64,000 nucleotides of DNA from Coriolopsis trogii (Eukaryota; Basidiomycota; Agaricomycetes; Polyporales; Polyporaceae), in assembly GCA_020543525.1 (NCBI GenBank), contig JAHYIO010000033.1:2933208-2997207 (forward strand), in the 5' to 3' direction. The notes beneath the pieces are model-generated. The model was not told the origin of the DNA, ran no database searches, and saw nothing but the letters and a program-made list of their open reading frames with translations. Shown here in pieces: positions 1 through 64,000 of this stretch (position 1 is its first letter; every line of letters starts with the position of its first letter). A program made the translations under genes and the position numbers.

Positions 1-299
1 CTAGCTATTTCAATACTGGTACTATCTGTTACACCATTCATTGGAGCAATTGTGAGTGTGATTCATAGTTATATTGATGGCTATACTATACAAACTCATA
101 TGAGGTTGTGTGACTACAGATTTACATTCCATGGATCCGATTCTTTATTGGTGACTTGCCACTAGATGGCTTCAATTGTTATGTGGAATATGAATTCTCA
201 GCAGCAGCAGAATCTCTGTAAGTGATAACTTGTAACATCTACCCTCTGGACATCGTACTCACTTGATATATCATAGATGTCAGTAACTATGATTCTGTT

Positions 300-1069
300 A
301 TAAGGATCTTTGTGGTAGAGGCTGATTATGATGTGGCTCAATCAGTGCTTCTTGCTCCACGTGTCTGCCTCATACTTGCTGATTTACTAGCCATTCTCAT
401 TACCTGGGCCAAGACATATAAAAGTGCTATCAACCATGAACATAGAAATGTACACTTGTTTTCAACAATCCTATGGCAACAAGGTCAGATACATAGAATC
501 TGCCTTCCTGATCAATAAATGTTAGGCTGCTGATAGCGCACTCTACAGGCCTGGTCTACTTCATGTGTGTTACAACATACAGTCTGTGGTTACTAAGGTC
601 CAGTAACTGAAAGTATCATGTCAGAGCACAATTTGCTATGAATTGCCTGTACCTTATCACAGTGCTACTACCTACGGTGAGTATGCAGATAAGTAAGCCA
701 GCCAGTTCAGCCTAAACTGAACATATTCTCTACAGTCACTGGTGGACACCGCAGATTGGGAGGCAATGGCACTCTCTCTCAGTCAACTGTGCGTACCTCA
801 TAATCGGCCTCCACGTTTTGGCTCATGACAATGTGGCCATTTACAGGTTTACAACTGTTATGGTCTCTCGCTTTCTTGTGGAGCTTCAACGAGCACAGCG
901 ACGGAGTGCCCTCGTAGACACGCTGTCCATGGCAGATTCCGCAAACTGGGATAGATTGGTAGGATCGCTCGTTATACCCTTACCTGGTCCAGGAGAGGAT
1001 ATGATGGATGGTGAGGCAGAGATTGTCGAGGGGGAGATGGAGCTATCTGTATTGCACAATCAGGAATAA
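300..1069 (+). CDS. DUF6533-like membrane protein, 3' part only
   Basis: This is the C-terminal part of a multi-exon gene that begins left of the window. One segment (about 330-450) encodes a hydrophobic helix with the string RVCLILADLL followed by ITWAKTYK, which I recognise from basidiomycete DUF6533 multi-pass membrane proteins. The last exon (from about 838) encodes VMVSRFLVELQ and an acidic tail that stops at 1069, again typical of that family's C-terminus. The sequence between these segments cannot be read as one frame, so introns or decay are present. The left part is AT-rich and CpG-poor compared with the next genes. Function is unknown for the family. Exon borders are not resolved, and the copy could be a pseudogene. 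Confidence 0.5.
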
Positions 1070-1120
1070 TATGATTTTCGCCAGCAACAAGCGTGGGTCG
1101 TTCGTCACTCTTAGTGATTG

Positions 1121-2414
1121 TCATGAACACAAATGGATCACACTCTCGAAGGTCGCGAAGGTCACCATGTTTACCGGAATCGCTCTGCATGATCGCGGAC
1201 GGAGGTCAGCGGAAAGTACCTGGTGAACGATATGAGCGGAGAGCACGGTCACGTACCGAACGAGGGTCGGGGCAAGCCCTCGAAAGAACACACCGGCGCC
1301 CTCTGCGCGGTAGGACGCGGCGATGGTCGACCACGTCGATCGGTACGGGTTGTCAGGCGCACCCGCCGGGGTGCTCTGCACGCGCGTCTTCACGACGTCG
1401 AATGGGAAAGTCACAACCCAGCCCGCAACTCCTGCCATACCGCCCGCGGCGAGGAGCGCTGTCCACGAGTGCGCCGCGGCTTCCTCGCCTGGGGCGTGCG
1501 AGAGCGAGGGACGAGGAGAGCGGGGCCAGTAACGGAGCGTGGCTTCGTAGGCGGCGAAGTAGGCTCCGTAGCCGATATCGCGGAGGGCGGTTGCGGTTAT
1601 CCCGCGGTAGAAGCCTCGGAGGCCGTATGTGTGCCAGATGTGGCGGATGACGGCGAGGTCGGACGGGGGTGTGGTCGCGGATGCGGAGCGGAGTAGGGAC
1701 TGTTGGTGGATCTTGACGAGCTCTGCTGGGGTGGTGATTAGTCTGAGAGAATAGGAGCGTCAGGTCAGATCAAACGAGGCGCAGAATGAGACGCGTACGA
1801 GCATATTATGCCTGTTCCTGCGCCTGCAAGATTTATCTGGGTGAGTGTTGGCGTAGAGGTATCGTTGTCTAGCTGTGCTCGGAGGAGCGAGTGATAGGAG
1901 GAGAAAACAAGTCCATTCAGCGGGGGTGCGCCGGCCTAGATCGTCACGTTATGGCAATTGAAGAGGGCGAACAGAAATTAGCGAACCTGCATGTAATCTC
2001 CCTCGAGTGCTGGGCAGTACGGCGACGTAGACATACCAAGGGAGCCGCTATGCCACGGTAAAGACCGCGTATTCGTTCCTCGCGGATGATGGTGAAGAAG
2101 GCATGGAGGGTAGAGCGGTACTTGGAAGCCAGGTGAGGGCTCTGAAAGCGCACCTTGACTGGGACAACGTAAGAGTTGGGTCCGCGCGGAGGGCAGAGAG
2201 AAGGCTTGTACGCACCGGTGTCAAAAGGGTACCCAACAATCACAGCCGCCATTCCTGATGTTCGCGACAACTCAGAGCCCTGGGCATGACTGCTGGTGGG
2301 ATACGTACCGGCTACAGTGCCCGCGAAGAAATTGAGGGCTGGACTGACTGCCACTGTACTCCCGGGGTCGTTACTCAGAGCACGCCGAATGTGCAAGGAG
2401 AGAAAGTATACCAT
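1121..2414 (-). CDS. Mitochondrial carrier (SLC25 family)
   Basis: This is a solute transporter of the mitochondrial inner membrane. Three repeat signatures are readable across the exons: VGYPFDT-VKVRFQ (2.1-2.3 kb), ITTPAELVKIHQQ (about 1.73 kb) and FPFDVVKTRVQ (about 1.40 kb). Each is the PX[DE]XX[KR]X[KR] motif of one of the three carrier repeats. The matching GLYRG, GFYRG and FFRG half-motifs are also present. The protein ends in AIPVNMVTFATFE, joined across an intron at about 1180-1255. At least five introns are needed, and all that I checked keep phase. The closest groups by motif are the carnitine/amino-acid type carriers (Crc1/Ymc1-like), but the substrate cannot be assigned. It is divergent from the Abp1 gene, with about 250 bp between the two start codons. 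Confidence 0.85.
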
Positions 2415-2663
2415 TGTCTTTCGCGTCTAACGAATCTGACATGGCTGCAAAGAGTGTACAACTTGTACAGTGGATGAGGGAAAAGTGAGAGCAAGGACCG
2501 GCGAGGATGGAATGGAGGCCATGGCCAAGACGTGCAAGCGCCGGACGACATCATCGCCCAAGTCCCGCAGTCGTTTGTCCGCTCGGCCACATCTTGTCTC
2601 TCGACCACCATCTGCTCCCCCTTCGCTGCGTCGGTTGTCGACCAGATCTCCAGGCAACACGCC

Positions 2664-5259
2664 ATGTCTCTCCAGGTCAATCTCTCTAGCAGAGATCTGA
2701 CACAAGCATACCAAGACGTCGTCAATGCGCGCGGAATAGATTGGGCGATCTTCACGTACGACAAAGGTTCCAACGATCTCAAGGTCCAGGCAACCGGTGA
2801 CGGAGGGCTCGAAGAGCTGCAGGAGGAATTCTCTGATGGGCGGTGAGTCTCACACTCCTCGAGCTGTAGCATCCGACCCGAACCCCGTGCTAGCATGCAG
2901 TACGCGTTCGCGCGTGTAAAGGACCCGAACGTGAGTCCACCACCATCCCGCATCTCCTTAGTTCTGACTAACTCTAGTTGCTCAGAGCGAACTACCGAAA
3001 TTCGTTCAAATTAACTGGTGTGGCGATGGTGTGCCCGTTGCGCGGAAAGGTCTCTTCCACACCCATTCCAGCGCTGTCGCCAACTTCCTCCGCGGCACTC
3101 ATGTCGTCATCAATGCCCGTAACGAAGTACGCTGAACTAATTTCTCAGTCTTTTGCAATCTTTCTCATATATCACCAGGCCGATGTTATGCCAGACGTGA
3201 TCATGAAGCGTGTTGAAGCAGCCTCTGGTGTACATTACACTGCACAGAAGGAAGCTCCCCGCAGGTTCGAGCCCATTGCACCTGTCGGTACAAACTACGT
3301 ACCGGTAGGGAAGGTGGACATGAACGCTCTTCGGCAAGGTCCTTCGTCCGGAGCCCCTCCCGCTCCCGCTGCCTCCAAGCCCTCGGTCTCAGCCGCTGCT
3401 CGTCCGGTTCCAATGGCCCCAGCTCCTGCCTCAGGTCTCGGCAAAGCCCCTGTCGCGAACAAGGCTCCTGCTGACGCATGGCCTGATGAACCTGCCTCCT
3501 TTGCTCCTCCGCCCGCGCCTGCTGCCTCCCGGCCCATACCCAAGCCGTCGGCCCCAGTGAGTGTGATGCTTTATACCATTCATGCAATCTAATCAGTGTC
3601 ATTCAGCCCACTGTCCGTCCCACGCCTGCAGCGCCTGCACCCGTGGTTGCATCCAATGTACCTACAAAGCCCGCGGAAGACGATAAGATCGGACCAGTCG
3701 GCACTGCGTACACACCTATCAAATTGCAGCCCAAGAGGCTCGTCAATCCATTTGCTGCCAGAGAGTCGCAAACACAGACAGAGTCAGCCCCTAAGCCTCC
3801 TGTTGGTGGTTAGTATTTCCACTACCGTATACGTCTACCCGCTGCATTGCTGACAATGATGCCACCCAGGCCCTAAGAAGCTCACATGGAGCGAACGTCA
3901 AGCGTTGGCGAAGAAGCAGCAGGAGGAAGAGGAGGCGCGCGCAAAGGCCGCCTTGGCCTCTCAACCCACCCCGCCGCCTGCTGCTGTGAGCTTCCGCGCG
4001 CCTCCTGGACCTCAACGCATGCATCCGCCACCTCTGGATGCGGAGCCGGAGACTTACACACCCGTAAGTTGCAAATGTCGCGAAGTATATCGCAGTCTCT
4101 AACAACAACACATGGCCAGCCTCCTCCACCAGCACCCCCGGCCGTGCCCAGCGCGAGTCGCCCTGTTCCGGCACCGGAGCCTGTTACGGAGGCTGCTGCT
4201 GCTGCTGCTGCGCCGCCGCCGCCTCCCCCACCACCTCCAGTTGTTCAACCAGAGCCGGAACCGGAACCTGCGGCAGCGCCTCCGCCTCCGCCTCCTGTAC
4301 GTGTCGCGAAGGGCATGTTTAATATATTGTACTGACCTTCGATACCCTTAGCCTCCACCTCCGCCGCCTCCGCCGCCAGTTGCTGCCCCAGTCGTCGCTG
4401 CTGTCATTCCGGAGCCCGAACCCGAGCCCGAACCCGAGCCTGCACATGCTCCTAGTGCGCCTCACGCCCACGGTGAAGGCTTGTGCGCGATCGTTCAGTA
4501 TTCGTACGAGGCAAGTGACCGATCTCCTTCCACCGTCGTATTGATCACTGATTGTCTTTTTGATCTCTTTATAGGCGCAAGAGGATAACGAGATGGACCT
4601 GGTCGAAGGCGAGCTCATTGAGCAAATCGAGCAACTGGACGAAGGCTGGTGGTCCGGTGTAGGCGCTGGCGGCTCGAAGCAAGGCCTCTTCCCAGGTATG
4701 CCCGTGACGGCGAACTCACAGTGGGTGAGATGACGTGGCTAACGAGACTATGCAGCGAATTACGTGGAGATTGTCGAGCAAGAGGCGGCGGCTGCTACTC
4801 CGCCCCCTCCGTCTCCTCCTCCACCCCCACCTCCGGTTAGTATCCACACGTCGTAGATCTTTCGCCCATCTTCTGACCGGATGAACGAACAGCCTCCTGC
4901 ACCGGCCCCTCCTCCGGTGGCTGCGCACCCCGAGCCCGAAGCGGAGCCGGAAGAAGACCTGGGATCCTGGGCGATCGCGTTGTACGAGTACGTTTCATCT
5001 GAACTTTTACCACTATCGCGAGAGGCTGGCTGACAAGCGTTGGACAGTTACGACGCGGGCGAGGACAACGAGCTCACGTTCAAGGAAGGGGACCGGATCA
5101 CGCACATCGAGGCTGCGTCGGACGATTGGTGGCAGGGTACGGATAAGCATGGGAACGTTGGTCTCTTCCCTGGTGCGTCTCTTTTGCTCTGTCTTTTTCG
5201 TGTGTGTTGTTGATGGGAGCGTTGGGCGAGCAGCGAACTACGTGGAGTTGCAGGCTTGA
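2664..5259 (+). CDS. ABP1: Actin-binding protein Abp1 (ADF-H plus two SH3 domains)
   Basis: This is an adaptor that links actin patches to endocytosis. The N-terminal ADF/cofilin-homology domain starts MSLQVNLSSRDL and continues through GIDWAIFTYD, KFVQINWCGDGV and THVVINARNEADV. It is spread over several small exons (2664-3230). A long proline/alanine-rich linker with poly-Pro blocks follows (3.35-4.5 kb). Two SH3 domains close the protein: the first has CAIVQYSYEAQEDNEMDL, EGWWSG and GLFPANYVEI (4.48-4.77 kb), and the second has WAIALYDYDAGEDNELTF, DWWQG and GLFPANYVEL (4.96-5.25 kb). Yeast Abp1 has one SH3 domain, so the pair resembles other basidiomycete and animal family members. The start was chosen because the ADF-H domain begins directly at this ATG. 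About nine introns are needed. Confidence 0.93.
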
Positions 5260-6056
5260 AGGTAGTAGCGGCGGAAAGCAATCAGGATTGAAGACCTATC
5301 GGACGACAGATGTGGTGCACGTAATTGATTTCGTAGCCAAGCGAATGCGAGGAGGAACTGCTGGCAATGTTTGAGGCGGATAGTTTGTCACTCAATGCGA
5401 TATTCTCAGGTATGTCGAACACTGCTGTCAACTGGCTCAACCCCGAGCGCTCGTCGGTGTGGTTGGCTCTCAATAATTGTATGAATCGGTGATTGTATAA
5501 CTCACTACGCCTCCAAATATTTTTGGAGACTGGGACTGAGACTTTCATGATATCCCGGGCGGCCGTACGACTCTCTACCATGAGATTTCGATGTCAACGG
5601 CCTCGGAACTAGACGGCCCCATATGACACTACGTGCCTTAACGATGTACACCGTTGGTTGCTCCTGTCGAAGCAAGGAGTCTCGGCAGGTGGTTGCGCAA
5701 ACCAGGGCATGTCTACGGCGATCCAGCCAGTATTACACACAGTGAGTGGTCTCTTCAATTACATCTTGTACGCTCACGAGTACGTGTCAACCTTGCTGTA
5801 GACGGGGTCTATCGACCTTTCTGTCGTTGCAAATCAACTGTATCACAAGGCCCGAACAACGATGTGAATGCTCCGCGGTATGTATCGTCAAGAGAGGGAG
5901 AGTCAGCCTTTCTCGCGTCCTTGGCTAGGCGTAGGCAGTGTAAGTCGAATCTAACGAAGAGATGTAGGAGATATACAGTAGCATTATACAGCAGTATGGT
6001 ATCGTTGGGTCCAGCTGATCTCTGCTGGGGTAAAGAACTCTAAAGTTCGGCTCCCC
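5260..6056. other. Intergenic, no supported gene
   Basis: This 0.8-kb stretch lies between the convergent Abp1 gene and the first MYND-related paralogue. Open frames here are short, have no recognisable motif and do not join across plausible introns. I looked on the minus strand for a MYND-finger exon downstream of 6057 and did not find the cysteine pattern. Confidence 0.6.
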
Positions 6057-6952
6057 CTACCGCGCGGGGGCACAATATCCGTCTTCGATCATCTCAAGGA
6101 ACCGGAACGAGGTGTCCACGTCGACCTTGACTGTAGTCGGGGGCCGGTACACGGTATGTTCTGACTTCGTCTCCAGCAGCGGCTCGTGAAGGTGCGCGAT
6201 GACTTCCTTCAGTCTTGGGTCGGCACGGTCCGCCTCCAAGACGTCAACGAGAGCGCGGTAGTTTGGGCATCGTTCGCGAACGAGAGCGACGCCGAGCGAG
6301 AGGGAGAGCGTCTGGAGGGCGTAGGCGACGAGGCCGATTGCGGGCGAGACGAAGCCTCTTCGCGCGGCGAGCTCGGCGTACTTTGCTGCGTCGAAGAGGT
6401 CGCCGAGGGCGCGCTCGTTCACGTTGCTCACGTCCATGCCCCAGGAGAGCCGCTCGTTGAGGGTCGTGAGGTACTTTCTCAGGTACACGTATGCGAGGAC
6501 GGAGGCGGCGTGTATGAATTGTGTCCTTAGGGCGTGGTAGTTCTTGTCGGCCCGGGTCGTTGGGTCGGCCCCTGTGCTCAGGAAGGCGTGCACCGCGGCT
6601 GGGTCGATTGCGCGGCTGAAGACCTTGGCGGCTTCGAGGATTGGGTTGGAGCTTTCGAGCGACATGTAGCTGCGCACCGTTCGTTAGCGGACGAGCTGAC
6701 GCGCGCACGGATGGACTGGACGTACCGAATGGCGAGCTCTACGCGGTGGAGCCATTCCTTGTACGCGTTGCCGCAGTCGTGAAATTCTTCGATGTCCCTG
6801 TGGATTTTGAGCATGGAGAGATATCTGAATCGCTTCACGAACGAAGCGCGCTCCGCGTTCTGGGTGTCTTCGTCCGGGTATTCGCGGTAGTCTGTGGTGC
6901 ACGACCAGCGGAGACGCATGAAGTCGTCGAGGGTTCTTTGGTCAAGACGCAT
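6057..6952 (-). CDS. MYND-family paralogue 1, lacking the zinc finger (279 aa)
   Basis: Two exons (6952-6726 and 6669-6057) join through a 56-nt GT-AG intron in phase 2 to give 279 aa. The protein looks alpha-helical, with recognisable segments WLHRVELAIR at the exon junction, LAYVYLRKYLTTLNERL and DAAKYAELAARRGFVSPA. The intron interrupts the AIR codon at exactly the same place and phase as in the genes at 7362-8239 and 13323-14452. The segments YLRKY/YYRRY, the ER after them and AAKYA are also shared, so the three are paralogues. The copy at 13.3 kb carries a MYND zinc finger. This one stops at EDGYCAPAR, the equivalent point just before that finger. Function is unknown. The start was chosen to match the lengths of the paralogues' first exons. 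Confidence 0.75.
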
Positions 6953-7361
6953 CGTGGGTTGGACAGGTGGCGGTCGCTGAACGAGTAAAGATTCGCAGTT
7001 TGGATGGGTGTCACGTTGCTCAATGACCGTTTGGGGTGGGCTTTTATGCATTTCGCGTTCTGTCAAAGCTGCGAAGCAAGTCAAGTTGCGTCTGTCAACG
7101 GAGTGCACTTAGGACGTACGTGGCTGTGCGTATGTGGTCAAAGCTCGTGAGCCACTGAGATAAAGCTAGTGTCCACTCATGCATGTGCGCAGTAGTGTGG
7201 GCTTCTCGGCCTCTCAAGACGGGACTCATAACGTCGTCATTGACGACTGGCGGAGGGTATTATACAGCTTGTAATGTACTACAAATCCGACATAATGATC
7301 TACATATAGAACAGAATCTGAGCGAATCACTTGACCGTGCTTCTTCAAAGCTTTCTTGCAG

Positions 7362-8239
7362 TCACTCTGCCTCACTGAATGTCTCTCCGTCCAATGGGAG
7401 CTCTTCATACACATCCAAGATGGCATCCTCTTCCACGATCATTGCACACAGCTGCCTGACGTCCGGAGTGTCGAGCTTCAGTCCCTGCGGGAGCGAGGCG
7501 AGATTACCATGCCCGGGAGCCGGGTGCATGTTGTCCTTCAACGCTAGCCACAATGGCAAGTACCGCACCTGCGTGCGTATCACTCCGATCATCTCCAAGG
7601 GGTCCAAGAGGGCCAAGAACGACCGGGCGACCGTGTAGACAGCGGGGGACATGAAGTTCGTGCGGATCAGGAGCCGTGCGTACGTCACGGCCGTGAGCAT
7701 GTCCTGGAAGATCTTGTAGACGTGGTCTTCTCGCTCGAAGGCCGGAAGCCAACGCTCGCGCTCTGCCATGGGAGCTGAGTACTTTCTGAGGTATGCGAGG
7801 GCGGCGACGCTGCGTGCACGTGCGAGGATGAGCTTGGGAGGAGGGTTATAGGTGGTTCTCTTGAGGAGGATGTCTGGATGTCTGGGGTTGATGCGGGTTT
7901 CGTCGAGGATCTCGAGGGCGAGGTCAGCGTCGAGGATGACATTCCCGCGTACTTCACCATCTTGTCTCATGAGACATCTGTCCGGTATCTGGTTAGGAGG
8001 CACGTTCGCGTTCAGCGCGCTGGAGCGACGGGTGCTTGCCTTATAGCGAGTTCAAGTCGTAGCTCCCAGTTTGCCTGGTTAGGATCAGTCTCGAATATTT
8101 TCAAGAGTTCCTGTCGTGTTCTGCTGCGAAAGCGCCGACAGCAATGGGCGCGGAGATCCGCGAGTTGTGGCTGATGGCGGGAGTCGTGGAAGCAGTTGAT
8201 GTGGTAGAGCATGTACTCTTGTACCTTCACCAGAGACAT
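7362..8239 (-). CDS. MYND-family paralogue 2, lacking the zinc finger, with a GC-AG intron (271 aa)
   Basis: Exon 1 (8239-8040) ends in ELRLELAI plus AG. The next bases are GCAAGC, so the intron uses a GC donor, a recognised minor variant. An acceptor at 7978 gives exon 2 (7977-7362) in phase and a 271-aa product. A second in-phase AG lies 12 nt further in. Exon 2 holds ALAYLRKYSAPMAERERWLP and AVTYARLLIRTNFMSPAVY, matching paralogue 1 and the MYND gene at 13.3 kb. The protein ends in an acidic tail with no cysteine cluster. It lies head-to-tail with paralogue 1, so a local tandem duplication is likely. No catalytic motif was recognised. Confidence 0.7.
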
Positions 8240-9394
8240 GGTCGATAGGTTGAGTGGGAGGAGATGTCGTAACAGAGAGAAGGAAGGCGTCGAACGAGAA
8301 CAACAGTCATAACGAGGCGCTATATGGAGAGTTTGCGGGCCACAAAAGACAAAGAAGGGGGACACAAAGCGTTGTCAGTCAAGGCCCAACAAGGTAGTTG
8401 GTCGTTGCCGAGTAGCGCCGGTCGCTGCACCTTGCTTGGACCAACCAAACATTGTCGCTCCTGACGCATCCACAGACTGCTCATGAGCCTTTCGTAGATG
8501 TGATTGTCGTACCGCATGAGTATTGACCGAGAACGATGGACTATCACTGGCAGCGTGGTTAGGTCGAGACGGACTCGGAGAACCACAAGTTACAGGGGCC
8601 GCCGGTGAGCGTGACAATGCGATTGCAGTTGTAGGAGGCGCTACGAGGGTGTTCCGCTTTAACCAAAGGTAGTGCTAGCGTACCAGCGAGCAACCCGAGT
8701 GTCGCAGTCTCTGACATATGAGGAGACTGAGTCGTCGATGGGAGCGCTGGCCAAGGAGGAGGAATGATCCGGTTTGATTCATAACGTGGCTGTGCAACCG
8801 AGTGCACGGCTTCGCGTGTTTGTTCTCGTTCGCTCTGCGCAGCTTTTTCGCAGATCTACTCATGCTGCGTGTCTCTTACGACCTCGACGCGTTCGATATG
8901 ACGGTCGTATAGCACGCAAGGGTGGCCTGTGGATCGTGTCTACAGCCATAAACCGTTTCTCTCCCTCCCCGAAACGTCACGACAACACCACTGCGCTGAT
9001 GGCCTCCTCACTCTTCCTGCATAGCCATCCATCCAAGCACAGCAACGATGCGCTTTGCATACTGTTTCACTCGTGAGCCCAAGCCACTGAGGAGGTTTCA
9101 TTAGCCTCGCGTGCCATATAGTTTCCACTGTCCCGGAGACCTGGCAGCCCGCCCAGTGCAAGACGCGATTACGCCTCTCCTTGTCGACGGCGCTCAAACG
9201 CCGTAGCTTGCATCATAAGTCCCACAGCGGACGAGTAGGGATGGGCGACGCCACCGCGACGCCCCCTCAACCTTCCCCTTCGCACCACCACCTTCTTCTT
9301 CTGAGCTGGTCTCCCCTTTCATTTGTCTCTCTTTCCCTTCGCAAACGCTCTCTTTTCACGACTGATCCGACTACTGTGGGGGTGGACGCTCTTC
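8240..9394. other. Intergenic, no supported gene
   Basis: This is a 1.15-kb divergent spacer between the MYND-family paralogue 2 and the single-pass membrane protein gene. The pyrimidine-rich stretch at 9260-9360 is typical of fungal promoter or 5' UTR sequence. Short open frames on both strands show no motif. Confidence 0.6.
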
Positions 9395-10371
9395 ATGACG
9401 TACATCCAGCTTTCCACTGTTTACTCAACGCACCAATCATCGTCACACAAACGGCGACCGTGGATCGAGGAGGTGCATGATGGTCTGATGGCTCTGGGCA
9501 GTGGCAGCGCACCAAGAGTGGTCGCTCGCGAAGGTGAGTCTCAGCTCGCTCTTCCCCTGGCTCAAACATGTGATTCCCCTGATCGCGCAAACCAAGGGTT
9601 TCAAACTCTGGACGTTGGATCGAACGCTGTGGACCCTGGGTTGGCCCTATCCCAGCCGGACCAGCCAGCTAGCGACAGCGCGCGGGCAGGGAACGGGACG
9701 GAGGACGCGCCCGATGCAGATGGGAACCTCGAGATGATCATCGGTGGGGCGGCTGCAGCCAGTGTCATCCTCCTCCTCGCCGTCGTGTACATCGGCTATT
9801 GGCTCGTCAAGCGGAGAGCGCGCCGTCGCGACCAAGGTACGCCCCCACTCCTTATATCCGAACGTGTGCTCTCTCAGCCCCGAGAGCAGGCCAACCGCGA
9901 TCAGCACCGAAACTGGAAGCGCCGAGAAAGGCGGGGAGGAAGAGTATCGCGCTTTCCCTCGATTCCGCCGCGACTCTCCGCGCGAGCCCTCCTCGCGTCT
10001 CGAAAGACCTCCCAGAGCCCCCCTCCCCAGAAATATCCTCCGCGAACCTCCTCTCGTCCCGTGCGTTCGCGATCACGCCCGTCACCACGGCCTTCCCCAT
10101 CTACCCCTCGGCGACGCACTGGCACGATCCCGAGAAGAGCCCGGTGGACGAGTCGAGCTATGACTATGGCCGCGAGTCCGTCTTGCGCCCCGTGTCGGCT
10201 TTGGGTACGCCGCGGAGGTCTTACCGACTGACGGTGGTGAGCCTGCTCCCGGAGAAACGTCCCTCTTCGATCGACGTAGAGCTAGGGCGAGGGGAGGTAC
10301 TGGCGCAGGCTGTGGACTCTGTGGTGAGAGAGGCAGCGAAGGAGGTTGTACCTCCTTACACGTCGCGGTAG
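9395..10371 (+). CDS. Single-pass membrane protein with Ser/Pro-rich cytosolic tail (311 aa)
   Basis: Two exons (9395-9836 and 9878-10371) join through a 41-nt intron in phase 1 to give 311 aa. The extracellular-type N-terminal part is Asp/Ala/Gly-rich with one possible N-glycosylation site (NGT). A single transmembrane helix (about residues 115-140, AAAASVILLLAVVYIGYWLV) is followed by a strong stop-transfer cluster KRRARRRDQ. The tail is rich in Ser, Pro and Arg. This architecture is common among uncharacterised basidiomycete proteins, and I recognise no family. An alternative start is the ATG at 9488. A GTGAGT at about 9534 could mark an additional intron, which would shorten the N-terminus. 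Confidence 0.55.
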
Positions 10372-10662
10372 CCGGACGATGCCTGTGCGCGCATGTTCAA
10401 CTGTCATGACCGTCACGCCCCTTGAACGCTTGGACGATGCAGCTTACGTGGACATTCTCTGCGCCGGACTCGTCGGTCGTCGTTTGTACAGATACCCTCT
10501 GGAAGGACCTTTGTACATATGCTCTGTAGCTATATAATCCGTGGTGGTGTATGTTATGTGGTGGCTTGAAGAACGACGTGAACTACTATACATGGGGCGG
10601 GGGAAGACGATCGAAACGCACTAGTACACGATTCCTGGGATACGGTCACAACCACAGAAGCA

Positions 10663-12257
10663 CTACACGAGTGCACGCAACAACGCGCTCACCTCCTGAC
10701 CTCTGACAGCCTCGAAATCCGTCTCGCGCAACGCACCAAACAAGCGCGCCCCCTTGTCACCCGCCACTCGCTGCCAGTCGCAACTTGAACTGACCCCACG
10801 ATCCGCATCATGCGTCACAGCATCGCGGCTGGCGTTCTCGCTCCAGGGCCTCGCAAGACAATCCGAGACTCTGTGCTCGCCGCGGAGCCCTCGTACAGGC
10901 TGGTCGTCTGACTCTCGGTACCACCACTCGAAATGCGCACCGTCAAACGCCGCTGCGGGGCACCCACCGTCAGCCGCTCGGGGCTCTGATCGCATACTGC
11001 TCGTGCTGCGAATCCCGATGTTGAGCGCGAGCAGGCGCAGAGATGGTAGTACGGGCGGGAGGGCGCTGCGTAGGCGATCCGAGAGCTGGCTGTCGATCGG
11101 ATTTGGAACTGGGAGTGGAGGAGAGGCGAGCGGGTCGACGGGCGGGCGCTGGATGTGTATCGCAAGCGCGAGGAGGGCCGGTGATCCGGTGTAGGACATG
11201 TTATCCTGCGAAGACTCGCATTATCAGACCCCACGCATTGGTGAGTAGAGCGAGGGAGGGAACTCACGAGCCAGGTCTCGAGGTCAGGCGAGGCGGGGTC
11301 CGTGTCTGCGACGACGAGCTCGAGGTAGCGCACGCGCGGCATCGCGGGCGCGTACGTCTTCCAGAACGAGTACTGGTTGAACCCCGCCTGCATGCCTATC
11401 GTCAGCCGCTGCGGGGACGCTGCTGCGAGCACGCTGCAGAGCGGGCCCGGGTCCCAGTCGCGCTGCCGGTCGAGCGTGATATCCACCTCGAGCGCGCGGA
11501 CGGGACGGGGGACGTGCAGCGAGAGGAGAGATCGGAGGTCTCCGCGCAGGTGGTCGAGGGACGGCCACCATGCTGCGCGCGAGAGAGCGGGGTCGCCCTC
11601 GTTGAAGATGACCTTGTTCAGCTGCAGACTGCGGAGCCCGGGTGCTGCGGCGAGGAGGGCGTGCCGAGAGGGCGGGGACTGGATGCGGCTGAGGACGAGC
11701 GTGTGGAGGTTGAGCATCTCCGGGAGGACCATCGCGTGCGCGGGCTGGTCCGTGTAGATCGTCCATTCTTCTGCGACGTGGAGGGAGCGGAGGGTGCGCG
11801 CGCTCTGGAGCTGGAGGAGCATCGCTTCCGTGTCGTTGCCGAAGGATTGTAGGGTGAGGGAGGAGAGCTTCTGGAGGGCCATGATGGCCTCGCCGAGAGA
11901 TGGCTCGATGGTGAGCAGCAGATCGGCGGAGGGGAGAACGAGAGTGTCGAGCTCGCTAGCGTAGGGAAGCAATTTGGCCAGGTGCTCCAGAGTCGCATAG
12001 AATGACCGGGGCTCCTTGGTGATCCCTTGAAGGAGTGTCAGGCTGCGCAAAACAGGAGTCCGTGTGTCCGGTTCGGCAAGCACAAACTGGCAAAACTGGG
12101 TGAGCCTCGTTGCTGAGCTGAATTGGACGTTTGAGACGGCGTGTCTGGTTGCGGAGTGACGCAAAACGTGACATGCGGTGCCCAATGCCAGTGCGTCTCG
12201 AGGAGTGAGGTACGGGATGATTTCGACGAGGATATCGAAGTTGAGTGCTACGGCCAT
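10663..12257 (-). CDS. F-box protein with LRR-like body (510 aa)
   Basis: Exon 1 (12257-11268) and exon 2 (11205-10663) join through a 62-nt phase-0 intron to give 510 aa. The N-terminus, LNFDILVEIIPYLTPRDALA followed by LGTACHVLR, is a clear F-box. The rest has irregular leucine-rich segments such as LRSLTLLQG, LDTLVLPSA, LNLHTLVLSRI and LRSLQLNKVIF, spaced as in the degenerate LRR F-box proteins expanded in Agaricomycetes. By family it should recruit a substrate to an SCF ubiquitin ligase. The substrate is unknown. The start was placed at the ATG directly before the F-box. Confidence 0.85.
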
Positions 12258-13322
12258 CCTAAAAGTCGTTCCGCCAGAGTGGGGTGTGCGTCGCGAACGG
12301 GCCATATGCCGTCTATAAAGTGCTCCTGCCCACACTGAGCCCCACGATTATAACGTTCGCGGACGTGTTGGTCCCGATCGCGACACGATCGGATGTGAGG
12401 CACTGGGGCCATCCCCGTCTTCGATCTTGCGCGGGGTAGCTCATTTTTGCCGTCAGTAAATATGTATGCGGGTCCCATACGGTAACGAGTGTCGGAACTG
12501 AGGCTGCGAGCGAGCGTGTCCGAGGATCGTGTGTAGAGCCGTACAGGATCATTCCTACTATTCGTGCATAGAAAATGGGCGCCCCTATTGCAATCGAGGC
12601 CGCCGACTGGCAATTGGGCATCTTGTAATGGCAAGTTTGCATACACAGACAGGGGATCCGGATACTTAGCTATCGGCCTCGGTGTCCACTGGTCGCCGAG
12701 TACTTGTGAGAAGCCTGCGGACGAGCAAATTCAGCAAGAAATGTCTGACAGCCGTCACGGATCAGACCAAACGCAGAAGCAAGACTCCGCAGAAAGCAGG
12801 GCGATCTAGGAACAGCATCGCGCAGAGTCGCCGGCGCAGACGAGGTCCTGCAGGATCCGGAGGCGGTGATGGTTGGTGGCAAACATCCAAGACCGGTAGG
12901 CGCCATCCCTGCTCAGCCCAACGGGGCAAACTCTCTCCGGGCCGACGCCCACTTCATGCTCTCCCGCAGTTTCCTCGCACGTTTTTCGCTGTCCAGTGTC
13001 AACCTCAGTCTATATTCCATAGGTCAGCAAGGTCCATATGAATACTGCCGTAGCTAGTACTTAGTACATATCCGGCGGAGGTCTGGACCCGTGAGCCACC
13101 TCCTATGTGTATGTCCATGTCCAATCTCAATCGCTCATGTCCATTCTCTCCTGACTTGGACTGTGCACCGGACCAGCTATCATACGGAAGGTGATTGGGG
13201 GTCTGTCTGCGCAAGTGAAGGTACCACGGGCACGTCGCTTGATCCACGCAATCAAGCAGATCCGCGTACCTCCGATTGGCATGAACATACGTAGAAGTCA
13301 ATTCTTCCAGACTCAAATGAGC
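12258..13322. other. Intergenic, no supported gene
   Basis: A 1.06-kb spacer lies upstream of the F-box gene and downstream of the MYND gene. The open frame on the minus strand at 13005-13316 starts with an ATG but has no recognisable motif, and it lies against the 3' end of the MYND gene. I see no supported gene. Confidence 0.55.
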
Positions 13323-14452
13323 TCAGCAGTCGTCGATTTTCGCAAGTTGGTTCTCCAGTGACTGGACCGTGGAAGCATTGACAGCGATCGTGTCAGGGAT
13401 GGCCCCACCGTCAACAGCGAAACCACCCAAGCACACTTTCCTGTGGCCTTGGAAGAAATCCTAATCACCACTCATGAGCTCCCACATCGTCAGAACAACA
13501 TGGAATGCACGTACACTTGACCGACAGTCCTCGCCACAATATGTCGGTTTCGTCTTGATCTGGCATCCACCCACGCAAGGAATGAGTAATACCCTGTCCC
13601 GCCTCGCCTGAGCCCTTGAAATCTTATGGTACCTGCACTCCCTCATACTACACGCAGGCATGGACTCAGCTACCGTGTAGCCATCCCATTGTAAGCGCTC
13701 CAGCCGCGCCAAGATGATCTCCTGCTCCCGGTGTGCGACAACGGGCCCGATCCGTCTCCAGAACCTGAACTTGTTCAAGTCCGTCCCTAGCACCCGCGCG
13801 AGGTCCCGGAGCGCAAAGAACGTCACGTACGCGCTCTCTGTGAACAGCTGACCCTGCGCGGCGAGGTAAGCGTACTTTGCTGCCCTCGCGAGTTCGTGGA
13901 TGGGTGAGGCAAGGAGGACGGCGCGTGTCACTGCCGGGGACATGCGCTCTGCGTGGCTTGTGGCATACCTGCGGTAGTACGCATAACCAATGACGGAGCG
14001 AAGCTGGTGCATGACAGGCTCTGGGGGTCTCTCGACGACGGAAGGCCCGCCTTCCGGGCTGATGGAGGCTTCGTTGAACTTGGCATAATTGAAGATGTCC
14101 TGCAGACGGACCGCGGCTGGGGCGTGACCACTGGGTCCCAAGCCTGAGATACATCTTTCATGTCGGTTGCCGGTAGTAATGAGTGTGGCGGAGGATCGGT
14201 TAGTGAGTTGGGTGCATCGGTGCGTGCGATAGGAGCTGACCTTATAGCGAAGGTGAGAATAGCTATCCACCGCTGAAACTTGTCCTTCTCCGTCGCGATA
14301 TTACGAACATGTTGTTCGTTGGTGACACCCTCGATGGACCTGAGCGTGGTGCGCTCGGCGACTGACGGATCTGCAGGAGGGCAGCTCACGTCAAAGCAGC
14401 ATCTAAAGGCGATCCTTGAGTATTCGTGGGTTGCACGGCTGCTGAGCTCCAT
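13323..14452 (-). CDS. MYND-type zinc-finger protein, paralogue 3 (about 329 aa)
   Basis: Three exons are proposed: 14452-14241, 14154-13515 (or starting at 14130) and 13460-13323, giving 329 or 321 aa. Exon 2 carries the helical region shared with the genes at 6.1 and 7.4 kb (GYAYYRRYATSHAERM, ARAAKYAYLAAQGQLF), then CSMREC, PCVGGC and YCGEDCRSS. A 54-nt intron (13514-13461, GTACGT donor, TAG acceptor) joins in phase to DFFQGHRKVC. Together these make C-x4-C, C-x3-C, YC-x3-C and H-x3-C, the MYND pattern. Without that intron the finger lacks its last His/Cys pair and the frame stops at 13461. MYND fingers mediate protein-protein contacts. No SET or other enzymatic domain is present. Confidence 0.8.
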
Positions 14453-15746
14453 AGGAGAAACGTGCAGAGCGGGGGCAGGCTGTGGCGTAGGAGAGTAAGA
14501 TGTTGAGGACGCGAATGCGCCACAACATAGCTTATATGCCTTCGCGGAGTTAACGAACGAACAAAGCCATTGCGTGACAGCTGCTCGCCCGACGACCAGA
14601 TGTGCCACAAGGCTAAAAGGCACTGCTTATTGCTACCGTAATACAACAGAACGGATAGCTGGAAACAAAGCCAACGGTAAGCTTGATCAGGACGCCATCG
14701 AGGAACACTTACGATTGCGAATCTCGGATCATGCCACTGCATCCGCGCATCCACTTCATCCAATCTCCGATCTCAGCAGGGCAACGATTAAAATCCCAAG
14801 GGTAGTAGCCATATAGTGAGCGCATCTCTCGGTACTCAGTTATGACATGGGCAAAGCGGGTGGACGGATTAAAATCTCGCCGAGCTCGAGGCGCAAAAGG
14901 CATCGCGGCAGTACAAGGAAAGGATTTGGCAGATGTATGACATTCGTCGAGTGAGTCATGTCAAATCGAGCTTGGATGAGGTGGCACTTACGAGCATACT
15001 ACGTTGACAGAATATCGACGGCGAAGGCACGGCAGACTGCTCCTCTCGTGACCCTGTAGCGGGTCACTGAAGCGTGCCGTTGCGTCCAGGAAAGAGGTGT
15101 GATCTCACCAGCATCGAAAATGGAGGTTAGAAAGCAAGTACTTGCTTTCTACATACGATCTGCGGCACGTAGCTGGCGTCTGAGCCTTCGGTACGTTCGG
15201 GCCGGGTCGTGATTACTAAGCCTCTGACTGGAACGACGCCCCAGACATGTTCTTTTTCGTTGTATACTACCACCGTCCTCCATCGCATCCCGTACATCAA
15301 CCTGGAAGTCGTGAAGCCGGAAATACCAATAGCACACCTCGAATATCATTTGCGAAGGCGAGGACTCCCCCTAGCATGTGGTCGACGCTCAAGTTGCACC
15401 CAGTCACAGGTCGCCCCTGGCTCGTGCGACGATGGTCTGACTTTCTACATATCAGCCTCCCAATGAGCAGCGCGGGACATGATGTAAGGTCAAGACGTGC
15501 TTCATAATCATGTGAATTAATACAGAGAAACCTTCGCACCTTGACAGCCGTGTCAGGCTTCACGTGCATGGCGCATGTGGGCTGACGTTGACCTCAAACC
15601 TTGTGGGCTACCACTTTTCGCGGAACTCGGAGCACTTTATCTGCCTGTCCGCACAGACGATGGCCGATACCGCCAAAGCCTCAATCAAACACAGTTGAAC
15701 AGCCAAGTTCCTCTCTCGCCTGTCGTGTTGCAGGACCGCTGTCACC
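14453..15746. other. Intergenic, no supported gene
   Basis: This is a 1.3-kb divergent spacer between the MYND gene and the first HET-domain gene. Open frames are short and motif-free. A frame that is open from 15601 runs into the HET gene, so the HET start could lie further upstream than annotated. Confidence 0.55.
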
Positions 15747-18700
15747 ATGGTACGTAAAGTATCATAATCCTTGTTGTGCTGTACATGATGGACAGATTCT
15801 CAATCGTCATCGAGATCAGGCTGATTTACCTCCTGTACGACTGTCTTGGAGCGAGTTGTTGCCTCTTGTCGACTTCATGTTCAGCGTGGACCGGACGGAT
15901 ATTTACTATCAGCTCTTTGACGAATGCCTTCAACACTTACGAAACACAATCTCGCCCTCATCACTGACCTCTGACATGCTCCTGATGGGCCAGATGGGTT
16001 CGCTGCATCAGTGGCCTTCATCGTTTGGCATTCTGGTCAACGCCCTGTCAGATAGATATTGCCCCGACATCAACGGCGAAAGAGAATTTCTCCACACCCC
16101 TTGCCTTACTAATGTCCTCGACTTCCTCGTTGTAGGTGTGCAATTCCTCGCGGAGTCAAAGCGGTCGCTCTCAGACGATCGACCTCGATCAGCCGATAGT
16201 GAGCCACTCCTCGATGTCCTCGGTGCCCTCCAAGCGAGGCGCGAACAATTGGACCTCAGTACCTCCTCACATCTCCTCTATCACGCAGCATTCCTCGTTC
16301 TGGTCACATCATTTTGGGCAACCGAGTGCAAAACAAGATCATTCTCTCACTGGTCTCCAATGCCGTGGTCTCGAACTTCACGGGCAATGTCGACTGGTGT
16401 AGATGCAGAAGGAGAACTCCCGCTCGGTGAGCGACACGTTCTGACATATCTCCTATACTATCAGAACGCTGATGCAGCAAGCCAGGCATCACAGTTGACG
16501 ACTTCGAGCCAACCAGGCTCGATGATATGGACGATCATGAGTTCCGGCGCTGCAACAGCCTGCGAACGACGGTCGGGCAACCTGCCGACGTTCCCTACTT
16601 CGGTCTACGCAGTAGCCATGATGGCCATCCATTCTGTCCCAACGTGCCTACCTATGTCAAAAGGCGGAGGGAAGGTCGATTGACGTCTACTCTACATGAT
16701 GACGCGGCACTCTGGTTGGACGCTATGACGTTCGGAGTGTTCGAAGCCGTCCTGGGCGTGAGGATCACCGAGATTTCTCTGCTCGCTCGGAGTGACGACA
16801 GTGAATGCTTTCTTTCCGGGATGCTGCTCTCCAGACTCATCCTCAAGTGGTTTATTCACATGGCATCAACCTTCGAGTTGCCAGGTTACGATCGCAACAA
16901 CGATGCGCACCTGCGTAGAGGACGAGAGATCGCGGCGACGTTGCGCTGGGCGTTTGCCGCGGTGGACGAAGAATGTCGGGAGGACTTCAGTCTCTTTTCC
17001 CGCGCTGGGTTTGACATGGACACGGTTCAGGACGTAGTGTCCTCTGTCGCTATCGCTACCAACGTGCTTTGCACCTCGGCCGTCTGCTTGTGGCCCCAGC
17101 TGCCGGAGCTGATCGCTCTCACGCGCGTCATAGAGGACTCGACGCGATACAGCTACGTTATTATGGACGCATCATGCCGGCGGAGACTGGTGAAGAAAGG
17201 CTGGTGTCCCAACTCTGTCTCTCAGCTGTTTGCGTTGGAACGACGGACGTTGTCTAACCTCCTCTGGCTGGAGCCTATCATCAGGGACTCAATCGATGAA
17301 CATCATGGGTGTACTGCAGAGGCGTGCGCCTTATATACGGTCGCGGATACCGATGGCTATGAAGCGAAGCACGTCCTCGAGTGCCCGCTGGCCACCTGTC
17401 GACTTATCTGTCCACCGCAAGGAGAAGTCGAAGACTTCCTTTCCCGCGGCCTTGTTCCCGTGATCATCAACGCAGGGACTCGCCTGGTCGTTCGTAGCGC
17501 GAGCGATGGTCCGTATGTCGCGATCTCCCACGTCTGGGCCGATGGTTTAGGGAGCACGACGGAAAAAGGTCTCCCCGCTTGCCAGGTTGCGAGGCTCACC
17601 TCCCTTGTTCAGGGCATGCTGCCCGAGAGCGGCGCCTTCTGGATCGACTCCCTGTGCGTTCCCGAACGGAAGGACCTCCGCACGTCAGCGATCAAGCTCA
17701 TGGCGCGCACGTACTCTGAGGCGAGCAAGGTGCTGGTCGTTGACACAACCCTCCGAATGCACTCGCATAAACGCGCGACTTGGGACGAGACCATTCTTCG
17801 TATCTCGACCTCGGGCTGGGTCCGCAGGGTTTGGACGCTGCAGGAGGGCCTCCTGGCTCGTAAGCTGTTCTTCGAGTTCGCGGATGGGATCGTCGACTCG
17901 GAGGCACTCCAGCACGCTGCAGCGGAGCAGCTTGGTCAAACTGTTCACAGCGATTACTATCGTCGGCATCTTCCCCTGTTGGCATATCGCGCAGACACCC
18001 ACACACAGCGGTACACACTTGACGACGTCACCACACTCATGCGTAATCGGACCACGAGTAAACTGGAAGATGAGACGATTGCAATTGCACACCTACTCCC
18101 GGTCGACGTCGGCGTGCTCCTTGACATCACGGACGAGAACGCTGCTGAGCGACGCATGGTCGCCTTCCTCCTTCAGCTCAAGGAGGTACCAAGACGATTC
18201 GCGTTGATAGGACCTATCCGTCGTCTCAGTCTTCCTCGCTTCCGATGGGCTCCGCGTACGCTTGCTGGGGCATTGGAGACCAGCTCGGGCGCCAACGGTT
18301 CAGGTCTAGGGACATGCACGGTTGACGGGCTGTTGGCGGACTACGAACTTGGTCGGTTCGAGGTGCCCGCGATCCTTCCACCCGCGTATGCGGAGGGGTC
18401 TACGAAGCCCTGGCTGTTCTTCATTACATACCATACCACCCGTTCCACCTACAAGGTCATCCTCCATCCCACCCTCCGTATTGCGGACGATCCCACGCAA
18501 ATCACCTCGCTGTTGTTCACGAATGAGGTGCTACCTGTGCACGATGCGCAATTCATACTTTGCGCGGCAGTGCACGACCTCGGAACATTTCCTGATAGCG
18601 GGGGCACTATCCGCTGCAGATTTGTTAGCTCTGGTCTTCTCCAGAGGATGACCTATGATCCCGTGGATATGGAGGCGATGTGCCTACCTCAGAAGCCGCA

Positions 18701-18758
18701 TGAACGTGGGTTATTTACTATGGGAGCGCTTGTAAATGCGAAAGTACTTCTACACTGA
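15747..18758 (+). CDS. HET-domain protein A (968 aa)
   Basis: The model has an ATG-only first exon (15747-15749) followed directly by a GTACGT donor, then exon 2 (15796-16426) and exon 3 (16486-18758), giving 968 aa. All junctions keep phase. The N-terminal half, shared with genes B and C, includes LFDECLQHLR, SPMPWS and DDAALWLDAMTFG. The HET domain is in the centre: YVAISHVWADGLGS, FWIDSLCVPE and GWVRRVWTLQEGLLA. HET proteins trigger cell death on non-self fusion in filamentous ascomycetes. Their role in basidiomycetes is unproven. It is tandem with gene B (966 aa), with the same intron positions. The alternative is that the frame open from 15601 is used without the first intron. Confidence 0.88.
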
Positions 18759-19307
18759 ATGTGACCTAACGTCAGAGGATACTGAACCCGTCTGAAATTT
18801 GTGAGAGGCATATTCTGGTCGTTGAATTCGCAGCTTGCCAGTGATTGCGTCCGACATCCGTAGGGATGACGCTTGTCGAGGATCACGCCGATGACACTGA
18901 GCGTCTGTCAGTACACGCCCTCTTTGCTTCCTTCTCCCAGCATACATAGCCCTCACGTTTCCGAGTCGCACACTGGCGCATAGTTGCGGATTACATACAG
19001 CTCGAGCCGGTCGGAGTCGTGACCCAAGACCCAAGGAGCATAGGTGCTTCTAGTACAAATGCCATGACAGGTGACTTGGAATTGTGGTCAGTGTAGTCGC
19101 CAGTGACACGGAGATGGTCATCGCGGCCTCCGTAGTGCCTCCCCCCCTCATCCCGGACACTGCCAGCCTAGTGGCCCTCAAATACAAGCTATCAAGTCAG
19201 TCCGTACGGCTCTACATTCCTATTGTGCTCTCAAACCATCCTCAGTCGCTCATTGCCAGCACCTCGATCACATCGCAAAACGCGCAGGCAAGGCGATAAG
19301 CGATATC
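18759..19307. other. Intergenic, no supported gene
   Basis: This 0.55-kb spacer between tandem HET genes A and B shows no open frame with a motif. It should hold the promoter of gene B, but no TATA box stands out. Confidence 0.5.
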
Positions 19308-22300
19308 ATGCCAGTATGTGCCTTGAGTTGATGCGGAGCACTGACTCTGACTTCTGTAATCGAACTATAGGATGCCCACCGTATACGATTCTCACTGCGC
19401 TGGCTGGTATCTGTCAATCTCGACTTTTCGGTAGACGTGCGAGACTATCATTACAGCCTGTACAAGGATTGTTTGGAACACCTCCGGCAAGAGTCATCGC
19501 CGACCAGCAAGGCAGACAACCAGTCTCGCGACCAAGTGAGACAGAGGCCTCTAGCCCAGTGGCCCCCGCCCTTCAGCATCTTAGTCAACTGCATCGCAGA
19601 CAGGTACTCTCTGAGGACAGGCGATGATCCCCGAAGCAGGAGACCCTGCGTCATGAAGAACGACAACTTTCTCGACTACCTCATCGTGGGCGTAGCCTTC
19701 GTGGACCGTATTTGCGAGATGTCGCCGGACGCTGTCGATACACATCCCCTGAGCAAATTCATCGACAAGGAGTTGAAGCACTTGATGTCGGGGTGGACGT
19801 TGGAAGCATCGTTTGAGCCGATCCATTCCTTCATGAACCAGTCGTCTTTCCTCGATCTGATCTCAAGCTTGTGGCGGTCGGAGTGTGCGTACAGGGCAGT
19901 CACGTTGTGGTCGCCGATGCCTTGGTCCCAGTCTTCCTCAAGCAAGCAGGAGACATTCTTCATCGAATTCGAGCGTCCGCAAGGTGAGCATGCTACCAAC
20001 GTCTGAGACTGTATCATACTATGGCCTCTGAGCATCAGCCCAATAGTAACCGACATACTGCACGATGCGAAGGATGCCATGACCGCCGAATGCCGAGATG
20101 CTCTCCTTGCAAGATTCGGGGTACCAGTGGATATTCCAAATCTGGGACTGGACTGCAGCCACGATGGCTATCCTTTCTGCCCGACGCTATTCGACTACGT
20201 CAAGGTGCGACGCGCCGGCAGGAGCCCCAGCGCGCGTGATGACGCCGCACTCTGGCTGGATGCTCTGACGTTTGGCGTCCTGGAAGCCATCTTGGGAATG
20301 AAAATCCCGGAGTCGCTTCTCTTGCGGACTGTGGACGGACAGCAGTATCTTTCAGGCACGCACCTCTTCGAGCTCCTCTCCGGATGGCATCGCTCCGCCA
20401 TCCTCGTGCAGTACGCTCTGGAACCCAACCGGGGGTGCCAAGTCAACGTCGACAAAGGCAGGGAGGTTGCAGACATCCTGAAAGAGGCGTTGCTGTGCAT
20501 TGACGAAGAGTGCGTACGTGACCTGACGCTCTTCACCCGGGCTGGATTTTCGCGCGAGACGCGCCAGGACGTGATGTCGGCGCTTGCGTTGATGATCGTG
20601 GGGCTTGCGCACTACGCAGTGACGGTATGGGGAGATGTGATTGAGGAGGTGGCCGACCTTCCGGCAGAGGTTCGGAGGACAACTCGTCCGTTCCTTGTCA
20701 CTGTGACCGAGGGCTGCTTGAAGTCCCTGCTGAAGAAGGGCTGGTGTCCGAACATCCTCCAGGACGAGTTCGTCGCCGTGATCGGGGCCCCCATCATGTC
20801 CCACCTCCTGCGGCTACGTCCTTTCGTCCGTACGTCAATCGATGAGCATCGCACGTGTACAAGGGAGTCGTGCACGATTTACAACATCGTGGACACGTCG
20901 ACATACGAGGCAAAACACCTCCCGTCCTGCAGCTGCACCCCCGCGGGGAGACGTTCACTCCTTGCTCCTCCACCCGGAGACGTCGAATCCATCCTTGCGC
21001 AAGGGCTCATACCCGTGGTCGTCTACGTTGACGGTCAGCTTATCGTCCGGAGCTCAACAGACATACCCTATGTCGCCATCTCTCACGTCTGGGCGGACGG
21101 GCTGGGAAGCACAACGGAGAAAGGTCTGCCCGTTTGCCAGATATCCCGTCTCGCACGGCTTGCCCAAGAGCTGCTACCGGAGAGCGGAGCGTTCTGGATG
21201 GATTCCCTCTGTGTCCCGGAAGAGACACATCTCCGCAAGCAGGCCATCAAGCGTATGGCACGCACGTACCAGGAGGCCGCCAAAGTGTTGGTCATCGACG
21301 CATGCATCCGATCGCAATGTTCAAGGCGCGTGCCATGGCACGAGAACATCATCCGCATCGCGACCTCGGGTTGGGTGCGGAGAGTGTGGACGTTGCAGGA
21401 GGGCATCCTCGCACGCGAGTTGTACTTCGAGTTCGCTGACGGAACGGTGAGCTCGGAGGATCTAGAGAGCTTCGGTCCATGCGACGACACGCACTACGTC
21501 TCGATCCTTCCCCTTCTCGCGCACCGTTACAGATCGCGCAAGTACGGACCACGAATGTGTACTCTCGACGATGTTATCATGCTGCTCCACCTCCGGACGA
21601 CAAGCAAGCCCGAGGACGAGACAGTCGCTATCTCCAGCCTTCTTCCGGACGTCAAGCTAGGGACGCTGCTGGACATCACGGGAGAGGACGCGGCAGAACA
21701 GCGCATGGCGTCTTTTCTCTTGCAGATCAAGGAGTTGTCAAGGCGGCTTCCCTTGCTCTCTGGCCTCAAACTCCACATTCCCAAAATGACGTGGGCCCCA
21801 CGGACGGTTTCCGAGCGGCTCGAGGTCGCTCGTGGTCGCTACGGAACTGGCGTCTGCACCGAGGACGGGTTTTTGGCGGAATACTCGGTCGCTCGCTTCC
21901 CAGAGCCGGTACGCATCCCGGCCGCCTATAGTGATTTGTCGAAGGGAGTCCCGACACGGAGCCCCTGGACAGCTAGATTGGTCTTTGGTCCGACAAGATC
22001 GGCATACAAAGCGGTGTTGCACACGAACCGCCACGGCCCTCGAGCGACCCGTCCCGCCATGTTCAATGCACTCCTGTTCATCGAAGAGATGTTTCCCAGT
22101 GATCCACAGATGATCCCATGCGCAGCAGTCTATCAGCGAGGGTCCACGGAGGTAGCTGGACGCGGGCAGGCGGTAGTCGCCGGGAGGATGGAGTGCGAGT
22201 ATGTGGCACCGGGACATATCATCCTCTTAGGGGCCTCTGGCAGTAAGACGGAGGAGAAAGTAGACGCAGGAGGGCTTGAGGTGATGTTCGTTGAGGAACT

Positions 22301-22328
22301 CGTAAGGAGGCAAGTTCTGCTCATTTGA
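19308..22328 (+). CDS. HET-domain protein B (966 aa)
   Basis: The first exon is 6 nt (ATGCCA, 19308-19313) before a GTATGT donor. Exon 2 is 19371-19983 and exon 3 is 20047-22328, giving 966 aa with all phases consistent. Shared segments with gene A: LYKDCLEHLR, the MPWS end of exon 2, SHDGYPFCP, DDAALWLDALTFGVLEAILG, CSCTPAG, YVAISHVWADGLGSTTEKG, FWMDSLCVPE, GWVRRVWTLQEGILA and the C-terminal VLLI. The HET domain occupies roughly residues 530-700. Conserved exon structure and near-equal length show a recent tandem duplication with sequence divergence. No NACHT, WD40 or lipase partner domain is fused, so any signalling partner would be a separate protein. Confidence 0.9.
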
Positions 22329-22614
22329 CGCCAGTCTGAGGGCTGTAAAGTATATCTCCGAGACAGGAAAATGACGTTACATGATTCTTCAGAGCAGTAT
22401 ACAGAGAAACTCACCACATGTATTGAATGCTACCGGACGACGAAGAGGCCTAGGGGGAAGTTTGTTTGAGTGGCGCTGACTCAGTGGGCGTTCACGTGCC
22501 GTAGCGACTCTCGGGCGCTTCAAGTTCGATGATAGATCGTCAAACTCCCTCGATTCTCGTTCACCACTTCAATCAGTTGCTCCTGCTGCTAACAAGGCCG
22601 AGGCTGGCTTGGAC

Positions 22615-24194
22615 ATGAGCCCGCCCCTCAAAGATGTGCTGCTCGTGGGATACGGCGCGGTAGGCGCAGTTTGTGGGTTCACCAATATCCAAGACTACCA
22701 GATGATAGTATGATGACGCTCTCAGCCGCTTCTGGCGCACAGACTCTCTCATCCTGAAGAATAGCGGCCGTGCGCGGGTAACAGTTGTCGCTCGTAGCAA
22801 CTACGAATCTGTGAGAGGTACGCTCTCTCTTCTCTGTGAATAACTTGTGACTCTATCACTCTCCTTCCTCAGCTAGCGGGATGAACTTCCGGAGCCGGAA
22901 GTACGGTAATATCGACGCCTGGCACCCCGATCGCTGTTCGTACCCCATTGTTGCTTTCAAGGCCGCGGATAGCGTTGTGAACTCGTCAACGTCTTTTTAG
23001 TGTTTAACAAGATCGAGTCTGCCCTCGACCGGCCCTACTCATATGTCGTTCTGACGACGAAAGCCATCCCCGAGCTTCAGCGGTCCCCCGCCCTGCTGGC
23101 ACCTCTGTTGTCGGCCCCGTACGCGGAAAATCATCCTCAGCCCACTTACGTTCTCATGCAGAACGGCCTGAACGTCGAAGTGGACCTCTATAACGCGCTC
23201 CGGAAAGTCCAGCCCAACGAGGAGCCGCGCGTTATCAGCACTGCCGTATGGATCGGCACAGGCCTGCTCGAGAAAAACATCGTCGAGCACAACGAGTTTG
23301 TCCGTCTGCGTTATTTCAGCTCTGCAATGACATGCTTACTATCTGGATTCTTCTCTACTCGCCAGGACCGCGTATCGATGGGCATCTACCGCCCTTCGCC
23401 TACCGCGATGCAGAACACCCCGGCCGAGTCGGCCGTCCTGGACGACTTTGCGTCCCTCCTCTCTGCAGGCGGCTCCGACGTGACGGTCGTGCCCGAGATC
23501 CAGCGCGTCAAGTTTGGCAAGAACCTGTGGAACGGCGTTCTCGGCGCGTCATCTGCCCTCTCTCGCTACTCCCTTCGCGAATTCTTCCGCCCGCCGCATC
23601 TCGAACCGGAAGCGCAGGGAGATACGGCAGCATTGACTGCCGATTCGCGAGAGGTACTAGACATGGATGGAGATGTCGAGGATACGCCGTCGAGGCGCGC
23701 GACGGCGGCGATCCCGCACGCGGCGGCTGCGCTCGGGATGTACACCATCCCGTTCTTGTACGACACGCTCAACGAGGTCCACGCTCTCGGCAAGGTGGTG
23801 TTCAGCGAGAGGCCGTCGGAGGGTGCGAATGCGAACGCAGGCGGGCTCGATCCAGAGGTGGCGTACAGGACGCTGGCGAACACGGCCCGTCTGCATGCGC
23901 GGCCGGACAGCACGCACTTGCCGAGCATGCTTGTGGACGTGCAGGCGGAGAGGCCGATGGAAGTTGAACATGTCGTCGGCGAGGTCGTGCGGATGGGACG
24001 CAGAGCTGGCGTCGGCATGCCGGTGAGTGGCATTTCACCCTCTGTCCATGGATGGGCCTGCGGGTATATGGGTATGCTGACGAGGGTTCCCTGTGATGTA
24101 GAGGATGGAGACTCTATACGCGCTCCTGCTCGTCATGCAGAATCAGTTTTTGCGGAAGTATAGGGAGAGTGGGGCGGGGCGGTTGCAGTCCTAG
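22615..24194 (+). CDS. PAN5: 2-dehydropantoate 2-reductase (ketopantoate reductase)
   Basis: This enzyme reduces ketopantoate to pantoate with NADPH in pantothenate and CoA synthesis. The N-terminal Rossmann motif VLLVGYGAVGA sits at the very start and is interrupted by an intron. The later exons give VTVVARSNYESV, SYVVLTTKAIPE, YVLMQNGLNVE and STAVWIGTG, and then the C-terminal ApbA_C part with VKFGKNLWNGVLGA and the conserved Lys/Asn helix. The last exon is MQNQFLRKYRESG, stopping at 24194. Six exons are needed. The protein is longer than bacterial PanE because of a low-complexity insert (about 23620-23710) between the catalytic helix and the closing helices. The ApbA family includes members of unproven substrate, so the exact activity is an inference. 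Confidence 0.85.
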
Positions 24195-24560
24195 GGCTGG
24201 CGGATACAGAGTGAGATAATGGTTTACATCACCATAGGAAAGTGTGAGCACAGGGAATACAACATGTTGGGGACCGCGCAAAGTAGTCGATATAAAGGTC
24301 AGCAACGTGCAACCATCTAAAGGTAGCAAATACTACGAACGATGCTAAGCAATGAGATGGCCCGCGGAGAACTCGGCCCGGCGTGCGAAGAGGGGTTAGG
24401 GTTAGAAGCTGTATCTCTGTGATCGCGCTCAGCACGCGTTAACGTTCTTGCATCTCTCCTCCTCCTCCTCCTCCTCCCCCTCCCGTCTCTCCGCCTACGT
24501 TCATCGCGCCCCATTCCCTTCTTGTCTATTCCGACACCTGCTCCCCAACAGCGTCGCACC
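24195..24560. other. Intergenic promoter region of the coronin gene
   Basis: This 366-bp stretch lies between the ketopantoate reductase stop and the coronin start. It contains a long CT-rich tract (24452-24490, repeated CTCCTC), a common feature upstream of highly expressed fungal genes. No gene is seen. Confidence 0.5.
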
Positions 24561-26539
24561 ATGTCTCGGTTTGTGCGAGCGTCCAAGTATCGGTACGCGC
24601 AGCCATCGCTCGTCCTCCGCCACCCCTCACGCGTCCCCCAGCCATGTCTTTGGCCAGCAGGGCAAGAAGGAGTACGGGTTTGACAATGTTAAAGTCACGA
24701 ACAGCGCCTGGGACACCAATGTCATCGCCGCATCCACCGTACGCACCGCCCGGACAGTGCCCTCCTGATCCTCTCTCATCCGCACATAGCGCTACGTATC
24801 TCTCAACTGGAACTCCTCAGGCGGAGGCGCGTTTGCCATCCTCCCGCTGCCCTCGCCATTCGCTCCCCTCCCTACCGGCTTCCCCTCCAAGCTCCCCGAT
24901 CTCGTCCCCCTCGCCCGCAGCCACACCGCCCCTGTGCTGGACACAGACTGGTCCCCGTTCAACGACTCCATCGTCGCGTCTGCAGGAGAGGACGGCAAGG
25001 CCCTCATCTGGAAGGTAGAGTCCTCTGTCTTCGAAGGCTGGGGTGCCGATGGCTGGGAGCCTCAGGACTTTGACCCCGTCGCCCGCATCGATGTCTCCCC
25101 CCGACGCGTCGGCCACGTCCTCTTCCACCCCACTGCGAACAACGTCCTCGCCACCTCGACCGGAGACCACGTCGTCAAGCTTTGGGACCTCGCCAATCCC
25201 GAGGCTCCCAAGTCTGTCCTTGGTGGCCATGGCGACGCCATTCAGAGCCTCGCCTTCAACCCCTGGGGCACCGTCCTCGTCACGACCTGCAGAGACAGGA
25301 AGATCCGCCTGTTTGACCCTCGTGCAGGTTCAGACCCTGTCCGCGTCGGCGAGGGCCACGGCGGCATCAAGGTGTGTTTCGCTTCTCTCTCCTTCTGCCT
25401 TTCCGTACACGTGCGCGCGCGCTGCTGTCGCTAATCCGCGCGTAGGGGGCACGCGTAGTCTGGATGGGCGACAAGGACCGCATTGCGACGACTGGCTTCA
25501 GCAAGATGAGCGATAGGCAAGTCGCAATGTGGGAGACCGGCGGACTCAGCAACGTCAAGACCCTCACTATCGACCAAACCTCAGGCGTGCTTATGCCCTT
25601 CTGGACCGATAACAACATCCTCTTCCTCGGTACGTAATCCAATGTCAGTCCTATTGTGTATGTAAAAAAAGCTCATTTGATATCTGATCATCCTCAGCCG
25701 GCAAGGGGTAGGTCTTTCGCCCGCTAGGCCGCTTGACCGCTTGACTCACATCACCGTATCCTTCAGAGACGGCAACATCCGCTACTACGAGTACGAAAAC
25801 GACAACCTCTTCCCGCTCGCCGAGTACAAGTCGTCCGAACCTCAGCGCGGGATGTGCTTCCTGCCCCGCCGCGGCTTGAGCGTGTCCGACTGCGAGATCG
25901 CCCGGGCGCTCAAGGTCGCCGCCAACTCGATCGAAGCGATTGCGTTCATCGTGCCCCGAAAAGTACGCCCATGTCCGTAGAGTGTTTAAGGAGGCCATGA
26001 CTGACCTGCGCCGCGTACAGTCGGACTCGTTCCAGTCTGACATCTACCCGCCTGCGCCGTCGGCTGAGCCCGCGCTGAGTGCGGCCGAGTTCTTCTCAGG
26101 CAAGACCGTGCCCCCGAAACTCGTCTCGCTCGAGGACGGCTCGATCACGAGCGGGTCTGCGTCGGGATCTGTCTTGCCGGCGTCGTTGCCCTCGGCGCCG
26201 CAGATCACGAAGACTTCGTCGGCACCTGCTCCGTCCCCCGCGCCTGCTCCTGCTCCTGCGCCCGTGGTCGCGGTGCGCGAGGAGTACGCGCCTTCGGCGG
26301 CTCCGACGCCTGTGCGTTCGCAGAGCGCACCTTCTGACGTGAGTGTTTCTCCTCGATCTTTTGTGAGGCGTGGTTGACGTTGGGATGGACAGGACGGGGC
26401 GACGGCGGCGCTGAAGGAGGAGAACGCGCGGTTGGCGGCGGAGTTGCGCGAGGCGCGGGCGCAGATCCGGAACTTGGAGCTTCAGGTCGAGACCGTGAGG
26501 GCGAACGCGCGCAAGGCGGCGGCGCTGCTTGATAGCTGA
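24561..26539 (+). CDS. CRN1: Coronin, actin-associated WD-repeat protein
   Basis: This protein bundles actin and regulates Arp2/3. The N-terminus MSRFVRASKYRHVFGQ, with the first intron between KYR and HVFG, is the coronin signature. WD-type blades follow: VLDTDWSPFNDSIVASAGED, GHVLFHPTANNVLATSTGD, KLWDL, AIQSLAFNPWGTVLVTTCRD and QVAMWETGGLS. The coronin-specific blades include GNIRYYEYEND, LAEYKSSEPQRGMCFLPRRG and SDSFQSDIYPP. A Pro/Ala-rich linker (26.1-26.34 kb) leads to a C-terminal coiled coil, ALKEENARLAAELREARAQI, used for trimerisation. Seven or more introns are needed. A purine-rich run of GA repeats is absent here, and the start context CACCATG is strong. Confidence 0.95.
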
Positions 26540-27249
26540 GCGTGTGCGAGCGTGCTCGAGTGTGGGTGCGTATGGGTGTACGAATGCTTGTCTTTTTTGG
26601 CTGTCGTCGGTGAGGGTGGGTAGGTCGAAAATGAGAAATGTAATTTTGTTTTGTTTTGTGTGTTTGCGATGCTTGGTACTTGTCCGTTGAGCGTCCGACG
26701 AGGTGTGAGGTGAGTGCTGATGTGTGTGCGTGTCAAGTTCAGTGCAGTTGACGTAAAGCTTTCATTAAGGTCGGAGCAATCGCTCGCTCTGATATGAAGA
26801 GCTCAATCGTGCGTGTTCGCGAAGACCCTTCTATTGAACGAACATAGTCCAGTGGACGAAATTTCGTAGCGCGGTGCGTTGCTCTCTTCATAGCTTTCAA
26901 TGTGCTGCGTACGCAACATATCGGGAGGCCCTTGTGGAGGCTGACCCCCTGCGACCTTGGAGCGGCGCTCTGCGAGCACTCTCGCCTCCTTGCATGGATT
27001 TCAGGTACGCCAAAACCAGGAGCTGCCCCATGCACAACTCAATCCGGGGTCGTGGATGTTAATGTAGGTGGCTGTATGCTTGTGCGACGCAAGTCGCGTG
27101 GTACGAGCCGCGAGCTCGAGATACCGGGAAAGTCACTGTGTCATGTCAATACCAGCGTCAGCGGACCAAAACCCTGCGACTGATTCGTTTTGGATCGAAG
27201 AACGTCAAACTCGGAGCGACATGCGCGAACTGTACTACGGAGGCCAAGG
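26540..27249. other. Intergenic, no supported gene
   Basis: A 0.7-kb spacer separates the convergent coronin and HET C genes. T-rich and TG-rich sequence at 26560-26670 fits the coronin 3' UTR. Nothing else stands out. Confidence 0.6.
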
Positions 27250-30200
27250 TCATACAATCAGGACTCTCTTTCTCTCGAGCTTCTCCATCACATGTAAGAA
27301 GCATGCTCCGACGTCCAAGTTGTCTACTCCTTCAGGATGCTGGCTCCGCCTTTGACAGCCGGCATGAGCAAGGTATTCACAACGGATCGTGTCCACTTTC
27401 AGGTCGCCGTCCACACGAACGTCGGTTGATCCGCGCTCGCGGACTGCGAAGCAGTGCATCACAGTACCGTCCTCCACGAGGATGTCGTTGAGGAACAAGA
27501 TGGCAGTGACTGGTGTGGTTTCGTCAATCGTGGGATAGCATATGGTGTGCCACATGTAGAGGATGTGGAGGGAGTTTGTGGCGGGGTAAGCGACCGATCT
27601 CTCTTCGACGCATCTCGCGTAGCGGTGCTCTAGAGGAAACTTGTACCGCAGGCGACCCACGAAGAACTCGCCATACAGTCCCTCCTCTGTGCATGTCGCC
27701 ATGCCGTCAGCGTCTGGAGCTTGACCTAAATCCGCGAGATTCCGAGGTGCCCATCGAAATCCCGGAATGCTCAGTTTAGGCTTCCCTTCAACGCCCAAGC
27801 ACGGTACGCCTCGCGGAATTTGCCTCAGCTGTAGCAAGAAGCTCGCCATGCGCCGTTCCACCGCTTGTTCTCCTGTGATGTCGAGCAGTGTCCTGACGTT
27901 GATATGTGGTAACAAATGCGATATGGCGACTGTCTCGTCTTCTGGCTTACTCGTCTTCCTGAAAGCGAGTAGTCTGGCAATGTCGTCTAGGGTGTACCTC
28001 TGTGAGACTCCACTGCGGGCCAAGGCGCGACAGGCGAGGAGAGGAAGATAGAGTCGATATTCATAGGGAGATGGGTCGTGGGAACGCTCAATGTCACTCG
28101 AATCGACCACACGGTCAGCGAATTCGAAGTGGAGGCTTTGTGCGAGGAGTCCTTCCTGTAGAGTCCATACCCTACGCACCCATTGGGAGGTCGCGATGGA
28201 GATGGCAAGACCTATCGCATCAACGTCTTGTGAAGGTCGCGAACGGATACCGGCATCAATGACCAGCACCTTCTCTGCCTCCCGGTATGTGCGCGCGATG
28301 AGCGTTATTGCCTGTTTCCTCAAGTCCTTCCGCTGTTCAGGTATGCACAGAGAATCCATCCAGAATGCACCGCTCTCCGGTAGTAGGTTCCGCACGAGGC
28401 CAGCGAGTCGGGCAACTTGGCAGGCCGGCAGACCCTTCTCCGTGGAGGAACCCATACCGTCGGCCCAAACATGGGAAATAGCAACGTAGGGGCGACATTC
28501 AGAGCTGCGGACGCTGAGGGAGCGGCGGCTTGGGTCGTATACAACGACCGGAATGCGACTTTGTGACAGTGCACTCTCGACGTGGCCCGAGGGAGGTGCG
28601 ATGAGGGGGCCTTGAGGTAACTCCGAGCAGCGGCATCCCGGAATATGTTTCGCTTGGTAGTCGGCAGTATCTGTAATAGTGTAGAAGTTGCATGCGCCGG
28701 CTCTATCGCAAGCTGTGTAGTCCTCATCGGAATGACATATGTGGGGCTTCAGATGGAGAAGATAGGGCAATGTCAATCTGAAAGTTGGCTCCATGAAAAG
28801 CGCGACAAATTTCAAAGAGGCATCGTGAGGGCACCACCCGCTCCTTGTGAGCCTTTTTTGTACCGCCAATGCGATGTACACGCGACTACCGGTGATTCGA
28901 AGACTGGTTAGCTGTTTAGACAAGGTCTGAACTTCTGGGAGCCCGCTTGTCGACCAGCGTTCAGTGACAAGCCGTGCTAGCACGATCACTAATAATACCA
29001 CCGGGACTAGTAGGTCATCCCGTGTGACCACGTCCAAGGGGCAGCCTGAGGCTACCTGCAAGTACCCCGCACGCTTGATGAGGCTAAACGCAGGTTGCAT
29101 TTCCTCCTCAACGGCCAGTAGGGCTTGTATGAGAAAGCCAGCCGCTTCTCTGCCTCGTTGGAGGTAGGCGTCATGATTGGTATTGGTAGTGGCATCCGAT
29201 TCGTCGTCGCGGCTCCCCCAAACGTCCCAAAAAGTGTTGCATCCCCGGAGGAGCGTCGAAACCGCACTGCCCAGAATGATAGAGGGTTCATTGTCTGCAT
29301 CGCGCTCTGGGTCGAGCAGAAGTGCTTCCGGAATACGAACACCGAGGACACCTTCAAGTAGGCCGAATGTCAACGCGGCCATCCATAAGGAGGCATCGTC
29401 CTGGAGACTTGGGGCTATATGAGCCTCTCTGCGTATCTTGACATAAGCAGACAATGTGGAGCAGAAAGGATAGCCGTCATGACGGCTTCCTAGCAAAGGG
29501 AGCCTTGGTATGTCCTCAGGAAGATCCATGAGTGCTTCCAAGAACTGTGCGCGTCTCAGAGACCCCGCTAGTCCCGCTCGGAGGTAGAGGGAGAATTCAG
29601 GACAGGCATTCTCAATCCGGTGCATCCTCTCCGCTGGAAGGTGGTATTAGATCAGGTTTATTGCAGAAAATGCGCTCTTACCAGTAGGCGTGATGCCCCA
29701 GCTTAGTGGAGCCGTTGGAGTCCAATTTACTGATGATGAGAGCTCCTGGTGTTCGGACATAGGAGACCAAGGCATCGGGGACCACTGTGATCCCATACGG
29801 AATAGGCACTCCTGTCCCCAGTAGATTGCGATACATGCTAGAACCGCTCCGTGATGGAAGATCTGAAGTTCCTGTGCGGATCGAAAGGGGCCAAATGTTC
29901 CGTGCATACTGACCAGTAAATCGACCTTTTTGACGTTCGCCTGACCCTGATTGGCTGCAGCCGCTCCGTACAATGCTGTGTAAAAGGACTCCATCACTGA
30001 TATGCTTGCTATGCCAGCAAGAACATAGTCGAGGACATTGGTACGAGAAATGAAGATATCCGGGACCTTGCCTTGGGTGCCTAGTCGACAACATCTATCG
30101 GCGGCATAGCTCGCTAGAGTAGCGAACGGGGGAGGGAGGTGAACCTTGCCGAAGTCGGCCTGGCATGTCAAGGAGGAGGGAGAGTGCACCTTCCGTATAT

Positions 30201-30369
30201 ACTGCAGGCACTCGTCGAAGAGGTGGAAGTGGACGTCCGAGGTGTCTACATGGAAAGTGAGGTCCAGAATTGGATCGACCAAGGGCGCTACCGCGCTAGG
30301 TGTAGGGATTATCGTCTTCCAAGGCGGGAGACATAGGAGAGGAGAAGGATGGGCTGAGGGGATTGCCAT
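27250..30369 (-). CDS. HET-domain protein C (about 1,023 aa)
   Basis: This is the third member of the A/B type, on the opposite strand. Exon 1 (30369-29682) and exon 2 (29633-27250) join in phase 1 to give about 1,023 aa. Shared landmarks are LFDECLQYIRK, SPMPWSPMS at the end of exon 1, SRHDGYPFC, DDASLWMAALTFGLLEGVLG, YVAISHVWADGMGSSTEKG, FWMDSLCIPE, WVRRVWTLQEGLLA and the C-terminal RVLIV. The start is uncertain. Genes A and B start with tiny first exons that I could not find here, and the reading frame is open upstream without a stop into HET gene D. It may therefore be either a separate gene or the 3' half of a fused gene. Confidence 0.82.
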
Positions 30370-32365
30370 TGACAAGACATGTAGCCGAATAAAAGCATGA
30401 TCAATAGTATGACCGGGTTCGACCTTTTCTCTTACAGGCTCGGGTGACGGCGCCTGAGTCTCGCAACTCGGGGTCGAGGAGTCCCCAGGGCTTCCCTTCG
30501 TAGGTACCTCCGATGGTATAGGGTTCCGAGTTTGGACTGATTCGCGCAACTCCCGAAAGAGTCTCTCGTACACCTGTCCCGAGAGTTCTACGTGCATCAC
30601 GAGAGAGCCTGCCTCGAGTCGTTGTGTAGCCTTGCATAGGATGAGATGTGCGGTCCTATCTGAATTCCCAAAGCGACGCTGAAGCCCCGGCCAGCCTTGT
30701 ATATGGTCATGATGACAACTGTGTGTGAGCTCTGCCAGGCGTACGCTCTGCTGGTGCCGAATGAGAATGCGGGCCCATGGTTGAACCTGCCGAGGTTCGA
30801 GTGTGCATGTACCGACGTCGAGCACGATGTATTCGCTGTGTGCCCAATTGATAAAGTACGTGCGACATTCGCCTCGCGCATTGCGTGGCGCCTGTCGCAC
30901 AGTAAACCCGGCTGCTCGAAACCGCATGAGGAGCGACTGAGGGAGGTGGATCGTAGACGCAGTGGCAATCGCGTGGCGAATACCGACAATGCCTGGGTCA
31001 TCCCGGCCTTGTACGTCACGATAATCCGGGCTCGGGACGATGGTGACGATGCGCCACACGGGCTTGACGTCGTGTCCAAGCAGGCGCAGGGTTGAGCTGT
31101 CCTCGCCGAGCGAGATCGTGCGGAACCTGGGCGCCGTGTGTCTGGCTTTGAACGACGCGGCTGTGTAGTAAACCGACTCCCCTCCTCCAAACGCGGGGTC
31201 GGAGCGGTGCAGGAGGAGCCCGAGAAGCTCCGTACCTCTTCCCGATGGAACAACAGCCACGGTAAGACCATCGTATTCGACGACGGGGAACCTGCACTTG
31301 ATACCCCACTCTGTTGCCGTGATTTCAGGAAGGTCGTTGTGATGGATATGCGTAGTGGCCCACGTAGAAGGTGCTGACTCGATTGCATCGGTATTCTAGG
31401 TGATAGAAAGATGTGAATCAGTCAATATCAACGAATAGCTTGTAAGTAGAAGACAAGCATACCTCCTGATGATAGACGGACACATTGAAGTCCATGGGTG
31501 AGCGCGCAAGCAGATATTGGTCTCCGGCCAACGGAGACAGATGGTCGGGATCGGAATAGATAGACGTGTAATTCTGAGAGTCCAGCGGTAGATATGCGCC
31601 CCAGGTGAAGAGAGTCGGATCGTTTAAGCTCTTGATGAGTTCGAGCTGAAGGCGCTGAAAAGCGCGACGACCCTCGCCATACGATATAGGAATGCTAGCA
31701 CCGAGCAGACCCATCATGCAGTACGCTTCATCCTCGGGTTTCGTCGTCTCGCGCTTGGACGCCCAGCTCAGGCGAACCCCGACACTGTATCTGGATACGG
31801 GTTGCGCGAAGGCAAGAACTGCACGTGGTACGCCTGTGACCTCGCGCAGCACGTCGCTGAGCTCGTACTTGGTTCCGAGCGGCTCCCAGTCCTCAGAGAG
31901 GAAGACAACGGTCTCCGGTGCGATGAGCTCCTGCAGCGTCCAGCCGCGAGTGTGCCACCGACTGAGCCGGAACGCGGAGTTTTCGGCACGTACTTCACAG
32001 CTGGTCGGAACGTCGGCCAGGTGTACGTAGCAAACTTCGGCCTGCGAGTACCAGGCAAACATCGACCTGATCGCCTCGTCCACTTCGGTGCCGTTCTCCT
32101 GATCGATACAGCAGAAGTCCATCCATATCCATTCGTAGCCGTAGCTGTCGGCGCGCTTGCAACACTCGCGGATCTTGGGGGAGACGCAGTCGCGGGGATT
32201 CACACCTGTATCTTGGCATTGTTGACCGATCGTCAGGAGCTCCTGCATGGTCTGCTCTCCTATGAGTTTCCAGGTGTGGGAGAGTATCGCATAGCCACCA
32301 TTCACGGCTACGGGATCAGAAAACGTATGCAGCTCCGCGGTAGAGGTGCGAAGGAGCCGAAACAT
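30309..32365 (-). CDS. HET-domain protein D, HET-E-like type (about 635 aa)
   Basis: This HET protein belongs to a different subtype from A-C. The N-terminus [15 protein letters not shown] followed by YAILSHTW, WIWMDFCCIDQEN, AIRSMFAWYSQAEVCYVHLAD, RGWTLQELIAPETVVFLS and the later EDEAYCMMGLLG is the classic basidiomycete HET/DUF8212 layout. Exon 1 is 32365-31463 and exon 2 starts at 31395 in phase 0. A model with exon 2 ending at 30436, a perfect GTAAGA donor, an 82-nt intron and a 15-codon last exon gives 635 aa, a usual size. That intron would overlap the proposed start of gene C. Without it the frame continues into gene C. The C-terminal half is uncharacterised. Confidence 0.82.
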
Positions 32366-33480
32366 AACTGTTGAACAAGGCAAATCATTGATTAAAGCAC
32401 ATGCGTGGAAAAATTGTAGGCACTCACCGATTGAAAGAGAGAGTTTGACAATGAGAGTCAGCAGAACTTACTCGGGGGGAGGAAGTGAGGAGACATCACG
32501 ATCCACGGCCACGGTGTCCTTATACTACTATGAACACGAGACACCAATGGGAAGCAAACCCACAGACACAGCGTGGTGGTACTGCACCGAGTCCTCTGGG
32601 AAGAAGAATGTGGATTACGGGCACGTTGAAGATTAGTAAAGTTTCGGTGATTCCGACATGGTCATGCGGTGTACGATCACCTGCAACCGGCACAATGGAA
32701 AAACCTTTGAAAGAATTGACTGTACGTCCACCCCGAAGTTCATATACAGCTTCGTTGTGTCGTCTGAGTCCACCACGCTGTACTCGCACCTTATAGAGAC
32801 GCAGAACCTGAGCGCCAGAAGAGTTTGCAGCGCCCACGGAACCTCAGAAGCTGTTGCAATGTCGTGTTTCGAGCCACAATCGATTAGACCCGAGCGGAGA
32901 GCAACGAGCGGAACGTTGAACATGAACTGCTGGTAGAGAGGAGTCAACATTTGCGCGACAAGAATCTGAGCTTTCATGGCCACACACGTGCCGCTTTCTC
33001 ACGGACTTGTGAGCACAACGGCACGCGTCGCGCAGCGCTTCGACTTCATCTGACCCATCTTTCATGTGAGCTGCTTCTGTCGTGCACGTTCGTCTGAGGC
33101 CTGCTACGACCAGGTTTAAGTGATTAGTTGGTTGCTACCTCATTCTGTACCGCAGAATTGCTCTCCATGGCCTGAGCGTATCCGACGCCGAATTATTGGC
33201 AATGTGAGTGTCTCTGTGCTCGACTCCTTCAAGTTCCTTTCATTCACTATAATTGTAGCAACCATCAAGGAGCATAGGTGTGTCTAGATCGTCGTGTCGA
33301 GTGCGGTGTGAGTCGAACAAGTCGCGACGGTGGGTCCTTGTGTGCCACGTGCGTTGTAGACGCCAGCGCGTATCCGATTGACTCATCGACGACCTCTCTC
33401 GCGAGGACCCTCTGTAGTGCGCACGAATCCCCTAGCACTCGTCCATGCGGTCGTTGGCAGTGCGAATCTCTGTGCTAGTC
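32366..33480. other. Divergent intergenic region with one unexplained minus-strand ORF
   Basis: This region lies between HET D and the FAD oxidoreductase. A 116-codon minus-strand frame (32983-32633) is open and has a start codon. It begins MAMKAQILVAQMLTPLYQQF but shows no motif I recognise. It could be an exon of a small gene or chance. The rest is featureless. Confidence 0.4.
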
Positions 33481-35331
33481 ATGTCTTCTCTCCCGTTCTT
33501 TGTCAACGTGCTAGCGGAGGAACAGGCCGCGCTCGAGCTTCCTCGTCCCGATAGCAAGCCTGCCTCCCTGCCTGTTCCAAATCCATCAAAGTCGTTTTGG
33601 ATAGACACCCCTGAAGCCAACCCTCTGGCGAAGGAGGGAAGCACCGGTCCTCTGACAGAGGAATCGGATATCTGTATCATTGGCTCTGGGATCACTGGCG
33701 TCTCTGCCGCGTACCACATCTCTCGTCTCCTCGCCGAGCGTGGTCCATCTTCACATCCTCTCAACATCACCATCCTTGAGGCTCGGGACTTTTGTATGTG
33801 TCACGGCTATCTATCTAGACATTGTGCAAATCGCTCACGTTGCATTCACGCCAGGTTCAGGAGCGACAGGTACATCTCCTGAAGCACACCACCCTCGCCT
33901 GTATGATCTAACTTTTATCGGCTTATTTTACCAGGTAGAAATGGGGGACACCTCACCCCGAACGGCTTCCACAACTTTGTCGACTACGCGTCCCTCTTCG
34001 GCACCGATGACGCCATTCGTGCCGTACAGCTTGAGAAGTACACCGCGTCCTCGCTCGTCGAACTCATCCACAACACTACCAAGCCATCAGCTGTCGACCT
34101 CGTCGCGGGCGGACATACCACTCTCCTCTTCACCGAGGCCGAGATTGTTACAGCCAGAGCAGACTACGAGGCCGCCAAAGCAGCGGGCATTGACGTCAGC
34201 AGCGTCCGCTTTCTGACAAGAGAGGAGACTCGGGAGGTGACGCCGTTGTGCTTCGAGTGTAGTCTACGGCTGACAGACTGCATCTATAGACGTACGGCGC
34301 ATCGTACCCCTCAGTCCGAATGCCCGGTCACAACGTCTGGCCCCTCAAGCTTGTCACCCACCTGTACCGGCTCGCGGACGAGATCGGCACCTCTTCCGGC
34401 ACCTCCTCTCTCCGTCTTCACACTTCTACCCCAGTCACTGCCATCACTCCCCTGAGTAGCGATGCGTCAAGTCGCTCGGGACCACACAGATGGACTCTGA
34501 CGACTCCGCGCGGGCGCATCGCATGCAGAGCGGTGCTGCACGCGACGAACGCATACGCCTCCGCGCTCCTCCCGCACATGCACGGCCCCAGCGGGATCGT
34601 GCCCGCGCGCGGACAGGTGGTCGCGACCCGCGCCGCAGTCTCCCTCGGCGAACTCACCGCGTCCGGCTGGGGCGGGAACGAGGGGTTCGAGTACTGGTTC
34701 CCGCGACCTGTCTCGGCGCCGGACGAGCGGCCGCTCGTCATCCTCGGGGGAGGGCGCGAGTCGACGGGGCCGGACTTTGAGCTGTATACGGTGGATGATG
34801 CGAGCGTGAATGGGACGGTGGGGGAGACGCTCCGCCGGTTCTTGCCTGCTGTCTTCCCGGGCATGTACGAGCCCGGACGGGAGCCTGAGATGGAGTGGGT
34901 GAGTGTGTCGTTCGATGATGGCGGGTCGTGCGCGGAGACTGATAGCAGTGGGTTTGCAGACTGGCATCATGGGCTTCACGAAGACGGCGGATCCGTTCGT
35001 GAGTTGGGCGGATCGTTGGTGTACGATCGGTGCTCATGTACTCTGTTCGTGTGCAGGTCGGACGAGTTCTCGATCCCAAGGATCCCTCCGGGCAGGCGTA
35101 CGCAGGGCAGTACATCGCTGCTGGGTACACCGGGCACGGCATGACGCGTGCATACGGTTGGTACGTGTGTTCTTTCTCTTCGCAGTCTCGTGCGCTCACT
35201 CTACCCCTACACACACGGACAGCGCCGAGGCTGTTGCCCAGCTCATTGTCGCGGACCTCTCGGGCGAAGAGTGGACGGTGCCCGAATGGCTCCCTCGGCA
35301 CCACCTCACGCAGAACCGCCTGCAGGATTAG
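33481..35331 (+). CDS. FAD-dependent oxidoreductase (DAO family)
   Basis: This flavoprotein has a DAO fold. The N-terminus MSSLPFFVNVLAEEQAAL is followed by the dinucleotide motif ICIIGSGITGVSAAYHI and LEARDFCSGATGRNGGHLTP. The last string spans three exons, of which the middle one (33855-33869) is only 15 nt. Further segments are DLVAGGHTTLLF, RMPGHNVWPLKLV, VLHATNAYASALLPH, GFEYWFPRP, TGIMGFTKTADPF and the closing IAAGYTGHGMTRAY, the C-terminal FAD-contacting loop. About eight exons are needed. An in-frame ATG at 33445 would add a short hydrophobic N-terminus. The family oxidises amine substrates such as amino acids or sarcosine. The substrate here is unknown. Confidence 0.87.
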
Positions 35332-36992
35332 CCAAACTGGGGACGAATCAGTGGTGTACAGACAGGAGCCAATGAGGTCGCTCGCCGCTCGCCGCTCGCC
35401 GCTCTTGAGGCTTGGGACACCTAGAATGACAAGGGGGGTCGAAGACGGCGCTGTGGACGGCCGTGTAGACGGTGCGCGCTGGTGAGTGCTACATGGTCGA
35501 TGGCTTGAGAGGTGCGTGTGGACACGAGCTCGATGTCGCACGGTTCTTCGCCGTTTGCGAACGTGAAGGGTGGGGGCGTTTCGTCGACAGACTCGTCATC
35601 TCGCGGCCGTATGGCTTTCCACGGCTTGCCTGCCGACTAATCCAGGAGAGGGATCACGAGAGGTGCATGGTTCCTCCGCCCTTTCTCGAAGACGAAGAAC
35701 ACCGCATGTGTCCGTCCTGAGCGAGTCGGTGGAGCTATGCGCGGTGCCTCCGCGGAGGTCGGTGCTCGCTGCTCGCTGTTCACGTCCCTCGATCAAGCTC
35801 GGAATGGACCAACCGTCCCTGCGACAGCGATGCGAGTGAGGGTGAGCGCGGAGCGCCGGCTGGGAGGGATGATGGGTACGTGATTCGGTCAGTCCAGTGG
35901 CCAATCGCAGGGACGTTCTTCCACCGCGGGATTCGTTCCTGCTCTGTCCCGACGCGCTGATTGGGCAGGCGGCCCAAGAGCGCTCCATGTGCACACGGCC
36001 TGAGGTCTGAGGCCAGGTCGGGTGCTTGTGGTCCGTGGACCGGTTCGCGGTCGCCCCCATTGGACGGGGACGGACGCCTTGCGATCGCTCAGTCCTTCTC
36101 ACGCGATGGAGAAGCACGGTGGGTGGGCCTTTACCGCACAGAGCACAGAGCACAGAGCTCAGATCGGCCGTTCAGATTGGGGGTGCTGGACGGCACTGCG
36201 GACGTGGGAGGTGGACGAGGATTGGTCTGCGGGCGTGCACGCTTCAGCTGTCCAATCGGCGGTGTTGGGCTCGGGGAATGCGTCGGAGAAAGTCCGTTTG
36301 CGTCGGTCTTTAATTTCGGGGCGTGGCCTGTGGGACCCAGCCGCTGTGGGATTCGATTACCATGAGAGACGGGGCGGAAAGGCAAATCGCCTACGTCTGC
36401 GAAGATGTGTACGGTGAGAAGCAGAATACGTGACGCTTTGTTATGGTTGTCCATGTTCTCGGGAGGACCCGAGATTGAGATGCTTTCACTCGAGGCTTCA
36501 CGCATAGGTGTGGGAGAGGACGCGCACGGGAACCGTTCTTGTTTCAGCGACTGCAGCGGATGGTCTACAAGAGCAAGCGTGCGAGAGGGTACATGTTACA
36601 CAACGTGATCACCAAACTAGGAGAGCGAAGCAATGTGTAGGTGCTGCGACGGATACGGATGTGGGTGCGTGGTTCGTTCGTTCGTTACGGGACGGGGACC
36701 GGTGGAGAGTGGATGTACGCTATGAGCCCTGGAGATGCGCCTTGTATAACCCATGGAGGAGAGAAAGCAAAGAGACCGGAAACGAATAAAGATAATAACA
36801 GGCAAGGTACGGCTGAAGGAGCCCGCGCGTGCGGTTGCGGTCGATTTCCGTGCGTCGGATTCGGAATGCCGATGCTGATATCGAGACGCGCGAGGCGACG
36901 AGGCTTGTGATTTGCGCCGCGCACAAGAGGCGGATTGGCGTTCAGCGTCGTGCGTCGCGCCGCGGAGAATGAAACTCGCTCGCGTCTATCGC
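35332..36992. other. 1.66-kb stretch without a supported gene
   Basis: This is the longest gene-free stretch of the core region, between the convergent FAD oxidoreductase and Ett1-like genes. Composition is GC-rich and CpG-rich like the neighbours, so it is not a decayed transposon. Open frames up to about 185 codons overlap on both strands, are Arg/Gly/Pro-rich and have no motif, as expected by chance at this GC. A small GAGCACAGAG direct repeat occurs at about 36138-36156. A non-coding RNA is possible but not supported. Confidence 0.45.
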
Positions 36993-39211
36993 TCACGAAA
37001 CGTCCATCGCATCGTCGCCCTCGCCCCTCGCGTTCGCGCTGCCGAGATCAAGGTCGATGCCGCCCGCCTCGGTCTGGGCGCGCGAGTAGAGCTCCTCGCG
37101 CTTGTTCTCGTCGACGGTGAGGTTGGCGAGCACGAGGAGGGCCTCGGCGAGCAAGGGGCTGACGTCCTCCATGACCGCGCTCCGGTGCTCGTCCGCGGCC
37201 GAGGGCACGTGGCCCTTGGCGCGCTCGAAAAAGGAGATGGCCATGGAGAGGCCCTCGCGGGCCTCCTCGGCCTCGGCCGAGTGGAGGACGTCGGTGTCGC
37301 CGGCCTCGAGGGCGGGCTCCATGTCTTCGACGGGGGCGGAGCCCATGACGAGCCAGCAGCGGCCGCGGGCGCAGAGGATGGGGCCGCGCCAGGCGTCCAT
37401 GTCCGCCTCGTTCTTCATCTGGTTGAAGACGGAGTCGGCCCAGGAGGCCCAGTAGTGGCGCTGGGAGCCGAGCGAGAGGCGTTCGGCGACGCCGAGGACC
37501 TCGGAGGCGATCGTGAAGAGCTCTTTGGGCCGGGAGAAGGAGACGAGCGAGTCTGGGCCGGCGAGGGAGGACGCGTAGGGGGAAGCATAGTGTGAGGGGG
37601 GACCGTAGGTGGACGCAAAGTAGCCGGCGGACTGGGACGGGGAGGACGCGGTGTTGGCGCTGGGGGTGTGGATGAAGGACGGGTTGTGCGAGTGGGAGTA
37701 GTGGGGGTGGGGCATGTGGAAGATGCCGCGCGAGAACTGGTCCATGGCGAGGACCATGATGTCGTGGGCGGAGGCGGAGTAGAGGGACATTCGCCTAGTC
37801 ACGGGAGGGCGGAATTGGGCGATGGCGTGGAAGGGGGAGGAGGTGGGCCAGTGGGGTTCTGAGATGGAGAAGGGGGAGCCGGAGGGGTAGTAGCAGTAGT
37901 CGTTGTGGTTGGCCTCGGAGGCCTCGGCCTGGGACTTTGCGAGCTTCATGTTGTAGGTCACCTTTTCGTCCGCGAGGGAGACGAGGGTGCGGCCCCAGAC
38001 GATGGCCATGCGCCAGTCCTCGGGCGAGTCCGAGTTGGAACCGCTGACGCGGGAGGGGAGATTCTCGCCCGTCTCAAAGACGTCGAGGGCGGCGAGCCAG
38101 TAGGTGGAGGGCGTGTCGGGCTCTCCGGGGAGGACGATGGAGGGGTCTTGGGCGACGAGGTTTCCCATGAGGAAGAGGGTGATGCCAAAGATGGCGTGAA
38201 AGGCGGTGGGGAGCTCCGAGTGCCTGTGAGGGAGGGAAGGAGGGGTGTGAGAGGAAAGCGGAGGTGAGTACGGTAGAGGGACGGACCGGTGGGCAGAGGA
38301 AGAGGTGGTGGTGCGCTTGCGGGGCGGGGGCCAATGAGGAGGGGAACCGGACGAGTCGTGATCTGTCCAATCGCGGGTGAGACGTTCGTCGGTGGGCGTC
38401 ATGGACTCTGGGGAGCGGCTGGGGCGGTTGGAGGAGAGGTCGGCGTAGACGACGGACGGATCGGGGTGGTCTGTGAGGAAGCGGTGGCACTCGCGAATGA
38501 CTGCGCGGAGAAGAGGGAGAGCCTGGGGGATATCGTCCGCTGCCGGATCGTGAGCTGGGCGGGGTCTGGAGGGGCCCAGAGGGACGCACCATCGTAGCGC
38601 TCGGCGGCGCGGGCAAAGAGCTCCTTGAGGTTCTCCCAGTCTTCGTAGCCTGCGGAATGGACGAGCTTTGGGTTCGCAGAGAGGGCAGAAGAGGAGTGAG
38701 AGGCAGAGCGAGAGATGGAGTTTGGAGACATGTCGATAAGCTGGCGAGGTGGAGGGAGAGCTACGCGGAGGGGGGCATTATAATGGGAGTCTGATAGTGG
38801 CGATTGGGAGGCGTGTCTGGGGAAGACGGAGGGGGAGGGTGAGAAGGAGACGGCGGAGATTCGCCTGCGCTTGGAGGACGAGGCGGAGGAGTGGCTGCGA
38901 GCGTCGTCGTCGTCGTCGTCGTCGAGGTCGGGGTCGGGGTAGAAGAGGTCGTCGTCGGTGTCGGCGGAAAGGCTGCGCGAGAGCGAGGGGCGGGAGTCGA
39001 GAGAGGAGGGGGAGCGAGGGAGGAGATGGGGGGGAGAGACGGAGCGGGAGGCGGGCAGAGGCGGGCGTCCCCAGAGGTCGGCTATTCGCGCGTGGGAGAG
39101 CTGCACCTGATTCGGCCAGGGGAAGACGGGGCAGGGATCGGCGGCGGCGTGCTGGCGCTGTCTCCAGAGGCCGCGGGGACGTTTGAGGCTGGGCGGGAGC
39201 GAGGGCGACAT
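36993..39211 (-). CDS. Ett1-like TPR-type protein (enhancer of translation termination family, tentative)
   Basis: The start MSPSLPPSLKRPRGLW opens a long low-complexity N-terminus with an Asp-rich block and a basic KRRR patch, suggesting nuclear localisation. The conserved part begins at GYEDWENLKELFARAAERYDG and continues across an intron (about 38540-38595) to ADDIPQALPLLRAVIRECHR, then ELPTAFHAIFGITLFLMGNL, TYWLAALDVFETGENLP and a helical C-terminal half ending at 36993. The order of TPR-like helices, with an ECHRFL segment near the start, resembles fungal Ett1, which acts in translation termination. The protein is longer than the yeast one (412 aa). The family call is from memory of motif order and is not certain. 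Confidence 0.55.
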
Positions 39212-39602
39212 GCACGCAAGCATCGAGAGCATCAGTGGGGAGAACACAGTCCAGCGCAGGGTTTATATCGCTCGCGGACTGCGTTCGACGCGAGTCTCGG
39301 CCAGCGTCCGCCCAACAGCCCAGCCTCGTCCGCCATGTCTAGCCTCCCATCGCCTTTCATGACGCGTGGCTCGTCGCGTATGTTCTTGTCTTCTCGTGCT
39401 CTGTACCCAACAGACATCCCCCGCCTTGAGCCAAACCATCCCGGCGGCCAATCGCGATCCCCGGTCTCTTTCCTCCAATCGCACACTGCACCGCTTTCCT
39501 GCCACAGCTCATCCCGCCATCGCCTTTTCGGGCTGCGTCGGGAAATACCTTCGAGGGTCCTCTCCTGCTCACGTACACTCCGTCCCATTATCCAATAATA
39601 AA

Positions 39603-40801
39603 TCACTTGCTCTTCCCAGCACCGGGCACCGTCCATCGCCCAAGCACCATGTTCGCCCGCAGGATGAGCAAATCCCGCAGCATCTGCACAGAGTCCGCAA
39701 ACACGTTCAGCTTGCTCCCAGACACCTCGTGCCACTCTATCGGCACCTCCCCCACCGCCATCCCCTGCGCCTTCGCCAGCAGCAGCAGCTCCACGTCAAA
39801 GATCCACGTCGCCAGGTGCTGGTACGGAAAGATCTCCTGCGCCGCCCGCCGCGAGAACAGCTTGAACCCGCACTGCGTGTCCCGGATGTGGCCCACCCCC
39901 ACCATCCGCAGGATCGTGTGCAGCCCGTACATCAGCACGTTCCGAACAAACGACCGCTGCTGCCTCTTCAGTTCCCGCGCTCTGCAGCAACACGTCCCCA
40001 CGCACCTTCACGACCGCCTCCGTCTTCACCAAGTGCGCCCGGCTCCCCACCACGACCGCCGCCTCCCCGTTCGCGCTCATCTCGTCCATCGCCGCCCACA
40101 GCACCTCCAGGTCCTCCATCCGACTCGCCCCGTCCGCGTCCGCAAACAGCAGCCGCCGCCCCCGCCCGTGCAGCATCCCGTGCCGCACCGCTCCCCCCTT
40201 CCCCACGTTCTTCTCCAGCACCACCACCCGCACGTCGCTGTTCGGATGCTGCGCCCCCACCTTCAGCGCCGCCTCCGCCGTCCCGTCCCGCGAGCCGTCG
40301 TCGACTACTATTACCTCGTACGTCCGGCCTTTCGCCGCCCGGGTCGACTCCAGGTGCGCCAGCGTCGTCCTCAGCATCCCTGGCATCCGGCTCGTCTCGT
40401 TGTACGCCGGGACGACGACCGTCAGGTCTACCGAGGGAGAGTCCCGCACGCTCGGGAGCGGGAGTCGTGCAGACGGCTTTTTCGCCGTCCGGTACGTCTC
40501 TTCCGACGGCCGCGCTACGATCGTCGTCGGTGACCACAGCACGAGGAGGGTGTATGCCTGCAAAGCGTGTCAGAGTGTATGTAGTGCGTGGACACGACGC
40601 GCTCAGGAGGGCCGACGGTGTCGACCTGACCGTATGCTTTCGTCAGCCTTGCGGCGCGCTGGCACAGACGTGCCTGCAGCCCGCGAGTCTTTGAACAAGG
40701 ATGTGGGCTCATCACTGCGCGTCGTCGAGGATGGTACGTACCGTGCCGAGCGTCGCAGCGACGAGACCGAGGCCGGTGTAAACGAGTGTCGAGGTGTCCA
40801 T
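39603..40801 (-). CDS. ALG5: Dolichyl-phosphate beta-glucosyltransferase
   Basis: This ER membrane enzyme transfers glucose from UDP-Glc to dolichyl phosphate for N-glycan precursor completion. Exon 1 (40801-40742) encodes MDTSTLVYTGLGLVAATLGT. Exon 2 from 40557 encodes a hydrophobic segment, then the GT2 domain: VDLTVVVPAYNETSRMPGML, YEVIVVDDGSRDGT, NVGKGGAVRHGML and LFADADGASRMEDLE (the DAD catalytic aspartates). After a short intron at about 39960-40004 come RSFVRNVLMYGLH, DTQCGFKLFSRRAA and ATWIFDVELLLLA, all diagnostic of Alg5. The length of about 350 aa fits the family. It is divergent from the glycine-cleavage T-protein gene, with 175 bp between the starts. Confidence 0.94.
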
Positions 40802-40976
40802 TGCAGTCAGTCACGTCCGCATCGGCAGGGGGCGGCGGTGGTGAGTGCAGAGTCCATCGCGTGTTCTGCTCTGCCTCCTCTGCCACGTATGGCCCAGATA
40901 AGATATGCGCGTAGATTAGATAGACGACCGTGTACGTCCTCGCCTCCGTCTCCGCTCTCCTCTCTCCCCCTGCACG
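40802..40976. promoter_or_regulatory. Divergent promoter of ALG5 and GCV1
   Basis: Only 175 bp separate the two start codons, so both promoters must share this interval. A CT-rich stretch (40938-40970) lies just before the GCV1 start. No specific operator is recognised. Confidence 0.5.
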
Positions 40977-42616
40977 ATGGCGACGACGATGGCTTCACGG
41001 ACGCTTCTCGCTCGTACTTGTGCTTCCGCCCGCCGCCATGCGCGCATCGTCTTGTCCGCGAGAGGCATGGCCACTGCCGCCGAGCAGGTGCGTCCCGTCT
41101 CCGACCCTCTTCGCCACAGCGCCTCACCATCGCCCACAGCTCAAGAAGACGGGCCTCTACGACTTTCATGTCCAGAACGGCGCCAAGATGGTGCCCTTTG
41201 CAGGATACTCCATGCCATTGTCCTATGGCTCCGTCGGCGCAGGTCCGTCCTCCCCAGTCTCACAACACCACTCGCTCACACCACGCAGTCGCGAGTCACC
41301 ATCATGTCCGCAACTCTGTCGGCCTCTTCGATGTCGGACACATGGTCCAGTCAAAGTACGTCCCCCCTCTTCCTCTGTTTTCATAACGCCGACGCCTATA
41401 AGTTTCCGCGGCCCGACCGCGACCGCGTTCCTCGAATGGCTCACCCCGTCCTCCCTCGCCGCCCTCCCCGCGTACGCCTCCACCCTCTCCGTCCTCCTCA
41501 ACGAGCGCGGAGGGATCATCGACGATACCATCATCACAAAGCACGCCCAGGACGCGTACTACGTCGTCACCAACGCCGGACGCCGCGACCGCGACCTCGC
41601 CTGGTTCGCACAGAAACTCCAGCAGTGGAACGCGGGCGACAACGCAAAGGCACAGGGGCCCGTCGAGCACGAGGTCCTTGACGGATGGGGGCTCCTCGCC
41701 TTGCAAGGTACGTCAGTCGCCCCCTTGCCGAGGGGCGTGCTCATGGCCTGCAGGCCCCCAGGCCGCGTCGTACTTGCAGGCCCTCACCTCGTTCGACCTC
41801 CGCGAGCTCACGTTTGGCAAGTGCGCCTTTGTCCCCATCGAGGGCTTCAACCTGCACGTCGCCCGCGGTGGCTACACCGGCGAGGACGGCTTCGAGGTGC
41901 GCGCGTGCTGTGCTCGTTTCCGGACACGCTCATCTAGGCTCTGCAGATCTCCATCCCTCCGTCCCAGACGCTCGAGGTCGCCCAGCTGCTCTCCAAACCG
42001 CCCGTGCAGCTCACCGGGCTCGGCGCCCGCGACAGCTTGCGCCTCGAGGCCGGCATGTGTCTCTACGGCCAGGACCTCGACGAGGACACCACCCCGGTCG
42101 AGGCCGGCCTCTCCTGGGTCATCGGTGCGTCCGCCGTGGGTGCATACTCGCTCCCTGTTGACGTCACAATCAGGCAAGGACAGGAGGGAGCACGGCGAGT
42201 TCATCGGCGCCGAGCGCGTCAGGAAACACCTCAAGGAGGGTCCGCCCAGGAGGCGCGTCGGCCTGACCGTCGAGGGCGCCCCTGCCAGGCGTGAGTCGTC
42301 CCGGTCTCTGTTCGCTTGTATCTCGACTCATCCGGCGCGCCAGAAGGAGCAAAGATCTTCAAGCCCGAGAGCGACGAGCAGATCGGTACGTGCGTGTGGT
42401 TTGGTGCTGCCCCGGCGCTCGTTCACGTGCGCTCGCCCAGGCGTCGTCACGTCCGGCATTCCGTCCCCCTCGCTCGGGAAGAACATCGCGATGGCCTACG
42501 TCCAGAACGGCTGGCACAAAAAGGGCACAGAGGTCGCCGTCGACGTCCGCAACAAGCGCCGCAACGCCGTCCTCACGCCCATGCCGTTCGTGCCCACCCG
42601 GTACTATCGCGGATGA
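40977..42616 (+). CDS. GCV1: Aminomethyltransferase, mitochondrial glycine cleavage T-protein
   Basis: This is the T-protein of the mitochondrial glycine cleavage system. It takes the aminomethyl group from H-protein and makes methylene-THF. The N-terminus [20 protein letters not shown] is a typical Arg/Ser-rich mitochondrial presequence. Exons then give [131 protein letters not shown] and [20 protein letters not shown], in family order. About nine introns of 40-60 nt interrupt the gene. Several overlapping frames in the same interval are shadows. Confidence 0.95.
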
Positions 42617-42778
42617 GAGCGGGTCGTGGAGAGGCCGTATGTACATAGACTAGTGTTTGTCCCATCACAAACCGCCGCCGGTTGCTTTTGTCATACACGT
42701 TGTCGTAAAGTTGGCGAGTGACTGCGCGCGTGCCTTGGACGCGTGGGCGCTTGGCCCTGCTCTCTGTTCTCTACCACC

Positions 42779-44866
42779 ATGACTGGCTATCGACCCACAG
42801 CTCCGGCCTCCTTCTTCCCGCTGCAACCGCAGACGATCAAAGAGGACGCCGAGATTGATCGCGACATCGCCCTGCTCACCACCCTCTTGCAGACCGTACG
42901 TCCCGGCAGCACACACAGCCCGGGAGACAAGCAGCCCAGTCGTTCTCCTCTGCAAGTGTGGTCCCATATCGCACATGTTCTCGCCCCCGGACGAGACGGC
43001 GTGGCGGTCACCGGCCAGCTTGACCCACATTCGCTCACTGTCACAGTCGCCCTAGCACAAGACGCCTCACCTCAGAGCACCCCCGAGCAAGCTGTACGTA
43101 TCAGCCAGGTGGAGTTGGAAGGCGAGGAGACGGTGTCGCACTTGCTCGACATGGTGGATGAAACGTCGTGCGTCGACTCATGTGTCCATCGTCTGCTGAG
43201 CCCGCTCATGTCTCGGTCCAGCGACGTCGAGTGGGACCCTCGGCAACACGTCACGAACGTCATGTCCATCATAGCCGACTTTGTACGGGAGCGTCCGACG
43301 GGTGAACGCGAGGCAGCGGCATACATCACTTTCTACCACTTCATCGTCGTACGATCCTACCGCACGCTCTTCGCGCGTCTGCAGACCGCGTCTCTCGTGT
43401 GGGGCAAACACCCCCTCGTCGCGCTACGCGACTTTTACGCGTCCGCCGACGCGGGAGAGCCCCTCGCGCACGTCGCTCGCCCGCCGTCCATGGTCCGGAC
43501 AGCCAAACTCTCCACGCTCTCCACCCCACTTCGCCGCGGTGCTTGGTACCAAGACCTGCTCGACTCGCACGGGATCCGCCCCGACGCGCCATCCGACGCG
43601 GGCCGCGTACGCTACACGGTCTCTGCGTCCACGGCGCCAGCCTGGGCCAGGCTTCTGTGCCATTGCTACACCCTCATGGTCCACACACTGGCGACCGCGG
43701 ACGGCCAGGCGGCGCGGCTCCCTGGGCGGGCGGACCGACGAGACCTCCGGAAAGCTATGGCGGCGTTGGATGACGCCTTGGACGCCGGCATCGTGGACCG
43801 CCTGTTCGTGGATGAGCTCGTCGACCAGTTGGGTGTGCAATACAAGGAGAAGATGGAGCAGAGGCCGAGACCGCCCTTGGTCGGTACGTCGTCGGACGTG
43901 GCGTCTTTGGTGGGGATATTGACCCTCGAGGCGTACAGCGGCCCTCACCGACGCCACGCGACAGGCGGTGGAGATCGACTTTGGTGACCGGGACGATAGC
44001 GGTTGTTCAGTCTCTCCACTCTCCCCGTGTCCTTTTCGCTCATGTCTGTGATCAGCCGATGGCTTGCAGGCGTACCCCGAGGAAGACGGGCGACAGCATA
44101 TCACACGTCATCTCAGCGCCCTCGTCAACCCGCTTCGGGCTGCTCACAGCATCGTTCGAACGTGCCTCGAACTCCCAAGATCGATGGATACGCTGCACGT
44201 GCACAGTGTCCTTGCCTCGCCTGATGCGAGTCGCCTCGCTGTCACCCCAGGGTACTATGAAAGCTTCAAGGACAAGTTTGTGACGTGGTCTGGTCTCGAC
44301 ACCGAGCAAGTCAACAGCGTCCTCGTCAGCTTGCAGGACATTGCTCTCAACAAAGTCGAGGCGAGCGTTCATGCGGAAGCTGCGCTCATGAGTGTTCTGT
44401 ACCCCAACAGCAAAGGACAGACCTCGCCGCTGGTTGGCATATCGCCCGTGAGCAGATCCGATCCCTCTCGTTCTCTGGAATTGACTCACACTGTTCACAG
44501 TTCAGTGGGCCCATCGCGGTCGGGGTGGGCAAGCGGTGCTGCTATTGCTGCCATGCGCTCGCTCAACTCTTGATATCCGGGAGTGGCGTCGCAGCAATGG
44601 AAGGGTTCGCCTTGAGCGGAACACATGGAACCATATTACCCTGGGCGCCTCCCCCGGGCATCCCACGCAAAGTCCTGTGCGAGATCCGGACGAGGTTGTT
44701 GAAAGTCCTGCTAAACACTTTCAAAACAAGCCTTGTCGCGCCTCGGTCCACACAGACTTTACCGGTGCGTCCCGATAGGAATTCAGACGAAGCTGATGTC
44801 TTGCATCCTTCCATCATGAACCCGATGATACCTGAGCCGCGGTACTCCCGGTCTTCATATCCATGA
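42779..44866 (+). CDS. Predicted OTT_1508-like deaminase-fold protein (641 aa)
   Basis: Four exons (42779-43883, 43939-44001, 44056-44447 and 44501-44866) join in phase to give 641 aa. The C-terminal quarter has VEASVHAEAALMSVLY, a HAE zinc-ligand/catalytic motif, and after the last intron VGVGKRCCYCCHALAQLL, a CxxC zinc pair. These are followed by LSGTHGTILPWAPPPG. This HAE plus CxxC arrangement is that of the deaminase fold, and the surrounding strings match the OTT_1508-like family expanded in fungi as I remember it. The N-terminal 400 residues are helical and unrecognised. By family the substrate could be a nucleoside or nucleic-acid base, but none has been shown. It is the last core gene before the subtelomeric repeats. 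Confidence 0.75.
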
Positions 44867-45059
44867 GTTGGCCAGGTTAAAGTATGGTGTTCGAGGGGCT
44901 GTGCAGTTTGTATTGCTACCACTCTTCTGCGACACAAAGGGGCTGTGCTCAAGCTGGGCCAAAGAGAAGTAAATGCAGTGCTGTAGCATACTATGAAATG
45001 GCTGACAATATATGTCTAAGGTTCACATCTATACTCTAGTAATAGTGTTATGCGCCGTG

Positions 45060-45780
45060 AACTTTGCCCCAAGGTTCAGAGGTGACAAAATAGTTTGGGC
45101 CATAGCCGGCCAACCGTTGCTCGGAATCTTGGTGACAAGGGGTCCTTCCTATAGCCAAGAAGCAGGAGTATCCAACAGTGTTGGTTTTGTGGCTGTGCGC
45201 CCAGTCCCCATGGAGATATAGCCAGGTGACAAGCCTCAATGCCTTTTGGCACCGGGTGACAAGCTCAGTGTGGAGCCCATTGTGACTCAACCCCTGGGCA
45301 GAACCCAGGTGACAAGGGGTCATATGAAAGCCAAGATACAAGGCTACAAAATGAGGGTAGAACCGGGACAATCCATGCAGTCTCTGTTGAGAAATGGCTT
45401 GTCACCTGTTGTCACTGGATTCTGAGGCAGAGTTGGTCCGGGTGGTGACAAGCTCATTGTGGCTGCCCCTCTGATCGGAACCCAGGTGACAAGGGGTTCC
45501 CTGGGAGCTATGATATATGGCTACAAAATGAGGGTAAGATGGTGGCAATCCATGGAGTCTCCGTGGAGAAACAGCCAAGTGACAAGCAGAGTTTGCGTTC
45601 TGGGACTGTCACCAAGGTCATTGAGAGCCTGATTGTGGGCCAACCGTTGGTCAGAACCTTGGTGACAAGGGGTCCTTTGTATAGCCAGAAAAGAGACGAA
45701 TCCAACGGTACCCATTTTGTGTCTGTACGATGTGTCCCCATATAGAAACTGCCTTGTCACCTCCGGAATATCGCATTCTG
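45060..45780. repeat. Degenerate satellite with about 177-bp period, four copies
   Basis: The string GGTGACAAGGGGT recurs at about 45131, 45308, 45485 and 45661, spaced 174-177 bp. Flanking words are shared too (GCCAACCGTTG, ATCCAACGGT-like, GGCTACAAAATGAGGGT, GTGACAAGC). Copies are diverged by perhaps a quarter. It marks the switch from the CpG-rich core to the subtelomere. Short open frames here are repeat-derived. Confidence 0.75.
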
Positions 45781-45810
45781 GCATGCTGGGTCTGGTAGAT
45801 TGGACCATGT

Positions 45811-45905
45811 GACCTGACCAGCTGTCCAGGTCATGTGACTAAACTTGCTAGCAGTAAGGAAGTATGGTCACATGACTGGGTCACCCACCATGTCACATGA
45901 CCACT
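45811..45905. repeat. Dispersed element with GTCATGTGAC palindromes, related to the 60.3-kb tandem repeat
   Basis: The segment GTCATGTGACTAAACTTG-CTAGCAGTAAGGAAGTATGGTCACATGAC matches, with a few changes, the 37-bp unit that is tandemly repeated at 60338-60500. The 10-bp palindromes GTCATGTGAC and GTCACATGAC occur at each end. It is probably a fragment of the same subtelomeric sequence. Confidence 0.6.
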
Positions 45906-46094
45906 TTGAAGGTGGTGCTGATACGTCCAAAGGATCAATGTTGGCATAGCCTGTTTATTAAGTTCTTTGATGGGCAAAAGCATGTATACTTGGACAGCAA
46001 GTTTGACTGGTGGTGCTCTGCTTGTGCTAAGTGGTCCAACAGTTCTTGACCACCTTGAGGGATCACCATTGCCAACAATGAGTCTACCAACATT

Positions 46095-46838
46095 GTGCCT
46101 ATCCTTCCTCCAGCCCCTCTGATCTCCTCCTCCACTACATTATCTTCCCAAGTTGGTGCAGTTCAAGCATGTGCTCCTTGGACAACTCTTCCCCTAGGAC
46201 CTTCTAGTACCACAGCTACAGCCAGCCACCACTCTGCCCAGGATGACGTTCAACGTGGAGCAGCATTTGCTGAAGCTGTACAGGCTGCCAAACGGGCAAG
46301 GCTAGATAGGGAAGCACAACTACAGCCACTACTTGAGCGGTGGAGGAAGGCTTTGGACAAGTTTTCTGGGCACTGTGGATTGTGCCAGATTACGAGGCTG
46401 AAGAACTACCCGGTGCAAGATCAGCACAACATTGTTCATTGTCCAACCATGGTGGAGCTGCTGAAGAAGACAAATGAGGACAGTCGGCGGACTGGTGGAG
46501 AGTACTTGGACTGGAGGAAGCAGCTGAGGTACTATGGGTCAATGGGTGCGTGCTCAAAGTGCCACATACCGTTCCTTCAAGATCTTCTTCATCCTACGAA
46601 TGCTGGGAAGGGCAAGGGGACAAGCTGCAACGTGGCATGGCTGGACATGATAGGGCCAATGGTATACTGGGCATACTACTCCAATGAGTGGTGTAGGTTG
46701 GCTGAGAGGGAGTTTGGGATAAGTTGGGCAAATGATATGTCATTTGCAGCATGGTTGGTGAGTAGGAACAAGGATGAGAGGTATCTAAACATTGCTAGGT
46801 TTTGGTTGTGGTTGGTAGAGTGTTGGCTAAGGCAGTAG
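46095..46838 (+). CDS. Orphan zinc-binding ORF resembling the tail of basidiomycete RecQ-like helicases (about 240 aa)
   Basis: One open exon of 247 codons. After a Ser/Thr/Ala-rich start it has AKRARLDREAQL, then GHCGLCQITRLKNYPV, a His/Cys pair (NIVHC), EYLDWRKQLRYYGSMGACSKCHIPF, LLHP and SCNVAWLDMIGPMVYW. The C-x2-C, H-x3-C, C-x2-C, H spacing suggests two zinc sites. I recall this segment as the C-terminal extension of many Agaricomycete RecQ-family helicases, which are often subtelomeric. No helicase domain precedes it, because satellite lies directly upstream, so it is either a severed 3' fragment or a stand-alone gene. A short upstream coding-like stretch (about 45955-46040, KFFDGQKHVYLDSKFDWW) may be an earlier exon. 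CpG is scarce. Confidence 0.55.
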   Translation: MPILPPAPLISSSTTLSSQVGAVQACAPWTTLPLGPSSTTATASHHSAQDDVQRGAAFAEAVQAAKRARLDREAQLQPLLERWRKALDKFSGHCGLCQITRLKNYPVQDQHNIVHCPTMVELLKKTNEDSRRTGGEYLDWRKQLRYYGSMGACSKCHIPFLQDLLHPTNAGKGKGTSCNVAWLDMIGPMVYWAYYSNEWCRLAEREFGISWANDMSFAAWLVSRNKDERYLNIARFWLWLVECWLRQ

Positions 46839-47880
46839 GGTAGTGTTTGTGGTGTATTGAATTAGTTGTGTGTTGTAAGAAGTGTTGGTTGATTGTTTTG
46901 GGTTATGAAGTGTGTACGTGAACTTAGGGGGAAGTAGGGTTGATTATGTGTTGTGGGGGGGGGGGGTTGGTTGGTTGTTTTGGGTGTAGGGTTAAAGCTA
47001 TTGGGTGTAGAAGTGGTGTGCAGAGGGGTTAGGGTTATGAGAGAGATTTGGTGTTCATAGGCTTGGATAAACCTAGGGTTATGAGAGAGATTTGGTGTTC
47101 ATAGGCTTGGATAAACCCTAGGCTTGGGCAGGACCTAATCCTAAATTAGGGTTTAAATATCTCTCTGAACACATAGGGAGTTGCTGAGCATCATACACAG
47201 CAGCCAATCTTCTGCACTTGTAGTCCCACAACCGCGCATCAAGTAATATTTTGTAACATGCTACTCTTACTAGTATTATGCAAAGGATTCTGATTGAATT
47301 GAAGGAGAAGTGCTAGCCATTATTTTTCAGTGTTCCTGAGAGCTTAACGTGGAAAAGTAGTTCACTATAATATTGCTAGTATTGTAACACACCTACCGTG
47401 AACAATCCTTCTATGCTTCATTTTAGAATGCTTATTCCAGGCCTTGAACACACAGCTGGCTAGATGATTGGGTTGCACCAGATGCTCCTAGGAACAGACC
47501 ACCTAGAGTATCTCACACCTAGAGAAGATCATTGTCATTATATAGGGTCAGAAAAGCGTACACAGATACAGAGCTTGAAGAGGCTTGTGTGCATGCACTT
47601 AGTAGATTGTTAATTGCATACTTGTAATGCTGCATAGCAAAGTGCTCAAAAGCACTGCAGCTGGGTGTGTAAACTTGGTGGAATCCAGATCAAGCTGAGT
47701 AAATTTTTCTTGAGGGGTGAACAAGCTCCAGACCTGAGGAGCATTTGTTCTGCCACCTCTTTCAGAGTATGACAAGCTTTCAGAAAGCCATTAAATTATC
47801 AAGATATTTACATGGGACTGTGAGGGACATTAGAAAGCAAACCTCTTCAGAGTTGAGAGATACCTTGCCTAAATTTGGTG
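46839..47880. other. AT-rich spacer with a 44-bp direct duplication and telomere-like words
   Basis: No gene is seen. A G11 run occurs at about 46957. A 44-bp unit starting AGGGTTATGAGAGAG is present twice in tandem (47031-47118). GGTTAGGGTTA at about 47027 and TAAATTAGGGTTTA at about 47142 resemble short interstitial telomere repeats, and could be scars of past end repair or chance in GT-rich DNA. Confidence 0.5.
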
Positions 47881-47883
47881 GTG

Positions 47884-48345
47884 TGTGAGGCTGGAGGAGG
47901 CTCACATGTGTGCAGTACAGTACGAGTTGTGCCTATGTGGTGCTGCATTACAAAGGACCTCAAGAGTATGAGGCTTGAGGAAACTCATTGCGTACGGGCC
48001 TCGAGGAGGCTCGCGAGCGTGCAGTATAGTGCGAATTGCGCGCTTGTGGTGTTGCACTACAGAGGGCCTCGAGGAGGCTCACGCGCGTACGGAGATGAGA
48101 GGAAACTCATTGCGTACGGGCCTCGAGGAGGCTCGCGAGCGTGCAGTGTAGTGCGAATTGCGCGCTTGTGGTGTTGCACTACAGAGGGCCTCGAGAAGGC
48201 TCACGTGCGTGCGGAGATGCGAGGAAACTCATTGCGTACGGGCCTCGAGGAGGCTCGCGAGCGTGCAGTGTAGTGCGAATTGCGCGCTTGTGGTGTTGCA
48301 CTACAGAGGGCCTCGAGGAGGCTCACGCGCGTATGGGACTCGAGG
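47884..48345. repeat. 122-bp tandem repeat, about 3.8 copies
   Basis: The unit start CGTACGGGCCTCGAGGAGG recurs at 47991, 48113 and 48235, exactly 122 bp apart. Each unit has the palindrome GCTCGCGAGC and an inverted pair TGTAGTGC/GCACTACA. The leftmost copy (47884-47990) is diverged almost only by CpG to TpG or CpA changes. The array lies just past the 3' end of the 939-aa gene and marks the left edge of the CpG-rich module. Confidence 0.85.
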
Positions 48346-48516
48346 TTGAGTGTCAAAGGAACAGAATTATAAGAAATTAATATAATACATGCATTGAACT
48401 ATAATGTTCAGTTCAAGAGTCCAAGTACATGCGATGCGTAGTAGATACAGCGTTCAGTCCATGTCCGAGTACATGCGATGCGTAGATACAGAATGCCAGT
48501 CCGTCCGAACTCACCG

Positions 48517-51442
48517 TCAGTCAAGCCGATTGTTCGCCAGGAAGTCCTTTGCCCTGTCGTCCAGTCCCTTCTGCACCTTCTGCGCTGTGATCGCGTGCTT
48601 CAGCGAGCGTCGCCAATGCGTGGCGGTGCGAAGCTGAAACGTCCCATTGCGGATGGCCTTGAGGTGGTTGACGAACCACGACTCGCAGTACGGCGTCCAA
48701 TAGCCGACATTGAGGCTACACTTGTCCCAAGTGTCGCACCTGGGCCACCATGACATGAGGTACACGTCGTTCACGTTTTGGCGTTGGTCTGCAGCACAAT
48801 ATTAGTCGATAATAATATATATGTGAGGGGAACTTACCGATAAACACGCGATAGACACCACAGATGACATCGAGCTCATCTGGGGAGAGCTCGTTATCGT
48901 AACTGTCATTACCTCGCGTCGGTCGGAAGGCTTTGCCATGCACCAGCACGTCGAGAGAGGGACCTTCAGCTGCGAGGTCGGCGAGGTTCCCCTGCGTGAG
49001 CTCCATAGCCAGGCGCCAGATGATACCTCCTCTTCGAATAGCAGCTCGCGCACGAGGACTGCTCAGGATGTCCCGCGCGCGAGTTTCGTACGCAGCGTAG
49101 TCGTACCTATTGAAGATGGTGTTGTGAGCGCGCCACCCGAGAACCGCTCGAATGGGAGGGGCCAGTGAAATGGGATCGCGCGGCGATGGGGTGTACAGCG
49201 TCTGGTGTGCGATGCCGTACTTGCTCACATATCGAGCGGCCTCCTGGCTTGTCTTGATGCTGTGTTGCCGGTAGAGCTGGAGGACGCTGGCAGGACTATA
49301 CAGCATTAGATCCCATAAGCTCGAGGACTTGTCGTCTTTGTACCGGACGCGGTACATGGGCAGACTGTTCAGCTCCATGACACGAACGGTCATTTTCGGA
49401 TGCTGGCGGTGAGGGAGCAGGAGGTACTCGGGATTGGCGGGCGCACAGTCCCAGAGGACTGGTGGCAGAGGGCTCTTCTCCAGGAGGGCATGGATGAAGG
49501 GACACAGGCACTGGACCTTCGACTCCTCGATCTTGAGGTCCTCGTCGAGATAGCCGAGTGTCTTGGCAAGCTGCTCGACGGGGTACTTCTTGACGGGTTG
49601 TGGTGGCGGTGGCTCGGACCAAATGAGACCAAAGCGTTGACGAAGGATGACATCAACGTGAGCCATGAAAGGAGCGTACTCGATGTCCTCGCGCTGGTAA
49701 TATGCCTCAAGGTCCGTGCGGAAGGATGCAGCAACGGGTGTCGGGGGCGCCTCGTTTGCCTGGCTGCTGCTGGGCCCGGCGACAGCGGGGTCGGCGGTAG
49801 GGTAGCCGTCTGCGTCCCAGTCGTCGGGGTCGTCGTCGTCGTCGCCGCCCTCCTCGCCTGGCGCAAGCTTGGCGCAGATGTCCCATTCGTCAGCGAAAGA
49901 GTCGTACCTCTTCTGCCGCTGACTATACATGCCCCACACGTCCTGGATAGCCTGGCGGCCGACTACCGACCGGTAGTCGAGTTCCCACCACTCTGGATTG
50001 GAGGTCATATCGATGTCGATATACTCCTTCCAGAGGTAGACTCTCGTGGGGCGAGTCGGCTGTTTGAACGTCTTGGCGATCTCCTCCCGCTTGAGACGGC
50101 GCGCGCGCGACTCCGGACTCTCGTTCTTTGCTGCTTGCGCGTTTTGCGCCGCGCGTCGAGCAAAGAACTCCAGATACGACTCGCCCTCCCGTTGCCCAGG
50201 TCCGTGAGGTTTTGTTACCCCCTCGGAGACAACTGGCTGGGCGGGAGGGGCTTGCTGGGCGGGAGGGGCTTGCTGGGCGGTTGGGGCTTGCTGGGCGGGA
50301 GGGGCTTGCTGGGCGGGAGGGGCTGGCTGGGCGGGAGGGGCTGGCTGGGCGGGAGGGGCTGGCTGGGCGGGAGGGGCTTGCTGGGCGGGAGGGGCTTGCT
50401 GGGCGGGAGGGGCTGGCTGGGCGGGAGGGGCTGGCTGGGCGGGAGGCCACCGGAAGAACATCTCCGCCCCAACCACACGTGCTTGGCCGTGGACGTACAC
50501 CACCCGCCCTTCTGCAACCGGAGGTATGTGGATGAAATGTTGCAGCGTGGGGGGGAAGTAGGGCTGGAGGAAAGGGAACTCGGCCAATACAGCCGAGATG
50601 GACTCCCTCGCTGGCCAAATGATGTACACCGGGAGGCCAGCGCGGATCATGCAGGGGACATGCTCCATCCACGGTGTGCGAGCTGGTCCAGCACCGGGAT
50701 ACACGTAGCATCCCACGCGCAAACCGGGCGACAAGTCGGGGATGCGGGAGTTGCGGAAGAGGTCGACCCAGGCCGCAGGGACGTTCGCGCGGAGCAGTGC
50801 GTGTACCCAGCGGGGAGGGTCCTGGTCTGAATTGTCGCTACACAGTGCTACGCCCATTGCGCAACGCGCGGCGAGGATCGCGCAGGCGTCCCGAGACTGG
50901 CTACATGCGGCTTGTGCTGCCTGCCGCGAGCGATGGATTTTCTTGTACCCCAACTCGTGCGGGAGGGGCCAGTGGGAGTCGAAAGGAATCTTGGCCTCGG
51001 GTTTACCGTGTGCCGCCGAGAAAAGAATCCCGCTGATGTGGGTGAGGGACCGCTCGAGGTCGCCCCATCGAGCCATGAGCTGGTCCGTGAGGCGAAACCC
51101 GCCTTCGACCTCGATGATCCTTATCTCCCGGATGTCCACGTTCAGCCGCGCGATGAACGTGCTCTCATTGTCGTACCGCTTGAGCATGTACGCGAGCTCG
51201 GGAGCCTTGTCGACCACCCAGAGCGCTTTGCGGAAGTCCCTCCCTTCGAGGCTCCGCTGGGGTTCCCCGATGGCGTACACGGGAGGGACTGACTCGGCAG
51301 CGGAGGGATTGATGACCGTGTACCATCTGTTATTGTATTCGAAGGCACGGCGGGGAGCGTTTGTACTAGTAGACAGAGAAGCTGGTCAGTTGGTATACAA
51401 TAGGCAAGAACTTCTAACATACCTGGCAGCGGGAGCACTCAT
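48517..51442 (-). CDS. 939-aa protein of unknown family, left gene of the divergent module
   Basis: Three exons (51442-51423, 51365-48838 and 48788-48517) join in phase to give exactly 939 aa. It starts MSAPAASTNAPRRAFEYNNR. The N-terminal region (to about residue 300) contains LWVVDKAPELAYMLKRYDNE, VGCYVYPGAGPARTPW and PVYIIWPARES. A Pro/Ala/Gln repeat follows, built from an 18-bp minisatellite. The C-terminal half has RRLKREEIAKTF, WKEYIDIDMTSNPEWWELDY, an Asp-rich block, QCLCPFIHALLEKSPLPP, and an end region VYLMSWWPRCDTWDK with LKAIRNGTFQLRTATHWRRS. There is no signal peptide, transmembrane helix or known catalytic motif. Intact splice sites and high CpG argue that it is live. I cannot assign a function. 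The shared promoter elements tie it to the SNF2 gene. Confidence 0.85.
50229..50450 (-). repeat. In-frame 18-bp minisatellite coding PPAQ(P/Q)A, about 12 copies
   Basis: Forward-strand units of CTGGGCGGGAGGGGCTKG repeat about twelve times without losing phase. They encode a Pro/Ala/Gln linker between the two halves of the 939-aa protein. Copies alternate between PA and QA variants. Copy number is expected to vary between strains. Confidence 0.9.
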
Positions 51443-51586
51443 TATTGTATTCACGGCTGGGAGGGTGTAGGGAGGGTAGTTGAAGGGCTAAATAAGAAGT
51501 CAGTACGCACTCTCGAGCCGCATGCTTGAAAATTGGAGCGTACCAGGTCGAAGAGTCAGGTATCGGTCCGAGCGCGATGCGATAGA

Positions 51587-52045
51587 GTCGAAGAGACGCG
51601 CGCAGTATAGCCGCACACGATCTCGAGGCCGGGAGGAGGGGAACCTTGGACTTGAGGAGTCGAAGAGACGCGCGCAGTATAGCCGCACACGATCTCGAGG
51701 CCGGGAGGAGGAGAACCTTGGACTTGAGGAGTCGAAGAGACGCGCGCAGTATAGCCGCACACGATCTCGAGGCCGGGAGGAGGGGAACCTTGGACTTGAG
51801 GAGTCGAAGAGACGTGCGCAGTATAGCCGCACACGATCTCGAGGCCGGGAACCTTGGGATTGAGACTTGAGGAGTCGAAGAGACGTGCGCAGTATAGCCG
51901 CACACGATCTCGAGGCCGGGAGGACGGGAACCTTGGGATTGGAGCTTGAGGTGTCGAGGAGACGTGCGCAGTATAGCCGCACACAATCTCGGGGTGGGTG
52001 GAGGGGTTGGGAGGAGACGTGTGCAGTATAGCCGCACACGGTCTC
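51587..52045 (-). repeat. Seven GGCTATACT hairpins, in a 72-bp tandem array, upstream of the 939-aa gene
   Basis: Copies spaced 72, 72, 72, 71, 79 and 55 bp each contain, read on the minus strand, GTGTGC-GGCTATACT-GCGCRC. The loop cores are at 51604-51612, 51676-51684, 51748-51756, 51820-51828, 51891-51899, 51970-51978 and 52025-52033. The arms pair over 7 bp with the nine loop bases invariant. All point the same way relative to the minus-strand gene that starts at 51442. The first copy is about 160 bp upstream of its ATG, so they may lie in the promoter or the 5' UTR. Confidence 0.85.
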
Positions 52046-52483
52046 GGGGCCGGGGATCGTCGATGGAGGGGCGCGAGAGGGGGAGAGGGTGGCGGATGGA
52101 CGGCGTGCGGGAAGCGCGAGTTATGCAGTGAGCGAGGTGGAAGGCGGGAGCACAGAGGAGGCCCTTGAGGGCATGTTGGACTTAGCGAAATCCCGCCTCT
52201 GTTTGGTCGTGTTGTCGTAGACGCCGGCGGGTGCGCTGGCAGAGATGATCTCCTGAGATTAGATTAGACTTCAGAAGAGATTATCGCTTCGCGAAGTCAA
52301 TGTGCCTGGAGATAAGATTGAATTATCAGATTGGCTACAAGGTTGGTTGTCCGAGAATCTCCGACTTGGCTTCTCGTGAGAATCCTAGCCACGTGATCAC
52401 CCTGGGACGTTTGCATGGGACCCACAAGTCTCGCTAGCAGTCTCATTGTCCTCTCTATCCGACTACTCTCTCCCATCACTCTG

Positions 52484-53890
52484 GTCGTGTGCGGCTATAC
52501 TGCGCACGACTGTTGGCGACAACCCTACGGCACTTTGGGCGACACTACTCTGCGTTTGTATGCGGCTATACTGCGTGCAAACGTGTCTAGGCGACACGAC
52601 CCTCTCTGCGTTTGTATGCGGCTATACTGCATGCGAACGTGTTCTAGGCGACGCGACTCCCCACTAGCTCGTGTGTGGCTATACTGCGCACGGCCGCCGA
52701 CGACTCTGCATACGGATGAACCCCCAGACAAGCCCTTCAATCACCTGGGACTCTTTCCTGGCTTGTGTGCGGCTATACTGCGCACGGCTATGGGAAAACT
52801 TTGCCCCGCGCGACCTCCGAACGACATGGCCCACCTCGGAAGACATGCCAATCGAGCGCAATATCCCTTGTCCTCGTATGTTCGCTTCCTAACCCACCTG
52901 ACACCTCTGCGGACTTGCTAACCCACCCGCACCTCGCATTCTTGCAGATCTCATGCGTCACTTAGACGCAACGACGCCCCACCTTCGTTCGGACAGTCCA
53001 TGCCGCTCGCCTCACCCAACAGTCTCTCCATCCGGGCTCCATCCTCATCTTCCTCCACATCCTCAGCCAACATCTCCTCTCTCCTTTGGCACGCTTCCCT
53101 GGCTCCTCTTCAAACCCAATCGACCGACGCCCCTCTCCTACTTGACGATCAGATGTCCTCCGCCTCGTCGTCATCTTCGTTCCTCGGCCGCCATCCTCCC
53201 GAGAACTGACTGGGCGCTGACGCTGCTCGTTTCAACATTTGGAGACCCTAGCGAACTTATCGGCAATCCAGCCTCGTGCTCAACGCACTTACAGTGCTTG
53301 GCACTCCAAGCCTCCACCGCAGTACTCGCATAAACTCTCTGGAGGACGCGTGAAGTTCTTCTGGCGGAATCGGGATCCTCTCGTCTGGTAAGTACGGGCA
53401 TTAATTGCATGACGCCATACTCATCGCACAGCGCGCGTAAGCAGGCCTCCTCGAGCCCCAACGCACGCACGCACATACGCGTACGTGGCGCGACGGCCCC
53501 GCATACCGCGCGCGCAGAGGCTTCCACGAGGCCCGCTCTCTGCACACCCGCGGGTCCTCCCAAATCCGGATTTTTGGGTCGGACGGAGTATCAAAGCCCC
53601 GCATGGTTAGGTGTGTATGTCGATCGATCGCGATCTCTCTTCCACTGGCTAATTACTCGGCAGCACGTTTTCGCGCACACTAAACAGTGATGGCAGTTGC
53701 TCGGACCCGACCCTCGCAACCCCATTTTTCGGGAGATATCTAAGACGCAGCCAAACCCCCAACCCCCCTCCCTCCTCCCGCCCGGTTTCTCTCCTGTCTG
53801 CGTGCTGTCTGTCTGTGGCTATACTACAGGCATACTTGCACCACCCGCGCTTCCCTCTGCGTGTCTTCTGTCTGCGGCTACACTGCAGGC
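52484..53890 (+). repeat. Seven GGCTATACT hairpins upstream of the SNF2 gene
   Basis: Loop cores GGCTATACT are at 52493-52501, 52564-52572, 52620-52628, 52677-52685, 52771-52779 and 53817-53825, and a variant GGCTACACT is at 53876-53884. All are on the plus strand, in the sense of the SNF2 gene that starts at 53948. Unlike the left array these are not a clean tandem repeat, because the sequence between them differs. Arm sequences differ between copies, yet 7-11 bp still pair when G.T is allowed: GTTTGTATGC/GCGTGCAAAC at 52564 and TCTGTCTGC/GCAGGCAGA at 53876. The last copy is 64 nt before the ATG. Confidence 0.85.
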
Positions 53891-53947
53891 AGATACACCG
53901 AGCCCTGTCTGAAATCCTCGCAATCTCTCGTCCACACCTCTGCCAAC

Positions 53948-56900
53948 ATGCCCACCGACAACCTTATGGTCTCGTTCCTCGAGCTTTCCCGCCTCGACAA
54001 GAAGCAATTTTCGGAGCCTGCGCCATGGTTCTGGCCCCAGTTCTGCGAGCGCAGCGGCCGGCAACGTCCACCATGGGTCCCTTCCGCGACACCCGAGTCA
54101 ACTGGTCTCAAACAGGATCAATTGAATGCTATCGTCGCCTTCGTCCACGCCTACCATGCCCGCGAAGACTATGCCGAATGTCTCAAGTACTCGAAGAAGC
54201 CCGACGCCAACGACAAGGATGGACGACAGGCCCTTGGGGCGTGGATCAACTCGTTTGCCAAGCGCATCCGTTGGAACCAGTTCTTCGACGAAACCATGGC
54301 TGAGTACGATCTCAACTCGTACTGCGTGGCAGCCGACGACGGCGAGAAGGTAAAACGTCGAGTCAAATTCCCCACAATGTTCGTTACCGCTGACACAATG
54401 ATTGCACAGTTTACTCCCATGGAGGAGAGCGGTGTTGCCAGTGCGAACAAGCAGCTCGTGATGAACCTCTTCGGCCAGGACGGCTTCCGACGCAACGGTA
54501 ACCTGCTGAAATCGGAAGTGCACAAGTTCGTTCAGAGCACGTGTGCCCTCATGTGGCGTCGTTGGCGAAGGTCCTACACTTATCGCCTCACCGCCTTGCA
54601 AAAGGCGGAGAAGGAAATGGAGAACGCTCGCTCGAAGGTCGAGGCCTCACCGAACGACCCTCCGGCTGCACGCCGGTATTTCGACAAGCTGGAGACGTAT
54701 TACCATCTACTGAAACCCTTCCGAGATGAGAAGCACAACGAGGATCGCGAGAGGGGGAAGCTCGAGCTCGAGTCTCTCCAGGCCATTGTCCGCGAAGGGG
54801 AGGACGCTCCGGTCAAAATCAGTAGGTTACCCTCTTCCGCAGGCAAGTAATCCACTAACACGACGAGCAGAGATTCCTCCCGCCTTGCGCAAGGCTCTCG
54901 CCCATCTCCCCACCCCCAAGGATGTCGACAGCGTCCTCCACGCCATCGCGGCTGCTATTCAGGCATTGGGGGACGATGTGGACGGAGAGATTCCCGTCCG
55001 CCACGCCGAGTTCGATATCAACCATTGGTCCGAGGGCGTTGAACACTATTGCAACACCACGCCGGAAGAACTCGACGCGTACTTGGGGATCACCGATGGC
55101 TACCTCGAGGGCTTCAACCAGACTGAGGACCCCGACGGTGCGACAGATCCTTGGACGAAGGAGGGTGAGAAAGTGCTGAAGTCTCCGTCGGCACTCCCCC
55201 TCCGCTTGCGTTGGCATCAGCTCATCGGGGTCCTGCACATCATGGACCGCATGTTCGAGGGGAAGCCCGTCCTCGTCATGGACAATGTCGGCGTCGGGAA
55301 GACCATCCAGGGCGTCGGGGTCATCACGCTCTATGCGTTCTTTCGCGCGTTCTTCGAGACTCGGGGCCATTTCCCTGGCAAGTTCTGTAGGTTGTTTGAT
55401 GCCCAGAGTGTGTTTTCGCTGTACTGACGTTCGTGTCGTTTCTCAGCGAAGAAACAGAACACTCCGGGCCTTGATGAAGATGGGAACCTGCCCAAACTAC
55501 CATTGATGATCATCTGCCCCCCCGGCTTGGTCGACCAGTGGATCACTGAGCTCCACCGCTTCCTCATCGCTCGTTCTTTCGGTATCCTGCCGTACGTGGG
55601 CGCGTGCACCATGGAAAACCGGAGCGCATTCTGGGTCAAGTGGTCTGAGCTCAATTGCAGCGCAGATCATTGTATTGTGGTTGCGAGCATGTCGGTGCGT
55701 ATCCACTGCTCTCGTTGGGTTCTTTGGCATATTCAATGATTTGGGATAGGCCGTCAAAGCCGATGCTACCGCCTGCCTCGTCAAGAACCCCCACAAGCTC
55801 GGCAGACCCTCCCGCGCACCCGGCGGGAACCAAACCCTCATTAACAAGACACTGTTTGCCGAGGGTCGCAAGTGGGGTGTGTGCATCATCGACGAGGTAC
55901 ACATGGCACGCAAGATTAATCAGCTTTACCTTGGTTGCTTGGAAATCCGCCATGCGAGCTTCATGACCATCGGTCTCACAGCGACGCCAGTGATGACAAC
56001 CCCGGAGGTAATGTTATATCTCCTGGACATGCGTAACGAGACCTGACAAGAGAATAGGACCTCTGCAACCTGGGTCTTCTTCTCGGCTTTGATTATTTCA
56101 CCGAGAATGCCGAACTTATGGATGGACATCGACGTGCCCTTGCACGCGGCATTCGCAACGACGGCAAGAATCGCAAGACCTTGGAAGAGACGGCTGAGAC
56201 AGCTAACGCGATCGTGCATGGCAAGGCTCCCGAAGAGATGGCGAGCGAGGCTCGCGACGCTGCTAGCGAATGGTTGGAGGACATACGGACGGGCTATCAG
56301 GGCGGCATCATCCGGCGCACCATCCACTCCCTCGACTGGCAACGCCGTCCCATCTCCGGCCTCGACGACTACCACGAGATCTTGCTGTTGCTCAAAATGA
56401 CGCCGCAGGAGCGGCTGTGCCAAGAGCTCCTCACAGAACGACTCGCCAGGGACTCCGGCATAATCCGCGGCAAGAAATTGGAGGTGAGTCTCGTCTAACG
56501 ATCTACGCAAGCTGTGTGCGCGCGGCTCGCAGCGTGCCTTCGAGATTGCTCACTTTATTGTATTTAGGCGTTTTATCTCGTCTTCCGGCAATCGATCTTG
56601 AACCCTGCTCTGAGCTACCTGCCTCAGTTCGCGTGGGACCCACGCACGGACGTGTATGCGAATCACGCCTCCACGAAACTGGACACCTTGCGCACCCTCC
56701 TTCAGCACCACCTAGCCACCCCTGGTGCACCTCCTCTGAAGGTAGCCGTGGTCGGTCCGGACAATCAGCTCATTCCTGACGAGCGGTATCTACCTGGGGG
56801 CGAATATCATATTGTTCAGAGCATTGCGCTCGGCCACGATCGCGTCGTCGTCTTTCTTCAGTTCCCGAAGAACAATTGGGTGGTCATTGCAGTATGTTAT

Positions 56901-58046
56901 TCAAATAGAAAGATCAGTTTGGTCGCACAACACTAACGAAGCTATCACAGTGCCTTGAAGCTCACGACATCGCGTACATTGAGATCAACGGGGAAATGTC
57001 GCCCACGGCACGGCACCGTGCCTTGAAAACCTTTAAGGAGTCCCCTGATATTCGCGTGCTTCTCCTCTCGGGTGTGGGAGGCGTGGGCCTCAACATGGCC
57101 TTCGCGAATATCCTCATAATCGTTGTATGTGTAGCAGTTATCATCGGGAATTCGTATGCTGATATTGCTCTAGGATCCGGTGTGGTCGGCACAGGACGAC
57201 GCGCAGATCAAAGGACGGGTCCACCGCCATCTGCAGAAGAAGCGGATCATCGTCTACAAGCTCCTCATGAGAGGGACGTCCGATGTTTTCATGGACACGA
57301 TAAGCAACGGGAAGGCTATGATGCATCAAGCATTCATTGGAGATGACAGCCCCCTTGGTTAGTCCACCAAAAACACCACACCGTAGTATTCTAATTGTCA
57401 TACAGAGCGTATCATCAACGAGGACGACGAGGACGACGATGATGACGATGATGATTCAAGCGAAGCTTCCGGGGGAGAGGACAAACAATCGGCCGAAGAC
57501 AAGAAGGGCAAGCGCAAGGCAAAGGCTACGGAGACTAAGCCGCGGGAGCCCAAGAAGCCCAGGACCGTCAAGGCCAAGGAGTCCAACAAGGAGAAGCCGA
57601 AGCCCAAAGCGGCCGGAAAGGGTGGAGGCAAACGGGGAGGCAAAGCCGCAAACTCGAAGCCTGATCGAACCAACGATACGTCGTTGACCGCGAGTCCAAA
57701 GGCGGCTTCCTCGAGGCCCGAGGACGCGCTTGTCCCTCCGAGCGCCTCGACTTCCGCCAACCCCAGCGGCGAGCCCACATCGACGGCCGTATCGACAACT
57801 CGCAATGCAGAGGGGGCTTCCTCGAGGCCCGAGGACGCGCTTGTCCCTCCGAGCGCCTCGACTTCCGCGCACGCCAACGGCGAGCCCACCGCGACCCCCG
57901 GTTCCACAAGCCCGACTGCAGAGGGGGCTTCCTCGAGGCCCGAGGACGTGCCTGTCCCTCCGACCGCGGCGACTTCCGCGCACGCCAACGGCGAGCCCAC
58001 CGCGACGCCCGGATCGACAACCCCCAGTGCAGAGGGGGCTTCCTAG
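53948..58046 (+). CDS. SNF2-type helicase/ATPase, right gene of the divergent module (about 1,190 aa)
   Basis: Ten exons join in phase. The N-terminal third (MPTDNLMVSFLEL, AIVAFVHAYHAREDY, MWRRWRRSYTYRL) is unrecognised. The helicase core begins LRWHQLIGVLHIMDRM and has all SF2/SNF2 motifs: Walker A DNVGVGKT, LMIICPPGLVDQW, WGVCIIDEVH (motif II), TIGLTATPV (motif III), LLLSGVGGVGLNM (motif V) and DPVWSAQDDAQIKGRVHR (motif VI). An Asp/Lys-rich tail with basic patches follows and probably directs nuclear entry and DNA contact. The tail ends in three 37-residue repeats. SNF2 enzymes translocate on DNA and remodel chromatin or recombination intermediates. The DNVGVGKT loop departs from the usual DEMGLGKT, but the Lys/Thr needed for ATP is kept. 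Confidence 0.9.
57705..58046 (+). repeat. 111-bp in-frame repeat at the C-terminus, cut by a stop in the fourth copy
   Basis: GCTTCCTCGAGGCCCGAGG starts at 57705, 57816 and 57927, exactly 111 bp apart, each unit coding 37 aa that begin ASSRPEDA/V. A fourth start at 58038 reads GCTTCCTAG, so the TCG codon has become TAG and ends the protein. Sequence after it is no longer the repeat. Confidence 0.85.
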
Positions 58047-58069
58047 TGTTATAAACCGTGGAATTAACC

Positions 58070-58700
58070 CCAAGCTCCATGGAGCCGGATGGAGCCGGGC
58101 TAAAGTAACTTGAATAACTCTTGAAGGAATGAGCCTAGCCTGGAGCCGGAGGGGACAATCTGATAGCTCTGCCTTTCCTCTATCCAGTGATACCACTGGT
58201 ATGTGCATTGGTTGCCATTTGACCTTGCTACAGAGCTTGCAATGTCCGGCTCCACTGTTTGGGGGTAGAGCCGGGCCAAAGTAACTTGCATAACTCTTGA
58301 AGGAATGAGCCTAGCCTGGAGCCGGAGGGGACAATCTGATAGCTCTGCCTTTCCTCTATCCAGTGATACCACTGGTATGTGCATTGGTTGCCATTTGACC
58401 TTGCTACAGAGCTTGCAATGTCCGGCTCCACTGTTTGGGGGTAGAGCCGGGCCAAAGTAACTTGCATAACTCTTGAAGGAATGAGCCTAGCCTGGAGCCG
58501 GAGGGGACAATCTGATAGCTCTGCCTTTCCTCTATCCAGTGATACCACTGGTATGTGCATTGGTTGCCATTTGACCTTGCTACAGAGCTTGCAATGTCCG
58601 GCTCCACTGTTTGGGGGTAGAGCCGGGCCAAATTAACTTGAATAACTTTTGAAGGAATGAACCTGGCTTGGAGCCAGAGGGGACAATCTGATAGCCCTTG
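58070..58700. repeat. 176-bp satellite, about 3.5 copies
   Basis: The word AAAGTAACTTG (AAATTAACTTG in the last copy) occurs at 58102, 58278, 58454 and 58630, exactly 176 bp apart. The inner copies are nearly identical and the last decays after about 58700. It begins within about 30 bp of the SNF2 stop codon and marks the right edge of the CpG-rich module. The open frames read through it on the minus strand are repeats of one another and not genes. Confidence 0.9.
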
Positions 58701-59184
58701 CTGTCTTCTATCTAATACATCCAGAAAGATGTTTGTACTCAGAAATTCTGCCAAGTTATCATATGATCTTTGCTTTCAATTGTACATTTATTACGCATTT
58801 TTGCATATTTACTATCAGAATCAGGTTCCTTGATTAGACTGAGAGGTGCATCTGATTTTATTAGCTGCCAGGGAGCTAACAGGGTTATATCAGTAGCTGT
58901 AATCATAGACTGGGCCAATAGTCATACCAAACTGACCAAGAAGATCTAAGAGTTTCCAGATCTTTCTAGAAGGTTTCATACCTTTTATGAGTGCCCCATT
59001 AGAGTTCAGGGTACAATGTGACATCACAGGGCGCTCAAATCGCCAAATAAGCGCCCAAAACTCGATAAATAGGCCCCCTTCCTGCCACACACACACTCTC
59101 TCCACTCACTCATTCTTCTGCCACTCATCTCTCTGACCTCCTTCTAACCTCTTTCTGCTCTGTTTCCTAGTCTCTGCTGCCCCC
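58701..59184. other. AT-rich promoter region of the gene at 59185
   Basis: Nothing coding is seen. A TATA-like GATAAATA lies at 59064-59071, and a CT-rich stretch (59090-59165) follows before the ATG. The few CpGs of this block cluster at 59030-59065, next to the TATA-like word. Confidence 0.45.
59064..59071 (+). promoter_or_regulatory. TATA-like element of the gene at 59185
   Basis: GATAAATA lies 114 bp upstream of the ATG and about 20-30 bp before a CACACACACTCTCTCC pyrimidine/initiator stretch, a plausible spacing for transcription start. Confidence 0.45.
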
Positions 59185-60162
59185 ATGGAGGAAGACTTTG
59201 CTCTCAACTCTCCCCCTTCCTCCCCCCCTCCTTCTCCTCCCACCTGGCAGCTCCACCACTCCAGGTTTACTGTGGCCTCTCCCCAGGTCTCCAGGTCTAA
59301 CCAAGCACTCTGCTGGGTGTATAGGCCTAACCACCCTCATTTTATTTCTGATTGGGTAGTTTTGGCAGTGTACATTCCACCTGAGGCTCACCAAGATGGA
59401 GTGGATGAGTTGAACTTCTACTGGATTCCTTCCAGATTTGAAGGTCCTCTACTTCTTCTCTCTGCTGTCCTGGCCTCCTACAGTCCCCATCTTGAGCTTC
59501 CTCCTCTCAGAAAGATCACCAAGTGGATGGCTAACCAGTATGCCACTGCTACCTCTGTTATGGATGAGGTTCTTGGAGAGATAGAGAATCTACCAGGCTT
59601 TTTGGTTATGCCAGATAGAGGTGAGTCATTTTTTCTTCTTCATTCCACATTTGGTTACACCATTTTCTTTAAGAACCCCCCACCCATACTCCTCAAGAAC
59701 TTGCCCAATTCCATCATCTTATCACCCTGCCCTATCTCACTCAGTGGTATACTGAGCAGCTCATGATGGGCTACAGTCTCAAGCCTCAAGTTGCACAAAG
59801 ATTGTTGGCTGGAAACCACTATCTTCTAGACTGGTCTTGCCTCTCAGGTGAGTGATTGCTGGATATATACTACTAGTTTGTGTGCTTATTCTTTTCCAGA
59901 CTGGGAACACCTCCACAGGTGGGCTCTGATGGTAGAGAGTCACCTCTGTCTCATTCCCAAGGTGGTGAAGGCTCTAACCAAGGCTAAGGCTGAAGTTGGA
60001 AATGTTCTCAACTTCATGGAGTCAGCTAAAAGAGTTAATGCTCTTTTTACTGATGAGTTGAAGATTTCTGAACATCAGTGTCTTACTTGGATTAATCTGG
60101 TAAGTCTGAATATATATTCTAGTTGATTGTGATGATACTTACAATTATGCAAGGCAAAGTAG
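59185..60162 (+). CDS. Subtelomeric gene X, unknown family (about 280 aa)
   Basis: Exon 1 (59185 to about 59621) starts MEEDFALNSPP with a Ser/Pro-rich stretch, then QLHHSRFTVASPQVSRSNQA, SDWVVLAVYIPPEAHQDG, FYWIPSRFEGPLLLL and PLRKITKWMANQYATATSVM. A GTGAGT intron leads to LAQFHHLITLPYLTQWYTEQ, a second intron to DWEHLHRWALMVESHLCLIP, and a last one closes the protein at INLAK with a stop at 60162. Phases agree. Codons almost avoid CpG, yet the frame and splice sites are clean, which suggests selection on the protein. No known domain was recognised. It is followed 0.6 kb downstream by a second gene of the same composition. Confidence 0.65.
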
Positions 60163-60337
60163 TTGTAATTTCCAAGCTATCCTTTAGTCACACTTTCCAC
60201 TATTTGTAGAGCTTGATGAATTAGTTTGAATTAACCTACCATCTGGAGTGTGCCTGGTCAAATCACAGAGCTATTGGGGAAGCAGAATCAGAATATAACC
60301 AGCCTAAAGGTCACTTTTCACTTAATAACAGCTATAA

Positions 60338-60500
60338 GGAAGTTTGGTCATGTGACTCAACTTGCCAGCTGTGGGGAAGTTTGGTCATGTGACTCAACTT
60401 GCCAGCTGTGGGGAAGTTTGGTCATGTGACTCAACTTGCCAGCTGTGGGGAAGTTTGGTCATGTGACTCAACTTGCCAGCTGTGGGGAAGTTTGATCATG
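60338..60500. repeat. 37-bp tandem repeat, about 4.3 copies
   Basis: AGTTTGGTCATGTGACTCAA occurs at 60341, 60378, 60415 and 60452, exactly 37 bp apart, with a degraded start at 60489. Copies are nearly identical. Each has the palindrome-like GTCATGTGAC. The same unit is found once, diverged, at 45.84 kb. Confidence 0.9.
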
Positions 60501-60534
60501 TGATCTAAATCTGAGATTTGATTATCTCATCATC

Positions 60535-60673
60535 TATTTAAATAGTTCAGCCACTGTCAAACTTCTACTCTCATCTTTTGATCTTCAACCACTATCATCC
60601 CCCATTCTACCATCATAGTAAGTCTTCTTTTAGTTATACTTTAGCTTATTCAACTACTTACAATCTATATAAA
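60535..60673 (+). promoter_or_regulatory. TATA-like elements upstream of the telomere-abutting gene
   Basis: TATTTAAATA at 60535-60544 lies about 230 bp, and TATATAAA at 60666-60673 lies 95 bp, before the ATG at 60768. A GTAAGT at about 60618 and a later CAG could form a 5' UTR intron if the upstream box is used. Confidence 0.45.
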
Positions 60674-60767
60674 GCATTCTGCCAACCTATCAGCTTGTCA
60701 CTGGTACAGTTGTTATTACTAAAATGTGCACAATTTGCTAACCAACCATAACCAATAGTCAGACAAT

Positions 60768-63700
60768 ATGTCCTCCACCTCAGCCTCTACTTCTACTATC
60801 ATTCCCACCTCAATCTCCTTTGACCAGGCTACTAAACCTGAGATCTACTCCTCTCTGTCCTCTGCTGCAGTGGTGGATATAGTCAAGACTGTCTACCCTC
60901 AGCTTCAGGATCCAGGTCTAGAGGATTTTAGAAAGTTGTTGCATGCCATTGCTCATGGGCCCTGTCTTGCTTCCATCTATGATGTGAAGCCCCATAAGGA
61001 CCAAAGACCTCTGGATACTGAGGCTGTCTCCAGGCTGATTACCAAGCTTGCAGATTCAGATCTCAGACTCAAACATCCTGCTTTTCTCATGGTTCCCACT
61101 ACTGTCTGGCAGAAATTCCAGGCTGTTCAGACCACCCACACCACCACACTCCTGGATCTTCCTATGTGTGATCTCACCACTTGTGGTGAAGATTATCCTG
61201 TGTCATTCACCCATGGGCACAGGTTTAGAGCTCTTAAGCAGTCTGTGGAGAATAAAGATGCATGGGCTGCATCTATCAAGGAGATATATGGGGAGAAGCT
61301 TCTGTGGCCATTCCTCCTTATTCCCTCTTGTAAGTGTGGTACTTTTTCTGGACTGTATTCTACTTCATTCTAACCTTTCAATTAGGCCTGAAGGAGGTTA
61401 TTCCTGATCAACTATGGGCTACCTTCATTTTGGTGGATAATAAAGTGGACAAGCAGCTTATGGCTCTATCAGAGCCCCAGTCCTGTGTCAGCTTCATTTT
61501 TGCTCTTCACCATCTCTACAAGCAACAATTCCTCCTAAATGGCTCTTATATCCCCACAAATCTCCACCACTCTGCTCTGTCTATCCAGTACAACTCTGCC
61601 AAGTCTATCCACCTTCATGGCAACACTTCCTCCATTCCTGGTGAAGGATGTCTTTCACATCCCAAGATTCTTGGCAGCTTGGCACTTGCTTTCTCTTCTC
61701 CACCAGCTAGAACATATTTCACCAAGAAGTCTTTGGAGTTTATTGCCAAAAGCAACTGCTGGGTAAGTGTGTTTTTGTAAACAGATATATTTTGACATAT
61801 GCTTACTATTATTCAGCCTTTTTCCACTTTCTTGCACCTTGCAGCTGTGCAGCTTACACCATTTCAAGAAGCCTCATGGGCATCTTGGAATGTGCTCAAG
61901 CATTCTCACAGAGATTCCATTGTGTTTTGCAATCTCAATCTTGCACAGCTCAGTCAACACAATAGGAATGGTTATACCTTTGTATATCATTCTCATCCTA
62001 CTGAGACTGAGAAGTTCATTGAAAGACTAGAAAGGGGAGATCCTGCCTCCTTGTGGTCTTTCAACCAGTCTATCAGACCAACTGGATCCTATAACTTTCT
62101 GAAACATTTGGACAATGGAGATGAGGTGAGTCTTAGATATATACATAAGCAGTATTAGACAGCTGATTATGCAACAGGTCATGTGGCTGAAGTTCTTTGG
62201 CTCCACTGTCAAACAGACCAGAACCTACTTTATCAATCTGATACATCTAACACACATTGTGAGTTTACCTTATATTTCTGATCACTTATCTATCTAACAG
62301 ATTATAGCTTGTTTGGGTCTTGGCAGGTCCTGATATTGCAGACATGCTAATGAACACCAAGAAGAATAGACCTCCAACATCTGCCTTTGGCTTATTCTCC
62401 TTCTGGAGATCAGCTGATGGGATTATTCTTGCATATCTTCAATGTGCTGAGGCAGCCCAAAAAGGTCAAAAATCAGTCAGTCTCCCTAGTATAGGCACAC
62501 CTCTTGGAGAGATCTACAATAAAGCCACATCTGAGCAACTTGAGAAGCTGCACAAGGTGAGTTAAATCTATTCTTTTATGTTAATTACTTACATATGGAT
62601 TAATCTAGCTGGCTTTGCTCCTCATTGATTGTGGTCACATTCTGCTAGAGGCTCTCCCAAAGGATCTTAAGCATCTTAGGGATAATCACTCCTCCCAGGA
62701 GGATTCAGAAGCATACTACTATTGGTGCTCTGATGGAACTCCAGCTCTTCATTCCTCTGATGGACTCAATGCCCCTACTGGTTCTGCTACTTGCAGAGGA
62801 AAACTCTCTCCTATGCGCTATTCTCTGCAACAGCTCCCTATACCTCATCCTGATCTTCATGTTTCCTGCTATGCTCAAGCAGTTAGAAATGTGGTTCAGC
62901 ATCCTATCTGGCAGGTTGTTTTCTTCCAGATTCTAAAGGTTGACCAACTGGTTAATCCTGGAGACATCTGGTTGTTGAACACCTATGCAGATATTACACC
63001 ACCTCAGCCTACTATTCCCCCATCTCTTACTGGTCTGCCATCAAATCACTCTGCTTCACTTCCCAACTCTCCCTCTAGTTCACCTGCTCCTTCCATTCCA
63101 ACACTCTCCAGAGACTCTTCACCTCTGAACAACTCTTCTTTTGATCCACAGTCCAAACTCCCTGCTACCTCATCTCCTTCACCCTCCCAATCTAATCCTG
63201 GCTCTTCATATCATCAAGTTGTTAACCCAACACATCTTCAAGTCTCTCCTAGTCAGCCCTCATCTGTTGCTCCCAACTCTCACACTCCCTTAAGCTGTGA
63301 ACAACAAACTCCCTCCCATTGGTCTCCTACTCCTCCAAAGGCTGTACATTCTTTCCACACCAATCTCAGCCCCTGTCCTACCCATCATGTCAGTTGGCAG
63401 CAAGACTCTTCTGATGAAGAAGAGGATCAGCTTGCTTCTGATGATCATCCTCTTCCAGCTCTTCTCCCTCTCCTTGTAGCTAGCAAGCAGCACAAGCAAT
63501 CAATCCAAGAGAGAGCAGAGAAGAGGAGGGAGCAACCAACAAAGATGATACATAGGAGAATGCATATGAAAGAAGTGCAACCAGAGGAAGAGGACCAGGA
63601 GGACCAGCACCAAGAAGAGGAGGAAGAGGAGGAGGAGAACCAGGAGGCCCAGGACCAGAAGAACCAGGATCAAGAGGAGGACCAGGACCAGGACCAGGAT

Positions 63701-64000
63701 CAGGAGGAACAGGACCAGGACCAGGATCAGGAGGAACAGGACCAAGAGGAGGAGGAGGAGGAACAGGACCAAGAGGAGGAGGAGGAGGAACATGAGGATG
63801 AAGAATATGATGGAGAAGAAGAACTAGAACATCAAGAACAAGAGAAGCAGCATGAACAGGAGAGTCTGGGGAACTTGGAGCAAGGAGATGCAGAACTAGA
63901 GACACAAGAGGACCAGGAGGCTACTGTTACTCAAGCAAGCAGGAAGAGAAAGCAGAGGATTAGGGTTAGGGTTAGGGTTAGGGTTAGGGTTAGGGTTAGG
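60768..64000 (+). CDS. Subtelomeric gene Y, unknown family, reading into the telomere (3' incomplete)
   Basis: Exons at about 60768-61331, 61387-61762, 61819-62125, 62179-62260, 62300-62557 and 62609-63959 give about 975 codons before the telomere. The N-terminus is MSSTSASTSTIIPTSISFDQ. Later segments are VVDIVKTVYPQLQDPGLEDF, DQLWATFILVDNKVDKQ, VMWLKFFGSTVKQT, NRPPTSAFGLFSFWRSADG and VVFFQILKVDQLVNPGDIWL. A Ser/Pro-rich region follows, then an extreme Glu/Asp/Gln tract (63590-63800) and a basic ASRKRKQR. The frame then continues through TTAGGG as alternating Arg-Val with no stop to the end. No domain was recognised. The coding sequence is nearly free of CpG. The natural C-terminus is probably lost. 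Confidence 0.65.
63960..64000 (+). repeat. Telomere, TTAGGG repeat
   Basis: Six full TTAGGG units plus TTAGG run uninterrupted to the last base, with the G-rich strand 5' to 3' outward. This shows that the right end of the window is a chromosome end. Confidence 0.98.

Follow-up and report, generated by a model that had tools for sequence, protein, structure and literature searches.

Arrays of short covarying hairpins upstream of divergent subtelomeric gene pairs in Coriolopsis trogii

The operator hairpins of phage coat proteins, such as that of MS2, are leader elements of translational control in which the loop is read by the protein and most stem positions need only to pair. The hairpins described here are likewise short stem-loops, with a loop that would be read and a stem in which pairing appears to suffice, and differ in being multi-copy, in lying in a fungal subtelomere and in having a reader that is, at this stage, proposed. 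In fungi, autoregulatory mRNA structures have been described for RPL12, RPS13 and lysyl-tRNA synthetase and, in the account given of these elements, were proposed to bind the encoded protein (PMC8216456). As presented there, they resemble the present ones in being structured 5' UTR elements supported by covariation (theirs are also found in introns), and they belong to conserved Ascomycota genes, the genomes screened being all of Ascomycota; in contrast, the present hairpins are short, stand in arrays of up to 8 in the leaders of two divergent genes from different families, and bear a signature that differs from one paralogous pair to another. The genes themselves recall the fungal subtelomeric helicase families described as RecQ-type and present in several copies beside telomeres (PMC7473861, PMC10817607), with which they share the multi-copy occurrence of a helicase gene next to telomeres; unlike these, our gene is of the SNF2 type, stands head-to-head with a gene for an unknown protein and carries leader hairpins, and the term 'SNF2' does not occur in the main text of either article. 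Rfam 15 returned no match at the gathering threshold for six loci (19,971 bases), and we found no description of the hairpins in the open-access literature searched, from which most subscription journals are absent. Structured leader elements are a known kind, and, as far as could be found, a pair-wide signature that differs between families is new.

The gene pair and its fourteen hairpins

The window, i.e., the whole stretch of 64,000 nucleotides analysed, is the right end of contig C30 and terminates in TTAGGG repeats. It belongs to a genome of 38.8 Mb in 39 contigs, and the hairpin comparisons below are among paralogs of this single genome. The original prediction placed fourteen hairpins between two divergent genes, seven in the sense of each, and this is what we find:

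48716-51442, minus strand: left gene, predicted 889 aa, one predicted 5' intron (51366-51422)
51597-51619, minus strand: hairpin L1, loop 51604-51612, 7 bp, in a 72-bp repeat unit
51669-51691, minus strand: hairpin L2
51741-51763, minus strand: hairpin L3
51813-51835, minus strand: hairpin L4
51884-51906, minus strand: hairpin L5
51963-51985, minus strand: hairpin L6
52018-52040, minus strand: hairpin L7, seven pairs, all Watson-Crick
52482-52512, plus strand: hairpin R1, SNF2-side distal, 11 bp
52551-52585, plus strand: hairpin R2, SNF2-side distal, 13 bp, pair 4 A-U
52607-52641, plus strand: hairpin R3, SNF2-side distal, 13 bp
52669-52693, plus strand: hairpin R4, SNF2-side distal, 8 bp
52763-52787, plus strand: hairpin R5, SNF2-side distal, 8 bp
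53810-53832, plus strand: hairpin R6, SNF2-proximal, 7 bp, pair 4 C-G, closing pair U-A
53867-53893, plus strand: hairpin R7, SNF2-proximal, 9 bp, loop GGCTACACT
53948-58046, plus strand: SNF2-type helicase gene, 10 predicted exons, PF00176 and PF00271

The left protein, at first taken to have 939 aa, shortens to 889 aa once its predicted intron is removed. The SNF2 gene passes the Pfam cut-offs with 50.8 bits for PF00176 (cut-off 24.9) and 50.6 bits for PF00271 (cut-off 23.5); among the four Pfam families listed for it the RecQ-specific one is absent, and SNF2-related and helicase C-terminal domains are found instead. A 176-bp tandem repeat (3.4 copies, 58092-58695) lies immediately downstream of this gene, and a repeat of about 37 bp, whose unit starts GGGGAAGTTTGGTCATGTGACTC, was seen by eye at 60340-60500, upstream of a telomere-proximal reading frame.

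The hairpin loops span 51604 to 53884 and read GGCTATACT in 13 cases and GGCTACACT in one (53876); with up to one mismatch, this loop matches the whole window 20 times, compared to 7.06 ± 2.68 times in 100 shuffles (largest 16). The stems measure 7 to 13 bp when G.T is allowed, and stems of at least 7 bp around any 9-nt loop are found at 0.13% of the plus-strand positions of the window, the array hairpins counted in. The supposed 9-nt loop held up in its near-invariance and failed in its extent, as in both RNAalifold and single folds it closes further by a G.U and a G-C pair, leaving a CUAUA pentaloop. The hairpins at 52564 and 52620 do, as had been noted, share an identical left arm and both pair with right arms that differ at two positions. 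TRF resolves the left array into 5.8 copies of a 72-bp tandem unit; its seven hairpins are therefore far from independent, and most of the independent information sits in the SNF2-side copies.

Further copies of the 2.4-kb hairpin region, 94-100% identical, are found at the left end of C30, on the 22-kb contig C31 and where contigs C36 and C6 start; a fragment in the same identity class lies at the C4 start. The left array has 7 hairpins in the window, 7 at the other end of C30, 7 on C31, 4 on C36, 4 on C6 and 2 on C4, where it is cut by the contig start. The copy on C6 carries an additional SNF2-side hairpin, in which the arms have changed and the pairing is kept. Within the SNF2-side leader of the window, about 380 bp (52865-53248) are 84% identical to a stretch in the interior of C28 (L015, C28:2200967-2201355); as this counterpart resembles, by eye, the 5' part of an unrelated gene, the stretch is possibly a captured gene fragment.

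Paralogous pairs and the distribution of their hairpins

A genome search with both proteins, in which 47 of the 60 initial candidates for one and 51 of the 55 for the other were scored, uncovered diverged head-to-head pairs near other contig ends. Besides the copies described above, hereafter family A, they form family B (C34, C28, C35, C5 and C27, with the left gene only in C2, C32 and C33) and family C (C4, C39 and C27), whose left proteins are 39% and 37% identical to that of family A, respectively. Both leaders of these pairs carry repeated hairpins in the sense of their gene, of a type unlike that of family A. The main form is GCAG-CCT-CGTGAGG(A/G)-TNGT-(T/C)CTTCACG-TTC-CTGC on the SNF2 side and CGGG-TTC-TGTGAGG(A/G)-TNGT-(T/C)CTTCACA-CCT-CCCG on the left-gene side, with variation in single copies. 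The pair that closes the loop is A-T in 55 family-B matches and G-C in 18 family-C matches, i.e., in 73 of 73, with a search pattern that left both closing bases free to vary. Three outer stems occur, GCAG/CUGC, CGGG/CCCG and UAGG/CCUA, the last in two hairpin copies that precede a third gene about 4 kb beyond SNF2 in family B:

C34:2375969-2377200, C28:21120-22351, C35:29615-30846, C4:2516723-2517950: the unit's third gene, encoding an unknown protein

The third gene of family C is 69-75% identical, and, contrary to our own expectation, the 293 nt upstream of the one copy read contain no hairpin; none was seen by eye upstream of a distant third-gene relative (C28:4-583) either. In the family B and C leaders read, no exact GGCTATACT-type hairpin is present; in paralogous pairs the position of the hairpins is kept and their sequence is different. 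Three weak GGCTATACT-like matches in these leaders (L044, L068 and L069), with 2-3 loop mismatches, look like chance and were set aside.

The 9-mer GGCTATACT taken alone means little, as it has 206 sites in the genome and 176 in the reversed control, and hairpins were therefore counted together with flanking stem bases. The resulting family-A pattern (the loop with the three adjoining bases of either arm, which misses the additional hairpin of C6) has 66 matches in the 38.8 Mb and the B/C pattern 73, with none for either reversed control. In this genome, where the check proposed with the original prediction was made, all 66 family-A matches lie upstream of the paired genes, and together with 71 of the 73 B/C matches they are in the sense of the left, SNF2 or third gene that follows; the remaining two (C32:1384 and C33:1382) lie on the SNF2 side of truncated copies, where the SNF2 gene was not found. 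At eight further GGCTATACT sites (L001-L008), each of them on contig C1, the flanking bases form a stem of 0-1 bp. No hairpin was found in the upstream sequence read for two related genes, the family-D left gene on C24, which is the copy of that family that was read, and a solo SNF2 gene (C28:5504-8552), and neither pattern matches near them, nor near the family-D copies on C7, C10, C22 and C23. The left-gene relative on C24 adjoins what by eye is an apparent protein-kinase gene.

When family B is compared with family C, identity is 85-94% over six matched hairpins and 57-66% in six spacer or flank comparisons, where a shuffled-spacer control, run on one spacer, gave a mean of 54% and a maximum of 64%. 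Within a pair, the leader of the left gene and that of SNF2 have little in common beyond the hairpins, and the three leaders of family B (left, SNF2 and third gene) share the hairpin and its closest flanks and little else, one match continuing, less well conserved, for about 20 nt of spacer. These comparisons bear on the possibility that the hairpins are neutral repeats, spread by tandem duplication and subtelomeric recombination, in which template-switch correction rather than selection keeps the palindromes intact. The tandem structure and changing copy number of the left array and the close likeness of the chromosome-end copies would fit such an origin, yet hairpins that are conserved between spacers near shuffle level, and that recur with little else in three leaders of one unit, would not; nor would the sense orientation in seven of seven distinct leaders (left and SNF2 in A, B and C, and the third gene in B) or the T.G pairs kept in the stems, whereas template switching would yield perfect ones. 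We consider a neutral origin highly improbable.

Leaders of family A give no BLAST alignment with those of B and C at 1e-3, and at an E-value of 0.5 only a promoter block and purine-rich pieces align. Two features of the window are nonetheless shared by all three families:

52173-52213, strand unassigned: promoter-core block common to families A, B and C (ATGTTGGACTTAGCGA ... TGTTTGGTCGTGTT), E-value 0.007 against B and 0.001 against C
52515-52652, plus strand: four GGCGAC spacer motifs (52515, 52538, 52590 and 52647) between the distal hairpins

GGCGAC, a motif chosen after the sequences had been read, has four copies in every family's distal segment on the SNF2 side, compared to 0.17-0.25 expected. 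Together with the position of the arrays and the promoter block, this suggests that the arrays of A and of B/C have a common origin, and that the hairpin would have been replaced while the GGCGAC spacer motif was not. A second palindrome, GGCGTC-N3-GACGCC, lies between the distal and proximal hairpins of families B (C34:2367411-2367790; four copies, one as GCCGTC...GACGGC) and C (C4:2508709-2509105; three copies and an imperfect one); its arms are mostly constant and its spacer varies, which is more like a DNA operator. The SNF2 leader of family B on C34 further contains an inverted repeat with arms of about 50 bp around a short insert (L078:110-440), MITE-like by eye.

Pairing, strand preference and position of the hairpins

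For family A, we aligned 12 distinct hairpins, namely 11 of the window's 14 and the additional one of C6, the other three being left-array copies that are identical over the aligned 29 nt. Under a 10-bp model, 90.0% of the 120 cells pair, and the inner seven pairs do so in 84 of 84 cells, with pair 4 realised as G-C, A-U, C-G or G-U and pair 7 as C-G, U-A or U-G. When arms are exchanged between hairpins, full inner pairing is retained in 65 of 132 combinations, and in 17 of 82 if the two arms come from different arm classes. Covariation scores 0.473, compared to 0.301 ± 0.034 in 500 shuffles, none of which reaches it, and no slid control exceeds 0.231; in 14 distinct B/C hairpins, where 98.2% of 168 cells pair, the score is 0.464 versus 0.184 (0 of 500), and two of five summary measures, double-change pairs (309/500) and further pair types (467/500), are not above the shuffles; as the hairpin copies are related by duplication, such shuffles overstate significance. 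Structure with compensatory changes, as is expected of a cis-regulatory structured RNA, is present here among the paralogs of one genome.

So is a preference for the sense strand. As RNA, this strand is the more stable in every one of 26 distinct hairpins from the three families, by 6.1 kcal/mol on average against a background of -0.2 ± 3.0 kcal/mol in 2000 random pieces of the window, and in all seven hairpins tested as single-stranded DNA the antisense fold is the weaker one. The advantage of the gene-sense strand arises because T.G turns into A.C on the opposite strand: the non-Watson-Crick pairs among the inner 84 cells are 17 T.G and 1 G.T, with no A.C or C.A. This composition speaks against an earlier caution that the T.G pairs might be left by C-to-T decay of a perfect inverted repeat, since strand-symmetric decay would produce about half A.C. 

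Position relative to predicted transcripts differs between proximal and distal hairpins. In all six family B and C loci scanned, several of them near-identical copies, the first proximal hairpin follows a TATA box by 66-73 nt, the distance at the third gene of family B being 72 nt. On the SNF2 side no more than about 60 nt separate the last proximal hairpin from the start codon, and from their placement the proximal hairpins would be expected within the 5' UTR. The SNF2-side distal arrays, more than 1 kb upstream of the ATG and in B and C also upstream of the TATA box, could be part of a different transcript or of the promoter. Splice-like motifs that might delimit a leader intron lie between the two sets of hairpins in each of the three families, the TATA box of B and C lying there as well, and on the plus strand of family A there is no TATAA or TATAT between 52000 and 54000:

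53388-53663, plus strand: possible intron in the SNF2 leader, with the distal hairpins before it and the proximal ones after it (GTAAGT ... CTAAT..CAG; splice-like motifs only)

Together, these data allow a judgement on a protein-bound cruciform or operator, which the original prediction had offered beside a structured RNA. On this account the inverted repeats would be sites for a dimeric transcription factor, or extruded cruciforms, in a shared bidirectional promoter; they do flank the conserved promoter core, the B/C hairpin core is near the palindrome CGTGAGGA-N4-TCTTCACG, whose half-sites could take a dimer, and the distal SNF2-side array is far from the ATG and, in B and C, upstream of a TATA box. 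A dimeric operator would have constant half-sites, a tolerant spacer and strand symmetry, none of which is seen in family A, where the apex is constant and the arms co-vary within single sites (the B/C core is less clear in this respect). A cruciform requires both strands, yet the antisense strand consistently folds worse, and the proximal hairpins of B and C lie 3' of their TATA boxes. We therefore disfavour an operator or cruciform and hold it to be unlikely.

An RNA structure, in turn, might act without any trans factor, either by lowering translation through cap-proximal structure or as a short-hairpin precursor of small RNAs that silence the family. The stems are stable as RNA (-11 to -19 kcal/mol) and two copies stand just 5' of the SNF2 ATG, but an element that blocked by structure alone would have no need of a nearly constant apex, and stems of 7-13 bp seem short for Dicer. 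Like a neutral origin, such action appears very doubtful to us. Kissing loops were also considered and dropped, as by eye UAUA is self-complementary in family A but neither R7 (UACA) nor the B/C apex is.

A candidate reader of the hairpins

Covariation and the folding advantage of the sense strand support, short of proof, the prediction of a structured RNA in the 5' leaders. A constant apex on drifting, co-varying stems is, by analogy, the pattern of RNA hairpins that are read by a protein, and we consider it probable, if far from assured, that the hairpins are leader RNA elements on the sense strand, read by a family-specific trans factor that co-regulates the pair. Transcription of the hairpins, their reading by a protein and a regulatory effect of that reading are inferred steps of this model. 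Each leader would bear an array of short stem-loops on the sense strand of its own gene, with the apex (in family A, CUAUA closed by G-C and G.U) as the recognition signature and a stem that can drift in sequence because it is held by base pairing. As the signature is common to both genes of a divergent pair, and in family B to the third gene, and different between pair families, a family-specific RNA-binding factor would most likely bind both leaders, co-regulating the transcripts post-transcriptionally at the level of translation, stability or localisation.

The likeliest candidates for this factor would be the pair's own products, which would imply autoregulation, and above all the left-gene protein, the obvious choice because it is bound to the pair and diverges with the hairpin. 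A tentative extension, possible rather than probable, is that each unit is self-addressed, its own product reading the family-specific hairpin tag on the transcripts of that unit and not on those of sister units; tag and reader would then co-evolve, as in plasmid incompatibility groups, and several unit families could coexist in one genome without cross-talk. It is as if each pair had its own RNA identity tag, with paired genes carrying one signature and sister pairs another. Arrayed, covariation-supported hairpins that are common to divergent genes and different between families would amount to a natural experiment in the divergence of RNA-protein specificity, directly testable with three related units, three hairpin types and one predicted reader class in one genome, and would open a first way into the function of a subtelomeric family of SNF2-type genes.

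Searches for relatives, in each of which about 8000 candidates were scored, yielded seven for the left protein, two of them with an organism name (Ganoderma sinense and Obba rivulosa), and one close relative for the SNF2 protein, from Rhodofomes roseus (29% identity). Along with the spliced genes, these relatives indicate a basidiomycete, probably of the Polyporales. In the copy of Pfam used, neither the 889-aa left protein, nor its family-B paralog, nor the seven related proteins have a match above cut-off, so that a recognised RNA-binding domain is absent from the left protein by this measure, and its predicted fold is poor (mean pLDDT 52.9). Two of the relatives (P0002 and P0004) carry a precomputed assignment to PF28437.1, a family absent from the results of that Pfam copy. 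Among its copies, the left gene has open frames of 889, 865, 853 and 847 aa, and in the window it contains an 18-bp tandem repeat (11.7 copies, 50236-50446) that encodes a Pro/Ala/Gln-rich repeat.
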